64,000 bases of DNA from Microbacterium sp. LWS13-1.2 (lineage in GTDB: Bacteria; Actinomycetota; Actinomycetes; Actinomycetales; Microbacteriaceae), in contig NZ_CP151632.1 in NCBI RefSeq assembly GCF_040144835.1, positions 496,001-560,000 on the forward strand, written 5' to 3'. Position numbers and translations under genes: made by a program. Positions within the stretch are counted from its first letter, which is position 1, and every line of letters starts with the position of its first letter. Shown piece after piece: positions 1-64,000 of the stretch. The notes beneath the pieces are model-generated. The model was not told where the DNA came from. It made no database searches and saw nothing but the letters and a program-made list of their open reading frames with translations.

Positions 1-153
1 CGCCGAGAGATGTGCCTGAAGGTCATCGAGGGCGGCGAGACCGGCTGCGAGTCGGGCAGCGCTGGGGCGCTGTGGTGTCGGCTGCTCCTGCTGCTCGCCG
101 TCCTTCTCCAGCGCTTCCGCCAGGTCGCGGAAAAAGTTGTTCTGGCTAGTCAT
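1..153 (-). CDS. Partial phage-like protein, N-terminus only
   Basis: The start codon overlaps the stop of the upstream gene by 4 bp (ATGA at 153-150), so this is the third gene of a tightly coupled minus-strand run. Only the first 51 codons are visible; the rest lies beyond the window edge. The visible part starts MTSQNNFFRDLAEALEKDGE and is followed by a Gln/Pro-rich and then an Ala/Leu-rich stretch. By position after a terminase-small-like gene it could begin a large terminase or another packaging or structural protein, but nothing in these residues proves that. Confidence 0.55.
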   Translation of the reverse strand, partial: MTSQNNFFRDLAEALEKDGEQQEQPTPQRPSAARLAAGLAALDDLQAHLSA

Positions 154-578
154 CGCTGCGTCCCCCACGACGAGAGTGTGGTGACGTTGTTCTTGCGTCC
201 GAACTTCTGGCGCACTTCCTCGGTGGCCTTGGCGCGCTCTGCTGGGTCCGAAATCTTCGACACGTACAACATCGCTTCGTCGCGGGCGACGTTCCACGCG
301 CCGTCATTCGCAACGGCATTCCACCAAGTGATGTCGGGTGGGCAAGGGCCGATGCCGAACTTCTGCATGCCCCACCGCTGCACCTGCTCCTCGGGCGTGA
401 GGTCTAGCCAACTCTCGCCCTTGCGGTTCACGGACATCGCGTAAAGTTCCTCGGTCACTTCGAACTCTGCGCCACGGGGTAGCGCCTGGCTCTCGTGCTC
501 GGTGAACGCGATTGTCATAGGGGCGCGCAGGTGGATCACATCGCCTACGTGCGCGGAAATCTTCTGCTGCTCGGTCAT
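150..578 (-). CDS. Hypothetical protein of the integrated element
   Basis: This 142-residue protein has no family I recognise. It is soluble and acidic-basic mixed, with a Trp-rich middle (GESWLDLTPEEQVQRWG, then DITWWNAVANDGAWN). Its ATG overlaps the stop of the preceding gene by 4 bp and its own stop overlaps the next gene by 4 bp, the packing typical of phage or ICE operons. Base composition is less GC-rich than the chromosome beyond 3.8 kb. Function unknown; a role in the element's packaging or accessory module is inferred from position only. Confidence 0.6.
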   Translation of the reverse strand: MTEQQKISAHVGDVIHLRAPMTIAFTEHESQALPRGAEFEVTEELYAMSVNRKGESWLDLTPEEQVQRWGMQKFGIGPCPPDITWWNAVANDGAWNVARDEAMLYVSKISDPAERAKATEEVRQKFGRKNNVTTLSSWGTQR

Positions 579-1087
579 TGCTGCTCCTGGGTACGGGTGG
601 CGAGCTTGTCGGCAAGCTCTACTAGTGCCGTGTGCTGTCGCATCATTGCGAGCACGTCGGCGCGGGTTTCTGGTCGCTCGCTGACGATCCCCTGCACCAC
701 GTGAGCGAGGGCGGCAGTCATCGAGGAGAGGTAGACAGGCGTGACGGAAGTGATGTCGAGGCGCTTCACAAGGATGTTCAGCACTGCGAGTTCTGCCGCC
801 TGTGCTCTGGCCTTTGTCTGAGCCGTGCCGGTGGCGTCCGCGATCTGACGGGCACGACGGGCGGAATCGGCCAATTCGACAATGCGCGTCATGGTGTCGG
901 CTGCGTCACCCTCTCCGGGCGGTGTAACGCCGGGAACCTCGGCCATGCGCTTATTCTTGTGTCGGCTGATGGCAGATTCGGACACGCCATATAGCCGGGA
1001 GACTTCTACACCGGGACGACCGGCTGCGATGGCGCGCTCAATCGCCTCACGGTCTACGTGAGTCTCGATGATGCTACGTCTCGCCAT
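575..1087 (-). CDS. HTH protein, possible phage terminase small subunit
   Basis: The 170-residue protein has an N-terminal helix-turn-helix at about residues 22-45 (AAGRPGVEVSRLYGVSES then AISRHKNKR), followed by a long helical region. A short N-terminal HTH with a helical oligomerisation region is common in small terminase subunits and in some phage regulators. It is the first gene of the minus-strand run 1087 to 1 and overlaps the next gene by 4 bp. The region upstream (1088-1312) carries inverted repeats that may be its control region. The terminase assignment is inference; a DNA-binding role is more secure. Confidence 0.5.
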   Translation of the reverse strand: MARRSIIETHVDREAIERAIAAGRPGVEVSRLYGVSESAISRHKNKRMAEVPGVTPPGEGDAADTMTRIVELADSARRARQIADATGTAQTKARAQAAELAVLNILVKRLDITSVTPVYLSSMTAALAHVVQGIVSERPETRADVLAMMRQHTALVELADKLATRTQEQQ

Positions 1088-1109
1088 TGCCCGAATTCCC
1101 TTGATCTAG

Positions 1110-1212
1110 CAGGAAGAATGCAGGGGACCGAATATTTTCGAAGCTACCCTCGGCAGGGAGGAGTCCGACATAAAACTTGCACCTCCGAGGACTACGCCCT
1201 GCATTCTTCCTG
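1110..1212. repeat. 16-bp perfect inverted repeat upstream of phage-like operon
   Basis: The arm CAGGAAGAATGCAGGG at 1110-1125 recurs as its exact reverse complement at 1197-1212, 71 bp apart. The repeat lies in the 225-bp non-coding, AT-richer gap between two minus-strand genes, where a promoter for the 1087-to-1 operon is expected. Two distant arms suggest a pair of binding sites for a dimeric regulator or recombinase rather than an RNA hairpin. I see no supported gene in 1088-1312. Confidence 0.6.
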
Positions 1213-1312
1213 GTATCAATTGTACCAAGAATTGCGCAATGATGTCGGCGTTAAGGGCGCATTCTGCAACGAGTAGTGACATTCGAGTGACGTAAATACT
1301 AGATATTCGCAC

Positions 1313-2182
1313 CTAGTACGGTAGAGCTAGTTCTTCGCAGTCATCCGGACCCATCCGGACGAAATCTTCTCGAAGTCTCTGAGCGTGATCAGGGCTAGCA
1401 GACGTTCGGTTGCCTCGGTGCGCGTCATCGCAGACCATTGGCTGGCCGGCAAGTCGAGAAGGTGTTCCAGCTTCCGCCCCATCTCGATCTGTGACGGCTG
1501 GCTCAGGCTGCGATGTCTCTTCATGAATCTTTCCCGTCGAGAGGTTGAGGTCTGCGAACTCACGCTTCATTGCGTAGACGGTGCCCCTTGCGATGCCCAG
1601 CACCCGCGCGATCTCCGACACGTTGGTCATGTGGGCGGTACTGAGGTACATCTCCCAGGTGTATGACTTGACCAACCCACCCCTGCGAGACTGCTCCCTG
1701 TGGCGTCGCCTCCAGTCGGCATCCCAGTAGTCTCTGGCGGACTGTGCTGCGTTCTCGCACTGCTGCTCTGCGTGATCCCACAAGAGGTAGCCAGGAGTCT
1801 TCCCGCCCCCGTGTACTGCGTCGTAGGCGCTCATCATCGTGGCGTCAGGAGTTAGTCGGTGCACTGCTTCGGGGTAATAGTCCAAGAGCATCGACACGAG
1901 TTTCTCGTTACTGAGTTTGTCGTGATCGTTGTCGTTCAAGATCGACAACCCCTTGCCCACGAGGAGACTGTACGTGTGCCTATTCGCGTAGTTGCTCCAG
2001 CTTTCTCCTCGACGCTGCTCTGGCAGCTTGGCGATGGGGCTGTATTTCGACCCTTTGCGTCTACGACTAATAGATTCTCCACGGGAGAATCTAGCTTGTT
2101 GAACACTTTCTAGAGCATCCTGGAGAGCAAGGGACTCCCAGGCATCAGTGAGAGAAGTACCGAAAAGTGGTAGAGTAGACAT
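1313..2182 (-). CDS. HTH-domain protein of the integrated element
   Basis: I place the start at ATG 2182 because AGAAGG sits 7 bp upstream; a longer frame from 2239 would run through a strong hairpin. The 289-residue protein has a basic N-terminal third, a central region rich in Trp and Tyr, and a helix-turn-helix at about residues 187-205 (NVSEIARVLGIARGTVYAMK). After the HTH the reading frame looks non-coding: from about 1524 downward the codon-position GC signal moves to another frame (see next entry). The real C-terminus may therefore be in that frame. Likely a DNA-binding regulator or replication protein of the element; no specific family recognised. Confidence 0.55.
   Translation of the reverse strand: MSTLPLFGTSLTDAWESLALQDALESVQQARFSRGESISRRRKGSKYSPIAKLPEQRRGESWSNYANRHTYSLLVGKGLSILNDNDHDKLSNEKLVSMLLDYYPEAVHRLTPDATMMSAYDAVHGGGKTPGYLLWDHAEQQCENAAQSARDYWDADWRRRHREQSRRGGLVKSYTWEMYLSTAHMTNVSEIARVLGIARGTVYAMKREFADLNLSTGKIHEETSQPEPAVTDRDGAEAGTPSRLAGQPMVCDDAHRGNRTSASPDHAQRLREDFVRMGPDDCEELALPY
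1327..1524 (-). CDS. Small overlapping ORF or shifted C-terminus of the HTH protein
   Basis: This frame encodes 65 residues from ATG 1524 (MKRHRSLSQPSQIEMGRKLE) to a stop at 1327. GGGAAAGA lies at a suitable distance upstream. By hand count, third positions in this frame are about 77% G or C, while the overlapping HTH-gene frame has about 45%, so this frame looks like the coding one. It is either a separate gene nested in the 3' end of the HTH gene or the natural end of that gene displaced by a frameshift. Confidence 0.4.
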   Translation of the reverse strand: MKRHRSLSQPSQIEMGRKLEHLLDLPASQWSAMTRTEATERLLALITLRDFEKISSGWVRMTAKN

Positions 2183-2197
2183 GTCAAACCTTCTGCG

Positions 2198-2242
2198 AAA
2201 GTGCCCTGCCATATGATCCGACGAAGATCGGCAGGGCACTTT
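2198..2242. promoter_or_regulatory. 13-bp hairpin in the leader of the HTH gene
   Basis: AAAGTGCCCTGCC at 2198-2210 pairs perfectly with GGCAGGGCACTTT at 2230-2242 around a 19-nt loop. It ends about 15 bp from the start codon of the minus-strand HTH gene, so on that strand it lies in the leader, next to the ribosome binding site. It could be an operator, an attenuator, or a terminator acting on plus-strand transcription (it ends in T's in that direction). Confidence 0.55.
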
Positions 2243-2439
2243 TCATTGTGACAGACGAATTTGCATGCAGTTGATTAGATCAGTAGCCCTACGTGTGCAT
2301 TATTTCGATTTTCTTGTTTTCCGTTGCGCCTCACAGAGGGCAGCATCTACCCGTTGATACCGAGAGGCCACGTATCGACGGTTCGGCGCTCTGAGAGGCG
2401 CACAGCGCCGCTCAGACAGTGGTGGCGACCGGGTGCGCC

Positions 2440-2790
2440 TTAGAAGTAGTAGCGAGTCAAGGTGCCAACCACGATCAGCCCGATCACCAGCCACCCACAC
2501 AACAGGCCAGAGATGGCACGACCTCGGCCCACCCTGCCGATCGACCTCGAACGTCTCAGCCCTACGCCGCCGAAAACGGCAGCAAGTACTGCAGGGATAA
2601 AGCCCAGCGCCGTCGATACCATGCCAACCGATCCCTCCACCCACGCCCAAGCTCCGAGCACAACGCCGATGATCCCGAATACCAAGCCCGCCGTGGCCAG
2701 CCCGTTCGAGGGGGGAACAGGTTGTACAACTACGTAGGGCGCCCCTTGCGGGGGTAGGGGCTGCGAATCTTGCTGCTGAGGCTGCGTCAC
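2440..2790 (-). CDS. Small membrane protein, DUF4190-like
   Basis: The protein starts at GTG 2790 (VTQPQQQDSQ), giving 116 residues. A Pro/Gln-rich N-terminal cytoplasmic stretch of about 30 residues is followed by hydrophobic segments at about 31-51, 57-77 and 92-112. This layout, a Pro-rich head and GLATAGLVFGIIG at the first segment, resembles the DUF4190 family of small actinobacterial membrane proteins. The in-frame region upstream of the GTG has no membrane protein character and is probably untranslated. It is divergent from the gene at 2882 with 91 bp between. Function unknown. Confidence 0.55.
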   Translation of the reverse strand: MTQPQQQDSQPLPPQGAPYVVVQPVPPSNGLATAGLVFGIIGVVLGAWAWVEGSVGMVSTALGFIPAVLAAVFGGVGLRRSRSIGRVGRGRAISGLLCGWLVIGLIVVGTLTRYYF

Positions 2791-2881
2791 CCGCCGAGCG
2801 TATCGGCATGGGAAAAGCGGTCTGACATCTCGGTCTCCTGGCTCCCCTGAAGAGTCGGCAGGTGTCGATACGCTCACGCCT

Positions 2882-3661
2882 ATGGACTGGGCCAGTATCA
2901 ACGTTCCTGAGTTGCTTGTAGGGGCGGTCCTTGGCGTTGCGTTCTCGTTGCCGTTCTTCTTCCACGAACGCCGCGAGCGCAAACGCGAGGTCGGTGTCAA
3001 CTGGACGAAAGACCTTCGACGCCTCGAACCTCTTCTCGGTGACTCGAAGACGCGGTACGCGGACCTGTACGCGGCTCTCAGCGACGTTCCCGTGGACCAC
3101 TACCGCCGTGTGCTCGGTCCAGATGATTTCAGGCTCGTAGAAGACCTTCAGAACGCTTACGCGGGCGCGGAGTTCGCGGCTTCCGCCCAAGCCAAGGCGG
3201 CTATGGCCCACTACGACGCGCAAGGTCTGATGCCGCCCGATGTGAACATTCACACGTACTCGTTCCTCAGTCGCATGGACCCTGCGCGATACCAGAACCA
3301 TCCCGGCGTTCGAGGATTCGCAGACGACATCGCAGAGCTTCAGACGGATGCCGGATACCTGAAGGCTGAAGACGACGCCATCGCCGCCAACCGGAAGCTG
3401 AACGATCTGATTGTCCAGGTCATGAATCGCGGTCGGGAGCGCTCGCGTGATGAGTACGCCGACCTCATGCGACGGGAGGAGTGGGCGAAGCGGCGGCGCG
3501 ATCCCATCGGTTGGTTGGTTCGATCTATCAAAGGCTGGTGGCGTCGCCGGAACCTCGCACGCGCTGCTCAATTGAAGGCTAGAACCAACGCCACGGCTGT
3601 CCCCCCGGCGTCCCCCCTCAATGCAACAGAGGCCGAATCGAGCAACCTTCGCAACTCGTGA
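2882..3661 (+). CDS. Hypothetical membrane-anchored protein of the integrated element
   Basis: This 259-residue protein has one hydrophobic segment near the N-terminus (about residues 9-27, ELLVGAVLGVAFSLPFFF), followed by HERRERKRE, so the rest should be cytoplasmic. The middle contains charged helices with ADLYAALSDVPVDHYRRVLG; the end is basic (RRRNLARAAQLKARTN). No known family recognised. It is the last gene before the tRNA fragment that marks the element boundary, a position often taken by accessory or superinfection genes. Confidence 0.65.
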   Translation: MDWASINVPELLVGAVLGVAFSLPFFFHERRERKREVGVNWTKDLRRLEPLLGDSKTRYADLYAALSDVPVDHYRRVLGPDDFRLVEDLQNAYAGAEFAASAQAKAAMAHYDAQGLMPPDVNIHTYSFLSRMDPARYQNHPGVRGFADDIAELQTDAGYLKAEDDAIAANRKLNDLIVQVMNRGRERSRDEYADLMRREEWAKRRRDPIGWLVRSIKGWWRRRNLARAAQLKARTNATAVPPASPLNATEAESSNLRNS

Positions 3662-3696
3662 AACGCCAGAAACCGGGGGAGTGGCGCTAGCAGTCG

Positions 3697-3742
3697 CGTT
3701 TACACCGTGGATGTCGTCGGTTCGATCCCGGCAGGGCCCACC
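3697..3742 (+). other. 3' fragment of tRNA-Val(TAC), probable attachment site
   Basis: The sequence reads as a tRNA 3' half: anticodon loop TTTACAC (anticodon TAC), variable loop, a T-arm with the stem GTCGG/CCGGC around TTCGATC, then AGGGCCC as the 3' acceptor strand and ACC. No matching 5' half (an acceptor GGGCCCT and a D-arm) occurs upstream; the element's DNA is there instead. Such a 3' tRNA remnant is the usual scar where a tyrosine integrase has inserted an element into a tRNA gene. The core likely runs from the anticodon loop to the 3' end. Confidence 0.75.
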
Positions 3743-3857
3743 GCCATCCTCACGCCCGGTCCGGCCGGAGATCGTCGTCGCTGTCGTCACGCTGCGCCGG
3801 TCCTCGAATGCTGGCGGTCACCGATCGCGGCGTCGATGCCCGCGGTAGGTTGGACAC

Positions 3858-4589
3858 GTGAAAGCCAGCCCCGCAGACCAGCGCCGCCTCGTCGAGGTCG
3901 CCCAGCTCGACGCCCGGATCCGCCAGGCGGAGAACGCCCGCAAGAACCCCCCGCAGGCCGGCCGCGTCCACGAGTTGCTCGGCCGTCGTCAGCAGCTCTC
4001 GCAGGAGCTCACGACGCGCCTGGGCGCCCGCGACGATCTGCGTACGGAGCTGTCCCGCATCGAGTCGGATGTCGCCGTCGTCGACGCCCGCGCCGCGCGT
4101 GACGCGCAGCGACTCGCGGCATCCACCAACTCCAAGGAAGCGCAGGGTTTCGAGAGCGAGCTCGCCGCGCTCGCGCGACGCAAGAACGATCTGGAGGACG
4201 CGGAGCTCGCGGTCATGGAGCGACTCGAGTCGGCGGATGCGGCGGTCGCCGAGCAGGAGGCGCTGATCGCGACGACCAACGCCGAGGGAGCCGAGCTCAG
4301 CGCCGAGGGCAAGCGCGCCGTCGCCGAGGCGACCGCCGCATTCGAGGCCGCCACCCGCGACCGCGCCGCGGTCGCCGGCGCGCTCCCCGCCGACCTCGTA
4401 GCGCTGTACGACCGCGTCGCCGTGCGCAGCTCCGGCGCGGCGTTCCTGCGCCGTCGCACGTGCGAAGGCTGCAACATGGTGCTCGCCGGCACCGACCTGC
4501 AGGTGCTGCGCCAGGCCCCCGACGACGAGGTCGTCACGTGCCCGGAGTGCGGCTGCCTGCTGGTCCGCGACGACGAATCCGGACTGTGA
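3858..4589 (+). CDS. Coiled-coil protein with C4 zinc ribbon
   Basis: The 243-residue protein starts at GTG 3858. It has a long Ala/Glu/Arg-rich helical hairpin (about residues 5-170) and a C-terminal zinc ribbon with CEGC at about 207 and CPEC at about 229. This is the DUF164/zf-RING_7 type of coiled-coil zinc-ribbon protein, widespread in Actinobacteria and implicated in nucleic-acid or ribosome-associated roles in other bacteria. It is 21 bp upstream of the polymerase-like gene and probably shares its transcript. It is the first chromosomal gene after the element boundary. Confidence 0.85.
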   Translation: MKASPADQRRLVEVAQLDARIRQAENARKNPPQAGRVHELLGRRQQLSQELTTRLGARDDLRTELSRIESDVAVVDARAARDAQRLAASTNSKEAQGFESELAALARRKNDLEDAELAVMERLESADAAVAEQEALIATTNAEGAELSAEGKRAVAEATAAFEAATRDRAAVAGALPADLVALYDRVAVRSSGAAFLRRRTCEGCNMVLAGTDLQVLRQAPDDEVVTCPECGCLLVRDDESGL

Positions 4590-4610
4590 GCGCAGCCGGA
4601 CTGTGCCGGC

Positions 4611-6341
4611 GTGGACGCAGCTGAAGCTCCGGCCTGGATCCTCCTCGGGCGGACCGGAAGCTCGGTCCACGCCATCCTGCTTGATGCGTCCGCGGCCGAA
4701 CTGGGCCGCGAGGAGGTCGAGCCGGCACGACTGACGTCGTGGATCGCCGACGGCGAGGCGCGCTGGGCGCCACGCTGGGTCTGGCACGACACCCCGCAGT
4801 GGTACGGCGCCGTTCTCGCCGACGGCATCCGCATCGCCCGCTGCCACGACCTGCGGCTCTGCCACGCGATCCTCCGGGATTCGGCGCTGGTCGGCGACTC
4901 GGCCGCGCTGCGGCGGGCGGTGCAATGGGATGCCGCCCCCTACGTCGATGCCGAGGACGCGGCGCCTGCGCTGTTCGAGCTCGACCAGGCGCACCGCCCC
5001 GCGGGCCCGCCCGCGGACGCCGACGCCGCCCTGGACGAGTTCCTCCGGCAGCGTGCCGCCGTCGCGGACAGCCACGAGGCGGGCAGGCTGCGGCTGCTCA
5101 TCGCGGCGGAGTCCGCCGGCGCACTGGTCGCGTCGGAGATGAGGGCCGCCGGCCTCCCATGGGACGCCGAGGCGCACGACCGCATCCTCGTCGAGACGCT
5201 GGGGGAGCGCCCACCGGGAGGCGGCCAGCCGGCGAAGCTCGCCGACGCCGCCGAGCGGGTGCGCGCCGCGCTGGGCGATCCGACGGCGAGCCTCGACTCG
5301 CAGCCGAAGCTGCTGCGGGCGCTGCATCGCGCCGGCGTGCTCGTCGAATCCACGAGCCGCTGGGAGCTCGCCGAGCAGCGGCATCCCGTCATCGAGCCGC
5401 TGCTCGAGTACAAGAAACTGTCGCGGCTGCTGTCCGCCAACGGGTGGACGTGGCTCTCCGAGTGGGTCGCGGACGGCAGGTTCCGACCCGTCTTCGTCCC
5501 GGGCGGCGTCGTCACCGGCCGCTGGGCATCATCGGGCGGCGGCGCCCTCCAGCTCCCTCGTCAGCTGCGCGAGGCGGTGCGCGCCGATCCCGGCTGGCGT
5601 CTCGTCGTCGCCGATGTCGCTCAGCTCGAACCCCGAGTCCTGGCCGCCATGTCGAGCGATACCGCCCTCGCCGCGGCAGCGCGGGGCCGCGATCTCTATG
5701 CGGGCATCGTCGAGAGCGGGGCCGTCGCCACCCGCCAGGAGGCCAAGATCGCGATCCTCGGCGCGATGTACGGCGCGACCACGGGGGAGTCCGGCCGTCT
5801 GGTCCCGCGCCTGCGCCGCACGTACCCGCGCGCCATGGGCCTGGTGGATGACGCCGCGCGCGTCGGCGAGGACGGCGGCGCCGTCTCCACGTGGCTCGGA
5901 CGCACCTCGCCCGCGCCCTCCCTCGAGTGGTCGGCTGCGCAGTCGCGCGCCACCGAGGCGGAGGCGTCCGGTGCCGAAGAGACCCGCGCGCGGCGGTGGG
6001 CCCGCGATCGTGGCCGGTTCACCCGCAACTTCGTCGTGCAGGGGACCGCCGCGGAGTGGGCGCTCGCCTGGCTCGCCGATCTCCGCGGACGCCTCGCCGC
6101 GCTTGCCCCGGTGGCGCCCGAGCACGCTGCGCCCCGCTCGGGCCCGGCGTTCGCGCGGCAGCCGCACCTCGCGTTCTTCCTGCACGACGAGGTGATCGTG
6201 CATACTCCCGAGGAGCACGCGGATGCCGCAGCCCAGGCCGTGACCGATGCCGCGGCATCCGCTGGGCACCTGCTCTTCGGCGCCTTTCCGCTCGACTTCC
6301 GGCTCGACGTGCACATCGCCGAGACCGCGCTCAAGGACTGA
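4611..6341 (+). CDS. PolA-like bifunctional 3'-5' exonuclease/DNA polymerase
   Basis: This 576-residue protein, starting at GTG 4611, is a short family-A DNA polymerase without the 5'-3' exonuclease domain. Motif A appears as VVADVAQLEPRVLA (about 331-344), the O-helix as RQEAKIAILGAMYG (about 377-390), and motif C as FFLHDEVIVH (about 522-531). The N-terminal 200 residues correspond to the exonuclease-like fold but I cannot see a clear DEDD set, so proofreading may be weak or absent. It is an actinobacterial paralogue, distinct from full-length PolA, and likely acts in repair synthesis. Confidence 0.85.
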   Translation: MDAAEAPAWILLGRTGSSVHAILLDASAAELGREEVEPARLTSWIADGEARWAPRWVWHDTPQWYGAVLADGIRIARCHDLRLCHAILRDSALVGDSAALRRAVQWDAAPYVDAEDAAPALFELDQAHRPAGPPADADAALDEFLRQRAAVADSHEAGRLRLLIAAESAGALVASEMRAAGLPWDAEAHDRILVETLGERPPGGGQPAKLADAAERVRAALGDPTASLDSQPKLLRALHRAGVLVESTSRWELAEQRHPVIEPLLEYKKLSRLLSANGWTWLSEWVADGRFRPVFVPGGVVTGRWASSGGGALQLPRQLREAVRADPGWRLVVADVAQLEPRVLAAMSSDTALAAAARGRDLYAGIVESGAVATRQEAKIAILGAMYGATTGESGRLVPRLRRTYPRAMGLVDDAARVGEDGGAVSTWLGRTSPAPSLEWSAAQSRATEAEASGAEETRARRWARDRGRFTRNFVVQGTAAEWALAWLADLRGRLAALAPVAPEHAAPRSGPAFARQPHLAFFLHDEVIVHTPEEHADAAAQAVTDAAASAGHLLFGAFPLDFRLDVHIAETALKD

Positions 6342-6369
6342 CGCGCAGCTGCGCCCCGGGCGGCGGCGA

Positions 6370-6375
6370 TAGACT
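6370..6375 (+). promoter_or_regulatory. Probable -10 element of rnpB
   Basis: TAGACT lies about 5-10 bp upstream of the start of the RNase P RNA fold. A -35 is not distinct because this stretch overlaps the polymerase gene's 3' flank. Confidence 0.4.
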
Positions 6376-6379
6376 CGCG

Positions 6380-6760
6380 GGGCGAATGGGTCGGCTGGAC
6401 GGTCGCGTCGCGGGCGGTTCGCCGCCGCGCGCCGAGGAACGTCCGGGCTCCGCAGGGCAGGGCGGTGGGTAACACCCACCCGGAGCGATCCGCGAGACAG
6501 TGCCACAGAGAGCAGACCGCCGGGACCTCGGTCCCGGTAAGGGTGAAAGGGTGGTGTAAGAGACCACCGGGGTCGTGGTGACACGACCCGCACGGCAAAC
6601 CTCGCCCGGAGCAAGGCCAGACAGGGGATGATGACGCGGCCCGCCGAGTCCCCGGGTAGGCCGCTGGAGCGTCACGGCAACGTGTCGCCGAGAGAGATGA
6701 CCGTCCACGGGGCTCACGCCCCCGGACAGAACCCGGCGTACAGGCCGGCCCATTCGCCCT
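6380..6760 (+). ncRNA. rnpB: RNase P RNA, bacterial class A
   Basis: The catalytic RNA of RNase P, which removes tRNA 5' leaders. The P4 half-sites are visible as GAGGAACGTCCGGGCTCC near 6434 and ACAGAACCCGGCGTACAG near 6726. The conserved ACAGTGCCACAGAGAGCAGAC lies between them in two overlapping pieces. The ends pair as P1: GGGCGAATGGG at 6380 with CCCATTCGCCC ending at 6759. Length of about 380 nt is normal. Boundaries are from the P1 pairing, accurate to a few bases. Confidence 0.95.
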
Positions 6761-6800
6761 CTCCGCCGACCCCGTCCCGGGGCGGCGCGAGGGCGCGACC

Positions 6801-7574
6801 TCAGACGACCGGTCGGCCCGCGAGCGCGGCCGCGCCGATGATGCCCGCGTTGTTGCGGTGCACCGCCGGGACGATGGGCGTCTTGAGGTCGAGCAGGTGC
6901 AGGAACTTGTCGGCGTGCTTCGAGACGCCGCCGCCGACGACGAAGAGGTCGGGGCTGAACAGGAACTCGATGTGGCCGTAGTACCACTGCAGCCGCTTGG
7001 CCCACTGCTCCCAGGTGAGCTCGTGGCGCTCCATGGCCGAGTAGGCCGCATAGGCCTCGGCATCCTTCCCGTGGCGGGCACGCTGGACGTGGCCGAGCTC
7101 GGAATTCGGGACGAGGACGCCGTTGTACAGCAGCGCGGAGCCGATCCCGGTGCCGAGCGTCGTGAGGATGGTGAGCCCCGCCCGGTCCTTCGCAGCCCCG
7201 TAGCGCACCTCCGCGACGCCCGCGACATCCGCATCGTTGGCGAAGTGGATGTCGCGACCCAGGCCGTCCTCGAAGAACTTCTCGGCCTCGAAGTCGATCC
7301 ACTGGTCCGAGACGTTGGCGGCCGACAGCGTGCGGCCGTTCTTGACGATCGCGGGGAAGGCGACGCCCAGCGGGACGGAGTGGTCGTCGGCGACGCCGAG
7401 CGTCGAGAGCACTTCGGTGACCGCGGCGAGCATGTCCGGCGGGTGGGCCCCCTCGGGGGTCGCGACCTTGACGCGGTCGCTGATCAGCTCGCCCCGATCG
7501 AGGTCCACGATGCCCGCCTTGATGCCGGTGCCGCCGATGTCCACGCCGACGGCGCGTGCCGCGTCAGATGCCAT
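6801..7574 (-). CDS. ppgK: Polyphosphate glucokinase
   Basis: The 257-residue ROK-family kinase phosphorylates glucose with polyphosphate or ATP. The N-terminal phosphate-binding motif GVDIGGTGIKAGIVD is at about 10-24. FANDADVAGVAEV, the glucose and catalytic Asp region, follows near 110, and the second phosphate loop LTTLGTGIGSAL near 137. Length fits the actinobacterial strictly glucose-specific family. It converges on rnpB, leaving about 40 bp between, and is divergent from the small gene at 7674. Confidence 0.92.
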   Translation of the reverse strand: MASDAARAVGVDIGGTGIKAGIVDLDRGELISDRVKVATPEGAHPPDMLAAVTEVLSTLGVADDHSVPLGVAFPAIVKNGRTLSAANVSDQWIDFEAEKFFEDGLGRDIHFANDADVAGVAEVRYGAAKDRAGLTILTTLGTGIGSALLYNGVLVPNSELGHVQRARHGKDAEAYAAYSAMERHELTWEQWAKRLQWYYGHIEFLFSPDLFVVGGGVSKHADKFLHLLDLKTPIVPAVHRNNAGIIGAAALAGRPVV

Positions 7575-7673
7575 GCCGACAGCCTAGCCACGCCGACGGG
7601 ACCCCTGCGGAGCGGCCCGGCGTCAGTAGGATCGTGCTGGCGGCGAGCAGGCCCGCGATCCGAGGAGGGCGAG

Positions 7674-7901
7674 ATGGCCAACGACAGCGAGAAGTACTGG
7701 TACAACCTCAAGACCGGAGAGGTCGAGAAGGGCTTCGAGTCGCCCGCGCCCGATCGCGCCGGCCCGTTCGACACTCCGGAGGAGGCCGCCAAGGCGCCCG
7801 AGGTCATCCGCGAACGCTCCCGCGCGTGGGCGGCCGAAGAGGCCCGCGAGGACTCCTGGGGCACCGACACGGTGTCCGGAGAGTCCGGCGACGACCAGTA
7901 G
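7674..7901 (+). CDS. Small conserved actinobacterial protein (SPOR-like)
   Basis: I start this 75-residue protein at ATG 7674 because GAGGAGGGCGAG precedes it directly; the open frame upstream is antisense to ppgK. It begins MANDSEKYWYNLKTGEVEKG and continues with GPFDTPEEAAKAPEVI, the WYN...TGEVE pattern seen in small actinobacterial proteins often labelled SPOR-domain-like. Charged, no signal or membrane segment. It lies 60 bp before glnA2. Function unknown. Confidence 0.8.
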   Translation: MANDSEKYWYNLKTGEVEKGFESPAPDRAGPFDTPEEAAKAPEVIRERSRAWAAEEAREDSWGTDTVSGESGDDQ

Positions 7902-7961
7902 TCTGGCTTCGACCGCGGTCAGACAGACATGTCGGGCGGATCCGGCACCGGAGAGGACGCG

Positions 7962-9299
7962 ATGGACAAGCAGCGTGACTTCGTTCTGAGGACCATCGAA
8001 GAACGAGGCGTGAAGTTTGTACGGCTGTGGTTCACAGACGTGATCGGCACGTTGAAGTCCGTGGCCATCGCACCCGCCGAGGTCGAGGGAGCCTTCAGCG
8101 AGGGACTCGGGTTCGACGGTTCCGCGATCGAGGGGCTGACCCGGTCCTACGAGTCCGATCTGCTGGCGCACCCCGATCCGACCACGTTCCAGACGCTGCC
8201 CTGGCGGGGCGAGATCGACCCGACCGCGCGGATGTTCTGCGACATCACCACGCCCGACGGGCAGCCCGCCGTCGCCGATCCGCGTCACGTCCTCAAGCGG
8301 ACGCTGGCCAAGGCGGCGGACGCCGGCTTCACGTTCTACACGCACCCCGAGATCGAGTTCTACCTGCTGAAGTCCTCGTCCTTCGGGACGGAGGGCCCGG
8401 AGCCCGTCGACTCCGCGGGGTACTTCGACAACGTGCCCGGCGGCACCGCCCACGACTTCCGCCGGCGCTCGGTGCGCATGCTCGAAGATCTCGGCATCTC
8501 GGTCGAGTTCAGCCACCACGAGGGCGGCCCGGGCCAGAACGAGATCGACCTCCGCTACGCGGACGCGCTCACCACGGCCGACAACATCATGACGTTCCGC
8601 ACCGTGATCAAAGAGGTCGCGATCGAGCAGGGCGTGTACGCGACATTCATGCCGAAGCCCATGACCGGCAAGCCGGGCAGCGGCATGCACACGCACATGT
8701 CGCTGTTCGAGGGCGACGTCAATGCCTTCTACGAGGAGGGCGCCCAGTACCAGCTCTCCAAGGTCGGCCGCCAATTCATCGCGGGTCTGCTGCGTCACGC
8801 CAACGAGATCTCGGCGGTGACGAACCAGTTCGTCAACTCGTACAAGCGCCTCTGGGGCGGCGACGAGGCGCCGAGCTTCATCTGCTGGGGCCACAACAAC
8901 CGCTCGGCCCTGGTGCGGGTTCCGCTCTACAAGCCCAACAAGGGGCAGTCGTCGCGCGTCGAGTACCGCGCGCTCGACTCGGCGGCGAACCCATACCTCT
9001 CCTTCGCGCTCATGCTCGCCGCCGGGCTCAAGGGCATCGAAGAGGAGTACGAGCTGCCCGCCGAGGCCGAGGACAACGTCTGGTCGCTGACGGATGCCGA
9101 GCGCCGGGCGCTCGGTTACGCGCCGCTTCCGGCGAGCCTCGACCACGCGCTGGAGTACATGGAGGAGTCCGAGCTGGTCGCCGAGACGCTCGGCGAGCAG
9201 GTGTTCAACTACGTGCTGCTCAACAAGCGCCGCGAGTGGCAGGAGTACCGTTCGCAGGTCACGGCGTTCGAGCTCAAGAGCAACCTCGAGATGCTCTGA
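7962..9299 (+). CDS. glnA2: Glutamine synthetase type I, GlnA2 (GSI-alpha-like)
   Basis: ATP-dependent ligation of ammonia to glutamate or a related amine acceptor. I start at ATG 7962 (MDKQRDFVLRTIEER) because GGAGAGG precedes it; an in-frame ATG at 7929 lacks a ribosome site. The 445 residues carry PEIEFYLL, the NEIDLRYAD segment and PKPMTGKPGSGMHTHMSLF. Where adenylylated enzymes have a tyrosine before LPPEE, this protein has DNVWSLTDAERRA, so it is probably not controlled by GlnE. The glnA2-glnE pairing 13 bp apart is the usual actinobacterial order. Confidence 0.9.
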   Translation: MDKQRDFVLRTIEERGVKFVRLWFTDVIGTLKSVAIAPAEVEGAFSEGLGFDGSAIEGLTRSYESDLLAHPDPTTFQTLPWRGEIDPTARMFCDITTPDGQPAVADPRHVLKRTLAKAADAGFTFYTHPEIEFYLLKSSSFGTEGPEPVDSAGYFDNVPGGTAHDFRRRSVRMLEDLGISVEFSHHEGGPGQNEIDLRYADALTTADNIMTFRTVIKEVAIEQGVYATFMPKPMTGKPGSGMHTHMSLFEGDVNAFYEEGAQYQLSKVGRQFIAGLLRHANEISAVTNQFVNSYKRLWGGDEAPSFICWGHNNRSALVRVPLYKPNKGQSSRVEYRALDSAANPYLSFALMLAAGLKGIEEEYELPAEAEDNVWSLTDAERRALGYAPLPASLDHALEYMEESELVAETLGEQVFNYVLLNKRREWQEYRSQVTAFELKSNLEML

Positions 9300-9312
9300 G
9301 ACCGGCTGACGC

Positions 9313-12300
9313 ATGTCCGCGAGCGAGCGACCGGGTTCTCTGACCCCGCTCGCTCGCCTGGGCTTCAGCCGTCTCACCGATGCCGAGGCGCTCCTGTCCG
9401 AGCTCTCCGAGCTCGTGGATGCGCCCCGCGACGAACTGCTGGACGGCGCCGGCAGCGCGGCGGACCCCGACGAGGCGCTGCAGTCGTTGGCGCGCCTGGC
9501 ACGACGGGATGCGGCGCCGGTGCAGCGCGCGCGCTCGCGACACGGCGCGTGGCGCGCCCTCTGGGCACTGCTGGGCGCGTCGACCGGCTTCGGAGAGTTC
9601 TTCTTCCGTCATCCGTCGGAGGTCGATCAGCTGGACGACGCGGGGGAGCGGCTGCCCACCGCGGCCGAACTCCGCGCCGAGCTCCTCGACTCTGTCGGCG
9701 CCGTCGACGGATTCGCGGCAGATGGGGGCGAGAGCGCCTGGGTCGCGCTGCGGGTGCGCTACCGCCGCATGCTCGCCCGGATCGCGGCGTACGACCTGCT
9801 GAGCCCGTCGCCGGTCGACGAGATCGCGTCGGTGTCGGCAAGGCTCGCGGATGCCGCGGGCGCCGCGCTCGAGGCGTCCCTGGCGGTCGCCCGCACCCGT
9901 GTGTCGGGTGGCGCGGTCGGCGCTGGCCTCTTCCCGCGCGATCAGGTCGCGCGCACCGAGCTCGCCATCATCGGGATGGGCAAGACCGGTGCGCGAGAGC
10001 TGAACTACGTCAGCGACGTCGACGTGATCTTCGTGGCGGGTGGGCGGGGCGACGCCCTCGAGCAGTTCGGCGAGAGCCGCATCGTCGACATCGCGACCCG
10101 CCTCGCGGTCCAGACGATGCGCGGCATCTCGGGCGTCGAGATCGAGCCGCCGCTGTGGGAGGTCGACGCCAACCTGCGGCCGGAGGGCAAGCAGGGCGCG
10201 CTCGTGCGCACGCTCGACTCGCACCTGGCGTACTACGACCGGTGGGCGAAGAGCTGGGAGTTCCAGGCGCTGCTCAAGGCGCGTCCGATCGCCGGCGACG
10301 ACGAGCTCGGTAGGGCCTACACCGCGGCCGTCCAGCCCAAGATCTGGACCAGCGCCGCCCGGGAGAACTTCGTCGACAGCGTGCAGCGCATGCGCGAGCG
10401 CGTCACCGAGCACATCCCCGCGGCCGACGTGCCGTACCAGCTCAAGCTGGGGCCCGGCGGCATCCGCGACATCGAGTTCACGGTGCAGCTCCTGCAGCTC
10501 GTTCACGGGCTGTCCGACGACAGGATCCGCCAGCGCGGCACGCTCGAGGCCCTCGACGCGCTCGTGACCGAGGGCTACATCGGCCGTGCCGAGGCATCCG
10601 CGTTCTCACGGGACTACCAGGTGCTGCGGCTGCTCGAGCACCGCGTGCAGCTGCGCCAGCTGCGCCGCACGCACCTCATGCCCTCGCGGCCTGAAGAGCG
10701 TCGTGTGCTCGCCCGTGCGACCGGGCTCGCCGACACCGGCGAGGGCATCTGGCAGCTGTGGGAGTCGGTCAAGCGCGAGGTGCGCGACATCCACGTCCGC
10801 CTCTTCTACCGCCCGCTGCTGTCGGCGGTGGCCGCCCTGCCCGCGGAGGAACGCGTGCTGTCGACGGCGCAGGCGCACGACCGCCTCGCGGCGATCGGGT
10901 TCTCCGATCCCGCCGGGGCGCTCCGCCACATCGCCGCCCTGACCAGCGGGCTCAGCCGCAAGGCGACCATCCAGCGCCACCTCATGCCCGTCATGATCCG
11001 GTGGTTCGCCGACGGGGTCGACCCCGACTACGGCCTGCTGGCGTTCCGCCGACTGAGCGAGCGTCTGGGCGACACGCACTGGTTCCTGCGCATGCTGCGC
11101 GACTCCTCGGGGGCCGCCGAGAGTCTCTCCCGCGTGCTGTCGGGTTCGCGGTACGTCGGAGAGCTCATCGAGTGGATCCCCGAGTCGGCCGCGTGGCTGG
11201 ACGACCCGGAGCTCCTTCGTCCGCGCTCTGGACGGGCCCTGCAGCAGGAGGCGCGCGCCATCCAGACGCGGCACGACACGATCACCGAAGCCATGCGCGC
11301 CGTACGCGCACTGCGGCGGCGCGAACAGCTGCGGATCGCCATGGGTGCCATCCTCGGCAGCGTCACGATCGAGGAGGTCGCGGCGGCCCTCACCACGATC
11401 ACCGACGTGACGATCCAGGCGACGTTGCGAGCCGTGCGCCGCGAGATCGTCCCGCCCGAAGACGCCGCGCTGGATTTCTCGGTCATCGCGATGGGACGCT
11501 TCGGCGGCGCCGAGCTCGGCTTCGGCTCCGACGCCGACGTGATGTACGTCTACCGCCCGAACGGCGTCGACCCGCAGCGCGCGAGCGAGCTGGCCCTGAA
11601 ACTCGTCGCCGCGCTGCGCACCTACTCGGAAGACCACCGCGTGCCGCTCGAGCTCGACGCAGATCTCCGCCCCGAGGGCCGCAACGGCCCCCTGGCGCGC
11701 TCGCTCGACGCGTACGCCGAGTACTACCGCCGATGGGCGCTGTCGTGGGAGGCGCAGGCCCTCCTGCGCGCCCGGGGCGTGGCAGGCAGCGTGAAGCTCA
11801 TCGACGACTTCATGAAGCTCGCCGACCAGGTCCGCTACCCGGAACGGGTCGACGTGACGGCGACGCGCGAGATCAAGCGGATCAAGGCACGCGTCGAGAG
11901 CGAGCGACTGCCGCAGGGCGTCGATCCGTCGCGGCACCTCAAGCTGGGTCCGGGGTCGCTGAGCGACGTCGAGTGGCTCGTGCAGCTGCTCCAGCTGCAG
12001 CACGCGCACGCCGTGCCCGAAATGCGGACGACGTCGACCCTGGGGGCGCTCCGCGCCGCGGAGCGCGCCGGCCTCATCCCCACTGCCGCCGCCGACCGGC
12101 TCGCAGCCGCCTGGCGCCTCGCCAGCCGGCTGCGATCGGCCAACACGCTCCTCTCGGGTCAGACCAGCGACGTGCTGCCCGTCGACCGCAGCAAGCTCGA
12201 CGGCATCGGCCGGCTCCTCGAGTACCCGCCGCGCTCGGCCACGCAGGTCGAGGAGGACTATCTCGGTACCACGCGCCGTGCCCGCCGCGTCTTCGAGAAG

Positions 12301-12315
12301 CTCTTCTACGGCTGA
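9313..12315 (+). CDS. glnE: Bifunctional glutamine-synthetase adenylyltransferase/deadenylase
   Basis: GlnE attaches AMP to, and removes it from, the regulatory tyrosine of glutamine synthetase. The 1000-residue protein has two nucleotidyltransferase halves: GKTGARELNYVSDVDVIFV near 222-240 (deadenylase half by homology) and GRFGGAELGFGSDADVMYVY near 728-747 (adenylylating half). The metal-binding Asp pairs are intact in both. Length is normal. It follows glnA2 by 13 bp with no clear Shine-Dalgarno. A 10-bp inverted repeat (9319-9328 with 9348-9357) lies just inside the gene. The likely target is the glnA product at 14.8-13.4 kb. Confidence 0.95.
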   Translation: MSASERPGSLTPLARLGFSRLTDAEALLSELSELVDAPRDELLDGAGSAADPDEALQSLARLARRDAAPVQRARSRHGAWRALWALLGASTGFGEFFFRHPSEVDQLDDAGERLPTAAELRAELLDSVGAVDGFAADGGESAWVALRVRYRRMLARIAAYDLLSPSPVDEIASVSARLADAAGAALEASLAVARTRVSGGAVGAGLFPRDQVARTELAIIGMGKTGARELNYVSDVDVIFVAGGRGDALEQFGESRIVDIATRLAVQTMRGISGVEIEPPLWEVDANLRPEGKQGALVRTLDSHLAYYDRWAKSWEFQALLKARPIAGDDELGRAYTAAVQPKIWTSAARENFVDSVQRMRERVTEHIPAADVPYQLKLGPGGIRDIEFTVQLLQLVHGLSDDRIRQRGTLEALDALVTEGYIGRAEASAFSRDYQVLRLLEHRVQLRQLRRTHLMPSRPEERRVLARATGLADTGEGIWQLWESVKREVRDIHVRLFYRPLLSAVAALPAEERVLSTAQAHDRLAAIGFSDPAGALRHIAALTSGLSRKATIQRHLMPVMIRWFADGVDPDYGLLAFRRLSERLGDTHWFLRMLRDSSGAAESLSRVLSGSRYVGELIEWIPESAAWLDDPELLRPRSGRALQQEARAIQTRHDTITEAMRAVRALRRREQLRIAMGAILGSVTIEEVAAALTTITDVTIQATLRAVRREIVPPEDAALDFSVIAMGRFGGAELGFGSDADVMYVYRPNGVDPQRASELALKLVAALRTYSEDHRVPLELDADLRPEGRNGPLARSLDAYAEYYRRWALSWEAQALLRARGVAGSVKLIDDFMKLADQVRYPERVDVTATREIKRIKARVESERLPQGVDPSRHLKLGPGSLSDVEWLVQLLQLQHAHAVPEMRTTSTLGALRAAERAGLIPTAAADRLAAAWRLASRLRSANTLLSGQTSDVLPVDRSKLDGIGRLLEYPPRSATQVEEDYLGTTRRARRVFEKLFYG

Positions 12316-12441
12316 GACCGCGCGTGCCTGCCCGGGCGTCCTCCCACCGCGCAGGGCTCCCTCAGGGCAGACTCGGACGACGAGGGAACCGCTGGCGATC
12401 CTGACGCGCCCGGTCCCAGATCCACAGGCGGGAGACATGCC

Positions 12442-13263
12442 ATGCTCACCGAGATCGCTGACGGGGTGTTCGTCCACACGAGCGACTTCATCAAGAGCAA
12501 CGCCGTCGTCGTCCAAGGCGGCGACGGCGTGCTGGTCGTCGACCCCGGCATCACGAGCGACGAGCTGGCGGACCTCGCCGACGACATCCGCGCGATGGGT
12601 CAGCGCGTCGTGGCGGGCTTCGCGACGCATCCCGACTGGGACCATGTGCTGTGGCATCCCGCGCTCGGCGAGGCACCGCGTCTCGGCACGGCCCGCTGCG
12701 CGGCAGCGATGCAGGAACTGCTCGCGCAGGCGGACTGGAAGAGTCAGCTGGCCGGTGCGCTGCCGCCGGAGTATGAGGACGACATCCCGATGGAGCTGTT
12801 CGGCCTCATCACCGGAATGCCCTCCGACGCCGTTGAGGTCCCCTGGGACGGTCCCCGGGTGCGGGTCATGGAGCATCGGGCCCACGCCGTGGGCCACGCG
12901 GCGCTGCTGGTCGAGGGCGCCGGTGTGCTCGTCGCCGGTGACATGCTGTCCGACATCCTGATGCCCTTCCTCGATCTCGACGCAGCCGATCCGCTCGGCG
13001 ACTACCTGGCGGCACTAGGACTGTTCGAGAGCATCGCCGACGACGTGCGTGCTGTCGTCCCCGGCCACGGCTCCATCGGAAGGGCGGGGGACGTACGACG
13101 GCGAATCGAGCAGGACCGGACGTACGCCGAGGCTCTGCGCGACGGCCGTGTGCCGGACGATGAGCGGGTAGGCGCATCGGCGCCGCTCGAGTGGCTGCCA
13201 GAGGTGCACGAGTGGCAGATGGAGCGCGTTGCTGAGAAGAGAAGCCGCTTCGACGGTTCATAA
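12442..13263 (+). CDS. MBL-fold metallo-hydrolase
   Basis: The 273-residue protein has the metallo-beta-lactamase fold: THPDWDH (about 61-67) is a variant of HxHxDH with the first histidine position retained and the second replaced by Asp; HAVGHAALL (near 150) and VAGDM (near 167) supply further metal ligands; VVPGHGS near 208 is the last. Family members hydrolyse thioesters, lactones or sulfatide-type substrates; the substrate here cannot be told. The gene is separated from glnE by 126 bp and converges on glnA across a terminator hairpin. Confidence 0.85.
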   Translation: MLTEIADGVFVHTSDFIKSNAVVVQGGDGVLVVDPGITSDELADLADDIRAMGQRVVAGFATHPDWDHVLWHPALGEAPRLGTARCAAAMQELLAQADWKSQLAGALPPEYEDDIPMELFGLITGMPSDAVEVPWDGPRVRVMEHRAHAVGHAALLVEGAGVLVAGDMLSDILMPFLDLDAADPLGDYLAALGLFESIADDVRAVVPGHGSIGRAGDVRRRIEQDRTYAEALRDGRVPDDERVGASAPLEWLPEVHEWQMERVAEKRSRFDGS

Positions 13264-13318
13264 GGGCAGCTGATCGGCCGGATGGCCGAGCCGACCGAGC
13301 CCTCGCGCAGAAACCAGA

Positions 13319-13355
13319 ACTCCTCCGAACTCCCTGAGCGGGAGTCCGGAGGAGT
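13319..13355. terminator. Bidirectional terminator hairpin
   Basis: ACTCCTCCGAACTCCC at 13319-13334 pairs with GGGAGTCCGGAGGAGT at 13340-13355 (one G-U type mismatch, 5-nt loop) in the gap between two convergent genes. No long T-run, as usual in high-GC Actinobacteria. Confidence 0.75.
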
Positions 13356-13372
13356 CATGGTGCTCAGGGGTG

Positions 13373-14797
13373 TCAGACCCCGAAGTACAGCTCGTACTCG
13401 AACGGGTGCGGACGCGCGTTGAGCGGCTGGATCTCGTTCTCGATCTTGTACTCGATCCACGTCTCGATCAGCTCGGGCGTGAAGACGCCGCCCTTCAGCA
13501 GGAACTCGTGGTCGGCGCGGAGCGCGTCCAGCGAGTCGAGCAGCGAGTTCGGCACCTGCGGGATGTTCTTCGCCTCCTCGGGGGGAAGCTCGTACAGGTC
13601 CTTGTCGACCGGCTCGTGCGGCTCGATGCGGTTCTGGATGCCGTCGAGGCCGGCCATCAGCTGGGCGGCGAAGGCGAGGTACGGGTTGCCCGAGGCGTCC
13701 GGCGCGCGGAACTCGATGCGCTTGGCCTTCGGGTTGGAGCCCGTGATCGGGATGCGGATCGCGGCCGAGCGGTTTCCGGCCGAGTAGACCAGGTTGACCG
13801 GGGCCTCGTAGCCCTTGACGAGGCGCTTGTACGAGTTCAGCGTCGGGTTGGTGAACGCGAGCAGCGCCGGCGCGTGCGCCAGGATGCCGCCGATGTACCA
13901 GCGGGCCAGGTCGGAGAGCTGCGCGTAGCCCTTCTCGTCGTAGAAGAGGGGCTTGCCCTCGAGCCACAGCGACTGGTGCGTGTGCATGCCGGAGCCGTTG
14001 TCGCCGAAGAGCGGCTTGGGCATGAAGGTCGCGACCTTGCCCCACTCGTTGGCGACGTTCTTGACGATGTACTTGAACTTCAGGATGTCGTCGGCCGCGT
14101 GCACCATGGTGTCGAAGCGGTAGTTGATCTCCTGCTGACCGCCGGTGCCCACCTCGTGGTGGGCGCGCTCGAGGATCAGACCCGACTCGATGAGGCGGAG
14201 GCTGATGTCATCGCGCAGGTCCGCCGTCTTGTCGACCGGCGAGACGGGGAAGTAGCCGCCCTTGTACGGGGTCTTGTTGGCCAGGTTGCCGCCCTCTTCG
14301 GCGCGGCCCGAGTTCCAGGCGCCCTCTTCGGAGTCGACGGAGTAGAAGCTCGAGTTCTGCTTCACCTCGTAGCGGACGTCGTCGAAGATGTAGAACTCCG
14401 CCTCGGGAGCGAAGAACGCGGTGTCGGCGATGCCGGTCGACGCGAGGTACTTCTCCGCCTTCTTGGCGACCTGACGCGGGTCCTTCGCGTAGATCTCTCC
14501 GTTGCGGGGGTTGTAGATGTCGAACACCATGACGAGGGTCTTCGCCTCGCGGAACGGGTCGAGGTAGGCCGTCGACACGTCCGGGATCAGCTGCATGTCC
14601 GATTCGTGGATGTTCGCGAATCCCCGGATGGAGGAGCCGTCGAACAGCTGGCCGACCGTGAAGAACTCTTCGTCAACGGTGGAGGCCGGGATGTTGAAGT
14701 GCTGCTGCACGCCAGGAAGGTCCGTGAAACGGATGTCGAGGAACTTGACGTCCTCGTCCTTGATGAACTTCAGCACCTCGGATGAATCTTTGAACAT
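13373..14797 (-). CDS. glnA: Glutamine synthetase type I (GSI-beta), main enzyme
   Basis: Main ammonia-assimilating enzyme. The start at ATG 14797 ([16 protein letters not shown]) gives the usual length of 474 residues with TCTGGAGTC upstream. Visible motifs are the DGSSIRGF loop, APEAEFYIF, the [17 protein letters not shown]-binding segment and [19 protein letters not shown] carries the adenylylation tyrosine at about residue 402, so this is the GlnE target, in contrast to GlnA2. A GlnR-type box lies about 85-110 bp upstream. Confidence 0.96.
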
Positions 14798-14868
14798 GAA
14801 GACTCCAGAGGTAGGGCATTCGGATCCGCCCGTGCGGGCCGGGCTTGCTGGCAAGCTACCCGCAGGGG

Positions 14869-14906
14869 ATTGCCCGGCAGTATCACTTGTGTTTCCGGGA
14901 TGTTAC
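14869..14906 (-). promoter_or_regulatory. GlnR-type box upstream of glnA
   Basis: Read on the minus strand, GTAAC (14906-14902), six bases, GAAAC (14895-14891), six bases, GATAC (14884-14880), six bases, GCAAT (14873-14869). The first pair matches the actinobacterial GlnR consensus gTnAC-n6-GaAAC exactly; the second pair is a degenerate copy at the correct spacing. It sits between glnA and the divergent RDD gene and could affect both. Confidence 0.75.
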
Positions 14907-14929
14907 GACGACCTGTATACGCTGGGGAA

Positions 14930-15322
14930 GTGACGCAGAGCACCCAGGACTACCCCGGCGAACGACTCGGACTGCCCCGAGAGGGCACCGGATCGATCGG
15001 CCGGCTCGGCCGCCGTGTGGGCGCACTCTTCGTCGACTACGGCGCCGCGTATCTCATCTCGGGATTCTTCGGATGGGACCCGCTCGCGATCCTGGCGATC
15101 TTCGCCGCGATCCAGATCGTCTTCCTGCCGACGCTGCAGGGAAGCCCCGGTCACCGCATCTTCGGCCTGCGGCTCGTGCGCGTCGACGGCGCGTGGGTCG
15201 GCCTCTGGCGACCCGTGATCCGCACGGCCCTGCTCGTACTCGCGATCCCGGCCGTCATCTGGGATGCCGACCAGCGCGGTCTGCACGACAAGGCCGCCGG
15301 AACGGTGCTCATCCGCTCATGA
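14930..15322 (+). CDS. RDD family membrane protein
   Basis: From GTG 14930 (VTQSTQDYPGERLG) the protein has 130 residues. The RDD pattern is seen as RLGRRVGALFVDYGAAYLI, with hydrophobic segments at about 30-50, 55-72 and 97-115, and ends DQRGLHDKAAGTVLI, the typical RDD tail. Function of this family is not established; members are linked to transport or membrane homeostasis. It is divergent from glnA with the GlnR-type box between, and convergent with the DUF4191 gene across a hairpin. Confidence 0.85.
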   Translation: MTQSTQDYPGERLGLPREGTGSIGRLGRRVGALFVDYGAAYLISGFFGWDPLAILAIFAAIQIVFLPTLQGSPGHRIFGLRLVRVDGAWVGLWRPVIRTALLVLAIPAVIWDADQRGLHDKAAGTVLIRS

Positions 15323-15323
15323 C

Positions 15324-15351
15324 GATCGGCCCGGCGCGTGCCGGGCCGATC
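15324..15351. terminator. Terminator hairpin between RDD and DUF4191 genes
   Basis: GATCGGCCCGGC at 15324-15335 pairs perfectly with GCCGGGCCGATC at 15340-15351 around GCGT. It serves convergent genes on both sides. Confidence 0.75.
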
Positions 15352-15369
15352 TCTGTCTGACTGCTGCGA

Positions 15370-16080
15370 TCACCGCGGTCGCGGAGCGCGCGCCTTCGTG
15401 GGGTCGATGCCCTTCGGGATGGGCAGTGACGTCAGGGACTGCGAGACCGACTCGACACGCTTGATGACCGCGGCCATCGTGGCGCGATCGATCTTCGTGG
15501 GAAGCGCCTTGATCGTCGACGAGAGCTTCGCGATCGGCACCTCGCCCTCGCCGTGGCCGATGTACAGCACCGTCACGGGGACACCCGATGCGACGCGCTG
15601 CACCTTGGAGCGCTCGTCGTTGACGAGACGCGTGAGGCGGCCGCGGGCGCCCTCACCCACGATCACGACGCCGCCGCGCCCGATCGCGCGGTAGACCGCC
15701 TCCTGCGTCTTGGGGTTGATGCCCACCGGCATCTCGCTGGCCTGCCACTTGCGCCCGAGCGACGTCGACATGACGTGCCCGGTGGCTCCCGGCATCCCGT
15801 CGATCTTCTTGTACATCGCGCGGGTGGACAGCCGCGTCATCGTCATCATCGATGCCAGGACGCCGAGCATGAGGCCGGTGACGCCCCACAGGATGATGCT
15901 CCACACGGCGACCGGCGGGATCGCGAACCCGATGCCCACACCCGCTGCGATGCCGAGGAGGAGGATGCCGGCCAGCAGGTACGGCAGCCAGCGGAACTCC
16001 TTCTGGGTGAAGGTGTAGAGGGTGCGGATCTGGGAGAAGAATCCAGGGCCCTTCTCGGGGGCGGAACTGCGCGCGGCCAT
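15370..16080 (-). CDS. DUF4191 family membrane protein
   Basis: Start at ATG 16080 (MAARSSAPEKGPGFF) has GAAAGG upstream and gives 236 residues. FFSQIRTLYTFTQKEFRWLP precedes two transmembrane segments at about 34-54 and 60-80, followed by a cytoplasmic domain with EAVYRAIGRGGVVIVGEGA. This arrangement is the actinobacterial DUF4191 family, usually encoded near glnA and lipoate or 2-oxoacid dehydrogenase genes, as here. Function not known. Confidence 0.88.
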   Translation of the reverse strand: MAARSSAPEKGPGFFSQIRTLYTFTQKEFRWLPYLLAGILLLGIAAGVGIGFAIPPVAVWSIILWGVTGLMLGVLASMMTMTRLSTRAMYKKIDGMPGATGHVMSTSLGRKWQASEMPVGINPKTQEAVYRAIGRGGVVIVGEGARGRLTRLVNDERSKVQRVASGVPVTVLYIGHGEGEVPIAKLSSTIKALPTKIDRATMAAVIKRVESVSQSLTSLPIPKGIDPTKARAPRPR

Positions 16081-16205
16081 ACCTTTCAGCCTACCTTTTC
16101 GCGGCGTCCTCCTCGGCTCCTCCACAGTCCCGCGCTCCGTGCGTCCGTCCACAGAACCGCTCACCACGACCGCTGTGTGCTCGCCGTGCCGCGCAGACTG
16201 TCGCC

Positions 16206-17519
16206 ATGACCACCGTCGAAGGACTGCTCGGGGCGCCGTATCGTGCGATTCGCACGGTCCGTGCCCGCGAGGACGGACCGTGGCCGGGTCTTCTGGTGCA
16301 CACGGCTGGCGGCGACGCGTGCGTCATGGTCGATGCCGAAGCCCTCGGTCCGGAGTGGATCGGATGGGATGCGGCACCCGACGGCCACGTGCTCGCTCCG
16401 CTCGACATCCGCCGGCGACCCGACGGTCACGACGTGGCGCTGCCGGTCTGCGTCGAGCGTCTCGAGGAGTTCGTGGGGCGACGTGCGGCGCGGATGCCGC
16501 TCAGCACGGGCGAAGCGGTGACGCTCGGAGTGAGCGTGCTGCGGGGGTGCGCGCAGATCGCCGGGTCACCGCAGATGACGGGGGACTGGTGGCTCGACGG
16601 CGCGGGCCGCCCGGTGCTGGCGACGGATTCCTCGCCCCGCCCGGCGCGGGAAGCCGCCGCGGCGGCGCTCGAGCGCGTGAGCGTCGAGGCGAGTGCTCAG
16701 CGGACATGGAGAACGGCTGTGAACGCGGTGACCGCTGAGCGCATCTCGGTCCGCGAACTGGAGGCCGCCGAAGAGGCCCTGTTCGCGATCGCCACGCCGG
16801 AGCCGCTCAGCACGGTGAGCCTCAGCCCGCGCAGTGCGGTGGAGGGTGGCGTGCGCCGGCAGGAGCCCGCTCACGCGGGCGTCGCACTCCAGGACGAGCC
16901 GGCTCCGCCCTCGATGTGGCAGAGCCTTGTCGCGGGCGTCGACAACGACTTCGCCGACACCGTCTCGCGGGCGACGACGGCGGCGTGGCGCCGGCTGCGC
17001 CGTTCGGAACGGGTCGGGAAGCCTGCCTCCCGGAGAGCTCCCTGGCTCGTCGGCGGCGCCGTCGCCGCAGCGGTGCTCGCCGGCGGTGCACTCTGGCCGA
17101 CGGCCGGCGGTGTCGCCACCGAGAATCCCACCGACGTCGTGACGCCGACGCCGAGCGGCACGGAGCGCGCGAGCGATGACACGCCGACGAGTCCGGGCGA
17201 CGCGCCGACGGATGCCGGCTCACCCGCCGATCTCGCTCAGGTCGCAGGTGCCCTGCTCGACGCGCGTCTCGCGTGCGGGAACGCCTCCGACTGCCTGGCG
17301 TCGGTGGTCGTCGATGCGGTGTCGCTGCCGGGAGGAACCGTCGACCTTCCTGCCACCGAACGAACTCTCACGCTCCTGGACGACTTCGGCGACATCGCGG
17401 TGCTTCGCGTGGACGCCGCAGACGGCACCCGCCCCTCGCAGATGATCGTGATCCTGCGCCGAGACGAGAAATGGCTGCTGCGCGACGTGTCGGACGTCGC
17501 GCAGCAGCCTGAGCGGTGA
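16206..17519 (+). CDS. Hypothetical single-pass membrane protein
   Basis: The 437-residue protein has a cytoplasmic N-terminal domain of about 220 residues (starting MTTVEGLLGAPYRAIRTVRA), one transmembrane segment at about 280-298 (WLVGGAVAAAVLAGGALWP), a Thr/Pro/Ser-rich linker and an extracytoplasmic domain of about 110 residues with a Cys pair (LACGNASDCLA) that may form a disulfide. The layout resembles sensor or secretion-linked proteins of Actinobacteria, but I recognise no family. It is divergent from the DUF4191 gene and convergent with sucB. Confidence 0.75.
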   Translation: MTTVEGLLGAPYRAIRTVRAREDGPWPGLLVHTAGGDACVMVDAEALGPEWIGWDAAPDGHVLAPLDIRRRPDGHDVALPVCVERLEEFVGRRAARMPLSTGEAVTLGVSVLRGCAQIAGSPQMTGDWWLDGAGRPVLATDSSPRPAREAAAAALERVSVEASAQRTWRTAVNAVTAERISVRELEAAEEALFAIATPEPLSTVSLSPRSAVEGGVRRQEPAHAGVALQDEPAPPSMWQSLVAGVDNDFADTVSRATTAAWRRLRRSERVGKPASRRAPWLVGGAVAAAVLAGGALWPTAGGVATENPTDVVTPTPSGTERASDDTPTSPGDAPTDAGSPADLAQVAGALLDARLACGNASDCLASVVVDAVSLPGGTVDLPATERTLTLLDDFGDIAVLRVDAADGTRPSQMIVILRRDEKWLLRDVSDVAQQPER

Positions 17520-17530
17520 GGGGGTCTGGG

Positions 17531-19288
17531 TCAGATCCCGAGCTGCCCCTCGAACGCCGCAGCCTCGAGACGCGACTTCACCGCGCCGAGGAAGCGCGCG
17601 GCGTCCGCACCGTCGATGACGCGGTGGTCGTACGACAGCGCGAGGTACACGTACGAACGCACCGAGATCGCTTCCTTGCCGTCGACCGTCACGATGCCGG
17701 GGCGCTTGACGACCACACCGGTTCCGAGGATCGCCGTCTGCGGCAGGAACACGACGGGCGTGTCGAACAGCGCACCGCGCGAGCCGGTGTTGGTCAGCGT
17801 GAAGGTGCCGCCCGCCAGCTCGTCCGGCTTCAGCTTGTTCTCGCGCGTGCGGGCCGCGAGATCGGCGATCTCATGCGCGATCTGCGCCAGGTTCTTCGAC
17901 GCCGCATCGCGGAGCACCGGGGTCAGCAGCCCACGCTCGGTGTCGACCGCGATCGACACGTTCTCGCTCGCGGGGTAGACGATCTGGTCGCCGTCGACGG
18001 TGGAGTTGACCACGGGGTACGCCTGCAGCGCCTCGGCGGCAGCCAGGGCGAAGAAGGGCAGGAACGACAGCTTGTCGCCCGTCTTCGCGAGGAAGTCGTT
18101 CTTCACCTTGTCGCGGAAGGTCGCGAGCTTGGTGACGTCTACCTCGACGACGCTCGTCAGCTGGGCGGTCGACTGCATCGACTCGACAGCACGCTGGGCG
18201 AGCACCTTGCGCAGGCGCGACATCGGCTGCGTCGTGCCGCGCAGCGGCGACACCTCGAGCGGTGCCGGGGCGGGCGCCGCCGCGGGAGCGGGCGGGGCCG
18301 ACGCGGCCTCAGCCGCCTTGAGCACGTCCTCCTTGCGGATGCGGCCGCCGACGCCGGTGCCCTTCACCGAGGCGAGGTCGACCCCCTGCTGCTGAGCGAG
18401 GCGGCGCACCAGCGGCGTGACGTACGTGATGCCGTCGTCCTCGGAGACGAGGGAGGGCGCCGATGCCGGCGCCGGTGCGGCGGCCGGGGCAGACGCGGCA
18501 GGAGCCGGGGCGGCGGGCGCCGGTGCAGGGGCAGCCGGAGCGGCGGCCGGGGCCGGGGCGGCGGGCGCAGCCGCCGGAGCGGCGGCAGCGGGAGCCGGAG
18601 CCTCAGCGGGCGCCGGGGCGGCCGCGGCGGGCGCCTCAGCCGGAGCCGCCGGGGCGGACGCACCCGCTTCGCCGATGCGCGCCAGCGGCGCGCCCACGGC
18701 GACGGTCTCGTCTTCGGCGGCCAGGATCTCCTGGAGCACACCGGCGAACGGGGAGGGGATCTCGGTGTCGACCTTGTCGGTGGAGATCTCGAGGAGCGGC
18801 TCGTCCACGGCGACCTCGTCGCCGACCTGCTTGAGCCAGCGGGTGACGGTTCCTTCGGTGACGCTCTCGCCGAGTTCGGGCAGGACGATCTCCTTGCCTC
18901 CGCCGGCGGGTGCAGCGGCCTGCGCCGGCGCCGCCTCAGCGGGAGCCGCCTCGGCGGCGGGAGCCTCGGCCGGCGCGGCCGGAGCCTCGGCCTCGGGGGC
19001 CGGAGCCTCGGCGGCGGCAGCCTCCGGAGCGGGCGCCTCGGCGGCACCGGAGCCGTCGCCGATCTTCGCCAGCACGGCGCCGACCTCGACAGTCTCGTCC
19101 TCCTGGACGAGGATCTCCTCGATGACGCCGCTGACCGGCGACGGGATCTCGGTGTCCACCTTGTCCGTGGAGATCTCGAGCAGGCCCTCGTCCGCCTGGA
19201 CCGTGTCGCCGACGTTCTTGAGCCAGCGGGTGACCGTTCCCTCGGTCACGCTCTCACCGAGAGCGGGGAGGACCACGGATGTGCTCAT
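17531..19288 (-). CDS. sucB: 2-oxoacid dehydrogenase E2 (dihydrolipoyl succinyl/acyltransferase)
   Basis: E2 core of a 2-oxoglutarate or pyruvate dehydrogenase complex, moving the acyl group from lipoyl to CoA. The 585 residues contain two lipoyl domains, each with [14 protein letters not shown] (near 40 and near 160), Ala/Pro linkers, an E3-binding segment ([20 protein letters not shown], near 290) and the catalytic domain ending in [17 protein letters not shown] with the active His and Asp. It starts at ATG 19288 behind AGAAGGAGAC. It lies 62 bp after lpdA in the same direction. Two lipoyl domains fit the actinobacterial SucB/PdhC type; pyruvate versus 2-oxoglutarate cannot be decided. Confidence 0.92.
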
Positions 19289-19350
19289 GAGGATGTCTCC
19301 TTCTGAAGAAATATCGGATCTAGCTTAGTGATGAGGGGCGACCGCGAGGG

Positions 19351-20724
19351 TCAGAGCGCGTGCAGCGGCTTGCCCGCGAGGGCGAGGAACGCCTCGCCGA
19401 GCGCTTCGGACTGCGTCGGGTGCGCGTGGATGTATGGGGCGATGTCTTCGGGGTGGGCTTCCCACCCCACGACGAGCTGCCCTTCGGTGATGAGCTCCCC
19501 GACGCGATCGCCGATGAGGTGCACCCCGAGGACCGGTCCGTCCTTGGCGCGCACGACCTTGACGATGCCGCTCGTGCCCAGGATCTCGCTCTTGCCGTTG
19601 CCCGCGAGGTTGTACTCGTACGCGACGATCCCGTCGGCGCCGTGCACATCTGCGGCCTGCGCCTCCGTGAGACCGACGGACGCCACCTCGGGGTGGCTGT
19701 AGGTGACCTTGGGGATCTGCGCGTCGGGGATCACGACGGGGGAGTGGCCCGCGATCTCCTCGGCGACGAAGATGCCCTGCTGGAATCCGCGGTGGGCGAG
19801 CTGCAGCCCCGGGACGATGTCGCCGACGGCCCACACGTGGTCGACGCCGGTGCGCAGACGCTCGTCGGTGAGCACGAATCCGCGGTCGATGGTGACGCCG
19901 GCCTCCTCGTAGCCGAGGCCGGCAGACGCCGGTCCGCGGCCCACGGCCACCAGGAGGTAGTCGGCGGTGAACGTCTTGCCGTCCTCCAGGGTCACGGTGA
20001 CGGCATCCGCCGTCTGCGTCGCGGTCTGGAAGCGCACACCGAGGGAGTACTGGATGCCGCGGCGGCGGAATGCACGCTCGAGGCCCTTGCTGATCGCCAC
20101 GTCCTCGTTCGGCACGAGGTGGTCGAGCGCCTCGACGATCGTGACGTCGGCGCCGAACGAGCGCCACACGCTCGCGAACTCGACGCCGATGACGCCGCCG
20201 CCGAGGATGACGACGCTCGTGGGGATCTCGTCGAGCTCGAGGGCGTGCTCGCTGGTGAGGATGCGGCCGCCGATCTCGAGCCCCGGAAGCGTGCGGCTGT
20301 ACGACCCGGTCGCGAGCACGACGTCGGTGCCGAGGTAGAGGTCGTCGCCGACGCGGACGGCCGGTCCTGCCTCGAGCCGGCCCTCGCCGTTCACGACCGT
20401 GATGCCGCGAGCCTTCACGAGGCCTTCGAGGCCCTTGTACTTCTTCGCGACGATGCCTTCGCGGTAGGCACGCACACCGGCCGGGTCGACGCCCTCGAAG
20501 GTGGCGCGGATGCCGATGGCCGAGGCATCCCGTGCGGTGTCGGCGACTTCGGCGGCGTGCAGCAGCGCCTTCGTGGGGATGCAGCCGCGGTGCAGGCAGG
20601 TGCCTCCCACCTTGTCCTTCTCGACGAGGGCGACGGTCTTGCCGAGTTCCGCGGCGCGGAGTGCGGCCGCATAGCCGCCGCTCCCACCGCCCAGAATGAC
20701 GAGATCGAAGGAATGGTCGGTCAT
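19351..20724 (-). CDS. lpdA: Dihydrolipoyl dehydrogenase (E3)
   Basis: FAD enzyme that reoxidises dihydrolipoamide with NAD+. The 457 residues show the FAD motif VILGGGSGGYAAALRAAELG near 9-28, the redox disulfide GGTCLHRGCIPTKALL (about 41-56), the NAD motif VILGGGVIGVEFAS near 172, DRGFVLTDERLRT with VWAVGDIVPG, and the catalytic His-Glu in HAHPTQSEALGEA near the end. Its ATG overlaps the pepA stop by 4 bp, so it is translationally coupled to pepA. Confidence 0.96.
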   Translation of the reverse strand: MTDHSFDLVILGGGSGGYAAALRAAELGKTVALVEKDKVGGTCLHRGCIPTKALLHAAEVADTARDASAIGIRATFEGVDPAGVRAYREGIVAKKYKGLEGLVKARGITVVNGEGRLEAGPAVRVGDDLYLGTDVVLATGSYSRTLPGLEIGGRILTSEHALELDEIPTSVVILGGGVIGVEFASVWRSFGADVTIVEALDHLVPNEDVAISKGLERAFRRRGIQYSLGVRFQTATQTADAVTVTLEDGKTFTADYLLVAVGRGPASAGLGYEEAGVTIDRGFVLTDERLRTGVDHVWAVGDIVPGLQLAHRGFQQGIFVAEEIAGHSPVVIPDAQIPKVTYSHPEVASVGLTEAQAADVHGADGIVAYEYNLAGNGKSEILGTSGIVKVVRAKDGPVLGVHLIGDRVGELITEGQLVVGWEAHPEDIAPYIHAHPTQSEALGEAFLALAGKPLHAL

Positions 20725-22208
20725 CGTGCCTCCTCATCGAGGTCAGCCAGGACGAAGCGGATCAAGCTGCGCACTGTCGCGGCAGTCGGTCCCTTGTCGG
20801 TGAAGCCGTACGGCGCGCCCTTGTGGGTGCCGCTGCCGGCGATGTCGAGATGAACCCACGGGATGCGGGGCGCATCTTCCTCGTCGGCCGTGCGGCCGAC
20901 GAAGTGACGCAGGAACAGGCCTGCGAAGAGCGAACCGCCGGCGGGATCGCCGATCTTGGCGTTCTGCAGGTCGGCGATCGGCGAATCGAGCTCCTCGACC
21001 ATGTGGCCGGGCAGGGGCAGCTGCCATGCGGGCTCGCCGGCCACGGCGGCGGCGGCCAGATACGCCGCCACGGCTTCGTCGTCGCCCATCACGCCGGTGT
21101 GGCGCGTGCCGAGGGCGATCAGGATCGCACCGGTGAGGGTGGCGACGTCGACGATGACATCGGGGTGCTCGCGACTGGCGGCGACGAGTCCGTCGGCGAG
21201 GACGAGGCGCCCCTCGGCGTCGGTGTTGAGCACCTCGACCGTGGTGCCGTCGAGCAGGCGCAGCACGTCGCCCGGGCGCGTCGCGCGCCCCGAGGGCATG
21301 TTGTCGGCGAGGCACAGCCATGCCGTCACCTTGACGGGCGCTCCGACGGATGCCGCGGCCTTGAGCACTGCGAGCACTGTCGCGGCTCCGGCCATGTCGT
21401 ACTTCATCCCGACCATCGAGGCCGCCGGCTTGAGCGACAGCCCGCCGGTGTCGAACGTGATGCCCTTGCCCACGAGCGCGACGTGCCTGGCGGCGCCCTC
21501 GGGTGCGTACTCGAGACGCACCAGGCGCGGCGGGCGATCCGATCCCTGGCCGACGCCGAGGATGCCGCCGTAGCCCTGCTCGCGCAGCGCCTCCTCGTCG
21601 AGGATCTCGACGGTGACGGGCAGATCCGACACGGACTCGGCGGCCCGCCGGGCGACGTCGGCGGGGCCGAGCCACTCCGCCGGGATGTTGACGAGGTCCT
21701 TCACCAGGGCGACGGATGCCGCGGTCTCGACGATGAGCTTCAGGGCGGTGTCGTCGGGTTCGGCCGTGCCGTGGACGACGACGCGCGCAGCGCGCGGCTT
21801 GGGCGCCTCGCTCTTGTACCCGTCGAACCGGTAGCCCCCGAGGGCCGCGCCCTCCGCGATCGCGGTCCACAGGGCGGGGTCGGCGTACGGCGCGGCGACG
21901 GCGACTGTCGCGAACCCGGTCAGCGCGCGGATCGCAGCGCCGATCGCGTCACGCAGAGCCGCGGCATCCGGATCCGATCCCGTGCCGACGACGGCCAGTG
22001 GCTGCGTGGTGGCCTCCGGCGCGTATGCGCGGACCCATGAGCCTGCAGCGCCCGTGAAGCCCACACCGAGGAGCGCATCGCGAAGTCCCGGCCAGTCGGA
22101 CAGGTCGGGGGAGTCCTCGGCCTCGAGCGGGGGGAGTGCGACGAGCAGGAGGTCGGCGTCGGACTCTCGGACGGGTGCGGTGCGGTACTCGAGGTCGGGA
22201 AACGACAT
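20721..22208 (-). CDS. pepA: Leucyl aminopeptidase (M17)
   Basis: Metal-dependent removal of N-terminal residues from peptides. I start at ATG 22208 (MSFPDLEYRTAPVRE), 495 residues, with GGAGACC upstream. The M17 signature NTDAEGRLVLADGL is at about 332-345, and the metal-binding KGITFDTGGLSLKPAASM near 248-266. It is the first gene of a pepA-lpdA-sucB run; the pepA-lpdA overlap suggests matched expression. Confidence 0.95.
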   Translation of the reverse strand: MSFPDLEYRTAPVRESDADLLLVALPPLEAEDSPDLSDWPGLRDALLGVGFTGAAGSWVRAYAPEATTQPLAVVGTGSDPDAAALRDAIGAAIRALTGFATVAVAAPYADPALWTAIAEGAALGGYRFDGYKSEAPKPRAARVVVHGTAEPDDTALKLIVETAASVALVKDLVNIPAEWLGPADVARRAAESVSDLPVTVEILDEEALREQGYGGILGVGQGSDRPPRLVRLEYAPEGAARHVALVGKGITFDTGGLSLKPAASMVGMKYDMAGAATVLAVLKAAASVGAPVKVTAWLCLADNMPSGRATRPGDVLRLLDGTTVEVLNTDAEGRLVLADGLVAASREHPDVIVDVATLTGAILIALGTRHTGVMGDDEAVAAYLAAAAVAGEPAWQLPLPGHMVEELDSPIADLQNAKIGDPAGGSLFAGLFLRHFVGRTADEEDAPRIPWVHLDIAGSGTHKGAPYGFTDKGPTAATVRSLIRFVLADLDEEAR

Positions 22209-22294
22209 GGTCTCCATCCTAGGGACGACGACTGTTCGCTCTGAGCGCGACCGGCGCGACCCGACCATGTCGGGGTGACTCGTAGCATGGGACC

Positions 22295-23215
22295 ATGCCT
22301 TTTCCCGGCCCGCTGTTCGAGCGTGCGGCTTCCGCGCCGCCCGTGCCGCGCGGGCTGCCGCTCGTGATCGCCCTGACCGGGTTCACCGACGCCGGCAGCG
22401 CCGTGAGCCGAGTCATCGACTACTTCCGCGACGATCTGTCGCCGTCGCCGCTGGCCGTCTTCTCCAACGACACGCTGCTGGACTACCGTGCGCGCCGGCC
22501 CATCGTGTCGTTCGAGAAGGACCACCTCACCGACTACCGGCCGCCGCGTCTGGAGCTCTCGTTCGCCCACGATGCGCTCGGGCAGCCGTTCCTGCTGCTG
22601 GCGGGCTACGAGCCCGACTTCGCCTGGGACGCCTTCGCCGGCGCCGTGCTCGATCTCGCCGAGAGCTACGGCGTGTCGACGGTCACGTGGGTCCACGCGA
22701 TCCCGATGCCCGTCCCTCACACGCGACCGATCGGCACCACCGTCAGCGGCACGCGGTCAGAGCTCACCGAGGCGCACTCGGTGTGGCAGCCCCACACCCA
22801 GGTGCCCGCCACCGCCGGTCATCTGCTCGAGTACCGGCTCGCCGCAGCCGGGGTGCGCATCGCCGGCTTCGTCCTGCTCATCCCGCACTACCTGGGTGAC
22901 ACCGAGTACCCCGCCGCGGCTCTCGCGGCGCTGGACAGTCTCACCGTCGCGACGGGCCTCGTCTTCGCGGGCGACGACCTGCGCGACGAGAACCGCGAGT
23001 ACCTCGAAAAGGTCACCGAGCAGATCGAGGGCAGCGACGAGCTGGCCCGGATGGTGCAGGGACTCGAAGAGCGCTACGACGCCTACATGGCGGGGTCGAC
23101 GCTGGCCACCCCGATGATCCATACCGGCGATCTGCCGAGCGCCGACGAGCTCGCCGCCGAACTCGAGCGATTCCTCGCGACACGTCCGGCGGAGGACGAC
23201 AAGCGCGGCTCCTGA
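22295..23215 (+). CDS. PAC2 family protein
   Basis: The 306-residue protein starts at ATG 22295. LVIALTGFTDAGSAVSRVIDYF near 20-41, YRARRPIVSFEKDHLTDY and TWVHAIPMPVPHTRP mark the PAC2 (proteasome assembly chaperone 2-like) family, common in Actinobacteria. The tail after residue 240 is helical with acidic residues. Function in bacteria is not settled; a link to the proteasome is suggested by homology to eukaryotic chaperones. It is divergent from pepA and upstream of sigA. Confidence 0.88.
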   Translation: MPFPGPLFERAASAPPVPRGLPLVIALTGFTDAGSAVSRVIDYFRDDLSPSPLAVFSNDTLLDYRARRPIVSFEKDHLTDYRPPRLELSFAHDALGQPFLLLAGYEPDFAWDAFAGAVLDLAESYGVSTVTWVHAIPMPVPHTRPIGTTVSGTRSELTEAHSVWQPHTQVPATAGHLLEYRLAAAGVRIAGFVLLIPHYLGDTEYPAAALAALDSLTVATGLVFAGDDLRDENREYLEKVTEQIEGSDELARMVQGLEERYDAYMAGSTLATPMIHTGDLPSADELAAELERFLATRPAEDDKRGS

Positions 23216-23462
23216 TCCTTCGGCTGCGGCGTGGGTGGAATTCCACGCCGGACCAGCGCGTTGAATTGGGTGATGGAGGTGCGCCGGTCCACGCGGGGCG
23301 ATGCTGGCGGCGCACGGCAAGTATGAGATACTAGACGCTCTGACCCGTTGTCAACCGTCTTCGTCCGGCTTCCGGCTGAAGATGTGGACTTGACAAGGGT
23401 CTTACTAGTGTCCGAAACCGACCGGAGACACGCAGGGCGTGTCGACCGGTGAAAGGCGAAAC

Positions 23463-24809
23463 GTGACTCCAGGCACGAACACCAAGGCTCGCTCGGCCGC
23501 GAAGGACACCGAGACGGACCAGGCGACGACTCCCGCCGCGAAGAAGGCTCCCGCAGCGAAGGGCGCCGCCAAGTCCAAGGCGGCACCGAAGACCGCGTCC
23601 AAGCGCGCGAAGAAGTCGGACGACGACTTCGAGGACGACGTCGAGGAGCTCGACGACGACGTCGAGATCGAGGCCGACGACATCGAAACGGATGCCGCGG
23701 ACGACACCGCGGAGGCGGCCCCGGCCGCCAAGGACGCGAAGGCCTCCACCGACGACGCCGCCGCGTCCGACGACGACGAGGAGGACGAGGAGAGCACGAA
23801 GCCCGTGTTCACCGAGCCTCTGCCCACGGGTGCGATCGTCATCTCGTCGAGCGACGAGGACGACGTCCCCGTGTACTCGACGCAGATCACCGGCGCCACG
23901 GCCGACCCCGTCAAGGACTACCTGAAGCAGATCGGCAAGGTGCCGCTGCTGAACGCGGCCGAAGAGGTCGAGCTCGCGATGCGCATCGAGGCGGGACTGT
24001 TCGCCGAAGAGAAGCTGTCGCACATGTCGGCCGCTGAGAAGAGCTCGCAACTCGGACTCGACCTGCAGTGGGTCGCCCGCGACGGCCAGCGCGCGAAGAG
24101 CCACCTTCTGGGCGCCAACCTGCGTCTCGTGGTGTCGCTCGCGAAGCGCTACACGGGTCGTGGCATGCAGTTCCTGGACCTCATCCAGGAGGGCAACCTC
24201 GGCCTCATCCGCGCGGTCGAGAAGTTCGACTACACCAAGGGCTTCAAGTTCTCGACGTACGCGACCTGGTGGATCCGTCAGGCCATCACGCGCGCCATGG
24301 CCGACCAGGCGCGCACCATCCGCATCCCGGTGCACATGGTCGAGGTCATCAACAAGCTCGCGCGCGTCCAGCGTCAGATGCTGCAGGACCTCGGTCGCGA
24401 ACCCACGCCCGAGGAGCTCAGCCGCGAGCTCGACATGACCCCCGAGAAGGTCATCGAGGTGCAGAAGTACGGCCGTGAGCCGATCTCGCTGCACACTCCT
24501 CTCGGCGAGGACGGCGACAGCGAGTTCGGTGACCTCATCGAGGACACCGAGGCCGTGGTTCCCGCCGACGCGGTGGGCTTCACGATGCTGCAGCGTCAGC
24601 TCGAGTCGCTCCTCGATTCGCTCTCGGAGCGCGAGGCCGGCGTGATCCGCATGCGGTTCGGCCTCGGCGACGGCCAGCCCAAGACGCTCGACCAGATCGG
24701 CGACACGTTCGGGGTCACCCGCGAGCGCATCCGCCAGATCGAGTCGAAGACCATGGCGAAGCTGCGGCATCCGTCCCGCTCCCAGTCCCTGCGGGACTAC
24801 CTCGAGTGA
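23463..24809 (+). CDS. sigA: Principal RNA polymerase sigma factor
   Basis: Directs RNA polymerase to housekeeping promoters. I use GTG 23463 ([15 protein letters not shown]), which has AAAGGCG upstream, giving 448 residues. The first about 140 residues are alternately Lys/Ala-rich and strongly acidic, typical of actinobacterial SigA/HrdB. Region 1.2 begins at [18 protein letters not shown], region 2 shows [19 protein letters not shown] style sequence with [10 protein letters not shown], and region 4 ends in [20 protein letters not shown]. The 247-bp gap upstream should hold its promoter. The stop overlaps the next gene. Confidence 0.97.
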
Positions 24810-25501
24810 GCGAGGCGAACGCCGGCAAGGCGCTCACCGTCCAGGTCGAAGGCTCGTCGTTCGCGCGCATCCCGATCCGCACGCGGGTCGTGATGCCGGG
24901 CGACGACCTCGACGAGTTCATCCGCGAGTACGCGGCGGACGTCGTGCGCGAGGGCGACCTGCTGTTCGTGACGGAGAAGATCGTCGCGATCACGCAGGGC
25001 CGCTCGTACCTCGTCGAGGACATCAAGCCCCGCCGGCTCGCGTTCTTCCTCTCGAAGTACGTCACGCGCACCCCGTACGGCATCGGTCTCGGCATGCCCG
25101 AGACCATGGAGATGGCGCTGCGCGAGTGCGGTCCGATCCGCATCCTGTTCGCGGCAGCGGTGTCTGCCGTAACGAAGCTGTTCGGGCGCAAGGGCGACTT
25201 CTACCGCATCGCCGGCGACAAGGCCCGGGCGATCGACGGTCCCACGTCAGGCACGATCCCGCCGTACAACAAGGCGGTCGTGCTGGGCCCCGCGCATCCG
25301 CGCGAGGTCGCCCAGCAGGTCAAGGCTCTGCTCGGCGGTGCGCCCGAGGTGGCCGTGGTCGACATCAACGACCTCGGCGGCAACATCCTCGGCTCGACCC
25401 TCGACAAGGCGGGGGAGAAGCGCCTCGTCGCGATCCTCAAGGACAACCCGCTCGGTCAGGGGCACCAGTCCACACCGCTCGGCATCGTCCGCGCGGTCTG
25501 A
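24806..25501 (+). CDS. CofE-like (F420:gamma-glutamyl ligase family) protein
   Basis: The 231-residue protein starts at GTG 24806, overlapping the sigA stop by 4 bp. It has the F420 gamma-glutamyl ligase fold: [37 protein letters not shown] with the metal-binding region, [18 protein letters not shown] and [14 protein letters not shown]. The stand-alone subfamily after sigA is known in actinobacteria but its substrate is not; no other F420 gene lies in this window. A terminator hairpin follows. Confidence 0.8.
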
Positions 25502-25514
25502 TCGCAGTCATGTG

Positions 25515-25546
25515 AAGGCGCGGCACCCCTCCGGATGCCGCGCCTT
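25515..25546. terminator. Terminator hairpin with T-rich tail
   Basis: AAGGCGCGGCA at 25515-25525 pairs perfectly with TGCCGCGCCTT at 25536-25546, followed by TTCCTT. It ends the sigA operon and also faces the convergent ATP-grasp gene. Confidence 0.85.
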
Positions 25547-25564
25547 TTCCTTATCCGCGCCGGG

Positions 25565-26587
25565 TCAGAAACCGATGGCCTCGCGGTAGCGCGGCTTGTG
25601 CCCCGTGCGGATGCCGGTGACGCTGGGCTTGTTCTCGTAGACGCCGGCGCCCCAGTTGCCCTCGACGAGCACCGGGCCTTCGGGGGTGACCACGATGTCC
25701 CAGCCGACGTACTGGATCTGCGGGACGACGCGCGCGATCCGGTCGACGAACTCCTTGACCTGGTCGATCATCGGCAGCTGGAAGTCGGCGATCGTGAAGC
25801 CGCTGTCGGGGTGCGTGACATGAACATGCCCGTGCGAGTCGTACCCGGGGCCGACCGCATGGCCGTTCTGGTCGAGCATCGTGTAGAAGCCGCCGAATGT
25901 CATCTGGTCGCTCACCGCGCCGCGGCCGAACTTCTGCGCCATGGCCAGGATGTGCGTGGTCTCCCCGTCGAAGAAGGCCGTGACGCGGGTGGTGTTGACC
26001 GTGCCGGGGCAGACCGCGGCAAGGTCCGCGTGCTGGCGGATGACCTCCTCGATCAGCAGCTCGCCACGCGAGAGCAGGCCGCGGTGGAACTCGTGCCAGT
26101 CGGTGATGTCGGCGGCGTGGTAGCGGTGCACGCCGGTCCCGGCCTGGCCGACGGGCTCCTTGGTGACGATCGTGCCCTGCTTCTCGGCGAAGGCGCGCAC
26201 GGCGTCGGCGTTGCCCTCCTCGACGACCATCCAGTCGCGACGGAGGAAGTCGCTGAACGTGCGGTCGAACTCGACCTTGTCCTGGAACAGACCGCGGTAA
26301 TCGGGATGGTCGTACTTCTGAGACAGCTCGTTCGACACCGGGTGCGTCATGTAGGTCGCCCGCTCGGCGCGGTTCAGGATCGCGAAGTCGTAGTCGACGT
26401 AGTCCTGAAAGCCGACTTGCCTGAAACCGGCCGACCACAGCATGTCGACCATCACGGCCGGGGTCCATCTGCCGTGCGCATGGGCGGTCTCCCTCGCCCG
26501 CTCGACCACGGATCCGACATCAATGCGACGGACACGCCAGGCGAGATATCGAAGGCGGTTCGAGAGGGCGAGGCCCTGAGAAGGCAT
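25565..26587 (-). CDS. ATP-grasp protein (sugar-transfer associated type)
   Basis: The 340-residue protein starts at ATG 26587. Its order of motifs is that of ATP-grasp enzymes: KQGTIVTKEPVGQAGTGVHRY (lysines and glycine-rich loop, near 138), ELLIEEVIRQH (adenine-binding, near 176), PGTVNTTRVTAFF, then QYVGWDIVVTPEGPVLVEGN with the metal-binding Glu and Asn near 305-320. It matches the family named sugar-transfer associated ATP-grasp, often found in cell-surface loci. It probably activates a carboxylate with ATP; substrate unknown. It is divergent, by 45 bp, from the racemase pair, so a joint role in the cell wall is possible. Confidence 0.8.
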   Translation of the reverse strand: MPSQGLALSNRLRYLAWRVRRIDVGSVVERARETAHAHGRWTPAVMVDMLWSAGFRQVGFQDYVDYDFAILNRAERATYMTHPVSNELSQKYDHPDYRGLFQDKVEFDRTFSDFLRRDWMVVEEGNADAVRAFAEKQGTIVTKEPVGQAGTGVHRYHAADITDWHEFHRGLLSRGELLIEEVIRQHADLAAVCPGTVNTTRVTAFFDGETTHILAMAQKFGRGAVSDQMTFGGFYTMLDQNGHAVGPGYDSHGHVHVTHPDSGFTIADFQLPMIDQVKEFVDRIARVVPQIQYVGWDIVVTPEGPVLVEGNWGAGVYENKPSVTGIRTGHKPRYREAIGF

Positions 26588-26620
26588 GCGTGCTCCGGGA
26601 TCGGGTGCGGGGGACCCCGA

Positions 26621-26626
26621 TAGTCT
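26621..26626 (+). promoter_or_regulatory. Probable -10 box for a leaderless racemase transcript
   Basis: TAGTCT ends 6 bp before GTG 26633, the spacing of leaderless promoters in Actinobacteria. No ribosome site is present between box and start codon. Confidence 0.5.
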
Positions 26627-26632
26627 AGAGGC

Positions 26633-27352
26633 GTGAGTTCCTCGATCCCTGGGCGCGGCGTGCCCGTGCCGGGATCGGCTCCCCGCAGCAGCCCGGTCGC
26701 CCGGATCTCACGGGGCGCGCTCACCGCGAACGCCCGTGCTGCGTGTGAGCGCGGCATCCGCTCGTTCGATCCGTCGGTCCTCGATGCGGATGCCTGGGGC
26801 CACGGCCGTTCACTCGTGCACGAGGTTCTCGAGGCTCAGGGGCTCGTCGCGGCGGAAGCGCCCGTCTTCACGGCCGACGGATCGGCCATCGCGCGACCTT
26901 CGACCACGCTCATGCCGTCGACGCTGTTCGGACTCCCGGGCGCCGGCCCGTCCACGACAGCTGTGCTGCGCCTCACCGGCACCGTGCTGTCGGTCAAGGA
27001 CCTCCGCACGGGCGAGGGCGTGTCGTACGGGTACGCCTACCGAGCAGCCGCCGACACCCGCATCTCCCTCGTGACGGGCGGCTACGCGCAGGGCATCGTC
27101 CGCGCGCTGGGCGGCGCCGTCGACGTCGCCATCGCCGGCCGTCGCCACCCCATCGTCGGGCGCGTCGCGATGGACGTCTGCGTCGTGGAGATCTCGGATG
27201 CCGCCGTGCGGCGCGGCGACGAGGTGCTGTTCCTCGGCGACCCCTCGCTGGGCGAGCCGTCGCTCTCGAGCTGGGTTCAGGCGACCGGCCTCAGCGAGGG
27301 GGAGCTCATCACGACGGTGGGGCTTCGCGCCATCCGCGAGGAGGCTCCGTGA
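26633..27352 (+). CDS. Alanine-racemase homologue lacking the barrel core, catalytic Tyr kept
   Basis: The 239-residue protein is mainly an alanine-racemase C-terminal domain. ARISRGALTANARAA (about 23-37) resembles the start of Alr, and VLDADAWGHG (49-58) aligns with VVKADAYGHG but has Asp51 where the PLP lysine should be. The rest of the TIM barrel is missing. The C-domain is intact: GEGVSYGYAYRA (128-138), GGYAQG (149-154) with Tyr151 at the catalytic-tyrosine position, and VGRVAMDVCVVEIS (175-188). The next gene overlaps by 4 bp and has the opposite loss, so I infer a heterodimer. It is unlikely to racemise anything alone. Confidence 0.8.
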   Translation: MSSSIPGRGVPVPGSAPRSSPVARISRGALTANARAACERGIRSFDPSVLDADAWGHGRSLVHEVLEAQGLVAAEAPVFTADGSAIARPSTTLMPSTLFGLPGAGPSTTAVLRLTGTVLSVKDLRTGEGVSYGYAYRAAADTRISLVTGGYAQGIVRALGGAVDVAIAGRRHPIVGRVAMDVCVVEISDAAVRRGDEVLFLGDPSLGEPSLSSWVQATGLSEGELITTVGLRAIREEAP

Positions 27353-28392
27353 CGGCGCGACTGCACGTCGATCTGTCGGCGCTCACGGCCAACATCGCGC
27401 GGGTGCGCGAGACCGTCGCGCCCGCCGAGCTCATGCTCGTCGTCAAGGACGACGCGTACGGCCACGGTCTGGAAGCCGTCGTGCAGACGGCCACGACCGC
27501 CGGCGTCACGTGGTTCGGCGCATTCGACGTGCGGACCGGAACCGCCGTGCGCGCCGCTGCCGGCGACGCGGCCCGCATCTTCACCTGGATCGCCGCGTCG
27601 CGCGACGATCTGCGCACCGCCATCGCAGCGCACCTGGACCTCGGGATCGGCGACGCCGAGCTCCTGGAGGAGCTCGCGGATGCCGCATCCGACGCCGCCG
27701 GCGCGCCGCGGGTGCATCTCAAGATCGACACCGGGCTGCACCGCAACGGCGTCCGCCCGGAGGAGTGGAGCACGTTCGTCGCGCGGGCCGCTGCGCTGCA
27801 GGCCGCGGGGCGGATCGACGTCGTCGGTGTCTGGAGCCACATCGCCGAGGCCTCGGATGCCGAGGACGACGACGCGCGCGCCGTGTTCGAGCGGGCGCTG
27901 CACGAGGCAGAGGCCGTCGGCATCCGCCCTCACGTCCGGCATCTGGCTGCCAGCGCCGCGTCGTTCGCGCGCCCTGAGTTCCGCTACGACATGGTGCGGG
28001 TGGGGGCGTTCTGCTACGGCATCCGATCTGCGGGCGGACCGTCGGCCGACACACTCGGACTGCGCACGATCGCCCGGCTCGAGGCCGAGGTGGTCGCCGT
28101 GCACGAGGAGACCGTGCGGATCGACATCGGTGCAGCCGACGGGCTGCCGTCCTCGCTGCGTGGTCGCGCCATGGTCGGCACACCGGCTGGTGCGCGCAGG
28201 CTCGGCCCGGTGGGCGGTGCGCAGTCCCTCGTCGACGCATGGACCGGTGCCGCGGTCGGAGACGTCGTGACGATCTACGGCCCGGGCGGATCCGGCGAGG
28301 GGACGGCGACCGACCTCGCCGAGGTCATCGGCACGATCGGCGAAGAGATCGCGGTGAGGGTCTCGCCGCTGATCGCGCGCGTCTATACGTGA
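27349..28392 (+). CDS. Alanine-racemase homologue with PLP lysine but no catalytic Tyr
   Basis: The 347-residue protein spans a whole fold-type III racemase. VVKDDAYGHG (31-40) has the PLP lysine Lys33; VHLKIDTGLHRNGV (122-135) and YDMVRVGAFCYGI (213-225), with the pyridine-contacting Arg, are normal. In the C-domain, RIDIGAADGLPSSL (257-270) has Ala262 where the catalytic tyrosine of GYADG should be. Start GTG overlaps the upstream stop (GTGA), so the two are made together. Length is slightly short of canonical Alr. It most likely pairs with the upstream protein; substrate may be Ala or another amino acid. A terminator hairpin follows. Confidence 0.82.
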   Translation: MTARLHVDLSALTANIARVRETVAPAELMLVVKDDAYGHGLEAVVQTATTAGVTWFGAFDVRTGTAVRAAAGDAARIFTWIAASRDDLRTAIAAHLDLGIGDAELLEELADAASDAAGAPRVHLKIDTGLHRNGVRPEEWSTFVARAAALQAAGRIDVVGVWSHIAEASDAEDDDARAVFERALHEAEAVGIRPHVRHLAASAASFARPEFRYDMVRVGAFCYGIRSAGGPSADTLGLRTIARLEAEVVAVHEETVRIDIGAADGLPSSLRGRAMVGTPAGARRLGPVGGAQSLVDAWTGAAVGDVVTIYGPGGSGEGTATDLAEVIGTIGEEIAVRVSPLIARVYT

Positions 28393-28394
28393 AA

Positions 28395-28425
28395 GCCCCG
28401 TGAGACGCGAGGCGTCTCACGGGGC
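28395..28425. terminator. Terminator hairpin after the racemase pair
   Basis: GCCCCGTGAGACGC at 28395-28408 pairs perfectly with GCGTCTCACGGGGC at 28412-28425 around GAG. It starts 2 bp after the stop codon of the second racemase gene. Confidence 0.8.
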
Positions 28426-28465
28426 GGTCGTCAGGGGGTTGCGGAGCAGCGGACCTCGGGGGGCC

Positions 28466-28684
28466 TTATTCCGCCAGCCGCGCCGTCTCGTCGTGCCACG
28501 AGGTCGCGATGCTGCGGAGCTTCTCTTCGTACTTGCGGCCGTGGTGGGCGCAGAAGAGCAGTTCGCTGCCGTTGACCTCGGCGGCGATGTAGGCCTGCGC
28601 GCCGCATGAATCGCAGCGGTCCACCGCGGTCAGGCGGTACTCGAGGACGGCGCCGGGCTCTGTGGGTGTCGATAGCGTGGTCAT
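28466..28684 (-). CDS. DUF7455 small zinc-ribbon-like protein
   Basis: From ATG 28684, with AGGAGG upstream, the protein has 72 residues. CDSCGAQAY and LLFCAHHGRKYEEKL provide three Cys and two His for one zinc site. This small protein is conserved in Actinobacteria next to sigma-factor or topoisomerase genes. Function unknown. It is divergent from parE and convergent with the racemase gene. Confidence 0.85.
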   Translation of the reverse strand: MTTLSTPTEPGAVLEYRLTAVDRCDSCGAQAYIAAEVNGSELLFCAHHGRKYEEKLRSIATSWHDETARLAE

Positions 28685-28852
28685 TTCGGTGCCTCCTCGT
28701 ATATGTAGAACTCTTGGCCGGTGATCAGATACAACCACGGGGATGTTTCGAGAATGCCGCGAATGGGCGACATTTCGCTGAGCGCGTAGCGCTGCTCGGC
28801 CCGAAGCGTGTCTGCACGGCCCTGTCGGGCGCGCGGATTACGATGGGAGACT

Positions 28853-30934
28853 GTGACCGCCGAGTATTCAGCCCATCATCTCCAGGTGCTCGAGGGGCTC
28901 GAGGCGGTCCGCAAGCGCCCGGGCATGTACATCGGGTCCACCGACTCCCGCGGCCTCATGCACTGCCTGTGGGAGATCATCGACAACTCGGTCGATGAGG
29001 CCCTCGCCGGGCACGGCACGCGCATCGACATCGTGCTGCACGCGGACGGCAGCGTCGAGGTGCGCGACCGCGCCCGCGGCATCCCGGTCGACATCGAGCC
29101 GCGCACCGGACTGTCGGGCGTCGAGGTCGTCTTCACGAAGCTGCATGCCGGCGGCAAGTTCGGCGGCGGGTCGTACGCGGCATCAGGCGGCCTGCACGGC
29201 GTCGGCGCATCCGTCGTGAACGCGCTGTCGGAGCGCCTCGACGTCGAGGTCGACCGCGGCGGCAAGACATGGTCGATGTCGTTCCACCGCGGCGAGCCGG
29301 GCATCTTCTCCAACGGCAGCCCCGACTCCACGTTCACGCCGTTCGAGCAGCGCAGCGAGCTGCGGGTCGCCGGCCGCGCGGCGAAGGGCGTGACGGGAAC
29401 CCGGATCCGCTACTGGGCCGACCCGCAGATCTTCACCAAGGACGCCGCGTTCAACCTGCAGGAGCTCGAGCAGCGCGCGCGACAGACCGCGTTCCTCGTC
29501 CCGGGCCTCGAGATCGTCATCCGCGACGAGCGCCCCGGCACCGAGTCCGGCGAGCCGGTCGAGACGAGCTACCGCTTCGACGGCGGCATCTCCGAGTTCG
29601 CCGACTTCCTCGCCCCGGACGCGGGAATCACCGACACCTGGCGCCTGACCGGGAGCGGCAGCTTCACCGAGACCGTCCCGGTGCTGCAGCCGTCCGGTGC
29701 GATGGTGCCCACCGAGGTCGAACGCGAATGCCACGTCGACGTCGCCGTCAGGTGGGGAACGGGCTACGAGACGGTGTCGCGCTCGTTCGTCAACATCATC
29801 GCCACGCCCAAGGGCGGCACGCACCAGCAGGGATTCGAGCAGGCCCTGATGAAGGTCCTCCGCGATCAGGTCACGCAGAACGCTCGGCGTCTCAAGGTCG
29901 GCAACGACAAGATCGAGAAGGACGACATCCTCGCCGGTCTCACCGCGGTGCTGACGGTGCGGGTGCCCGAGCCGCAGTTCGAGGGTCAGACGAAGGAGGT
30001 GCTCGGCACTCCTGCCGTGCGTCAGATCGTGTCGAACGTCGTCATCCGCGAGCTCTCGGCACGCTTCACGTCGTCCAAGCGCGACGACAAGGCGCAGACC
30101 AGCCTCCTGCTCGACAAGGTCGTCTCCGAGATGAAGGCGCGCATCTCCGCGCGCACGCACAAAGAGACGCAGCGTCGCAAGAACGCCCTGGAGTCCTCGT
30201 CGCTTCCGGCGAAGCTCGCCGACTGCCGGTCGAACGACGTCGGCGAGTCCGAGCTGTTCATCGTTGAGGGCGATTCGGCCCTCGGCACCGCCAAGCTCGC
30301 GCGCAACAGCGAGTTCCAGGCGCTGCTGCCGATCCGCGGCAAGATCCTCAACGTGCAGAAGGCGTCGATCAGCGACATGCTGTCGAACGCCGAGTGCGCG
30401 GCGATCATCCAGGTGATCGGCGCCGGCTCGGGTCGCTCGTTCGACCTGGAGGCGGCGCGCTACGGCAAGATCATCCTGATGAGCGACGCCGACGTCGACG
30501 GGGCACACATCCGCACCCTGCTGCTGACGCTGTTCTTCCGCTACATGCGGCCGCTCATCGACGAGGGACGCGTGTACGCCGCCGTGCCGCCGCTGCACCG
30601 CGTCGTCGTGATGAACCCCGGCACCAAGCCGAACGACACGATCTACACCTACTCCGAGGCGGAGCTGCACGGGCTGCTCACGAAGCTCGGCAAGGCCGGC
30701 AAGCGCTGGCAGGAGCCGGTGCAGCGCTACAAGGGCCTCGGCGAGATGGATGCCGACCAGCTGGCGACGACGACCATGGATCGCGCCGGCCGCACCCTGC
30801 GCCGCGTGCGGATGCAGGATGCCGAGGCTGCGACATCCGTCTTCGAACTGCTCATGGGCAACGACGTCGCCCCGCGCAAGGAGTTCATCATCGATTCCAG
30901 CGACCGGCTCGTGCGGGAGCGCATCGACGCCTGA
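28853..30934 (+). CDS. parE: Type IIA topoisomerase subunit B (ParE/GyrB-like)
   Basis: ATPase and TOPRIM subunit of a type IIA topoisomerase. GTG 28853 (VTAEYSAHHLQVLEG) has GGGAGA upstream and gives 693 residues. LEAVRKRPGMYIGST and EIIDNSVDEA are the ATP-binding GHKL motifs, GGLHGVGASVVNALS the ATP lid, EGDSALGTAK near 471 and DADVDGAHIR near 544 the TOPRIM metal sites. The pairing with a separate convergent A subunit at 31.0-33.5 kb, away from dnaA, fits the second actinobacterial type IIA enzyme, annotated topoisomerase IV. Confidence 0.92.
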   Translation: MTAEYSAHHLQVLEGLEAVRKRPGMYIGSTDSRGLMHCLWEIIDNSVDEALAGHGTRIDIVLHADGSVEVRDRARGIPVDIEPRTGLSGVEVVFTKLHAGGKFGGGSYAASGGLHGVGASVVNALSERLDVEVDRGGKTWSMSFHRGEPGIFSNGSPDSTFTPFEQRSELRVAGRAAKGVTGTRIRYWADPQIFTKDAAFNLQELEQRARQTAFLVPGLEIVIRDERPGTESGEPVETSYRFDGGISEFADFLAPDAGITDTWRLTGSGSFTETVPVLQPSGAMVPTEVERECHVDVAVRWGTGYETVSRSFVNIIATPKGGTHQQGFEQALMKVLRDQVTQNARRLKVGNDKIEKDDILAGLTAVLTVRVPEPQFEGQTKEVLGTPAVRQIVSNVVIRELSARFTSSKRDDKAQTSLLLDKVVSEMKARISARTHKETQRRKNALESSSLPAKLADCRSNDVGESELFIVEGDSALGTAKLARNSEFQALLPIRGKILNVQKASISDMLSNAECAAIIQVIGAGSGRSFDLEAARYGKIILMSDADVDGAHIRTLLLTLFFRYMRPLIDEGRVYAAVPPLHRVVVMNPGTKPNDTIYTYSEAELHGLLTKLGKAGKRWQEPVQRYKGLGEMDADQLATTTMDRAGRTLRRVRMQDAEAATSVFELLMGNDVAPRKEFIIDSSDRLVRERIDA

Positions 30935-30938
30935 CGAC

Positions 30939-31001
30939 CACCGGTCGTTGAGCGAGCGGAGCGAGACGAAACGCCGTCTGCTGCTCGCTCAACGACCGGT
31001 G
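30939..31001. repeat. 19-bp inverted repeat between parE and parC
   Basis: CACCGGTCGTTGAGCGAGC at 30939-30957 is the exact reverse complement of 30983-31001, 25-nt spacer. It fills the whole 71-bp gap between the convergent genes, so it can end both transcripts. The GTTGAGCGAGCGGAGCGAGA pattern is a repeat type I associate with intergenic DNA of Microbacteriaceae, so it is probably one of many copies. Confidence 0.85.
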
Positions 31002-31005
31002 AACG

Positions 31006-33465
31006 TCAGCGGATGCCGGTGCCGACCGCGCCGATGACCCCGTCCAGGGCCGTCCCCGACGCATCGCGCTTCGCGCCGGCCGCCGGCAGGGCGCGGACCG
31101 CCCCGTCGGAGCCGATGGCACGCGGATCGGTGCCCACCCAGGCGATGGTGAGCGCGTCCTCCCCGCGGAGGAATCGATGGGCTCGAACACCCCCGGTCGC
31201 GCGCCCCTTGGCGGGGAACTCGCTGAAGAGCGACACCTTGGCGCTGCCGGCGTCGGTGCCCGCGAGCGCGGTGGTCGAGCCGGCGATCGTCACCACGACG
31301 GCGTCAAACTCGGACGGCCCCACGACGTCGAACGCGATGACCTGCGCGCCGTCGGTGAGCCGCATCCCGGCCATGCCGCCGGCGGAGCGGCCCTGCGGGC
31401 GCACCGACGACGCGTCGAAGCGCAGGAGCTGGGAATCGCTCGCGACGAACACCAGCTCGGCGCCGTCGGATGCCGGCGCGGCGCCGACGACGCGATCGCC
31501 GTCCTTGAGCGAGATGATCTCGATGTCGTGCTTGTTGCCGAGCTCACTCGCGGCGACCCGCTTCACCACGCCCTGCGCGGTGCCGACGGCGATCGGCGGG
31601 GTGTCGGCGAGCGGGACCAGCGCGACGACGTGCTCGCCGCCACTCAGGCCGAGGTACTGATCGGCGCGTGTGCCGGCGCCCAGCTGCACCGAGTTGCCGG
31701 GGACCGAAGGCAGGTCGACGGGGGAGAGGCGCACCAGGCGGCCGAGGCTCGTCACCGCACCGATGTCGCCGCGGGTCGTCGCGTCCACCGAGGAGCGGAT
31801 CGCGTCGTGCTTCGAGCGGCGTGCCGGGGCCACGACGCCGCCACCGGGCGCATCGGCGACCAGCTCGGCGCGGACCATGCGTCCGGTGGCCGAGAGGAAG
31901 ACGCGACACGGGGCATCCGCGATCTGCAGGTCGGCGGCCGCCGCGGCGGCGCGTGAGCGCGGCTGCACCGGACCGCCGTTGAGCAGCAGGGTGCGCCGCG
32001 GAGTGCCGAACGCCTCGGCCGCGGCATCCAGTTCATGCGCCACCTGCGCGCGCAGCAGCACGTCGCTGCCGAGCAGCTCCTCGAGCTGGGCGATCTCCTT
32101 CTTGAGGTTGTCGCGCTCGGCCTCGAGTTCGATGCGGGAGAACTTCGTCAGCCGGCGCAGTCGCAGCTCGAGGATGTACTCGGACTGCGCCTCCGACAGG
32201 TCGAAGACGCTCATCAGGCGCTGGCGCGCCTGTTCGCCGTCATCGGAGGTGCGGATGACCTGGATGACCTCGTCGATGTCGAGGATCGCGATGAGCAGGC
32301 CCTCGACCAGGTGCAGTCGTTCCTTGCGCCGAGCGAGCCGGTAGCGGCTGCGGCGCGTCACGACGCTGATGCGGTGGTCGAGGTAGACCCGCAGCAGTTC
32401 ACGGAGCCCGAGCGTCTGCGGCTGCCCTTCGACGAGTGCGACGTTGTTGATGCTGAACGAGTCCTCGAGCGGCGTCAGCCGGTAGAGGTGGTCCAGGACC
32501 GCCTGGGGGTCGAAGCCCGTCTTGATGCCGATGACCAGACGCAGACCGTGGTGACGGTCGGTGAGGTCGGTGACGTCCGAGATCCCCTGCAGCTTCTTGG
32601 CGTTGACCGCGTCCTTGATCTTCTCGATCACGCGCTCCGGGCCGACGAGATAGGGCAGCTCGGTGACGATGAGCCCGGTCCGGCGCGGGCCCAGCGACTC
32701 GATCGACACCTTGGCCCGGGTGCGGAAGCTGCCGCGCCCGTTCGTGTAGGCGTCCTTGATGCCGTCGAGACCGACGATGATGCCGCCACCGGGAAGATCC
32801 GGACCTGGCACGAACTCCATGACCTCGTCGACCGTGGCCTCGGGGTTGTCGAGCAGATGCGTGGCCGCGCCGACCACCTCGATGAGGTTGTGCGGCGCCA
32901 TGTTCGTCGCCATGCCGACCGCGATGCCGGTCGTGCCGTTGACGAGGAGGTTGGGGAACGCGGCCGGCAGCACTTCGGGCTGCTGGAACTGGCCGTCGTA
33001 GTTGGGGATGAAGTCGACGACGTCCTCATCGAGATTCTCGGTGAGCGCGAGCGCCGGAGGGGCGAGACGGGCCTCGGTGTAGCGAGGGGCGGCGGGCCCG
33101 TCGTCGAGCGAGCCGAAATTGCCGTGGCCGTCGACCAGCGGCACGCGCAGCGAGAACGGCTGCGCGAGCCGCACGAGCGCGTCGTAGATGGGGGCGTCGC
33201 CGTGCGGGTGCAGCTTTCCCATCACCTCGCCGACGACGCGGGCGCTCTTGACGTGCCCGCGGTCGGGGCGCAGCCCCATGTCGGCCATCTGGAAGAGGAT
33301 GCGCCGCTGAACCGGCTTCAGCCCGTCGCGCGCATCGGGGAGCGCGCGCGAATAGATCACCGAGTACGCGTACTCGAGGAACGACGTCTGCATCTCGGAC
33401 GAGACGTCGACGTCCTCGATGCGTCCGTGGTCGGCGGGTGAGGAATCGGTGCGGGAAGCGGGCAT
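31006..33465 (-). CDS. parC: Type IIA topoisomerase subunit A (ParC/GyrA-like)
   Basis: DNA-breaking subunit. The 819-residue protein has [20 protein letters not shown] near 35-53, the [19 protein letters not shown] winged-helix region (86-104) and the active tyrosine Tyr129 in [12 protein letters not shown]-terminal domain of about 300 residues forms the beta-pinwheel. In the quinolone-resistance region the sequence is [10 protein letters not shown]: the position usually Ser is Ala91, a substitution common in naturally tolerant ParC-type enzymes, though its effect here is not shown. Ends 5 bp from the inverted repeat shared with parE. Confidence 0.92.
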
Positions 33466-33533
33466 GTGTCGATGAAGCCTCGGGTGACGGCGGGAGCGGT
33501 AGGGCGCGGCCGCGGTGTGCGAGACTGGCCCCG

Positions 33534-34649
33534 ATGTCCCTCAGCCTACCCGCGGACCCGCCGCGCGCCCGGAGCCTCACCCGTGTCGTGCCCGAGATGT
33601 CGGCGGCACTCAACGGCACATCGGAGTGGTTCGCACCGGCGCGCAGCGCGATCGTGTGGGTGATCGACGGGCTGGGCGTGTCGAACCTCGCCGCCCGCGC
33701 GGGACACGCGCGCTTCCTCAGCGAAGCGCGGACGAGACGGGATGCCGCGCGCACCGTCTTCCCCTCCACCACGGCAGCCGCACTGACGAGTCTGCTCACG
33801 GGCGCCCTGCCGGGGGAGCATGGCATCGTCGGCTATCGCGCCCGGGTTCCCGGCACCGACGACGTCGTCAACATGCTGCGCGGGTGGGACACCGACGGCC
33901 TGCCGCTGTCGTTCCAGCGTGCCGCGCCGCTGTCCGCCACGCTCGGCCGGCCGTTCTTCGCCGTGTCGCGCAACGAGTACGCGCGCACCGGATTCACGGC
34001 CGTGACCCTGGGAGACGCCGAGTTCCACGGAGTGGACGACCTCGACGAACGCGTACGTGTCGCCGCCGACCTGGCGGCGCGGCATCCGGGCTCGCTCGTC
34101 TATCTGTATGCGGCCGATCTCGACGCGGTGGGCCACAAGCGCGGCTGGGAGTCCGACGAGTGGGTGGCCGCTCTGGAACGGATCGACGCCGCTGCCCGCA
34201 CGCTCGCGGCATCGGTCGACCGCAGCACCGGCGTCGTCGTCACCTCGGATCACGGCATGATCGACGTCCCCCGTCACCGCCACATCCTGCTCGACGAGGG
34301 CGGCAACCTGCTCGACGGCGTCCGCCTCATCGGCGGCGAGCCGCGCATGCTGCAGATGTATGCCGAGGCCGGGCAGGCTGATGCCGTGCTCGCGCGGTGG
34401 CGCGAGGCCGAGGGGTCGCGATCCTGGGTCTTCTCCCGCGCCGAGCTCGAGACGTCGGGACTCATGGGGGTCGTCGACCCCGAGGTCGGCGCCCGCATCG
34501 GCGACGTGATCGTCGCCCCGCGCACCGGGATCGCGTATTACGACGATCGCCTCGCCGACACGGCACCGCAGAAGATGGTGGGCCAGCACGGCTCGCTGAG
34601 CGATGAGGAGCGGGTCGTGCCTCTCATCCGGCTCGGCGCGTTCGCCTGA
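33534..34649 (+). CDS. Alkaline-phosphatase-superfamily phosphodiesterase
   Basis: I start at ATG 33534 ([14 protein letters not shown]), 371 residues. [10 protein letters not shown] holds the first metal Asp, [12 protein letters not shown] the nucleophilic Thr, AADLDAVGH and [11 protein letters not shown] the remaining Asp/His ligands. This is the nucleotide pyrophosphatase/phosphodiesterase branch of the superfamily. No signal peptide is visible, so it is probably cytoplasmic. It is divergent from parC (68 bp) and convergent with sepH (4 bp between). Substrate unknown. Confidence 0.88.
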
Positions 34650-34653
34650 GCCG

Positions 34654-35697
34654 TCAGTCGTCGGAACGGGCGCCGAAGACGATCTCATCCCACGAGGGCA
34701 TCGAGGTGCGCCCCTTGCGACGGCCCGCCTCCGCCACCGCGGCAGGAGTGGGCGCCTGATAGTCGGATGCCGGCGGCTCTTCGTCGGCGGGTGCCTCGTC
34801 GTAGCCCGGTTCGAGGGCGTCGAACAGCGCGACCGGCGCCGAGGAGCGCTGCGGTGCAGCCACTTCGTCGGCGCCCGGCAGCGGCTCACGCTGACCGCGG
34901 CGACGGCGCAGGGCCTCGAGAAGATCCGCGGTCTCGGCCGACGTGACGACGGTGGGCTCGCTCGCACGCTTGATCGCCGCCTCCTGGACGGCGGGAGCGG
35001 CCGGCGAGGGGATCTCGGGCGACTCGATGTCGGCGTCGGGGAGGCGCCGCGGACCGAACGCGCCGCTGTCGAAGCGCGAGTCGTCCTTGGCCGGCGCACT
35101 GTCCAGTGCCCGCAGGCGCGGGATCAGCCCTTCGGGCAGCGATCCCTGGCGAGAGAGCTGGATCGCGTCGGAGTTCAGCGGCGACAGCGTGCTGCGGCGG
35201 GGGTCGAAGCCCCAGCGGGCATCGTGCCCGATGTCGTTGGCCGTGAACTCCAGCTTGACCGTCCAGCCGGTGGGCGCCTTCCAGCTCGTCCACCGTTCGC
35301 CTATGGCACCGGCCTCGGCGAGCTTGGCGCGCACGGCGGAGCCGAACGTGGTCTGTCCGTCGCCCTCGAAGTCGCCGCCGAGAAGAACGGGCACCGCCAG
35401 CGCCTGTCCTACGACGTGCTCGCGCTCGGCCAGCACGGGGCCTTCGAAGCGCACCACGTCCTCGACGCGCGCGCCGAGGAGCTCGGCGACCTCGTGGGCG
35501 GACAGCCCGGAGCGGATGTGCGCCTGGATCTCCCGCGGACTCGCGCGCGGCGCTTGGACGTCGCCGTCGCGGTCGCGCCGCGCCTTGCGCAGCTCGACCC
35601 GCAGCACATCGTCGACATCGAGCGAGAATCTCTCGCCGGACTCGGTCGCCAGGATGAGCTTGTCGTCCTCGGTTCCGATGACCTTGAGCTGTTCCAT
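34654..35697 (-). CDS. sepH: Septation protein SepH (DUF3071)
   Basis: SepH helps FtsZ assemble into the division ring in Actinobacteria. The 347 residues begin MEQLKVIGTEDDKLILATES, the DUF3071 start, contain an HTH-like segment (SPREIQAHIRSGLSAHEVAE, near 53-72) that binds FtsZ in the characterised protein, then a Pro/Ala-rich linker, and end GRTSMPSWDEIVFG, the conserved C-terminal signature. Start ATG 35697. Its stop is 4 bp from the phosphodiesterase gene stop. Confidence 0.93.
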   Translation of the reverse strand: MEQLKVIGTEDDKLILATESGERFSLDVDDVLRVELRKARRDRDGDVQAPRASPREIQAHIRSGLSAHEVAELLGARVEDVVRFEGPVLAEREHVVGQALAVPVLLGGDFEGDGQTTFGSAVRAKLAEAGAIGERWTSWKAPTGWTVKLEFTANDIGHDARWGFDPRRSTLSPLNSDAIQLSRQGSLPEGLIPRLRALDSAPAKDDSRFDSGAFGPRRLPDADIESPEIPSPAAPAVQEAAIKRASEPTVVTSAETADLLEALRRRRGQREPLPGADEVAAPQRSSAPVALFDALEPGYDEAPADEEPPASDYQAPTPAAVAEAGRRKGRTSMPSWDEIVFGARSDD

Positions 35698-35959
35698 GCG
35701 GACGCCCCTTACTTTTCCCTTGGGCTCACGGCTGTACTTCCCCGTCGGGCTGATGGCAGCCGATGCTGCCTGATCCGCCCCATCGTGTCACAGCGAAGTG
35801 CCCAGGCCGGGAATATACGGCGCGTGCCGCGAGTTTCACGCGAACGCACGTGGTGGACACCGCCGGACGCATTTGCGAAAAGAGGAACCGTCGTGCAAAC
35901 TATCGCCGCCCGCAAGGGCGAGCGCAACCCGCGATACCCGGAAGTTGAGACGTTCACGC

Positions 35960-36253
35960 ATGGCCACCGATTACGACGCCCCCCGCAAGACCGAGGACGA
36001 CAGCGAGTCGATCGAAGCGCTCAAGGAGCGCGTTCCCGACAAGCTCTCGGGCTCGGTCGATGCGGAGGATGCCGACAACCCGTCGGGCTTCGAGCTGCCC
36101 GGTGCCGACCTCTCGGACCTCGAGCTCGACGTCGTCGTTCTCCCGCCCCAGGAGGATGAGTTCACCTGCTCGAACTGCTTCCTTGTGAAGCACCGCTCGC
36201 AGCTCGATCACGAGACGGCCGACGGCCCTATCTGCGCGGAGTGCTCCGCGTGA
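35960..36253 (+). CDS. DUF4193 zinc-binding protein
   Basis: The 97-residue acidic protein starts at ATG 35960. EFTCSNCFLVKHRSQLDH and ICAECSA carry a CxxC-CxxC zinc site. It is the actinobacterial DUF4193 family, related to RNA polymerase-associated small zinc proteins by layout; its role is unknown. Its 3' end overlaps the convergent DUF3093 gene by 26 bp. The 262-bp gap upstream (35698-35959) shows no supported gene or strong hairpin. Confidence 0.9.
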   Translation: MATDYDAPRKTEDDSESIEALKERVPDKLSGSVDAEDADNPSGFELPGADLSDLELDVVVLPPQEDEFTCSNCFLVKHRSQLDHETADGPICAECSA

Positions 36254-36731
36254 TCTGAGCCCGCCGCACAGCGGCGGACAGTCGATCCGGCGTCCGCGAG
36301 GAGATCACCCACGCGGTCGTCGGGTCGTCGATATCGGTCACCGGGATGACGACGACTCCGTCGATCCCGCCTCTGATCAGATGCCACGACCGCGGGTCGA
36401 GGCCCGCGCCGCGCGCGTGACGCGCATCGTCGCCGACGTGCACCTCGGGGGCACCGAGGAATTCGACGCCGATGTGAGCACGCCCTGCCCGCACCTCACC
36501 GTCGCGGACCTCGACCACCGGAGCAGCCGCGATGAGCAGCGCGATCAGCAGCACCCCGACGCAGATGCCCACCACGAGCGCGATCGTGGTGTCGATCGGT
36601 GTGAGGACGAGGGCGGCCATGGGCGCCGCGACCGCGGCCGCGACGAGGATCCACAGGGAGGGTCCGAGCCGCTCCCGATAGCCGTCGGGGCGGCCGCTTC
36701 GGGCATCGGCGTGACGCATGGAGTTCTGCAT
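36228..36731 (-). CDS. DUF3093 membrane protein
   Basis: From ATG 36731 the protein has 167 residues; a second ATG at 36719 (MRHADARSGR) is an equally possible start. YRERLGPSLWILVAAAVAAP leads into two hydrophobic segments, and HLIRGGIDGVVVIPVTDIDDP near the C-terminus is the conserved DUF3093 end. It is divergent from dut, only 12 bp apart, so the two promoters must overlap. Function unknown. GAGGG lies just upstream of ATG 36731, somewhat close. Confidence 0.85.
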   Translation of the reverse strand: MQNSMRHADARSGRPDGYRERLGPSLWILVAAAVAAPMAALVLTPIDTTIALVVGICVGVLLIALLIAAAPVVEVRDGEVRAGRAHIGVEFLGAPEVHVGDDARHARGAGLDPRSWHLIRGGIDGVVVIPVTDIDDPTTAWVISSRTPDRLSAAVRRAQITRSTPRR

Positions 36732-36737
36732 TACCCT
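36732..36737 (+). promoter_or_regulatory. Probable -10 box for leaderless dut
   Basis: TACCCT ends 6 bp before GTG 36744, the leaderless spacing, and no Shine-Dalgarno is present. It overlaps the start region of the divergent DUF3093 gene. Confidence 0.45.
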
Positions 36738-36743
36738 CGTTGG

Positions 36744-37196
36744 GTGACTGAAACTGTGGACGTCCCCATTATCGCCCCCGACGTCCCGGTGTACGCACAC
36801 CCCGGAGACGCCGGCGCCGACCTCGTCGCCGCCGAGGCGGTGCGGCTCGAACCCGGCGACCGCGCGCTCGTCGGCACCGGTGTGCGCATCGCGCTGCCCG
36901 AGGGATACGTCGCCTTCGTGGTGCCCCGCAGCGGCCTCGCTGCCAAGCACGGCATCACGATCGTCAACGCCCCCGGCACGATCGACGCCGGCTACCGCGG
37001 CGAGATCAAGGTCATTCTCCTCAACACCGACCGCGAGCACGCGCACGACATCGCGGTCGGCGACCGCATCGCGCAGCTCATCGTCATGCCGGTGCCTCGC
37101 GCCGTATTCATCCCCGTGGAGACCCTGCCCGACAGCGTGCGCGGCGAGGGCGGCTTCGGCTCCACGGGCTACCAGAAGGACGGAGTCCTCGCATGA
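36744..37196 (+). CDS. dut: dUTP diphosphatase
   Basis: Hydrolyses dUTP to dUMP, keeping uracil out of DNA and supplying dTMP synthesis. GTG 36744 (VTETVDVPIIAPDV) gives 150 residues. All five trimeric-dUTPase motifs are seen: HPGDAGADL, VVPRSGLAAKHGI, NAPGTIDAGYRGEI, DRIAQLIV and RGEGGFGSTGY at the end. The stop overlaps the DUF3710 start by 4 bp, giving the operon dut-DUF3710-DUF3159 usual in Actinobacteria. Confidence 0.95.
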   Translation: MTETVDVPIIAPDVPVYAHPGDAGADLVAAEAVRLEPGDRALVGTGVRIALPEGYVAFVVPRSGLAAKHGITIVNAPGTIDAGYRGEIKVILLNTDREHAHDIAVGDRIAQLIVMPVPRAVFIPVETLPDSVRGEGGFGSTGYQKDGVLA

Positions 37197-37792
37197 CCGA
37201 CCCCTCATCCGCCGACGGACCGCGCAAGGTCGCGCCCGAGGACCGCGCCACCACCGGCCCGTTCGACGAGTCCGAAGCCAACCCGGTGCGGCCGTACATC
37301 GACCTCGGCGGCATCAAGATCCTGCCGCGAGAAGGACTCAACCTGCGCCTCGAGGTCGAGGAGCAGACGAAGCGCATCGTCGCCGTCGGGCTGGACTACT
37401 CCGGCTCGACGCTGCAGGTTCAGCCGTTCGCCGCCCCCCGCTCGGCGGGGCTCTGGGCTGAGACGCGGGAGCAGATCCGCCAGCAGATCCGTCAGCAGGG
37501 CGGCCGCGTCGAGGAGCGCGAAGGCCCGCTCGGCCCCGAGCTGCTCGCCGAGGTGCCTGTCGTCGCCGGTCCCGACGGCACCGCCGGCAAGCGTCTCGCG
37601 CGCTTCGTCGGCGTCGACGGACCCCGCTGGTTCCTCCGCGGCGTCATCGGCGGCGCAGCGACCGCCGATGTCGAGGCCGCCGCAGCCGTCGAGGACCTGT
37701 TCCGGTCGATCGTCGTCGTCCGCGGCGGATCGCCCATGCCGCCGCGCGATCTCATCCCGCTGCGCATGCCGGCCACGCCGGGCTCGGCGTGA
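37193..37792 (+). CDS. DUF3710 protein
   Basis: The 199-residue soluble protein starts at ATG 37193, overlapping dut by 4 bp. GPFDESEANPVRPYIDLGGI, LDYSGSTLQVQPFAAPRS and RWFLRGVIGGAAT are the DUF3710 conserved blocks. No catalytic motif is apparent. It overlaps DUF3159 by 4 bp as well, so all three are translated as a unit. Function unknown. Confidence 0.9.
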   Translation: MTDPSSADGPRKVAPEDRATTGPFDESEANPVRPYIDLGGIKILPREGLNLRLEVEEQTKRIVAVGLDYSGSTLQVQPFAAPRSAGLWAETREQIRQQIRQQGGRVEEREGPLGPELLAEVPVVAGPDGTAGKRLARFVGVDGPRWFLRGVIGGAATADVEAAAAVEDLFRSIVVVRGGSPMPPRDLIPLRMPATPGSA

Positions 37793-38586
37793 GCGACGGG
37801 GCGCGGCCCGACGACGCGGATTCGGACCGAACGGCGAACGGCCCCGCCGACGCGGCGAGCTCTCCCATCGACGAGACCGAGGCGCCGGCGTCCGCATCCG
37901 AGGTGCTCGGCGCAGCTCTCGGCGGCGCCGCACGGCGCGCCGGGCTCGACCCCGCGGAGAGCCGCAGCACCGGTCACGTCGTGTGGAAGGCGATGGGCGG
38001 CTGGCGCGGCATCCTGGAATCCGTTCTTCCCGGCGTCGTGTTCCTGGTGGCGTGGACCCTCACGTACGACCCCGGGACGCGGACGGGCAACCTGCCGCTG
38101 AGCCTCGGCCTGTCTGTCGGCCTGGCCGCCGCGTTCACGATCGTGAGGCTCCTCCAGCGGCAGTCCGCGAGCGCCGCCATCGGCGGTCTGATCGCGGCCG
38201 CCGCGGCAGCCGGCCTGTCGCTGTGGACGGGCAGGGGAGAGGACAGCTTCATCCCCGGCTTCCTCACGAACACGATCTACGGGACGGCATTCCTCGTGTC
38301 GGCGCTCATCGGGTGGCCGCTCATCGGACTCGCGGTCGGATTCCTCATGGGCGAGGGCACCGCGTGGCGCGCCGACCGGCGCAAGCGGCGGGTCTTCTTC
38401 TGGCTGTCGCTCGCGTGGGCCGCCCTGTTCGCGCTGCGCCTCATCGTGCAGGTCCCGCTGTACTTCGCCGGCGACGTGACGGCGCTCGGCACGCTCAAGC
38501 TGGTGATGGGCCTGCCCCTGTTCGCACCGCTGGTCGCGGTCACGTGGCTCGCCGTGCGCGCGCTCTACCCCCGCGCGCCGAAGTGA
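37789..38586 (+). CDS. DUF3159 membrane protein
   Basis: The 265-residue protein starts at GTG 37789. An acidic N-terminal stretch of about 75 residues is followed by GGWRGILESVLPGVVFLVAW and about five transmembrane segments. The region IPGFLTNTIYGTAFLVSALI matches the DUF3159 family. Members are predicted membrane proteins of unknown role, conserved after dut-DUF3710. The gap of 133 bp that follows holds the aconitase operator. Confidence 0.9.
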   Translation: MSDGARPDDADSDRTANGPADAASSPIDETEAPASASEVLGAALGGAARRAGLDPAESRSTGHVVWKAMGGWRGILESVLPGVVFLVAWTLTYDPGTRTGNLPLSLGLSVGLAAAFTIVRLLQRQSASAAIGGLIAAAAAAGLSLWTGRGEDSFIPGFLTNTIYGTAFLVSALIGWPLIGLAVGFLMGEGTAWRADRRKRRVFFWLSLAWAALFALRLIVQVPLYFAGDVTALGTLKLVMGLPLFAPLVAVTWLAVRALYPRAPK

Positions 38587-38592
38587 TACATT

Positions 38593-38610
38593 TATCTTGA
38601 CATCAAGATA
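38593..38610. promoter_or_regulatory. 18-bp palindromic operator upstream of aconitase
   Basis: TATCTTGACATCAAGATA is a perfect 8+2+8 palindrome. TTGACA inside it (38597-38602) has the sequence of a -35 hexamer, so a repressor bound here would cover the promoter. The half-site TATCTTGA is of the type bound by MarR-family regulators; the regulator is not in the window. Confidence 0.7.
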
Positions 38611-38719
38611 GTTTTCCCTCGATCCGTTAGGTCGACCTCACTAGCCGCGGGCTTCGGGGCGGGGGAAGATGGGGATGCCGGACTCCGGCACGATCCCGCC
38701 GCCGACGAAGGAGACAGAC

Positions 38720-41548
<2,829 letters not shown>

Positions 41549-41560
41549 CAGGTGATTCAC

Positions 41561-41592
41561 GGGGGACCGGATGCCGCGGCATCCGGTCCCCC
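41561..41592. terminator. Terminator hairpin after acnA
   Basis: GGGGGACCGGATGCC at 41561-41575 pairs perfectly with GGCATCCGGTCCCCC at 41578-41592 with a 2-nt loop, followed by CTTCAT. Confidence 0.85.
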
Positions 41593-41646
41593 CTTCATGC
41601 CCCGGGTAGACTTGCAGAGCCCTTCCCGGGCCCGAAAGGAGCGGGG

Positions 41647-43623
41647 ATGTCGCTGCTGTCGTCCATCACCGGACCCCGCGACCTCGACGGACTGACCACC
41701 GATCAGCTCGAGCAGCTCGCGAGCGAGATCCGCGGCTTCCTGGTCGAGAACGTCGCACGCACGGGAGGCCACCTCGGCCCCAACCTCGGCGTCGTCGAGC
41801 TGACGATCGCGCTGCATCGTGTCTTCGATTCACCGAACGACCCGATGATCTTCGACACCGGCCACCAGTCCTACGTGCACAAGCTGCTCACCGGCAGGCA
41901 GGACTTCACGAACCTGCGCGCGCGCGACGGCCTCGCCGGGTACCCGCAGCGCTCGGAGAGCGCGCACGACGTCGTCGAGTCGTCGCACGCGTCGAGCTCG
42001 CTGAGCTGGGCGGACGGCGTCTCGCGCGCCCTGACCCGCACCGGGCGCAAGGACCGGCACGTCGTGGCCGTCGTGGGCGACGGGGCCCTGACGGGCGGCA
42101 TGACGTGGGAGGCGCTCAACAACATCTCCGACGACAACGACCGCAATCTCGTGATCGTCGTCAACGACAACGGCCGCTCCTACGCCCCGACGATCGGCGG
42201 GATGGCCCGCTACCTCAACCGCGTCCGCACGGCGGAGTCCTACCGCACGCTGCACCGCGGCTCCGACGACCTGTTCCGCAAGCTGGGTCCCGCCGCACGC
42301 GCCGTCTACCGCGGCGTTCGCGGGGGCACCCACGGCTTCCTCTCGCGGTTCACGAACAACGCGGCCCTCTACTCGAACCTCGACATCAAGTACCTCGGCC
42401 CCGTCGACGGTCACGACCTGCCGACGCTGATCGAGACCCTCGAGCTCGCGAAGTCGTACGGCGCTCCCGTCATCGTCCACGCCATCACGGAGAAGGGCCG
42501 CGGCTACGCTCCGGCTCTGGAGGACGAGGCCGACCAGTTCCATGCGGTCGGGAAGATCGACCCGATCACCGGCGAATCGCTCGGCGCGACCAGCGGTCTG
42601 GCCTGGACCGACGTCTTCGCCGACGAGCTCGTCGCGGTGGGCGATGCGCGCGACGACGTGATCGCGATGACGGCGGCGATGCTGCGACCGACCGGGCTCC
42701 TGCCGTTCGCCCAGCGATTCCCCGACCGTGTGTACGACGTCGGGATCGCCGAGCAGCACGCGGTCGCCTCCGCGGCCGGTCTCGCGTTCGGCGGCCTGCA
42801 TCCGGTCGTCGCGATCTACGCGACGTTCATGAACCGCGCGTTCGACCAGGTGCTGATGGATGTCGCCCTCCACCGCGCCGGCGTCACCTTCGTGCTCGAC
42901 CGCGCCGGGGTGACCGGCCCCGACGGACCGAGTCACCACGGCATCTGGGATCTGGCCATGCTGCAGATCGTGCCGAACATCCGCATCGCCGTGCCCCGAG
43001 ACGGCACGCGCCTGCGTGAGGAGCTGCAGGAGGCGGTCGCCATCGACGACGGCCCCACGGTGATCCGCTTCCCGAAGGGCGGCGTCAGCCCGGAGCTCCC
43101 CGCGGTCGAGCGCCTGGATGACGGCGTCGACGTGCTGGTGCGCTCCGACGCGCACGATGTGCTGCTGGTCGGCATCGGCCCCATGGCGCACATCGCCGTC
43201 GACGTGGCCGGGCGCCTGCGCGCACAGGGCATCGGCGCCACTGTCGTCGACCCCCGCTGGGTCGTGCCGGTGCAGCCGTCTGTCGTCGAGCTCGCGGCAT
43301 CCCACCGCCTGGTCATCACGATCGAGGACGGCATCCGGGTCGGCGGCATCGGCACACGCGTGCGCCAGGTGCTGCGCGAGGCGGGCGTCGACACCGCGGT
43401 GGACGAGCTGGGCGTGCCCGACCAGTTCATCGACCACGCGAGCCGAGAGCAGATCCTCGAGGATGCCGGGCTCACAGCGGCCAAGATCGCGCAGGATGTC
43501 GTGGCCCAGGTGCTCGGCACGCGCATCCCGGTCGCGCGCGGTGCCCAGAGCGGCGACCCGACGCCGACGGGTGAGATCCCGACGCTGTCGGATCTTGCGC
43601 GCAGCCGCGACGACCGACGCTAG
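41647..43623 (+). CDS. dxs: 1-deoxy-D-xylulose-5-phosphate synthase
   Basis: First step of the MEP isoprenoid pathway: pyruvate plus glyceraldehyde-3-phosphate to DXP. The 658 residues start at ATG 41647 behind AAAGGAGC. TPP-binding motif GDGALTGGMTWEALNN near 139-154, GIAEQHAVASAAGLAFGG with the catalytic Glu near 366, DRAGVTGPDGPSHHG near 418. TRIPVARGAQSGD and a polar tail follow. It meets the SPFH-type gene tail to tail with a 4-bp overlap. Confidence 0.95.
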   Translation: MSLLSSITGPRDLDGLTTDQLEQLASEIRGFLVENVARTGGHLGPNLGVVELTIALHRVFDSPNDPMIFDTGHQSYVHKLLTGRQDFTNLRARDGLAGYPQRSESAHDVVESSHASSSLSWADGVSRALTRTGRKDRHVVAVVGDGALTGGMTWEALNNISDDNDRNLVIVVNDNGRSYAPTIGGMARYLNRVRTAESYRTLHRGSDDLFRKLGPAARAVYRGVRGGTHGFLSRFTNNAALYSNLDIKYLGPVDGHDLPTLIETLELAKSYGAPVIVHAITEKGRGYAPALEDEADQFHAVGKIDPITGESLGATSGLAWTDVFADELVAVGDARDDVIAMTAAMLRPTGLLPFAQRFPDRVYDVGIAEQHAVASAAGLAFGGLHPVVAIYATFMNRAFDQVLMDVALHRAGVTFVLDRAGVTGPDGPSHHGIWDLAMLQIVPNIRIAVPRDGTRLREELQEAVAIDDGPTVIRFPKGGVSPELPAVERLDDGVDVLVRSDAHDVLLVGIGPMAHIAVDVAGRLRAQGIGATVVDPRWVVPVQPSVVELAASHRLVITIEDGIRVGGIGTRVRQVLREAGVDTAVDELGVPDQFIDHASREQILEDAGLTAAKIAQDVVAQVLGTRIPVARGAQSGDPTPTGEIPTLSDLARSRDDRR

Positions 43624-44330
43624 ACGGACGAGAGCCGCGTCGCGAGGACGGAGGCCGCGGCATCCCACTCCGCGCTCTGCGGGTCCGCAGGACGCGGAGT
43701 GATCGCCTGCGACAGCAGGTAGCCGTCGGTGAGGGCGTCGCCCGTGACGATCACGCGCAGCAGCTCGATGCCGCAGTCCGTGCGCACGAGGTCGGAGCAC
43801 TCGCTGACGACGCGCGGAGACAGGAGGTCGTTGGGCGGGAGCACCGCGCCGTCCAGCTGGTGCACGAGGTCGCGCAGCGCCGCACCCACGATGTTGCCGG
43901 CACGCTCCCGCACATTGACGACGTCGAGCTCGAGCACGCGCAGATCGTGCCCCGACACGATCGGGCGCCAGTCGAACGAGGCATGCACGAGATGCTGATG
44001 TCCGCTGGCGGCGGTGAGGCTGCGGGCGGGCAGATCCGTCGATCGCGCGCGCACATCGACCAGCCGATACCAGTAGAAGATCGGGAACGCGCCGTGGGTG
44101 CCGGGCCGCAGCACCACCACCTCGCCGCGACCGTCGTCCGCACCCCGGACACGACGGATGATCGGCTTCCCGTTGCGGGTCCGGATCGCGGTCGAGCCCT
44201 CGTCGACCGTCACCAGGAACAGCTTCATGAGGGCGGGGACGACCACGAGCAGCGTCAACGCCGCGCCACTGGTCTTGACCAGCACCCCCAGCGCACTGCC
44301 GCTGAACAGCCCCGAGATCACATCCAGCAT
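43620..44330 (-). CDS. Membrane-anchored protein, possible SPFH/band-7 type
   Basis: I use ATG 44330 (MLDVISGLFSGSALG), with GGGAGGTG upstream, giving 236 residues. One hydrophobic segment at about 17-38 is followed by EGSTAIRTRNGKPIIRRVRG and VVVLRPGTHGAFPIFYWYRLVDVRAR. The latter pattern, with a basic region after the anchor, resembles the start of an SPFH domain, and ALRDLVHQLDGAVLPPN fits its later part. Family assignment is tentative. Function unknown. Confidence 0.6.
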   Translation of the reverse strand: MLDVISGLFSGSALGVLVKTSGAALTLLVVVPALMKLFLVTVDEGSTAIRTRNGKPIIRRVRGADDGRGEVVVLRPGTHGAFPIFYWYRLVDVRARSTDLPARSLTAASGHQHLVHASFDWRPIVSGHDLRVLELDVVNVRERAGNIVGAALRDLVHQLDGAVLPPNDLLSPRVVSECSDLVRTDCGIELLRVIVTGDALTDGYLLSQAITPRPADPQSAEWDAAASVLATRLSSV

Positions 44331-44516
44331 CCGGACACCTCCCGTTCGCACCATCCGACAGGGACAGGATGCCTTGCGCAGAAGCGCCGGTGCGCCGTGG
44401 AGGCCCTCGCGCGCCGAGTGTTCACGCTTCGGACGCATCGCGTTCGGTGAGGGGAGCATCGCCGTTCGCGGCGCGGGCGCGAGGAACAGCATGCGGCCGA
44501 CTCCTCCCGCACGTGC

Positions 44517-44554
44517 GGAAGGGCGCATCCTCGGCAGAGAGGATGCGCCCTTCC
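44517..44554. terminator. Terminator hairpin after fadB
   Basis: GGAAGGGCGCATCCTC at 44517-44532 pairs perfectly with GAGGATGCGCCCTTCC at 44539-44554, 6-nt loop. It lies downstream of the minus-strand fadB stop. The gap 44331-44516 before it shows no supported gene. Confidence 0.85.
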
Positions 44555-44570
44555 TGAGCGGTCGGCGGTG

Positions 44571-46715
44571 TCAGCCGGCGATCCCCTTGATCACCGGGTG
44601 GTGGAAGGTGTCGCCGAAGGCGCGCTCGGATGCTCCCTCGCGATCGAGGTAGGGCGACGCGCCGCCGTCGATGAACGGCCAGCCCGCACCGAGGATGAGG
44701 CAGAGATCGATGTCCTCAACCTCGGGGACCACGCCCTCGTCGAGCATGATCTTGATCTCCTGCGCGAGGCCGTCCTGCACCCGGGCGAGGATCGTCTCGG
44801 CCGACGCGGGAGACGATCCCACGGCGGGCTTGAGCAGCTTCTCGGCCGCCTTGGTCCAGCCGGTGACGCGGCCGCCGCGGTCCTTCTCCACGACCTCCGG
44901 CAATTCCGCAAGCGCGTGGAAGTTCTCGTTCGCGTAGAAGCGGTCGGGGAACGCGTGCACCATCGTGTCCTGGACGTGCGCGGCCACCTTCCAGCCGACG
45001 AGGTCGATGAGCTGGAACGGCCCCATCGGCAGACCGAGGCGCGCGAACGCCTTCTCGACGTCCGCCACCGGTGTGCCCTCGTAGACGGCGCGCGCCGCCT
45101 CGCCCATGACCTTCGCCAGCAGCCGGTTCACCACGAAGCCTGGCGCGTCCGCGGTGAGCACCGCGTTCTTGCCGAGGTTGCGTGCGACCACGAACGCGGT
45201 CGACAGTGCCGCGTCCGACGTCTGCGGCGACTTCACGATCTCGATCAGCGGCATGACCGCGACCGGGTTGAAGAAGTGGAAGCCGACCAGGCGCTCCGGG
45301 TGGGCGAGCGTGGCACCGATCTCCGCGACCGACAGCGACGAGGTGTTGGTCGCGAGGATCGCGTCCTCGGCGACGATCTGCTCGATCTCGCCGAACACCT
45401 GCTGCTTGACGCCGACCTCTTCGAAGACGGCCTCGATGACGAAGTCGCAGTCCGCGTACAGGCTCTTGTCGGTCGTTCCCGTCACGAGCGCGCGCAGCCG
45501 GTTGGCGGAGTCGCCGTCGAGGCGGCCCTTCGCCTCGAGCTTGCCGATCTCGTCGTGGATGTACGCCACGCCCTTGTCGACGCGCGCCTGGTCCAGATCC
45601 GTGATGAGCACCGGCACCTGGAGCTTGCGCACGAACAGCAGGGCGAACTGGCTCGCCATCAGGCCGGCGCCGATGATGCCGACCTTGCCGACCTTCTTCG
45701 CCAGCGCCTTGTCGGGAGCGCCGACCGGGCGCTTGGCGCGCTTCTGCACCAGATCGAAGGCGTACATCGATGCCGCGAACTGGTCGCCCGTGACGAGCTC
45801 GGCCAGCGCCTCGTCCTCACGCGCGAAGCCCTCGGCCTTCGTGCCGCTCTTCGCCTTGTCGAGGAGCTCCAGCGCCGCGTACGGCGAGAGCGGCACCGTG
45901 CCGATCTTCGACTCGAGCATGCCCCGGGCCATCTTGACGGCGATCGGCCACTTGGTCAGGCGCTCGATCTTGCCCGGCTCGTTCTTGCGCTCCACCTTCG
46001 TCTTGCCGGTCAGCACACCGTCCGCCCAGGCCAGCGAGTCCTCGAGGTAGTTCGCCGCCGGGAAGATCGCGTCGACGATGCCGTACTCGAACGCCTGCTG
46101 CGGCTTCAGCATCCGGTTCTGCTTGAGCGGGTTGGAGATCACGACCTCGAGAGCGTTCTCGATGCCGATGAGGTTCGGCAGCAGATACGCACCGCCCCAG
46201 CCCGGGATGATGCCGAGGAAGACCTCGGGCAGTGCGATCGCGGCGGCAGAGGCATCCACCGTCCGGTACGTCGAGTTGAGCGCGATCTCGAGCCCGCCGC
46301 CGAGCGCGAGGCCGTTCACGAAGGCGAACGTCGGGACGCCCAGCCCGGACAGCTTGCCGAACACCTTGTGGCCGAGCTGCGCGACCAGGCGCGCGTCGTC
46401 CTTCGAGCCCACCTTCGAGATGTCGGACAGGTCGGCCCCGGCGGCGAGTATGTACTGCTTGCCGGTGATGCCGACCGCCTGGATCTCGCCGGCGGACACG
46501 CGCGCCTTGAGGGCGTCGAGCGTCTCGCCGAGCTGGAACATCGTGGCGGGGCCCAGCGTGTTGGGCCGGGTGTGGTCCCGCCCGTTGTCGAGCGTGATGA
46601 GCGCCAGGACCTTGCCGGAGGCGAGACGGATGTCGCGCACCCGCGAGTGCGTGATCACCTCGCCCTCGGTGACGGCCAGGATCGGGGAGAAGTCGATGTC
46701 GTCGTAGTTCGTCAT
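44571..46715 (-). CDS. fadB: Multifunctional beta-oxidation protein (enoyl-CoA hydratase/3-hydroxyacyl-CoA dehydrogenase)
   Basis: Hydration and NAD-linked oxidation steps of fatty acid beta-oxidation. The 714 residues begin with a crotonase domain (GKQYILAAGADLSDISK near 125, NGLALGGGLEIALNSTYRT near 164-182), then a 3-hydroxyacyl-CoA dehydrogenase domain (KVGIIGAGLMASQFALLF near 345, VGFHFFNPVAVMPLIEIV, GFVVNRLL). This order is that of FadB/FadJ. Start ATG 46715. The thiolase gene lies 7 bp upstream, so they form the fadA-fadB operon. Confidence 0.93.
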   Translation of the reverse strand: MTNYDDIDFSPILAVTEGEVITHSRVRDIRLASGKVLALITLDNGRDHTRPNTLGPATMFQLGETLDALKARVSAGEIQAVGITGKQYILAAGADLSDISKVGSKDDARLVAQLGHKVFGKLSGLGVPTFAFVNGLALGGGLEIALNSTYRTVDASAAAIALPEVFLGIIPGWGGAYLLPNLIGIENALEVVISNPLKQNRMLKPQQAFEYGIVDAIFPAANYLEDSLAWADGVLTGKTKVERKNEPGKIERLTKWPIAVKMARGMLESKIGTVPLSPYAALELLDKAKSGTKAEGFAREDEALAELVTGDQFAASMYAFDLVQKRAKRPVGAPDKALAKKVGKVGIIGAGLMASQFALLFVRKLQVPVLITDLDQARVDKGVAYIHDEIGKLEAKGRLDGDSANRLRALVTGTTDKSLYADCDFVIEAVFEEVGVKQQVFGEIEQIVAEDAILATNTSSLSVAEIGATLAHPERLVGFHFFNPVAVMPLIEIVKSPQTSDAALSTAFVVARNLGKNAVLTADAPGFVVNRLLAKVMGEAARAVYEGTPVADVEKAFARLGLPMGPFQLIDLVGWKVAAHVQDTMVHAFPDRFYANENFHALAELPEVVEKDRGGRVTGWTKAAEKLLKPAVGSSPASAETILARVQDGLAQEIKIMLDEGVVPEVEDIDLCLILGAGWPFIDGGASPYLDREGASERAFGDTFHHPVIKGIAG

Positions 46716-46722
46716 GCCGCGC

Positions 46723-47928
46723 TTACTTCCGCTTCTTTCCGTCGTAGAACGGGTTCTCCCAGATGACCGAGCCGCCCTGGCCGAGACCGACGCACATCGC
46801 CGTCAGGCCGTAGCGCACGTCCGGTCGCTCGGCGAACTGCGCTGCGAGCTGGATCATCAGGCGGACCCCCGACGCCGCCAGCGGGTGGCCGAGCGCGATC
46901 GCGCCGCCCCACTGGTTGACGCGGGGATCGTCGTCGGCGATGCCGAAGTGGTCGAGCAGCGAGATCACCTGGATCGCGAACGCCTCGTTCAGCTCGAACA
47001 GGCCGATGTCGTCGATCTTGAGGCCGGCCTTCTTGAGCGCCTTCTCGGTCGAGGGGATCGGCCCGATGCCCATGATCTCGGGCTGCACGCCGGCGAAGGC
47101 GAACGAGACGAGCCCCATCTTCGGACGCAGGCCGAGCTCCTTGACCGCGGCGCCACCGGCGAGGAGCGACATCGTCGCGCCGTCGGTGAGCGGCGACGAC
47201 GTGCCCGCGGTCACACGGCCGTGCGGCCGGAACGGGGTCTTGAGGCCTGCGAGGTCCTCCATCGTCGTCTGCGGGCGGCGGCCCTCGTCCTCGGTCGCCA
47301 GGCCCCACGAGCCCTCGGCGTCCTTGATCGCGACCGACACGAGGTCCTGCTGGAACTTGCCGGCATCGTATGCAGCCTGAGCCTTGTGCTGGCTCAGCAT
47401 CCCGTAGCGGTCGGAGCGCTCCTTGGTGAGGTGTGGGAAGCGGTCGAAGATCCGCTCCGCGGTCACGCCCATGTTCAGCGCACCCGGGTCGACCATCTTC
47501 TCCGCGACGAACCGCGGGTTGGGGTCGGCGTTGCCGCCGATCGGGTGGTGGCCCATGTGCTCCACGCCGCCTGCGAGGGCCACGTCGTACATGCCCACGC
47601 CAATGGAGCCGGCCATCGTGGTGACGCTCGTCATGGCGCCCGCGCACATGCGGTCGATCGCGAAGCCCGGGACGGTCTGCGGGAGCCCGGCGAGGATCGC
47701 GACGCTGCGGCCGAGGGTCAGTCCCTGGTCGCCCGTCTGGGACGTCGCGGCGATGGCGACGTCATCGATGCGGTCCTTCGGAACGCCCGGGTTGCGTTCC
47801 ATGAGTCCGATCGTCGCCTTGACGGCGAGGTCGTCCGCTCGGGTGTTCCAGTACATGCCTTTCTCGCCGGCGCGCCCGAAGGGGGTGCGCATTCCATCGA
47901 CGAAGAAGACGTCCGAAATCTCGGCCAC
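46723..47928 (-). CDS. fadA: Acetyl-CoA C-acyltransferase (thiolase)
   Basis: Thiolytic cleavage of 3-ketoacyl-CoA. GTG 47928 (VAEISDVFFVDGMRTP) is preferred because TTTGGAGGC sits upstream; an ATG at 47943 overlaps that site. The 401 residues have the nucleophile Cys in IDRMCAGAMTSV, NEAFAIQ near 305, GHPLAASG with the active His, and TAMCVGLGQGGSVIW with the second Cys. It precedes fadB by 7 bp on the same strand. Confidence 0.93.
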   Translation of the reverse strand: MAEISDVFFVDGMRTPFGRAGEKGMYWNTRADDLAVKATIGLMERNPGVPKDRIDDVAIAATSQTGDQGLTLGRSVAILAGLPQTVPGFAIDRMCAGAMTSVTTMAGSIGVGMYDVALAGGVEHMGHHPIGGNADPNPRFVAEKMVDPGALNMGVTAERIFDRFPHLTKERSDRYGMLSQHKAQAAYDAGKFQQDLVSVAIKDAEGSWGLATEDEGRRPQTTMEDLAGLKTPFRPHGRVTAGTSSPLTDGATMSLLAGGAAVKELGLRPKMGLVSFAFAGVQPEIMGIGPIPSTEKALKKAGLKIDDIGLFELNEAFAIQVISLLDHFGIADDDPRVNQWGGAIALGHPLAASGVRLMIQLAAQFAERPDVRYGLTAMCVGLGQGGSVIWENPFYDGKKRK

Positions 47929-48000
47929 TCTGCCTCCAAACATAGGGATGCCGCCAGCCTAGGAGGGCCCACGGAGCGCCCGGAATCGGGTGGCGGAAAC

Positions 48001-49200
48001 CTACGAAGCCGGTTCCGACGCCCCCGACGCGGCTTGCACGGAATCCACAAAGGCATCGGCGATCACCTGTGCAGTCTGCGCAATCTGCCAGGGACGCGCA
48101 CCCAGCACAGCGAGCGCTTCTCCGACGGTCTCCGCCGTCAGCGGCTGCGGGGGAGTCCATGCGACCCGCCGAAGCAGCTCGGGCGTCAGCAGGTTCTCGG
48201 TCGGCATGTGAAGCTCTTCGGCGCGCTTCTCGACGACCGGACGCGCCGCCTTGAGGCGGGCGTCGGCCTCGGGGTTCCGGTCGACCCACGCGCGGGGCGG
48301 CGGGAGGGTGTCTCCGCCGGTGGCACGCTCGAGCGGCAGCTGGGTGACGGCGCGCCCCGCCTCGATCGCCGCCCACCACCGGTCGAGCTGGGAGCGGCTC
48401 GCCCGTCCGGTGAACTCCTTGAGCGCCGCGAGGGCGCTCTTGGATGGGGGGTCGGCGATCACTGCGGCGACGATGGCCCGGTCGGGGACGAGTCGTCCCG
48501 GGGCGACGTCCTCGTCGCGTGCGTACTCCTCGCGGGCGATCCACAGCTCGCGTGCCACCGCCAGCGCCTTCCGGCCACGCACCGTGTGCAGGCCCGACAG
48601 CCGGCGCCAGGGCTCTTCGCGCTGGGGTTTGGGTTCGCGCTCCAGCACCGCTCGGAACTCCTCGACCGCGAACTCCGTCTTACCCTGCTCCACGAGCTCG
48701 TCGGCGAGCTTGTCGCGCACGTCGACGAGGTGCTCGACGTCCAATGCCGCGTACTCCAGCCAGGACTGCGGCAGCGGCCGCGTCGACCAGTCGGAGGCCG
48801 AGTGCGCCTTCGCGAGGGAGATGCCGAGCGTGTCCTCGACGACGGCGCCGAGGCCCACGCGCTCATGGCCGAGCAGACGTGCGGCCAGCTCGGTGTCGAA
48901 GATGCTCGCCGGTTCCAGACCGATCTCGCGCAGCGACGGCAGGTCCTGGCTCGCGGCGTGCAGCACCCATTCCAGGTCGCCGATCGCGGCCTGCAGCGCC
49001 CGGAAGTCGCCGATCGGCGGCGGGTCGAAGAGGAAGACGCCCGCGCCTCGGCGGAACACCTGTACCAGGTAAGCGCGTTGCGAGTAGCGGAAGCCCGATG
49101 CGCGCTCGACGTCGACGGCGACCGGCCCTTCGCCTGCGGCGAGACGTCGCACCGCCTCCTCGACGCGCGCGAGCTCGTCGATCACGTCGTATTTAGCCAC
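48001..49200 (-). CDS. RNase D-like 3'-5' exonuclease with HRDC domain
   Basis: The 399-residue protein starts at GTG 49200 (VAKYDVIDELARVEEAV), overlapping the DUF3000 stop by 8 bp. Exonuclease motifs: VAVDVERASGFRYSQRAYLV (DxE, near 25), HAASQDLPSL (Asp, near 77), YAALDVEHLVDVRDKL (YxxxD, near 146). An HRDC helix domain follows near 200-280. This is the DEDD RNase D family with the actinobacterial extended C-terminus. It trims 3' ends of stable RNA by homology. It is probably transcribed with DUF3000. Confidence 0.9.
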   Translation of the reverse strand: MAKYDVIDELARVEEAVRRLAAGEGPVAVDVERASGFRYSQRAYLVQVFRRGAGVFLFDPPPIGDFRALQAAIGDLEWVLHAASQDLPSLREIGLEPASIFDTELAARLLGHERVGLGAVVEDTLGISLAKAHSASDWSTRPLPQSWLEYAALDVEHLVDVRDKLADELVEQGKTEFAVEEFRAVLEREPKPQREEPWRRLSGLHTVRGRKALAVARELWIAREEYARDEDVAPGRLVPDRAIVAAVIADPPSKSALAALKEFTGRASRSQLDRWWAAIEAGRAVTQLPLERATGGDTLPPPRAWVDRNPEADARLKAARPVVEKRAEELHMPTENLLTPELLRRVAWTPPQPLTAETVGEALAVLGARPWQIAQTAQVIADAFVDSVQAASGASEPAS

Positions 49201-49783
49201 GCGGCGACCTGTGCGAACCGAGCATCGGGATCCCTTCCGAGCCGGGGGGAAGACCGGCCAGCATGCAAACCAACTCCGCCCATGCTTCCACGTGCGCGGC
49301 GATCGCGCCTTCCGGCGACCACGACGCACGCAATTCGATCTGCGCCCCGTCGCCTTCGGCCGCAAGGGCGCCGAAGCCCTTCGAGAGAGTCTTGGTGGCG
49401 GTGCCGGATGCCGAGTGGAAGCCCGCGCCACGCGACCGAAGCGCGTCGGTGAGCCAGGTCCATGCGACATCGGCGAGGAGCGGATCGATGCCGATCTCGG
49501 GCTCCAGAGGTGCCTGCGCGAAGCAGACGATCCGCCACGGACCGTTCCAGGGTGCGGGTTCGTCGGGATCGTGCAGCAGCACCAGACGACCGGTGCCGTA
49601 CGGAGAGTCCGTGTCATCGGGTGAGGAGCGCACGTCGCCGGCGATAGCGATCGCGTCGGGCGCGAGTCCCTGCGGCGCAGCGATCTCCCGCACCGTGAGG
49701 TCGTCGCGGAAGCGGATCTCACGCACCGCCTGCGCGGCCTGCTCGAAGGCGCTCGATGCCGCGGGGGGACGCTGCTCAGCCAC
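49193..49783 (-). CDS. DUF3000 protein
   Basis: The 196-residue protein has the conserved blocks IRFRDDLTVREIAAPQGLAP, DVAWTWLTDALRSRGAGF and GTATKTLSKGFGAL of actinobacterial DUF3000. No catalytic residues are obvious. It overlaps the RNase D-like gene by 8 bp, a linkage seen throughout Actinobacteria, so its role may concern RNA, though unproven. It is divergent from the hydrolase gene at 49809 with 25 bp between. Confidence 0.92.
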   Translation of the reverse strand: MAEQRPPAASSAFEQAAQAVREIRFRDDLTVREIAAPQGLAPDAIAIAGDVRSSPDDTDSPYGTGRLVLLHDPDEPAPWNGPWRIVCFAQAPLEPEIGIDPLLADVAWTWLTDALRSRGAGFHSASGTATKTLSKGFGALAAEGDGAQIELRASWSPEGAIAAHVEAWAELVCMLAGLPPGSEGIPMLGSHRSPRG

Positions 49784-49808
49784 GCGGACAGACTAGAATC
49801 GTTCCTCG

Positions 49809-51011
49809 ATGGTCGCCTCCAGGCGCGCCGCAGTGCGCGCCGCATCTCCTGCCCTCGTCGCCGGCGTGAAAGCCGCGCTCACCGTGCTGAGCGTGGCACT
49901 GGCCGGTGCGCTCGGCGCCCTTGCTGCCGGCTCGGTGCTGATGGCACGCAAGGTGGTGACCCCTGCACGGCGGCTGGCCGACACGCGCATCCTCGCGCTC
50001 GACACGGCCGCGCAGACCATCACGCTGTCTCGGACGGCCGACACCGAGCTGCCGGGACGCTACGGCCTGTTCACGACGGGGTCGTCCGACTACATCAAGC
50101 TCGGCTCGGTGCTCTCGGAGGATGGCACGAGCGTCAAGCGCAAGCTCCTGACGCACATCCCTGCGGACGCGCGTCTCGAGCCCGAAGCCGCTTTCAGCGG
50201 GTGGTACTACGACCGTCCCGAGCAGTTGCAGCTGCCCTTCACCACCGAGCTGATCGGCTCCACGGTGGGGCCCTGCCCGGCGTGGCTGTTCCCCGCGGGG
50301 GACGGCGACACCTGGGTGATCCAGGTGCATGGCCGGGGCACGACCCGCGCGGAGTGCCTGCGCGCGGTGCCGGTGTTCCACGCTCTCGGCATCACCTCTC
50401 TCGTCGTCTCCTACCGCAACGACGGCGAGGCGCCTCGCAGCCGCAACGGCACCTACACGCTCGGTGCGACCGAATGGCGCGACGTCGACGCGGCGATCGG
50501 CTTCGCCCGCCGTCGTGGCGCACGCCGCATCATCGTCATGGGCTGGTCGATGGGCGGAGCCATCGCACTGCAGCTCGCGCTCAACTCCCCGCACGGCGAC
50601 GCGATCGCGGGCCTGATCCTCGAGTCGCCGGTCGTCGACTGGCGCACGGTGCTGAACTACCAGGCGCGCGCGGAGCGCGTGCCCGGCGCCGTCAGCCGGC
50701 TCGCGATGGAGGCTCTGCAGACCGAGTGGGCGTCCCCGCTGACTCGGGCGGGTGCGGCGATCCGCCTCGACCAGCTCGACGTCGTCGCCCGGGCAGGCGA
50801 GCTGCGGCATCCGATCCTGATCCTGCACAGCGACGACGACGGCTTCGTGCCGTCGGACGCGTCGCACGCTCTCGTCGCGGCCCGACCCGACCTGGTCGAG
50901 ATGCAGATCTTCGAGGTGGCGCGGCACACCAAGCTCTGGAACTACGACCAGGAGCGGTGGAGCAGCAGCATCGGCACGTGGCTGACCGCGCAGGGGATCA
51001 TCGCGGACTGA
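49809..51011 (+). CDS. Membrane-anchored alpha/beta hydrolase
   Basis: The 400-residue protein starts at ATG 49809. A hydrophobic segment at about 20-45 (VKAALTVLSVALAGALGAL) acts as an anchor. Oxyanion region VIQVHGRGTTRAE near 170, nucleophile elbow VMGWSMGGAIAL near 241-252, DDDGFVPSDAS (acid, near 340) and ARHTKLW (His). It resembles serine hydrolases of the BAAT/dienelactone group. Substrate unknown. It converges on sufE. Confidence 0.88.
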   Translation: MVASRRAAVRAASPALVAGVKAALTVLSVALAGALGALAAGSVLMARKVVTPARRLADTRILALDTAAQTITLSRTADTELPGRYGLFTTGSSDYIKLGSVLSEDGTSVKRKLLTHIPADARLEPEAAFSGWYYDRPEQLQLPFTTELIGSTVGPCPAWLFPAGDGDTWVIQVHGRGTTRAECLRAVPVFHALGITSLVVSYRNDGEAPRSRNGTYTLGATEWRDVDAAIGFARRRGARRIIVMGWSMGGAIALQLALNSPHGDAIAGLILESPVVDWRTVLNYQARAERVPGAVSRLAMEALQTEWASPLTRAGAAIRLDQLDVVARAGELRHPILILHSDDDGFVPSDASHALVAARPDLVEMQIFEVARHTKLWNYDQERWSSSIGTWLTAQGIIAD

Positions 51012-51026
51012 GCGGACCGCTGCAGC

Positions 51027-51467
51027 TCAGGCAGCCGAGGCGGCGCGGACCTGTCGCTGCGCCCGCAGCAGCATGCCCGTCATCCCGGAGATGCGCAGGG
51101 GCGACACGACGCGGGTGAGCCCCAGCGTCTGCGGGTAGTCGCCGGGCACAGCCAGCACCTCTGCGGCCGTGAGCCCGGTGAGTCCCTGTGCCAGGATGCT
51201 TGCGAAGCCGCGGGTCGTCGGCGCCTCGGGCGGCGCGGTGGCGTGCATCGCGACGACGCCGTCGGCATCCACGTCGACGATGATGAAGACCGGCGACTGG
51301 CACTCGACCACACGCTCGTACCGCTCGGGATGATCCTCGTACTGCGCCGGCACCGCCGGCAGCTCGTACGAGTACTCCAGCAGCAGCTGCAGCCGGTCGG
51401 GTTCGGGCAGCTCCAGGAACTCGTCGCGGATCTCGGCGAGACGGTCGGGCAGGACGGCTTCGGTCAT
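51027..51467 (-). CDS. sufE: SufE family protein
   Basis: SufE accepts persulfide sulfur from a cysteine desulfurase. I start at ATG 51467 (MTEAVLPDRLAEIRD), where GGGAAG is 9 bp upstream; an ATG at 51476 lies directly on that site. The 146 residues keep the acceptor Cys56 in RVVECQSPVFII and the GLTGLTAAEVLAVP helix. It lies 97 bp after the sulfurtransferase gene in the same direction, so both act in sulfur transfer. No suf cluster is present here. Confidence 0.92.
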   Translation of the reverse strand: MTEAVLPDRLAEIRDEFLELPEPDRLQLLLEYSYELPAVPAQYEDHPERYERVVECQSPVFIIVDVDADGVVAMHATAPPEAPTTRGFASILAQGLTGLTAAEVLAVPGDYPQTLGLTRVVSPLRISGMTGMLLRAQRQVRAASAA

Positions 51468-51564
51468 CTGTGCCATCTTCCCATGCGGTGGGGCCGTGCG
51501 CCCCTGAGCTGCGCGGATGCGAGGCGGCGCCCCAGCTGCAGACGGCGGGCGAGGATGCCGCGGC

Positions 51565-52470
51565 TCAGCGGGCGGGGGCCGCTCCCGGCTCCGCGCCCGT
51601 CACGATCGGCACGCGCACCGCGCTGCCCCACTCGGTCCACGATCCGTCGTAGTTGCGGACGTCGTCGAAGCCGAGCAGGTGCCGGAGGACGAACCACGTG
51701 TGACTCGACCGCTCGCCGATGCGGCAGTACGCGACGATCGCATCGCCGTCTTGGAGGCCGACTTCGTCGCGGTAGATCGCCTCGAGCTCGGCGCGCGTCT
51801 TGAAGCCGCCGTCCGCGGCGACCGCGCGTGCCCACGGAACGCTCTGCGCCGACGGGATGTGGCCACCGCGCAGTGCGCTCTCCTCGGGGTAGGCCGGGGC
51901 GGTGGTGCGGGAGCCGTCGTACTCCTCGGGGGAGCGGACGTCGATGAGCGGCCCGTTGCCCAGGTGTGCGAGCACATCCTCCTTGTAGGCGCGCAGGGCC
52001 GCGTCGTCGCGCTCGACGACCGGGTAGCGGGTGGGGGCCGGCTCCGACGGCGCGGTGGTGATCGGCCGCCCTTCGGCGATCCACTTGTCGCGCCCGCCGT
52101 CGAGCAGGCGGACGTCCTCGTGCCCGAACAGGGAGAACACCCACAGCGCGTACGCGGCCCACCAGTTGTTCTTGTCGCCGTAGATCACGACGGTGTCGTC
52201 GCGCGAGATGCCCTTGCGGCTGAGAAGCGCGGCGAAGCCCTCGCCGTCCACGTAGTCGCGGACCACGGGGTCGTTGAGCTCGGTGTGCCAGTCGACCTTG
52301 ACCGCGCCGGGGATGTGGCCCGTCTCGTACAGCAGGACGTCCTCGTCGGACTCCACGACGACCAGGCCCGGCTCACCCAGGTGGGTCTGCAGCCACGCGC
52401 CCGTGACGAGGCGCCCCGGCTGGGCGTAGGCGGCGAACTTCTCGGACGAGGTATCGGTCTCAACGGGCAT
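51565..52470 (-). CDS. sseA: Sulfurtransferase, tandem rhodanese domains
   Basis: Thiosulfate/3-mercaptopyruvate sulfurtransferase type. Start ATG 52470 ([16 protein letters not shown]) has CAGGAGATC upstream; 301 residues. The inactive N-terminal rhodanese shows [18 protein letters not shown]; the active one shows [12 protein letters not shown] and the loop [18 protein letters not shown], Cys near 250. CRIGERS is typical of thiosulfate-type enzymes of Actinobacteria. It is divergent from zapE. Confidence 0.93.
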
Positions 52471-52631
52471 GGGATCTCCTGGAGTCGGGCGATGCGATCG
52501 CGCGTCCGCCATCCGGCGTCAGGCGAGGCGGGCGCACGCGGGCGACGGTTAGGGTTGAACCGTCGCCTCCGACCATAGATTCCCGGACCGGCGTGCACAG
52601 CCCCTCTGTAAGACTCCGACACAGGATCCGC

Positions 52632-53660
52632 ATGACCGTCTCCGCCACACGCACCGGCGTCGTCCACCTCGTGGAGCGCGCCCCGCAGCTCGCCGGCGCC
52701 GAGATGGTCGCCGCGCTGGTCCCGCCCCCGCAGTTCGCCGATGCGACGTTCGACACGTATCGCGCCGACCCGGCCTACCCGTCGCAGCAGGAGGCGAAGG
52801 ACCTGCTCCAGGCCTTCTCCGGTGCGTCGGCCCCCGCGAAGGGGGGACTCTTCCGGCGCGCCAAGCGCCCCGAGCTCAAGCCGGGCGTCTACCTCGACGG
52901 CGGCTTCGGCGTCGGCAAGACGCACCTGCTCGCCTCCGTCTATCACGCGATGCCCGCACGCCGGAAGTACTTCGGCTCGTTCATCGAGTACACGGCGCTC
53001 GTGGGCGCGCTCGGCTACCAGAAGACGGTCGAGCTGTTCCGCGGCGCAGACCTGCTGTGCATCGACGAGTTCGAGCTGGACGACCCCGGCGACACGATGG
53101 TCATGACCCGCCTGCTCGGCGAGCTCGTCGGGTCGGGCACACGACTTGCGGCGACATCGAACACGCCGCCCAACGCGCTCGGCGAAGGGCGCTTCGCCGC
53201 GCAGGACTTCCTCCGCGAGATCCACGCGATGTCCGCGAGCTTCCAGACGATCCGCATCGACGGCACCGACTTCCGCCACCGCGCGCTCGACGGCCACGCC
53301 GCCGTGCTCGATCCGCCCCAGTACGACGCGGCCATCGCGGACGCCGCAGCGGCGGGCCTCGCGTCGGACGACACGTTCGACGCTCTCGTCGCCCACTTGG
53401 CGCGCGTGCACCCGTCGCGGTACATCCGGCTCATCGACGGGCTGTCGCTCGTGGGCTTGCGCGACGTCGCTCCGTTCACCGACCAGTCCGCGGCCCTTCG
53501 GTTCGTCGCGTTCATCGATCGCGTGTATGACGCACAACTGCCGATCCGCGCCACCGGCACGTCGCTCGACCTCGTCTTCCCAGAGGAGATGCTGGCCGGC
53601 GGGTACCGCAAGAAGTACCTGCGCGCGATCTCCCGGCTCGTCGCATCGACACTGGACTGA
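52632..53660 (+). CDS. zapE: Cell division protein ZapE (AFG1-type ATPase)
   Basis: P-loop ATPase of the AFG1/ZapE family, which acts on the Z-ring in other bacteria. ATG 52632 (MTVSATRTGVVHLVER) has CAGGAT upstream; 342 residues. Walker A GGFGVGKTHLLASVY near 91-105, Walker B LLCIDEFELDDPGD near 140, and sensor-1 region LAATSNTPPNALGEGRF near 172. Length normal. It is divergent from sseA (161 bp) and followed by the amt gene after 199 bp of regulatory DNA. Confidence 0.92.
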   Translation: MTVSATRTGVVHLVERAPQLAGAEMVAALVPPPQFADATFDTYRADPAYPSQQEAKDLLQAFSGASAPAKGGLFRRAKRPELKPGVYLDGGFGVGKTHLLASVYHAMPARRKYFGSFIEYTALVGALGYQKTVELFRGADLLCIDEFELDDPGDTMVMTRLLGELVGSGTRLAATSNTPPNALGEGRFAAQDFLREIHAMSASFQTIRIDGTDFRHRALDGHAAVLDPPQYDAAIADAAAAGLASDDTFDALVAHLARVHPSRYIRLIDGLSLVGLRDVAPFTDQSAALRFVAFIDRVYDAQLPIRATGTSLDLVFPEEMLAGGYRKKYLRAISRLVASTLD

Positions 53661-53754
53661 GCGACACGACACTCGCGGGACCGGCCGACTCCGGTCGGAT
53701 TCGCGGCCCGCGTTCGGTCCGCCGAAACACGATGTTTACGTGCGCCGCCCTCGT

Positions 53755-53770
53755 GTAACGAGGGGGAAAC
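53755..53770 (+). promoter_or_regulatory. GlnR-type box upstream of amt
   Basis: GTAAC (53755-53759), six bases, GAAAC (53766-53770), an exact match to gTnAC-n6-GaAAC, about 90 bp from the amt start. Another short symmetric element, AAACA-3-TGTTT, lies at 53725-53737. Confidence 0.7.
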
Positions 53771-53859
53771 ACGGGTCGGTCCGAGGCTGAAACGGACCGT
53801 GGTCACACTGGGGGGACCCGACGCTATACCTGCGTCCCTGCAGAGAGGTTCTCTTCGAG

Positions 53860-55128
53860 ATGGATCAAGGCAACACCGCATTCATCCTGATATGCGCGGC
53901 GCTCGTCCTGTTGATGACGCCAGGACTCGCATTCTTCTACGGCGGTCTCGTGAAGGCGAAGAGCGTCATCAGCATGATGATGCTCAGCTTCGGCGCACTC
54001 GGCCTTATCGGCGTCCTGTGGGTCGTCTACGGCTACGCCATCGCGTTCCCCTCCGCTGACGGCCTCGTCGCGCCGTGGGCGATCGACTGGTCAGCGATCG
54101 GGCTCACCAGCCTGCTCGAGGTGCCCGAGGGCGCCGCCTACCCGCCGCTCGCGTTCGTGGCGTTCCAGGCGACTTTCGCGATCCTGACGGTCGCGCTCGT
54201 CTCCGGCGCCATCGCCGACCGCGCCAAGTTCGGCTCGTGGATGATCTTCGCCGCGATCTGGGCGACGATCGTCTACTTCCCGGTCGCGAGCTGGGTCTTC
54301 AACTTCGGACTCGCCGAGGACGGCAGCTTCGCCTACGGCGGCTGGATCACGTACGGCATGCAGGAGTGGTTCGGCGTCGGCGCGATCGACTTCGCCGGCG
54401 GAACCGCTGTCCACATCAACGCGGGTGCGGCAGCCCTCGCGCTGGCGCTCGTCCTGGGCAAGCGCGTCGGCTTCCAGAAGGGCGTCCACGTCCCGCACAA
54501 CCCGCCGTTCGTGCTCCTCGGCGCCGGCCTGCTGTGGTTCGGCTGGTTCGGCTTCAACGCGGGCTCCGAGCTCGCCGCCGACGGCACCGCCGCGCTCGCG
54601 TTCGTCAACACGATCGCCGCCCCCGCAGCGGCTCTGCTGGCCTGGCTGATCGTCGAGAAGTTCAAGGACGGCAAGCCCACGTCGGTGGGTGCCGCCTCGG
54701 GCGCCGTGGCCGGTCTCGTCGCGATCACTCCTGCCTGCGCGTCGCTGACCCCGGGCTGGGCCATCCTCCTCGGCTTCATCGCAGGCGCGGTCTGCGCCCT
54801 CGCGATCGAGCTCAAGTTCAAGTGGGGCTTCGACGACTCGCTCGACGTGGTGGGCATCCACCTCGTGGGCGGCCTCATCGGAACGCTCTACCTCGGCTTC
54901 TTCGCCACCGGCACCGGCCTGTTCACCGGCGGCGACGGCACGCAGCTGATGGTCCAGGCGATCGCCGCCGTGTCGGTGCTCGTGTACTCGTTCGTGCTCG
55001 CCTACGTCATCGGCTTCGCGATCGAGAAGACGATCGGCTTCCGCGTCAAGAACGAGGACGAGGTCGCCGGCATCGACACCGTCGTCCACGGCGAGGAGGG
55101 CTACGTGCTCGAGGGCGCGCGCGCCTGA
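53860..55128 (+). CDS. amt: Ammonium transporter (Amt/MEP/Rh)
   Basis: Inner-membrane ammonium channel. 422 residues, start ATG 53860. The sequence MDQGNTAFILICAALVLLMT has no signal peptide, and eleven hydrophobic segments are predicted. The Amt signature DFAGGTAVHINAGAAALALA (near 181-200) holds the first pore His, and VVGIHLVGGLIGTLYLG (near 328) the second. No glnK or glnD follows, unlike many species. Likely GlnR-activated when ammonia is scarce. Confidence 0.96.
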   Translation: MDQGNTAFILICAALVLLMTPGLAFFYGGLVKAKSVISMMMLSFGALGLIGVLWVVYGYAIAFPSADGLVAPWAIDWSAIGLTSLLEVPEGAAYPPLAFVAFQATFAILTVALVSGAIADRAKFGSWMIFAAIWATIVYFPVASWVFNFGLAEDGSFAYGGWITYGMQEWFGVGAIDFAGGTAVHINAGAAALALALVLGKRVGFQKGVHVPHNPPFVLLGAGLLWFGWFGFNAGSELAADGTAALAFVNTIAAPAAALLAWLIVEKFKDGKPTSVGAASGAVAGLVAITPACASLTPGWAILLGFIAGAVCALAIELKFKWGFDDSLDVVGIHLVGGLIGTLYLGFFATGTGLFTGGDGTQLMVQAIAAVSVLVYSFVLAYVIGFAIEKTIGFRVKNEDEVAGIDTVVHGEEGYVLEGARA

Positions 55129-55228
55129 CACGTACGGCACTGCCCGAAGGGGCGTCGCGGTTCCCCCCACCGCGGCGCCCCTTCGCCGTGCTCGGGGGAG
55201 GATGTCCCGCACTCCTAGGATGACGACT

Positions 55229-55756
55229 GTGACACCGCGAAATGGGCTGCTCGGCATCGTGAGCAGCATCCTCCGGCCCCGCAGGGGGGCGGCTCCGACG
55301 CATCCGCCCGCACCTCGGGCGCCGTCCCAGAGCCGCAGCGGCGCCGCCGCGACCGTGGAGATGCCCCCACCCCGCGCGGACGCGCTGCGGATCACGTATG
55401 CCCCCGACCACGACGGCGACCCCGATGCGGGCGAGATCGTCTGGACGTGGGTGCCGTACGCCGAGAACGACGGCCGCGGCAAGGATCGTCCGGTGCTGGT
55501 CATCGCACGGCAGAGCGGCGATCGCGTCTACGCCGTCCGCCTGACGAGCAAGGCCCACGACGGAGACCGGGACTTCCTCGCGATCGGCACGGGGGAGTGG
55601 GACGCGCAGGGCCGCCAGTCCTGGGTCGACATCGATCAGCTCTACAGTGTGCATCGCGACGGCATGCGGCGCGAGGCATCCGCTCTCGATCCGGAGCGAT
55701 TCGGACGCGTCGCCGACGCACTCCACCGCCGCTACGGATGGGACTCCGGCGACTGA
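55229..55756 (+). CDS. PemK/MazF-like toxin-family protein, no antitoxin gene
   Basis: GTG 55229 is chosen since TAGGAT lies 10 bp upstream as a possible leaderless -10; ATG 55202 and 55220 are in-frame alternatives. The 175 residues have a Pro/Arg-rich head, then GEIVWTWVPYAENDGRGKDR, PVLVIARQSGDRVYAVRLTS and a final helix, the MazF/PemK fold. MazF-type proteins cut mRNA, but this chromosomal subfamily has a long N-terminal tail. No small antitoxin gene lies on either side, so it may not be a toxin. Confidence 0.7.
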   Translation: MTPRNGLLGIVSSILRPRRGAAPTHPPAPRAPSQSRSGAAATVEMPPPRADALRITYAPDHDGDPDAGEIVWTWVPYAENDGRGKDRPVLVIARQSGDRVYAVRLTSKAHDGDRDFLAIGTGEWDAQGRQSWVDIDQLYSVHRDGMRREASALDPERFGRVADALHRRYGWDSGD

Positions 55757-55796
55757 GGAGTCAGGCGGGTCGACGCGGCCACCTGAGAGAGCACAC

Positions 55797-56024
55797 ATGT
55801 GCGGCGCGTACGGTCTGGGAATGCGCAGACAACGGCCGTCCCCATTCGATCCGAGCCCGCAGCGGGAGCAGACCGCACCCGTGCCGCAGCCGCTCGACGG
55901 GAACGGAGAGCTGCCGCAACCCGCTGCAACTGGCGCCCGCGCTCGCATCGTCGACGGCGACCGGGTGCGATCGGCCAAGCCGACGCACATCCCCTCGCGC
56001 TCACCCGAGGACGAGCTCGCCTGA
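55797..56024 (+). CDS. Small ORF starting MCGAYG, uncertain
   Basis: A 75-residue frame from ATG 55797 with GAGAG upstream. The start MCGAYGLGM resembles the Cys2 start of SOS-response-associated peptidases (MCGRY) and of class II amidotransferases (MCGI), but the rest (Pro/Gln/Arg-rich, ending SPEDELA) does not continue either fold. It could be a remnant or a real small protein. It is the only candidate in the 337-bp gap between the MazF-like gene and the tRNA cluster. Confidence 0.35.
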   Translation: MCGAYGLGMRRQRPSPFDPSPQREQTAPVPQPLDGNGELPQPAATGARARIVDGDRVRSAKPTHIPSRSPEDELA

Positions 56025-56061
56025 GGGCGCGGAGCCGCCGTCGGGACCGGCGGGAAAGACA

Positions 56062-56089
56062 GAAGCCCCCGGTTTCAGCGGGGGGCTTC
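56062..56089 (-). terminator. Terminator of tRNA-Val(CAC)
   Basis: GAAGCCCCC at 56062-56070 pairs with GGGGGCTTC at 56081-56089. On the minus strand it follows the tRNA directly and runs into a T-rich tail. Confidence 0.8.
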
Positions 56090-56093
56090 GCGG

Positions 56094-56166
56094 TGGGCGA
56101 TACCAGACTCGAACTGATGACCTCTTCCGTGTGAAGGAAGCGCGCTACCAACTGCGCCAATCGCCC
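56094..56166 (-). tRNA. tRNA-Val(CAC)
   Basis: The minus strand folds into a full cloverleaf of 73 nt. Acceptor GGGCGAT pairs with ATCGCCC, the anticodon stem CTTCC/GGAAG holds the loop TTCACAC (anticodon CAC), and the T-loop is TTCGAGT. CCA is not encoded. Confidence 0.95.
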
Positions 56167-56320
56167 GTTCCCCGAGGGGGACGACTACCGATCCTACCGG
56201 ATGCCGGAGCATGCCTCGGACCAATTCTGCATGACACGCGCGGGGCGCGTCCGGTTTTGCAGGAGGGCGAGGATCGGTTAGAGTCTTTCAAGTGCCCGGG
56301 TGAACAACCCGGAAGCGAAT

Positions 56321-56393
56321 GCGGATGTAGCGCAGTTGGTAGCGCACAACCTTGCCAAGGTTGGGGTCGCGAGTTCGAGTCTCGTCATCCGCT
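56321..56393 (+). tRNA. tRNA-Gly(GCC)
   Basis: Acceptor GCGGATG pairs with CATCCGC, anticodon stem CAACC/GGTTG holds loop TTGCCAA (anticodon GCC), T-loop TTCGAGT. CCA not encoded. First of three plus-strand tRNA genes. Confidence 0.96.
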
Positions 56394-56446
56394 CGAGTGC
56401 AGGGATCTCCTCCAGAGATCACGGCACGTGGGGTCAAACCACACGC

Positions 56447-56520
56447 GGTGGCGTGGCCGAGCGGCTAGGCACCGGCCTGCAAAGCCGTTTACACGGGTTC
56501 GAATCCCGTCGCCACCTCCA
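56447..56520 (+). tRNA. tRNA-Cys(GCA)
   Basis: Acceptor GGTGGCG pairs with CGCCACC, anticodon loop CTGCAAA (anticodon GCA), T-arm GGGTTCGAATCCC. CCA is encoded at 56518-56520. Confidence 0.96.
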
Positions 56521-56547
56521 CTCCCGGTCCCGACCGGAGCTCGACTC

Positions 56548-56619
56548 GGGCGATTGGCGCAGCGGTAGCGCGCTTCCCTGACACGGAAGAGGTCACTGGT
56601 TCGATCCCAGTATCGCCCA
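56548..56619 (+). tRNA. tRNA-Val(GAC)
   Basis: Acceptor GGGCGAT pairs with ATCGCCC, anticodon stem CTTCC/GGAAG holds loop CTGACAC (anticodon GAC). The stem sequences are the same as in tRNA-Val(CAC) at 56094, so the two are recent relatives. CCA not encoded. Confidence 0.96.
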
Positions 56620-56625
56620 CAACCG

Positions 56626-56650
56626 AAACCCCCGCCCCGGCGGGGGTTTT
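56626..56650 (+). terminator. Terminator of the tRNA cluster
   Basis: AAACCCCCGCC at 56626-56636 pairs with GGCGGGGGTTT at 56639-56649, followed by TTCGCTTTCC. Confidence 0.9.
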
Positions 56651-56665
56651 CGCTTTCCTCCTGCG

Positions 56666-56878
56666 TCAGCGGACGTGCTCGGACGGATAGACCTCCCTGA
56701 TCCTCTCGCGGAAGAAGCGACCGGCGCTCTCGGCGGCGCGCAGTCCGCGATACACCGACGGCGGCACCGCGAAGTAGCGGTAGAGCTCGCCCGACGTGAA
56801 CTCGAGCTCGAGCACGGCAGTGTCGGCGTCGTAGCCGGCAGAAGCGATCGCCGCGGAGTCGAGGGAGTGTCGGCGCAT
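56666..56878 (-). CDS. KTSC-domain protein
   Basis: A 70-residue protein from ATG 56878, with the KTSC pattern: SAAIASAGYDADTAVLELEF, SGELYRYFAVPPSVYRGL, and GRFFRERIREVYPSEHV at the end. The domain is named after its occurrence at the C-terminus of lysyl-tRNA synthetases but its role is unknown. It lies between the tRNA cluster and thrS, transcribed away from thrS. Confidence 0.85.
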   Translation of the reverse strand: MRRHSLDSAAIASAGYDADTAVLELEFTSGELYRYFAVPPSVYRGLRAAESAGRFFRERIREVYPSEHVR

Positions 56879-56970
56879 CCGCTCAGGCTACGCCGCGACG
56901 CTGCCGACGATCCGGCGCGACGTGCCCACGCGCCCCGTGTGCCGGCACCCGTGCCCGCGCGGGCACTCGT

Positions 56971-57048
56971 TACACTCGAGGGGTGGAACTCGTCTGGTCG
57001 ACCGCTGCCGCGGCACTCAAGACCGACACGCGAACGCTCGGCGCCTGA
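56971..57048 (+). promoter_or_regulatory. Promoter and possible Thr-rich leader peptide of thrS
   Basis: TACACT (56971-56976) is followed after 6 bp by GTG 56983, which opens a 21-residue frame ending at TGA 57048. Four of its 21 codons are Thr, three of them within five codons (KTDTRT). This spacing fits a leaderless transcript and the codon content fits a ribosome-mediated leader. No clear terminator/antiterminator pair is seen before thrS. Confidence 0.45.
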
Positions 57049-57116
57049 GCGGGCGGGGCGTGTCGTGCGCCTGAAGCTGAGTAGCCTTGATCCGAGCCAT
57101 TCCCAGGAGAGTTTCC

Positions 57117-59111
57117 GTGACTGACGCTGTGTCCCTGCCCATCGACGGCTTCGCCCTGTTCCCCGACCGCTCCGTGGTCGCATTGCGGGTGAACGGCGAA
57201 CTGAAAGACCTCGCGACGGTGGTGAGCGACACGGATGCCGTCGAGCCGGTCACCATCGACAGCCCCGACGGTCTCGCAATCCTGCGCCACTCGACCGCGC
57301 ACGTGCTCGCCCAGGCCGTGCAGCGCATCAACCCGCAGGCCAACCTCGGCATCGGTCCGCCGATCACGGACGGGTTCTATTACGACTTCGGCGTCGAGCA
57401 TCCCTTCACGCCGGAGGACCTCAAGGCGATCGACAAGGAGATGCAGCGCATCGTCCGCGAGGGCCAGCGCTTCGTGCGCCGCGTCGTCAGTGACGACGAG
57501 GCGCGGGCGGAGCTCGTCGACGAGCCGTTCAAGCTCGAGCTCATCGGCCTCAAGGGCGGCGGGGCGGAGAAGACCGAGGGCGCCTCGGTCGAGGTCGGCG
57601 CCGGCGAGCTGACCATCTACGACAACGTCGACCGCGACGGCCAGACCGTGTGGAAGGACCTCTGCCGGGGTCCGCACCTGCCCAACACGCGGATGATCGG
57701 GAACGGCTGGGCACTGCAGCGCATCGCCGGTGCGTACTGGCGCGGCAGCGAGAAGAACCCGCAGCTGCAGCGCATCTACGGCACCGCCTGGCCGTCGAAG
57801 GATGAGCTGCGCGCGTACCAGACGCGTCTGGAGGAGGCCGCCAAGCGCGACCACCGCAAGCTCGGCAAGGACCTCGACCTCTTCTCGTTCCCCGACGAGA
57901 TCGGCTCGGGCCTGTCCGTCTGGCACCCGCGCGGCGGTGTCGTCCGCGGCGAGATGGAGCAGCACGCGCGCCGTCGCCACATCGCCGGCGGCTACACCTA
58001 CGTGTACACGCCGCACATCTCGAAGGAGGACCTGTTCCTCACCTCGAACCACCTCGTCACCTACAAGGAGGGCATGTTCCCGCCCATCGTGATGGACGAG
58101 GAGCGCGACGAGAACGGCGAGATCACCAAGCACGGCCAGGACTACTACCTGAAGCCGATGAACTGCCCGATGCACATCCTCATCTACAAGGAGCGTGCGC
58201 GCAGCTACCGCGACCTGCCGATGAGACTCGCAGAGAACGGCACCGTCTACCGCAACGAGCTGTCGGGCGCGCTGCACGGGCTCACCCGCGTCCGCGGCTT
58301 CACACAGGACGACTCCCACCTGTTCGTCACCCCCGAGCAGCTCGAGGAGGAGGCCACCAAAGTCCTGGAGTTCGTCATCTCGATGCTGCGCGACTTCGGC
58401 CTGGACGACTTCGAGCTCGAGCTGTCGATGCGCGACGACGAGAAGGAGAAGTGGATCGGCTCCGACGAGTTCTGGGACTACTCGACCAACGCGCTGCGCA
58501 ACGTCGCGGTCGCGAGCGGCCTGAAGCTCACCGAAGTGCCGGGTGAGGCGGCGTTCTACGGTCCGAAGATCGACCTCAAGACCCGCGACGCGATCGGCCG
58601 CGTGTGGCAGCTCTCCACGGTGCAGGTGGACCCCAACCTGCCCGAGCGCTTCGAGCTCGAGTACACCGATCGCGACGGCCAGAAGAAACGGCCGATCATG
58701 ATCCACCGCGCGCTGTTCGGATCGATCGAGCGGTTCTTCGCGATCCTGCTCGAGCATTACGCCGGTGCGTTCCCGGTGTGGCTCTCGCCGGTGCAGGTGG
58801 TCGGCATCCCGGTTGCGGAGGACTTCGCGGACTACCTGGGCGACGTGATCGACCAGCTCAGGGCCGAGGGGGTTCGCGCCGATCTGGACCACAGCGACGA
58901 CCGAATGCAGAAGAAGATCCGCACCCACACCACGCAGAAGGTGCCGCTGCAGCTGATCGGCGGTGCACAGGACCAGTCTGCAGGCACCGTGTCGTTCCGC
59001 TTCCGCGACGGGACGCAGGAGAACGGCGTCCCGATCGCCGACGCCGTGCGTCGCGTGCGCGAGGCCATCGATTCCCACGCCCTGGTGAACACCGCGGAGG
59101 ACTTCGCGTGA
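57117..59111 (+). CDS. thrS: Threonyl-tRNA synthetase
   Basis: GTG 57117 ([16 protein letters not shown]) has CAGGAGAG upstream; 664 residues. An N-terminal TGS domain is followed by the editing-type motif [15 protein letters not shown] (near 61). In the class II core, [11 protein letters not shown] supplies the zinc Cys, [16 protein letters not shown] a His, and [20 protein letters not shown] motif 3 with the last zinc His. An anticodon-binding domain ends the protein. The stop overlaps the HIT gene start. Confidence 0.96.
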
Positions 59112-59187
59112 GCGACGACCCGCTTGCGGGGAGTCGCGATCGCGAAGTCTCGGTTCCTGAGCCTGTCGAAGGGCGCGTGAGCGACGA
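59106..59187. repeat. Repeat insertion flanked by a 13-bp direct repeat at the HIT start
   Basis: GCGTGAGCGACGA occurs at 59106-59118 and again at 59175-59187, both containing the start-codon sequence GTGAGC. Between them, 56 bp include TTCCTGAGCCTGTCGAAGGG, a repeat common in actinobacterial intergenic DNA. The total addition is 69 bp, 23 codons, so the frame stays open. Confidence 0.75.
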
Positions 59188-59758
59188 AGCCGGGTCGGAA
59201 GGCGTCCGGCAGATGGACTCCGCCGACGCGGCGCTCGTCGACGCCGCGACGCTTCTGGGGGTGCCGGACGAGTTCCAGCGTCTCTGGACTCCTCACCGGA
59301 TGGCATACATCCAGGCGGGACCCGAGGTGCTGCGCAAGGAGTGCCCGTTCTGCGAGGCGCCGCGCAAGTCCGACGAGGACGGGCTCATCGTCTTCCGCGG
59401 GCGCACGGCGTACGCGCTGCTGAACCTGTTCCCGTACAACTCGGGGCATCTGCTGGTGTGCCCGTACCGCCACATCGCGACGTACGACCAGGCGACGGAC
59501 GAAGAAGTCGCCGAGATCGGCGCGCTCACCCAGCAGGGGATGCGCGTGCTGCGTCAGGTCTCGCGGTGCGACGGCTTCAACATCGGCATGAACCAGGGCC
59601 ATGTCGCCGGCGCCGGCGTCGACGAGCACCTGCACCAGCACATCGTGCCGCGATGGGCGGCCGACGCCAACTTCTTCCCGATCATCGCCAAGACGAAGGC
59701 GCTGCCGCAGCTTCTCGGCGACGTACGCCGCGCGGTGGCCGACGCCTGGCACGGCTGA
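59108..59758 (+). CDS. HIT domain protein with repeat-extended N-terminus
   Basis: Nucleotide hydrolase/transferase of the histidine-triad superfamily. Starting at GTG 59108, coupled to thrS, it has 216 residues. The first 23 codons come from a repeat insertion and include VPEPVEG, a peptide signature of that repeat; GTG 59177 and ATG 59213 ([16 protein letters not shown]) are other starts. [14 protein letters not shown] near 80 may bind zinc. The triad is [10 protein letters not shown] near 177. The subfamily resembles actinobacterial Ap4A phosphorylase-like HIT proteins. Confidence 0.88.
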
Positions 59759-59764
59759 CGAGCA

Positions 59765-60613
59765 GCGGACCTTCGTGACCTCGAACTGCAGGCGCGGGTG
59801 GGCGTAGGCCTCCTGCGACTCGACGAGCTGCAGCTCGCGCTCGCCCGACGCGTGCGTGCGCTCGAGGAGGTCGTAGACGCTCGAGGTCGTGCGGGCGAGG
59901 GCATCGGCCGCGTCGCCGCTGCGACGCAGGTGCGCGGTGAAGAGCGCCGCCGTGACATCACCCGAGCCGTTGGCCTTCATCGGGATGTGCGGGGTCCGCA
60001 CGATCCACGCGCCGTCGTCGGTGACGGCGAGCATCTCGATCGTCCCTTCTGGACGATCGGGGCGCTCGACGCTCGTGACGAGGACGGTGCTCGGCCCCAT
60101 CGCGCGGGCGAGGTCGGCCGACGCCAGAGTGGACTCGAGGTCGGCGGGCTCGGTTCCGGTCAGGAATCCCAGCTCGAACTGATTCGGCGTGATGATGTCG
60201 GCTGCGGGCACGACGCGTTCCCGCAGCAGCACGGGGATCGCCGGGGCGACGAAGCACCCCGACTTCGCGTTGCCCATCACCGGGTCGCACGCGTACACGG
60301 CGGCGGGATTGGCCTCCCGGACGCGCGCGACGGTGTCGAGGATGACGTCAGCGATGCCCTCCCCGCCCTGATAGCCGGAGAGCACGACGTCGATCTGCGG
60401 GAAGACGCCGCGCTCCTCGATACCAAGGACGACGTCGCGCACATCGTCGGGACTGATCATCGGGCCGCGCCATGCGCCGTAGCCGGTGTGATTCGAGAAG
60501 TTCACCGTGTACACCGGCATGACCTCGACGCCGATGCGCTGCAGCGGGAAGACGGCAGCGGAGTTGCCGACGTGACCGTAGGCGACCGCGGACTGGATCG
60601 AGAGGATCTTCAC
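59765..60613 (-). CDS. pdxY: Pyridoxal kinase, own stop codon missing
   Basis: Phosphorylates pyridoxal for B6 salvage. GTG 60613 (VKILSIQSAVAYGHVG) begins the usual start of the family. Over 283 residues the protein matches PdxY: FSNHTGYGAWRG, SGYQGGEG, YACDPVMGN, ITPNQFELGFLTG and KANGSGDVTAALF. LQFEVTKVR at 59765 is the usual end, but the next codon is TGC and the frame runs on to a stop at 58832, antisense to the HIT gene and the end of thrS. A TGA at that codon would end the gene 4 bp from the HIT stop. I report the conserved part. Confidence 0.85.
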
Positions 60614-60620
60614 CGCTCGA

Positions 60621-61964
60621 TCATGCCACTTCTCGTGTGACCAGCCGCCCACCGGCGGCCCGCACGGCAGCCGCCACGTCGGCGGCAAGGCGCTCGGCGT
60701 CGGCGACGTCGAGGTCGTGCACCGTGAGACGCAGCCGGTGCGACGGCGCGTCTCCGCCGAGGACGAACTCGTCGCCGGGCCGGGCCAGCCACCCCCGCCG
60801 CATCAGCTGCTCCGCGACCGCCCGCGCGGGCACCGGAAGAGGGATCCAGAGGTTCAGCCCATCACCGGCATCCGCGGGCACGCCCCGTGCGGTGAGCCGA
60901 TCGACGAACGCCGCGTTGCGCGCCGCGTAGTGCGAACCCGCACGCTCGATCGCGGCCATGGTGCCGGCATCCGTCAGCAGTGCGTGAGCGAGGCGCTGCA
61001 GCAGATGGCTCACCCACGTCGTGCCGGGGGTGAGGCGCATCGCGAGCCGCTCCGCGGTCTCGGGATCGGATGCCGTCACCGCCAGGCACATGTCGGGCCC
61101 GAGGAACTTCGACACCGACCGCACGAGCGCCCAGCGCCGGTGGCCCGGCGCGATGACGGAGTGGAACTGCTGCTGCGACAGCAGCGAGAAGTGGTCGTCC
61201 TCGATCACGAGGACGTAGGGGTGGTCCTCGAGCACGCCGCGCAGCTCTTCAGCGCGCCGCGCCGACAGGCTCGCACCGGTGGGGTTCTGGGCCCGCGGGG
61301 TGAGGACGACCGCGCGCACCCCCTGTTCGAGCGCCGCGCGCAGCCCGTCGGGCGTCATTCCTTCGTCGTCGACGGGCACGGGGACCGCTCGATAGCCGCC
61401 GATGCGCACGGTGTGGATGCTGGTGAGGAAGCACGGGTCCTCGAGGGCGACCGCGTCGTCGCGGGTGAGCGCCTGGGCCAGCAGCCGCTCGACCGCATCG
61501 GCCGCGCCGCTGGTGATGGTCAGTCGCAGCTCGGCCGCCGGCGGAAGGCCGTCGCGCATCCACTCCTGGGCCCAGTCCTCGAGTTCGGGGTCGATGACGG
61601 GCTCGCCGTACAGGACGGGCCGGCCCACCATCCCCGCGAGGGCACGGGAGAGGTCGGGGATCAGCTCGGGGTCCGGGTTGCCCGTGCCCACGTCGCGGAG
61701 CACGCTGCCGGCCGCGAAGCCCTCCTGCGCCACGGGGGACAGGTCGGCGACGCGTGTGCCGCTGCGGCCGCGCGTGACGATCACGCCGGCCTGCGTGAGC
61801 TGCCGGTACGCGGCCACGACGGTGTTGCGGTTCACGCCCAGCTCGTCGGCGAGGGACCGCACCGGGGGCAGCGGGTCGCCGGGGAGCAGATCGCCCCGTT
61901 CGATGCGGGCGCGCACGCTCTCGGCGATCTCCGAGGCGGATCGCCCGCTGATGTCGAGGGTCAT
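60621..61964 (-). CDS. pdxR: MocR/PdxR-type regulator (GntR HTH + aminotransferase fold)
   Basis: Transcription factor that senses PLP through an aminotransferase-like domain. 447 residues, start ATG 61964. The winged helix-turn-helix is [25 protein letters not shown] (reported in pieces: residues 32-56). The aminotransferase part shows [14 protein letters not shown] near 283-296 with the PLP Lys. It is divergent from pdxS, with a palindrome between, and 7 bp upstream of pdxY, so it probably controls both. Confidence 0.9.
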
Positions 61965-62026
61965 GTGCCGCCCCTGCTGGTCGCGCCGTCAGCCCACCGA
62001 TCGGCGGGTGATCCCCATGCTATCTT

Positions 62027-62040
62027 TTGGCCTAGGCCAA
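62027..62040. promoter_or_regulatory. 14-bp palindrome, probable PdxR operator
   Basis: TTGGCCTAGGCCAA is a perfect palindrome in the 131-bp gap between pdxR and pdxS, 56 bp upstream of pdxS and 63 bp from the pdxR start. Confidence 0.65.
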
Positions 62041-62095
62041 TACCCGCATTGTCCTCACTCGTTGCGCTCCAGCGCTCCACTCGAAGGGAAAGCTC

Positions 62096-62983
62096 GTGAC
62101 CACCGACACGGGAACCGACCGCGTCAAGCGCGGCCTCGCCGAGATGCTCAAGGGCGGCGTCATCATGGACGTCGTCACCGTCGACCAGGCGAAGATCGCC
62201 GAGGACGCCGGTGCCGTCGCCGTCATGGCGCTCGAGCGCGTGCCGGCCGACATCCGCGCCCAGGGCGGCGTCTCGCGCATGAGCGACCCCGACATGATCG
62301 ACGGCATCATCGACGCCGTCTCGATCCCGGTCATGGCGAAGGCGCGCATCGGCCACTTCGTCGAGGCGCAGGTGCTGCAGGAGCTCGGCGTCGACTACAT
62401 CGACGAGTCCGAGGTGCTCTCGCCGGCCGACTACGTGAACCACATCGACAAGTGGAGCTTCACGGTCCCCTTCGTGTGCGGCGCCACCAACCTGGGCGAG
62501 GCGCTGCGGCGCATCAACGAGGGCGCCGCGATGATCCGCTCGAAGGGCGAGGCGGGCACCGGCGACGTGTCGGAGGCCACCAAGCACATCCGCACCATCT
62601 CCAGCGAGATCAACCGACTTACGTCGATGTCGAAGGACGAGCTGTACGTCGCCGCCAAGGAGCTGCAGGCGCCTTACGACCTGGTGGCGGAGATCGCCGA
62701 GACCGGCAAGCTGCCGGTCGTGCTGTTCGTCGCCGGCGGTGTCGCTACGCCTGCCGACGCTGCGATGATGATGCAGATGGGTGCGGACGGCGTGTTCGTC
62801 GGCTCGGGCATCTTCAAGTCGGGCAACCCCGCCCAGCGCGCGGCCGCCATCGTGAAGGCCACCACCTTCTACGACGACCCGAAGGTCATCGCCGACGTGT
62901 CGCGCGGCCTCGGCGAGGCGATGGTGGGCATCAACGTCTCCGACCTCCCCGCTCCGCACCGGCTCGCCGAGCGCGGCTGGTGA
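62096..62983 (+). CDS. pdxS: PLP synthase subunit PdxS
   Basis: Condenses ribose-5-phosphate, glyceraldehyde-3-phosphate and ammonia into PLP. GTG 62096 has GAAGGGAAAG upstream; 295 residues. The barrel keeps [27 protein letters not shown] (first Lys, near 82), [13 protein letters not shown] (second Lys, near 149) and [17 protein letters not shown]. The stop overlaps pdxT by 4 bp. DXP-independent PLP synthesis is thus complete here. Confidence 0.97.
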
Positions 62984-63582
62984 CGACGCCGACTCCGCGG
63001 GTCGGCGTCCTCGCACTGCAGGGGGATGTCCGTGAGCACGTGCGCGTGCTCACGGGCCTCGGCGCCGAGGTGACGACGGTGCGCCGCCCGGCGGAGCTCG
63101 CCGCCATCGACGGGCTCGTGCTCCCCGGCGGCGAATCGAGCGTCATCGACAAGCTCTCCCGCGCGTTCGGCATGCGCGAGCCCGTGCGCGCGGCGATCGC
63201 GGCCCGCATGCCGGTCTACGGGACCTGCGCCGGCCTCATCCTGCTCGCCGACCGGATCACCGACGGCATCGTTGGCCAGCAGACCTTCGGCGGGCTCGAC
63301 GTCACGGTGCGCCGGAACGCCTTCGGCAGCCAGGTCGACTCGTTCGAGGTCGACCTCGACGTGCCGGCCCTCGGCGAGCCACCGGTCCATGCGGTGTTCA
63401 TCCGAGCGCCGCTGGTCGAGGAAGCCGGCGACGGCGTCGAGCGGCTCGCGGTGCTGGACGACGGGCGGGTCGTCGCAGTGCGCCAGGGCTCGCTGCTCGG
63501 GACCGCTTTCCATCCCGAGGTGACGGGCGAGCACCGCTTCCACGCGCTGTTCCTCGACATGGTGCGCGAGCGGCAGCGCTGA
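62980..63582 (+). CDS. pdxT: PLP synthase glutaminase subunit PdxT
   Basis: Supplies ammonia from glutamine to PdxS. GTG 62980 overlaps the pdxS stop (GTGA); 200 residues. [17 protein letters not shown] at the start, [15 protein letters not shown] with the oxyanion strand, the nucleophile in [15 protein letters not shown] (near 80) and the His/Glu pair in [15 protein letters not shown] (near 175). Length and motifs are normal, so the PdxST complex should be active. Confidence 0.97.
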
Positions 63583-63619
63583 CGACGTGGGGACGACACG
63601 TCGGGGTAGATTCTGACTC

Positions 63620-64000
63620 ATGACGATCAACGACTGGTGGCGCGAGCATCCCGAGGAGCGCTACTGGATGATCGCCCCGTCGCGCGGCGTCGTCGGCGAT
63701 GCGCTGTCAGCACCGAAGGCGGCGGACGAACGGCGATTCGAGTGGTCGCACGAGCTCGTCGGGTACACCGAGCCGGGCGACACGCTGTTCGTCTGGGACC
63801 GGACCCTTCCGGTGCCCGGCATCGCCGCGTGGGGGAGAGTGCTCGGTCCTCTCGGCGAGGAGACGCGAGCGCGTCGCGGCGACGACCTGCCTCATTGGCG
63901 GATGCCGATCAGCGACACCCTGCGGCTTGCCGCTCCGATCACCCTCCCGAGCCTCCGACGCGTCGGCGGTGAGATCGTCGCCGTGCGCGATCGGGTGGAG
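63620..64000 (+). CDS. Partial EVE/PUA-like protein, possible HNH nuclease N-terminus
   Basis: ATG 63620 opens a frame of 127 codons that reaches the window edge. The start MTINDWWREHPEERYWM, then LVGYTEPGDTLFVWDRT and GIAAWGRVLGPLGEETRAR, follow the pattern of EVE/PUA-like domains that recognise modified bases, seen at the N-terminus of some actinobacterial HNH endonucleases. Only the domain start is visible, so a nuclease function is a guess. It follows pdxT by 37 bp. Confidence 0.5.
   Translation, partial: MTINDWWREHPEERYWMIAPSRGVVGDALSAPKAADERRFEWSHELVGYTEPGDTLFVWDRTLPVPGIAAWGRVLGPLGEETRARRGDDLPHWRMPISDTLRLAAPITLPSLRRVGGEIVAVRDRVE

Follow-up and report, generated by a model that had tools for sequence, protein, structure and literature searches.

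Within the window analyzed here, a stretch of 64,000 nucleotides from the genome of Microbacterium sp. LWS13-1.2 (4.33 Mb, single contig), two consecutive genes, here called A and B, encode proteins of the alanine racemase (Alr) family, and for both proteins the closest named relatives come from Microbacterium. The pair is located between two genes that we take to be sigA and the topoisomerase B gene parE (Table 1). The overlap between the two reading frames had already been pointed out in the initial annotation and is borne out by their coordinates; on the basis of automatic start calls, the same -4 arrangement is found in 14 of 20 relatives. A Pfam search of protein A returned Ala_racemase_C alone (102.9 bits, residues 111 to 234), while protein B matched Ala_racemase_N (179.5 bits) and, weakly, Ala_racemase_C (32.2 bits), the latter over profile positions 34 to 127, so that roughly the first quarter of that domain is absent. 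Single-chain structure models were confident for B (pLDDT of 93.6) and fair for A (pLDDT of 80.5), and each model matched alanine racemases across almost its full length. A third, complete alanine racemase is encoded elsewhere in the same genome (G000:C1:3625720). As an aside, the public labels of two B homologues, a Coraliomargarita plasmid protein (P0209) and an Acidobacteria protein (P0241), look wrong.

Table 1. Positions of the split racemase genes, of relevant codons and neighboring genes, and of related features in other loci (homologue counts refer to the 120 homologues listed for A and the 120 listed for B)
Feature	Position	Strand	Remark
F420 ligase-like protein, directly after sigA	24806..25501	+	PF01996, 39.9 bits
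ATP-grasp protein, often beside the F420 ligase-like gene	25565..26587	-	PF14397, 106.3 bits
Gene A, putative racemase subunit (intact C-terminal domain and barrel stub)	26633..27352	+	GTG start, 239 aa
A Asp51 codon, at the place of the PLP lysine	26783..26785	+	Lys in 0/120 listed homologues
A Ser131-Tyr132-Gly133, SYG loop	27023..27031	+	120/120 listed homologues
A Tyr151 codon, catalytic tyrosine	27083..27085	+	120/120 listed homologues
A Met180-Asp181, corresponding to Met312-Asp313 of alanine racemase	27170..27175	+	120/120 listed homologues
Overlap GTGA, 4 bases (stop of A, start of B)	27349..27352	+	
Gene B, putative racemase subunit (complete PLP barrel and worn C-terminal domain)	27349..28392	+	GTG start, 347 aa
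B Lys33 codon, PLP lysine	27445..27447	+	118/118 readable listed homologues
B Ala262 codon, at the place of the catalytic tyrosine	28132..28134	+	Tyr in 0/120 listed homologues
B Glu332 codon, at the place of inner-gate Tyr354	28342..28344	+	Glu in 120/120 listed homologues
murT and Cys-less gatD beside the pair	L034 1631-3699; L043 5717-7737; L037 4819-6842; 26 other loci		
Putative divided housekeeping alanine racemase, genus g78	L089 3349-5474; L273 3992-5940		

In alanine racemase, the PLP lysine, the barrel, and the inner-gate residue of an active site are supplied by one chain, and the tyrosine and Met312 are supplied by the other. HMMER alignments to chain 1vfh, an alanine racemase of Streptomyces lavendulae, distributed these elements over the two proteins: Lys33 of B aligned with the PLP lysine and Ala262 of B with the tyrosine of GYADG, while Tyr151 of A aligned with that same tyrosine and Asp51 of A with the PLP lysine, the last of these in a weak segment (6 to 12 bits). 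The initial annotation had stated that A lacks the PLP lysine and most of the barrel and retains the catalytic tyrosine, and that B retains the lysine and carries alanine in place of the tyrosine; all of this is upheld by the alignments, the Pfam matches, and the close homologues (Table 1). At position 51 of A, these homologues have E (50), D (22), R (21), A (12), Q (7), another residue (5), or a gap (3), and the two B homologues in which Lys33 could not be read have a gap there. The barrel catalytic residues K33, Y37, K125, R132, H164, and R217 are all present in B, and this set is absent from A; at the positions of Tyr265, Met312, and Asp313, the window B protein has Ala, Gly, and Ala, respectively. 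The two catalytic sets are not united in one polypeptide but split over A and B. A remnant of the PLP loop in A (residues 49 to 58; loci L034 to L053), which reads DAWGHG or DAYGHG, is itself conserved, with Asp53 in 115 of 116 readable homologues, and this conservation suggests a structural role.

The partition was followed further in an alignment of 21 A and 21 B proteins (from the window and 20 loci picked from short-frame matches to A) with 26 canonical racemases of the same family, 1 of 27 canonical loci (L015) having been left out for its length. The positions of Lys39, Tyr43, Arg136, His166, and Arg219 are canonical in all 21 B proteins, and none of the 21 A proteins has lysine at the position of Lys39 (20 have other residues and one has a gap). 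The SYG loop is present in every A protein and in no B protein (the column is gapped in 20 and occupied by Phe in one), Met312 is found in 21 A and 0 B proteins, and Arg309 is found in 20 A proteins and a single B protein. At Tyr265, the A proteins have Tyr (18) or Phe (3), and 4 of the B proteins have Tyr. When all readable family members were considered, the 44 A proteins had Tyr (37) or Phe (7) at Tyr265 and in no case Lys at Lys39, and among 43 B proteins, Met312 was lost in 42 and the SYG loop in 43, with Tyr265 kept in 13. The complementary loss that had been proposed for the window thus extends, as a division of labor, far beyond it, except that loss of the tyrosine from B, given these 13 proteins, had to be rejected as a universal mark. 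Asp313 was likewise rejected as a mark of the partition, being found in 18 of 21 A proteins and 18 of 21 B proteins alike. The partition is more clear-cut still among the 120 homologues listed for each window protein. Judging from the conservation among homologues, a chance origin of the residue partition can be excluded. In four of the seven pairs with Phe in A, B does not have Tyr either (F/F in L042, L043, and L044 and F/W in L074), and it is these pairs, with the tyrosine missing from both chains, that pose the greatest difficulty for a heterodimer with one site.

Next, 150 genomes of the Microbacteriaceae, representing 85 genera, were surveyed for Alr-type matches at an E value of 1e-40: 71 genomes had at least two, 78 had one, and 1 had none. 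The acidic or paired locus was read first in 58 of the 71 multimatch genomes and later in the remaining 13, and one genome with a single match (G012) was added through its hit to A. The split pair was found in 45 of the 150 genomes (27 genera), and A adjoins B in all 45. The check named in the initial annotation, whether relatives always carry both genes together, came out in favor of the pair, in that neither gene occurred alone in the loci read, outside of which the single Alr match of the 78 one-match genomes mostly lies. The residue at position 354 (see below) could be read in 43 of the 45 split genomes, B being cut by a contig end in G112 and G012; in L054, it is A that is cut in this way. 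A further 16 genomes (9 genera) carry a full-length racemase with an acidic residue at position 354, directly downstream of another complete Alr, which itself has Tyr354 in 14 cases and Trp in 2. These 16 full-length acidic proteins retain K39, SYG, Y265, M312, and D313. None of the 150 genomes has both the split pair and the full-length acidic form, and an acidic racemase is found in 61 of them, two of which are unread at position 354. In six loci (L070, L071, L075, L078, L080, and L081), A has a longer, decayed barrel. Two tandem loci (L064, 4607-6127, and L065, 4623-6032) encode a Tyr354 racemase with Phe at the catalytic tyrosine, whose tandem acidic partner keeps Tyr; this state perhaps represents a first step of complementary loss. 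Separately, an Alr paralogue spanning several genera has Phe at Tyr43 and His at Tyr354 (L202, L203, L204, L205, L207, L208, L210, and L212) or, in L209, Phe at Tyr43 and Gln at Tyr354.

Among 80 named loci listed, position 354 is acidic in 5, unreadable in L141, and nonacidic in 74. The five comprise a full-length form in Curtobacterium pusillum (L094), in which the SYG column is a gap, and split forms in Microbacterium testaceum StLB037, two other Microbacterium strains, and a Micrococcales MAG; in Microbacterium oxydans, the split pair is located elsewhere in the genome. Six named genomes from outside the family have one racemase match each, with Tyr354. Of 119 Microbacterium genomes, 99 have an A-type match among the matches listed (partial in G202, G204, G248, and G250), 16 have a single match, which is canonical-like, 3 have two matches, both weak, and 1 has no match; the minority without an A-type match would fit the minority of species with L-lysine.

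Taken together, the residue partition and the pairing, both of which are observed directly, lend support to the heterodimer with one live active site that had been suggested for the window, and we infer its assembly and activity from them with considerable, though not complete, confidence. According to this proposal, A and B would be two subunits of one racemase, to which B would contribute the PLP lysine, the barrel, and the gate residue and A would contribute the tyrosine and Met312. The single complete site would be formed by the B barrel under the C-terminal domain of A, and no second site would exist.

In a tree of the barrels, in which 42 split B proteins and 16 full-length acidic proteins (15 survey proteins and that of Curtobacterium) were set against 51 others, the acidic barrels fall on one side of a branch with a support of 98.7. 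Split and full-length forms are intermixed in two subclades, and no simple history leading from full-length to split forms emerges from the trees. A tree of the C-terminal domain, which has few columns, places all A proteins together with a support of 85 (not starred) and all B proteins together at 50. A second split case was found in genus g78, where, in both sampled genomes (G140 and G077), the sole other Alr match at an E value of 1e-40 is itself divided into two genes (L089 and L273). The barrel gene has kept Tyr354 and lost the SYG loop and Met312, and the downstream gene has no barrel, carries Thr at the PLP lysine, and has kept SYG, Tyr265, Met312, and Asp313; in the C-domain tree, the C-terminal domain of this pair is placed apart from the A group. 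If this pair were inactive, these bacteria would have no recognizable alanine racemase among their Alr matches at that threshold. The housekeeping alanine racemase of g78 may have become a two-gene, one-site enzyme independently, a proposal that, jointly with the wall-bridge pathway discussed below, we regard as evenly balanced between right and wrong.

Three features not mentioned in the initial annotation, namely, the acidic residue at position 354, the presence of a complete third alanine racemase, and a neighborhood of cell wall genes, favor a diamino acid over alanine as the substrate. Glu332 of B aligns (HMMER) with Tyr361 of the S. lavendulae Alr, which, as given in a passage of PMC3485190, is the inner-gate residue equivalent to Tyr354 in the Bacillus enzyme. 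Tyr was found at this position in all 26 canonical racemases of the alignment, and Asp (13) or Glu (8) was found in the 21 B proteins; in the sigA-parE region, every B protein that is readable at this position (43) has an acidic residue there, and among listed homologues, the Glu of the window B protein is as invariant as the Asp of the L050 set (120 of 120). The same source states, where it deals with the lysine racemase Lyr, that Thr391 of that enzyme takes the place of Tyr354 and contacts the side chain nitrogen of docked lysine (PMC3485190). Since the residue at this place in Lyr touches the side chain amino group of docked lysine, an acid at the gate would be expected to bind a diamino acid that is cationic, and its presence suggests a cationic substrate. 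The B gate acid (Glu332 here and Asp in other genera) would thus hold the cationic diamino acid, although it could also be a catalytic base rather than a substrate anchor. Alanine as the default substrate was downgraded, as the genome encodes a separate, complete alanine racemase and Tyr354 is replaced; in Microbacterium, the most likely substrate would be ornithine.

Beside the pair, murT and gatD are present in 27 of the 45 split loci of the survey and in two named loci, in some cases as a single run, sigA-murT-gatD-A-B. MurT-GatD carries out the amidation of the α-carboxyl group of D-Glu in lipid II. The GatD protein of L043 matches Staphylococcus aureus GatD (5n9m) with an E value of 2e-31 and has Ala at Cys94, and the catalytic Cys is found in none of the 29 GatD copies of the pair clusters; this combination of murT with a Cys-less gatD appears to be a lipid II ligase put to a new use. 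Of the 91 GatD matches outside these clusters, 60 were read: Cys is found in 0 of 16 copies from the genomes with the full-length acidic racemase, in 3 of 5 further copies from split genomes (each from a genome that also has a Cys-less copy in the cluster), and in 8 of 39 copies from genomes without an acidic racemase. With 31 of these 39 copies being Cys-less, loss of the Cys extends beyond the genomes with an acidic racemase, which is what one would expect of a mark of group-B walls in general.

No MurT was found by Pfam in the window genome, and the cell wall link therefore rests, in this genome, on a pattern of substitution: the place taken by murT-gatD in most relatives with the pair is occupied by a gene for an F420 ligase-like protein (Table 1). 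This protein has a strong match in 22 of the 150 genomes and a weak one in three more (G053, G123, and G147). GatD matches were found in 113 of the 150 genomes, including these three, and in none of the 22, a mutual exclusion with a hypergeometric probability of 7e-17 for the 22 when kinship is ignored. Since both states, differing by species, occur within seven genera (g1, g7, g9, g13, g58, g77, and g85), the switch between MurT-GatD and the F420 ligase-like protein must have been repeated, and this pattern, read from gene content, suggests that the two do the same job. In the fetched stretches, the ATP-grasp gene accompanies 12 of 15 F420 ligase-like loci with the pair and none of 29 gatD loci; next to the pair, L035 (1835-3983) and L084 (994-3181) each contain two back-to-back copies of an ATP-grasp gene of the type found in the window. 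A Cys-less GatD (45 genomes) or a strong F420 ligase-like protein (13 genomes) is encoded in 58 of the 61 genomes that carry an acidic racemase, and the other three have weak hits (G053), an unread GatD residue (G030), or a fragmentary sequence (G038).

In group-B walls, the bridge is attached at the α-carboxyl group of D-Glu; the Curtobacterium wall contains D-ornithine, and Cryobacterium has a diaminobutyrate-type wall. We propose that the racemase would supply its D-product for the cross-bridge of group-B peptidoglycan, in which a D-diamino acid is found, and that a neighboring ligase would join this diamino acid to the α-carboxyl group of D-Glu. The candidates for this ligase are MurT paired with a glutaminase-dead GatD and the F420 ligase-like protein, the latter either by itself or together with the ATP-grasp protein. 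A diamino acid substrate and a cell wall role, taken together, we hold to be probable, and we infer substrate and pathway from the clade and the neighborhood, both of which were seen directly. Whether the sigA-parE region of many Microbacteriaceae represents the group-B cross-bridge pathway, in which the amino acid would be coupled by MurT with a glutaminase-less GatD or by its F420 ligase-like replacement, is a question on which we see the balance as even. Against a wall role, Cryobacterium sp. Y11 has no acidic racemase (two matches, both with Tyr354), acidic racemases occur in just 61 of the 150 family genomes, and Cys-less GatD is also common in genomes lacking them, as noted above. It is plausible, from spot checks in a few species, that presence of the racemase tracks D-diamino acid wall types. 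In the relevant section of PMC10757982, D-ornithine is given for the M. testaceum clade except Microbacterium enclense and also for the strains studied there and their close neighbors in the Microbacterium liquefaciens clade, M. oxydans being among the strains compared. The split pair is present in both M. testaceum and M. oxydans.

The acidic residue also allows for a different reading, in which the heterodimer is real but uses Glu or Asp at position 354 as an additional catalytic base and acts on alanine or on some other small amino acid. A passage in PMC3485190 describes position 354 as adjoining PLP and Tyr265', and such a base would accommodate the pairs without any tyrosine (L042 to L044 and L074). 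We nevertheless consider this unlikely: the acid is also found in full-length members retaining Tyr265, lipid II-modifying genes adjoin many of the pairs, and alanine is probably covered by a further Alr-type match present in the genomes that have an acidic racemase (with residues read in the window genome and the 16 tandem genomes, not in every split genome). Somewhat less likely still, B might act alone, as a homodimer or monomer with lyase, aldolase, or single-base activity, with A as a stabilizer or regulator. Alanine racemase without its tyrosine shows altered chemistry, the barrel of B is complete and its fold is confident, and 13 of the 43 B proteins do retain the tyrosine; however, A holds exactly the catalytic partner residues, in 120 of 120 homologues, which would be needless for a mere stabilizer, and B has lost Met312 and the SYG loop almost without exception. 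That A and B are decaying, functionless duplicates of alanine racemase, a thought raised by the parts missing from both and by the full alanine racemase elsewhere, is very improbable, and a pseudogene reading was rejected on the grounds of conservation, the frames being open, the catalytic residues invariant, and the adjacency fixed in 27 genera. The best explanation overall, and in our opinion probably the right one, is a one-site heterodimer racemizing ornithine or a similar diamino acid for group-B peptidoglycan.

Compared with known enzymes, the pair shares with Alr (fold type III; 1vfh, 5fac, and 1xfc) the fold, the barrel catalytic set (in B), and the C-terminal set (in A). Unlike Alr, which is a homodimer with two sites, A and B are products of two unlike genes with one predicted site, and the inner-gate Tyr354 is replaced by Glu or Asp in B. 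Replacement of Tyr354 within an Alr-type fold is also seen in Lyr and Bar (4dza and 4dyj), which racemize lysine and have Thr391 and Ala393, respectively, at this place, as described in part of PMC3485190. These are single-chain enzymes with a neutral residue at position 354, in contrast to the Glu or Asp of B, and the pair may still work in a Lyr/Bar-like manner. The full-length acidic paralogue (16 survey genomes and C. pusillum L094) belongs to the same barrel clade and has the acidic residue 354 but differs in having the catalytic residues in one chain and, in the stretches read, no sigA, parE, or murT beside it. Both parts of the MurT-GatD lipid II isoglutaminyl synthase (5n9m and 6gs2) have homologues among the neighboring genes in 27 of the 45 split loci, but the neighboring GatD lacks the nucleophile Cys94, and ammonia delivery from glutamine is therefore not expected.

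A search of the open-access literature found nothing on a two-gene racemase or on the enzymes of the group-B D-diamino acid bridge, and among the matches listed, no title dealt with a heterodimeric alanine racemase. If the proposal is true, the pair would offer a clear example from nature of a shared-site homodimer whose parts were distributed over two genes until a single site remained, and both intermediates and a second occurrence (g78) would be available for studying how such a division happens. Additionally, the neighborhood of the pair provides concrete candidate enzymes for the D-diamino acid bridge of group-B walls.
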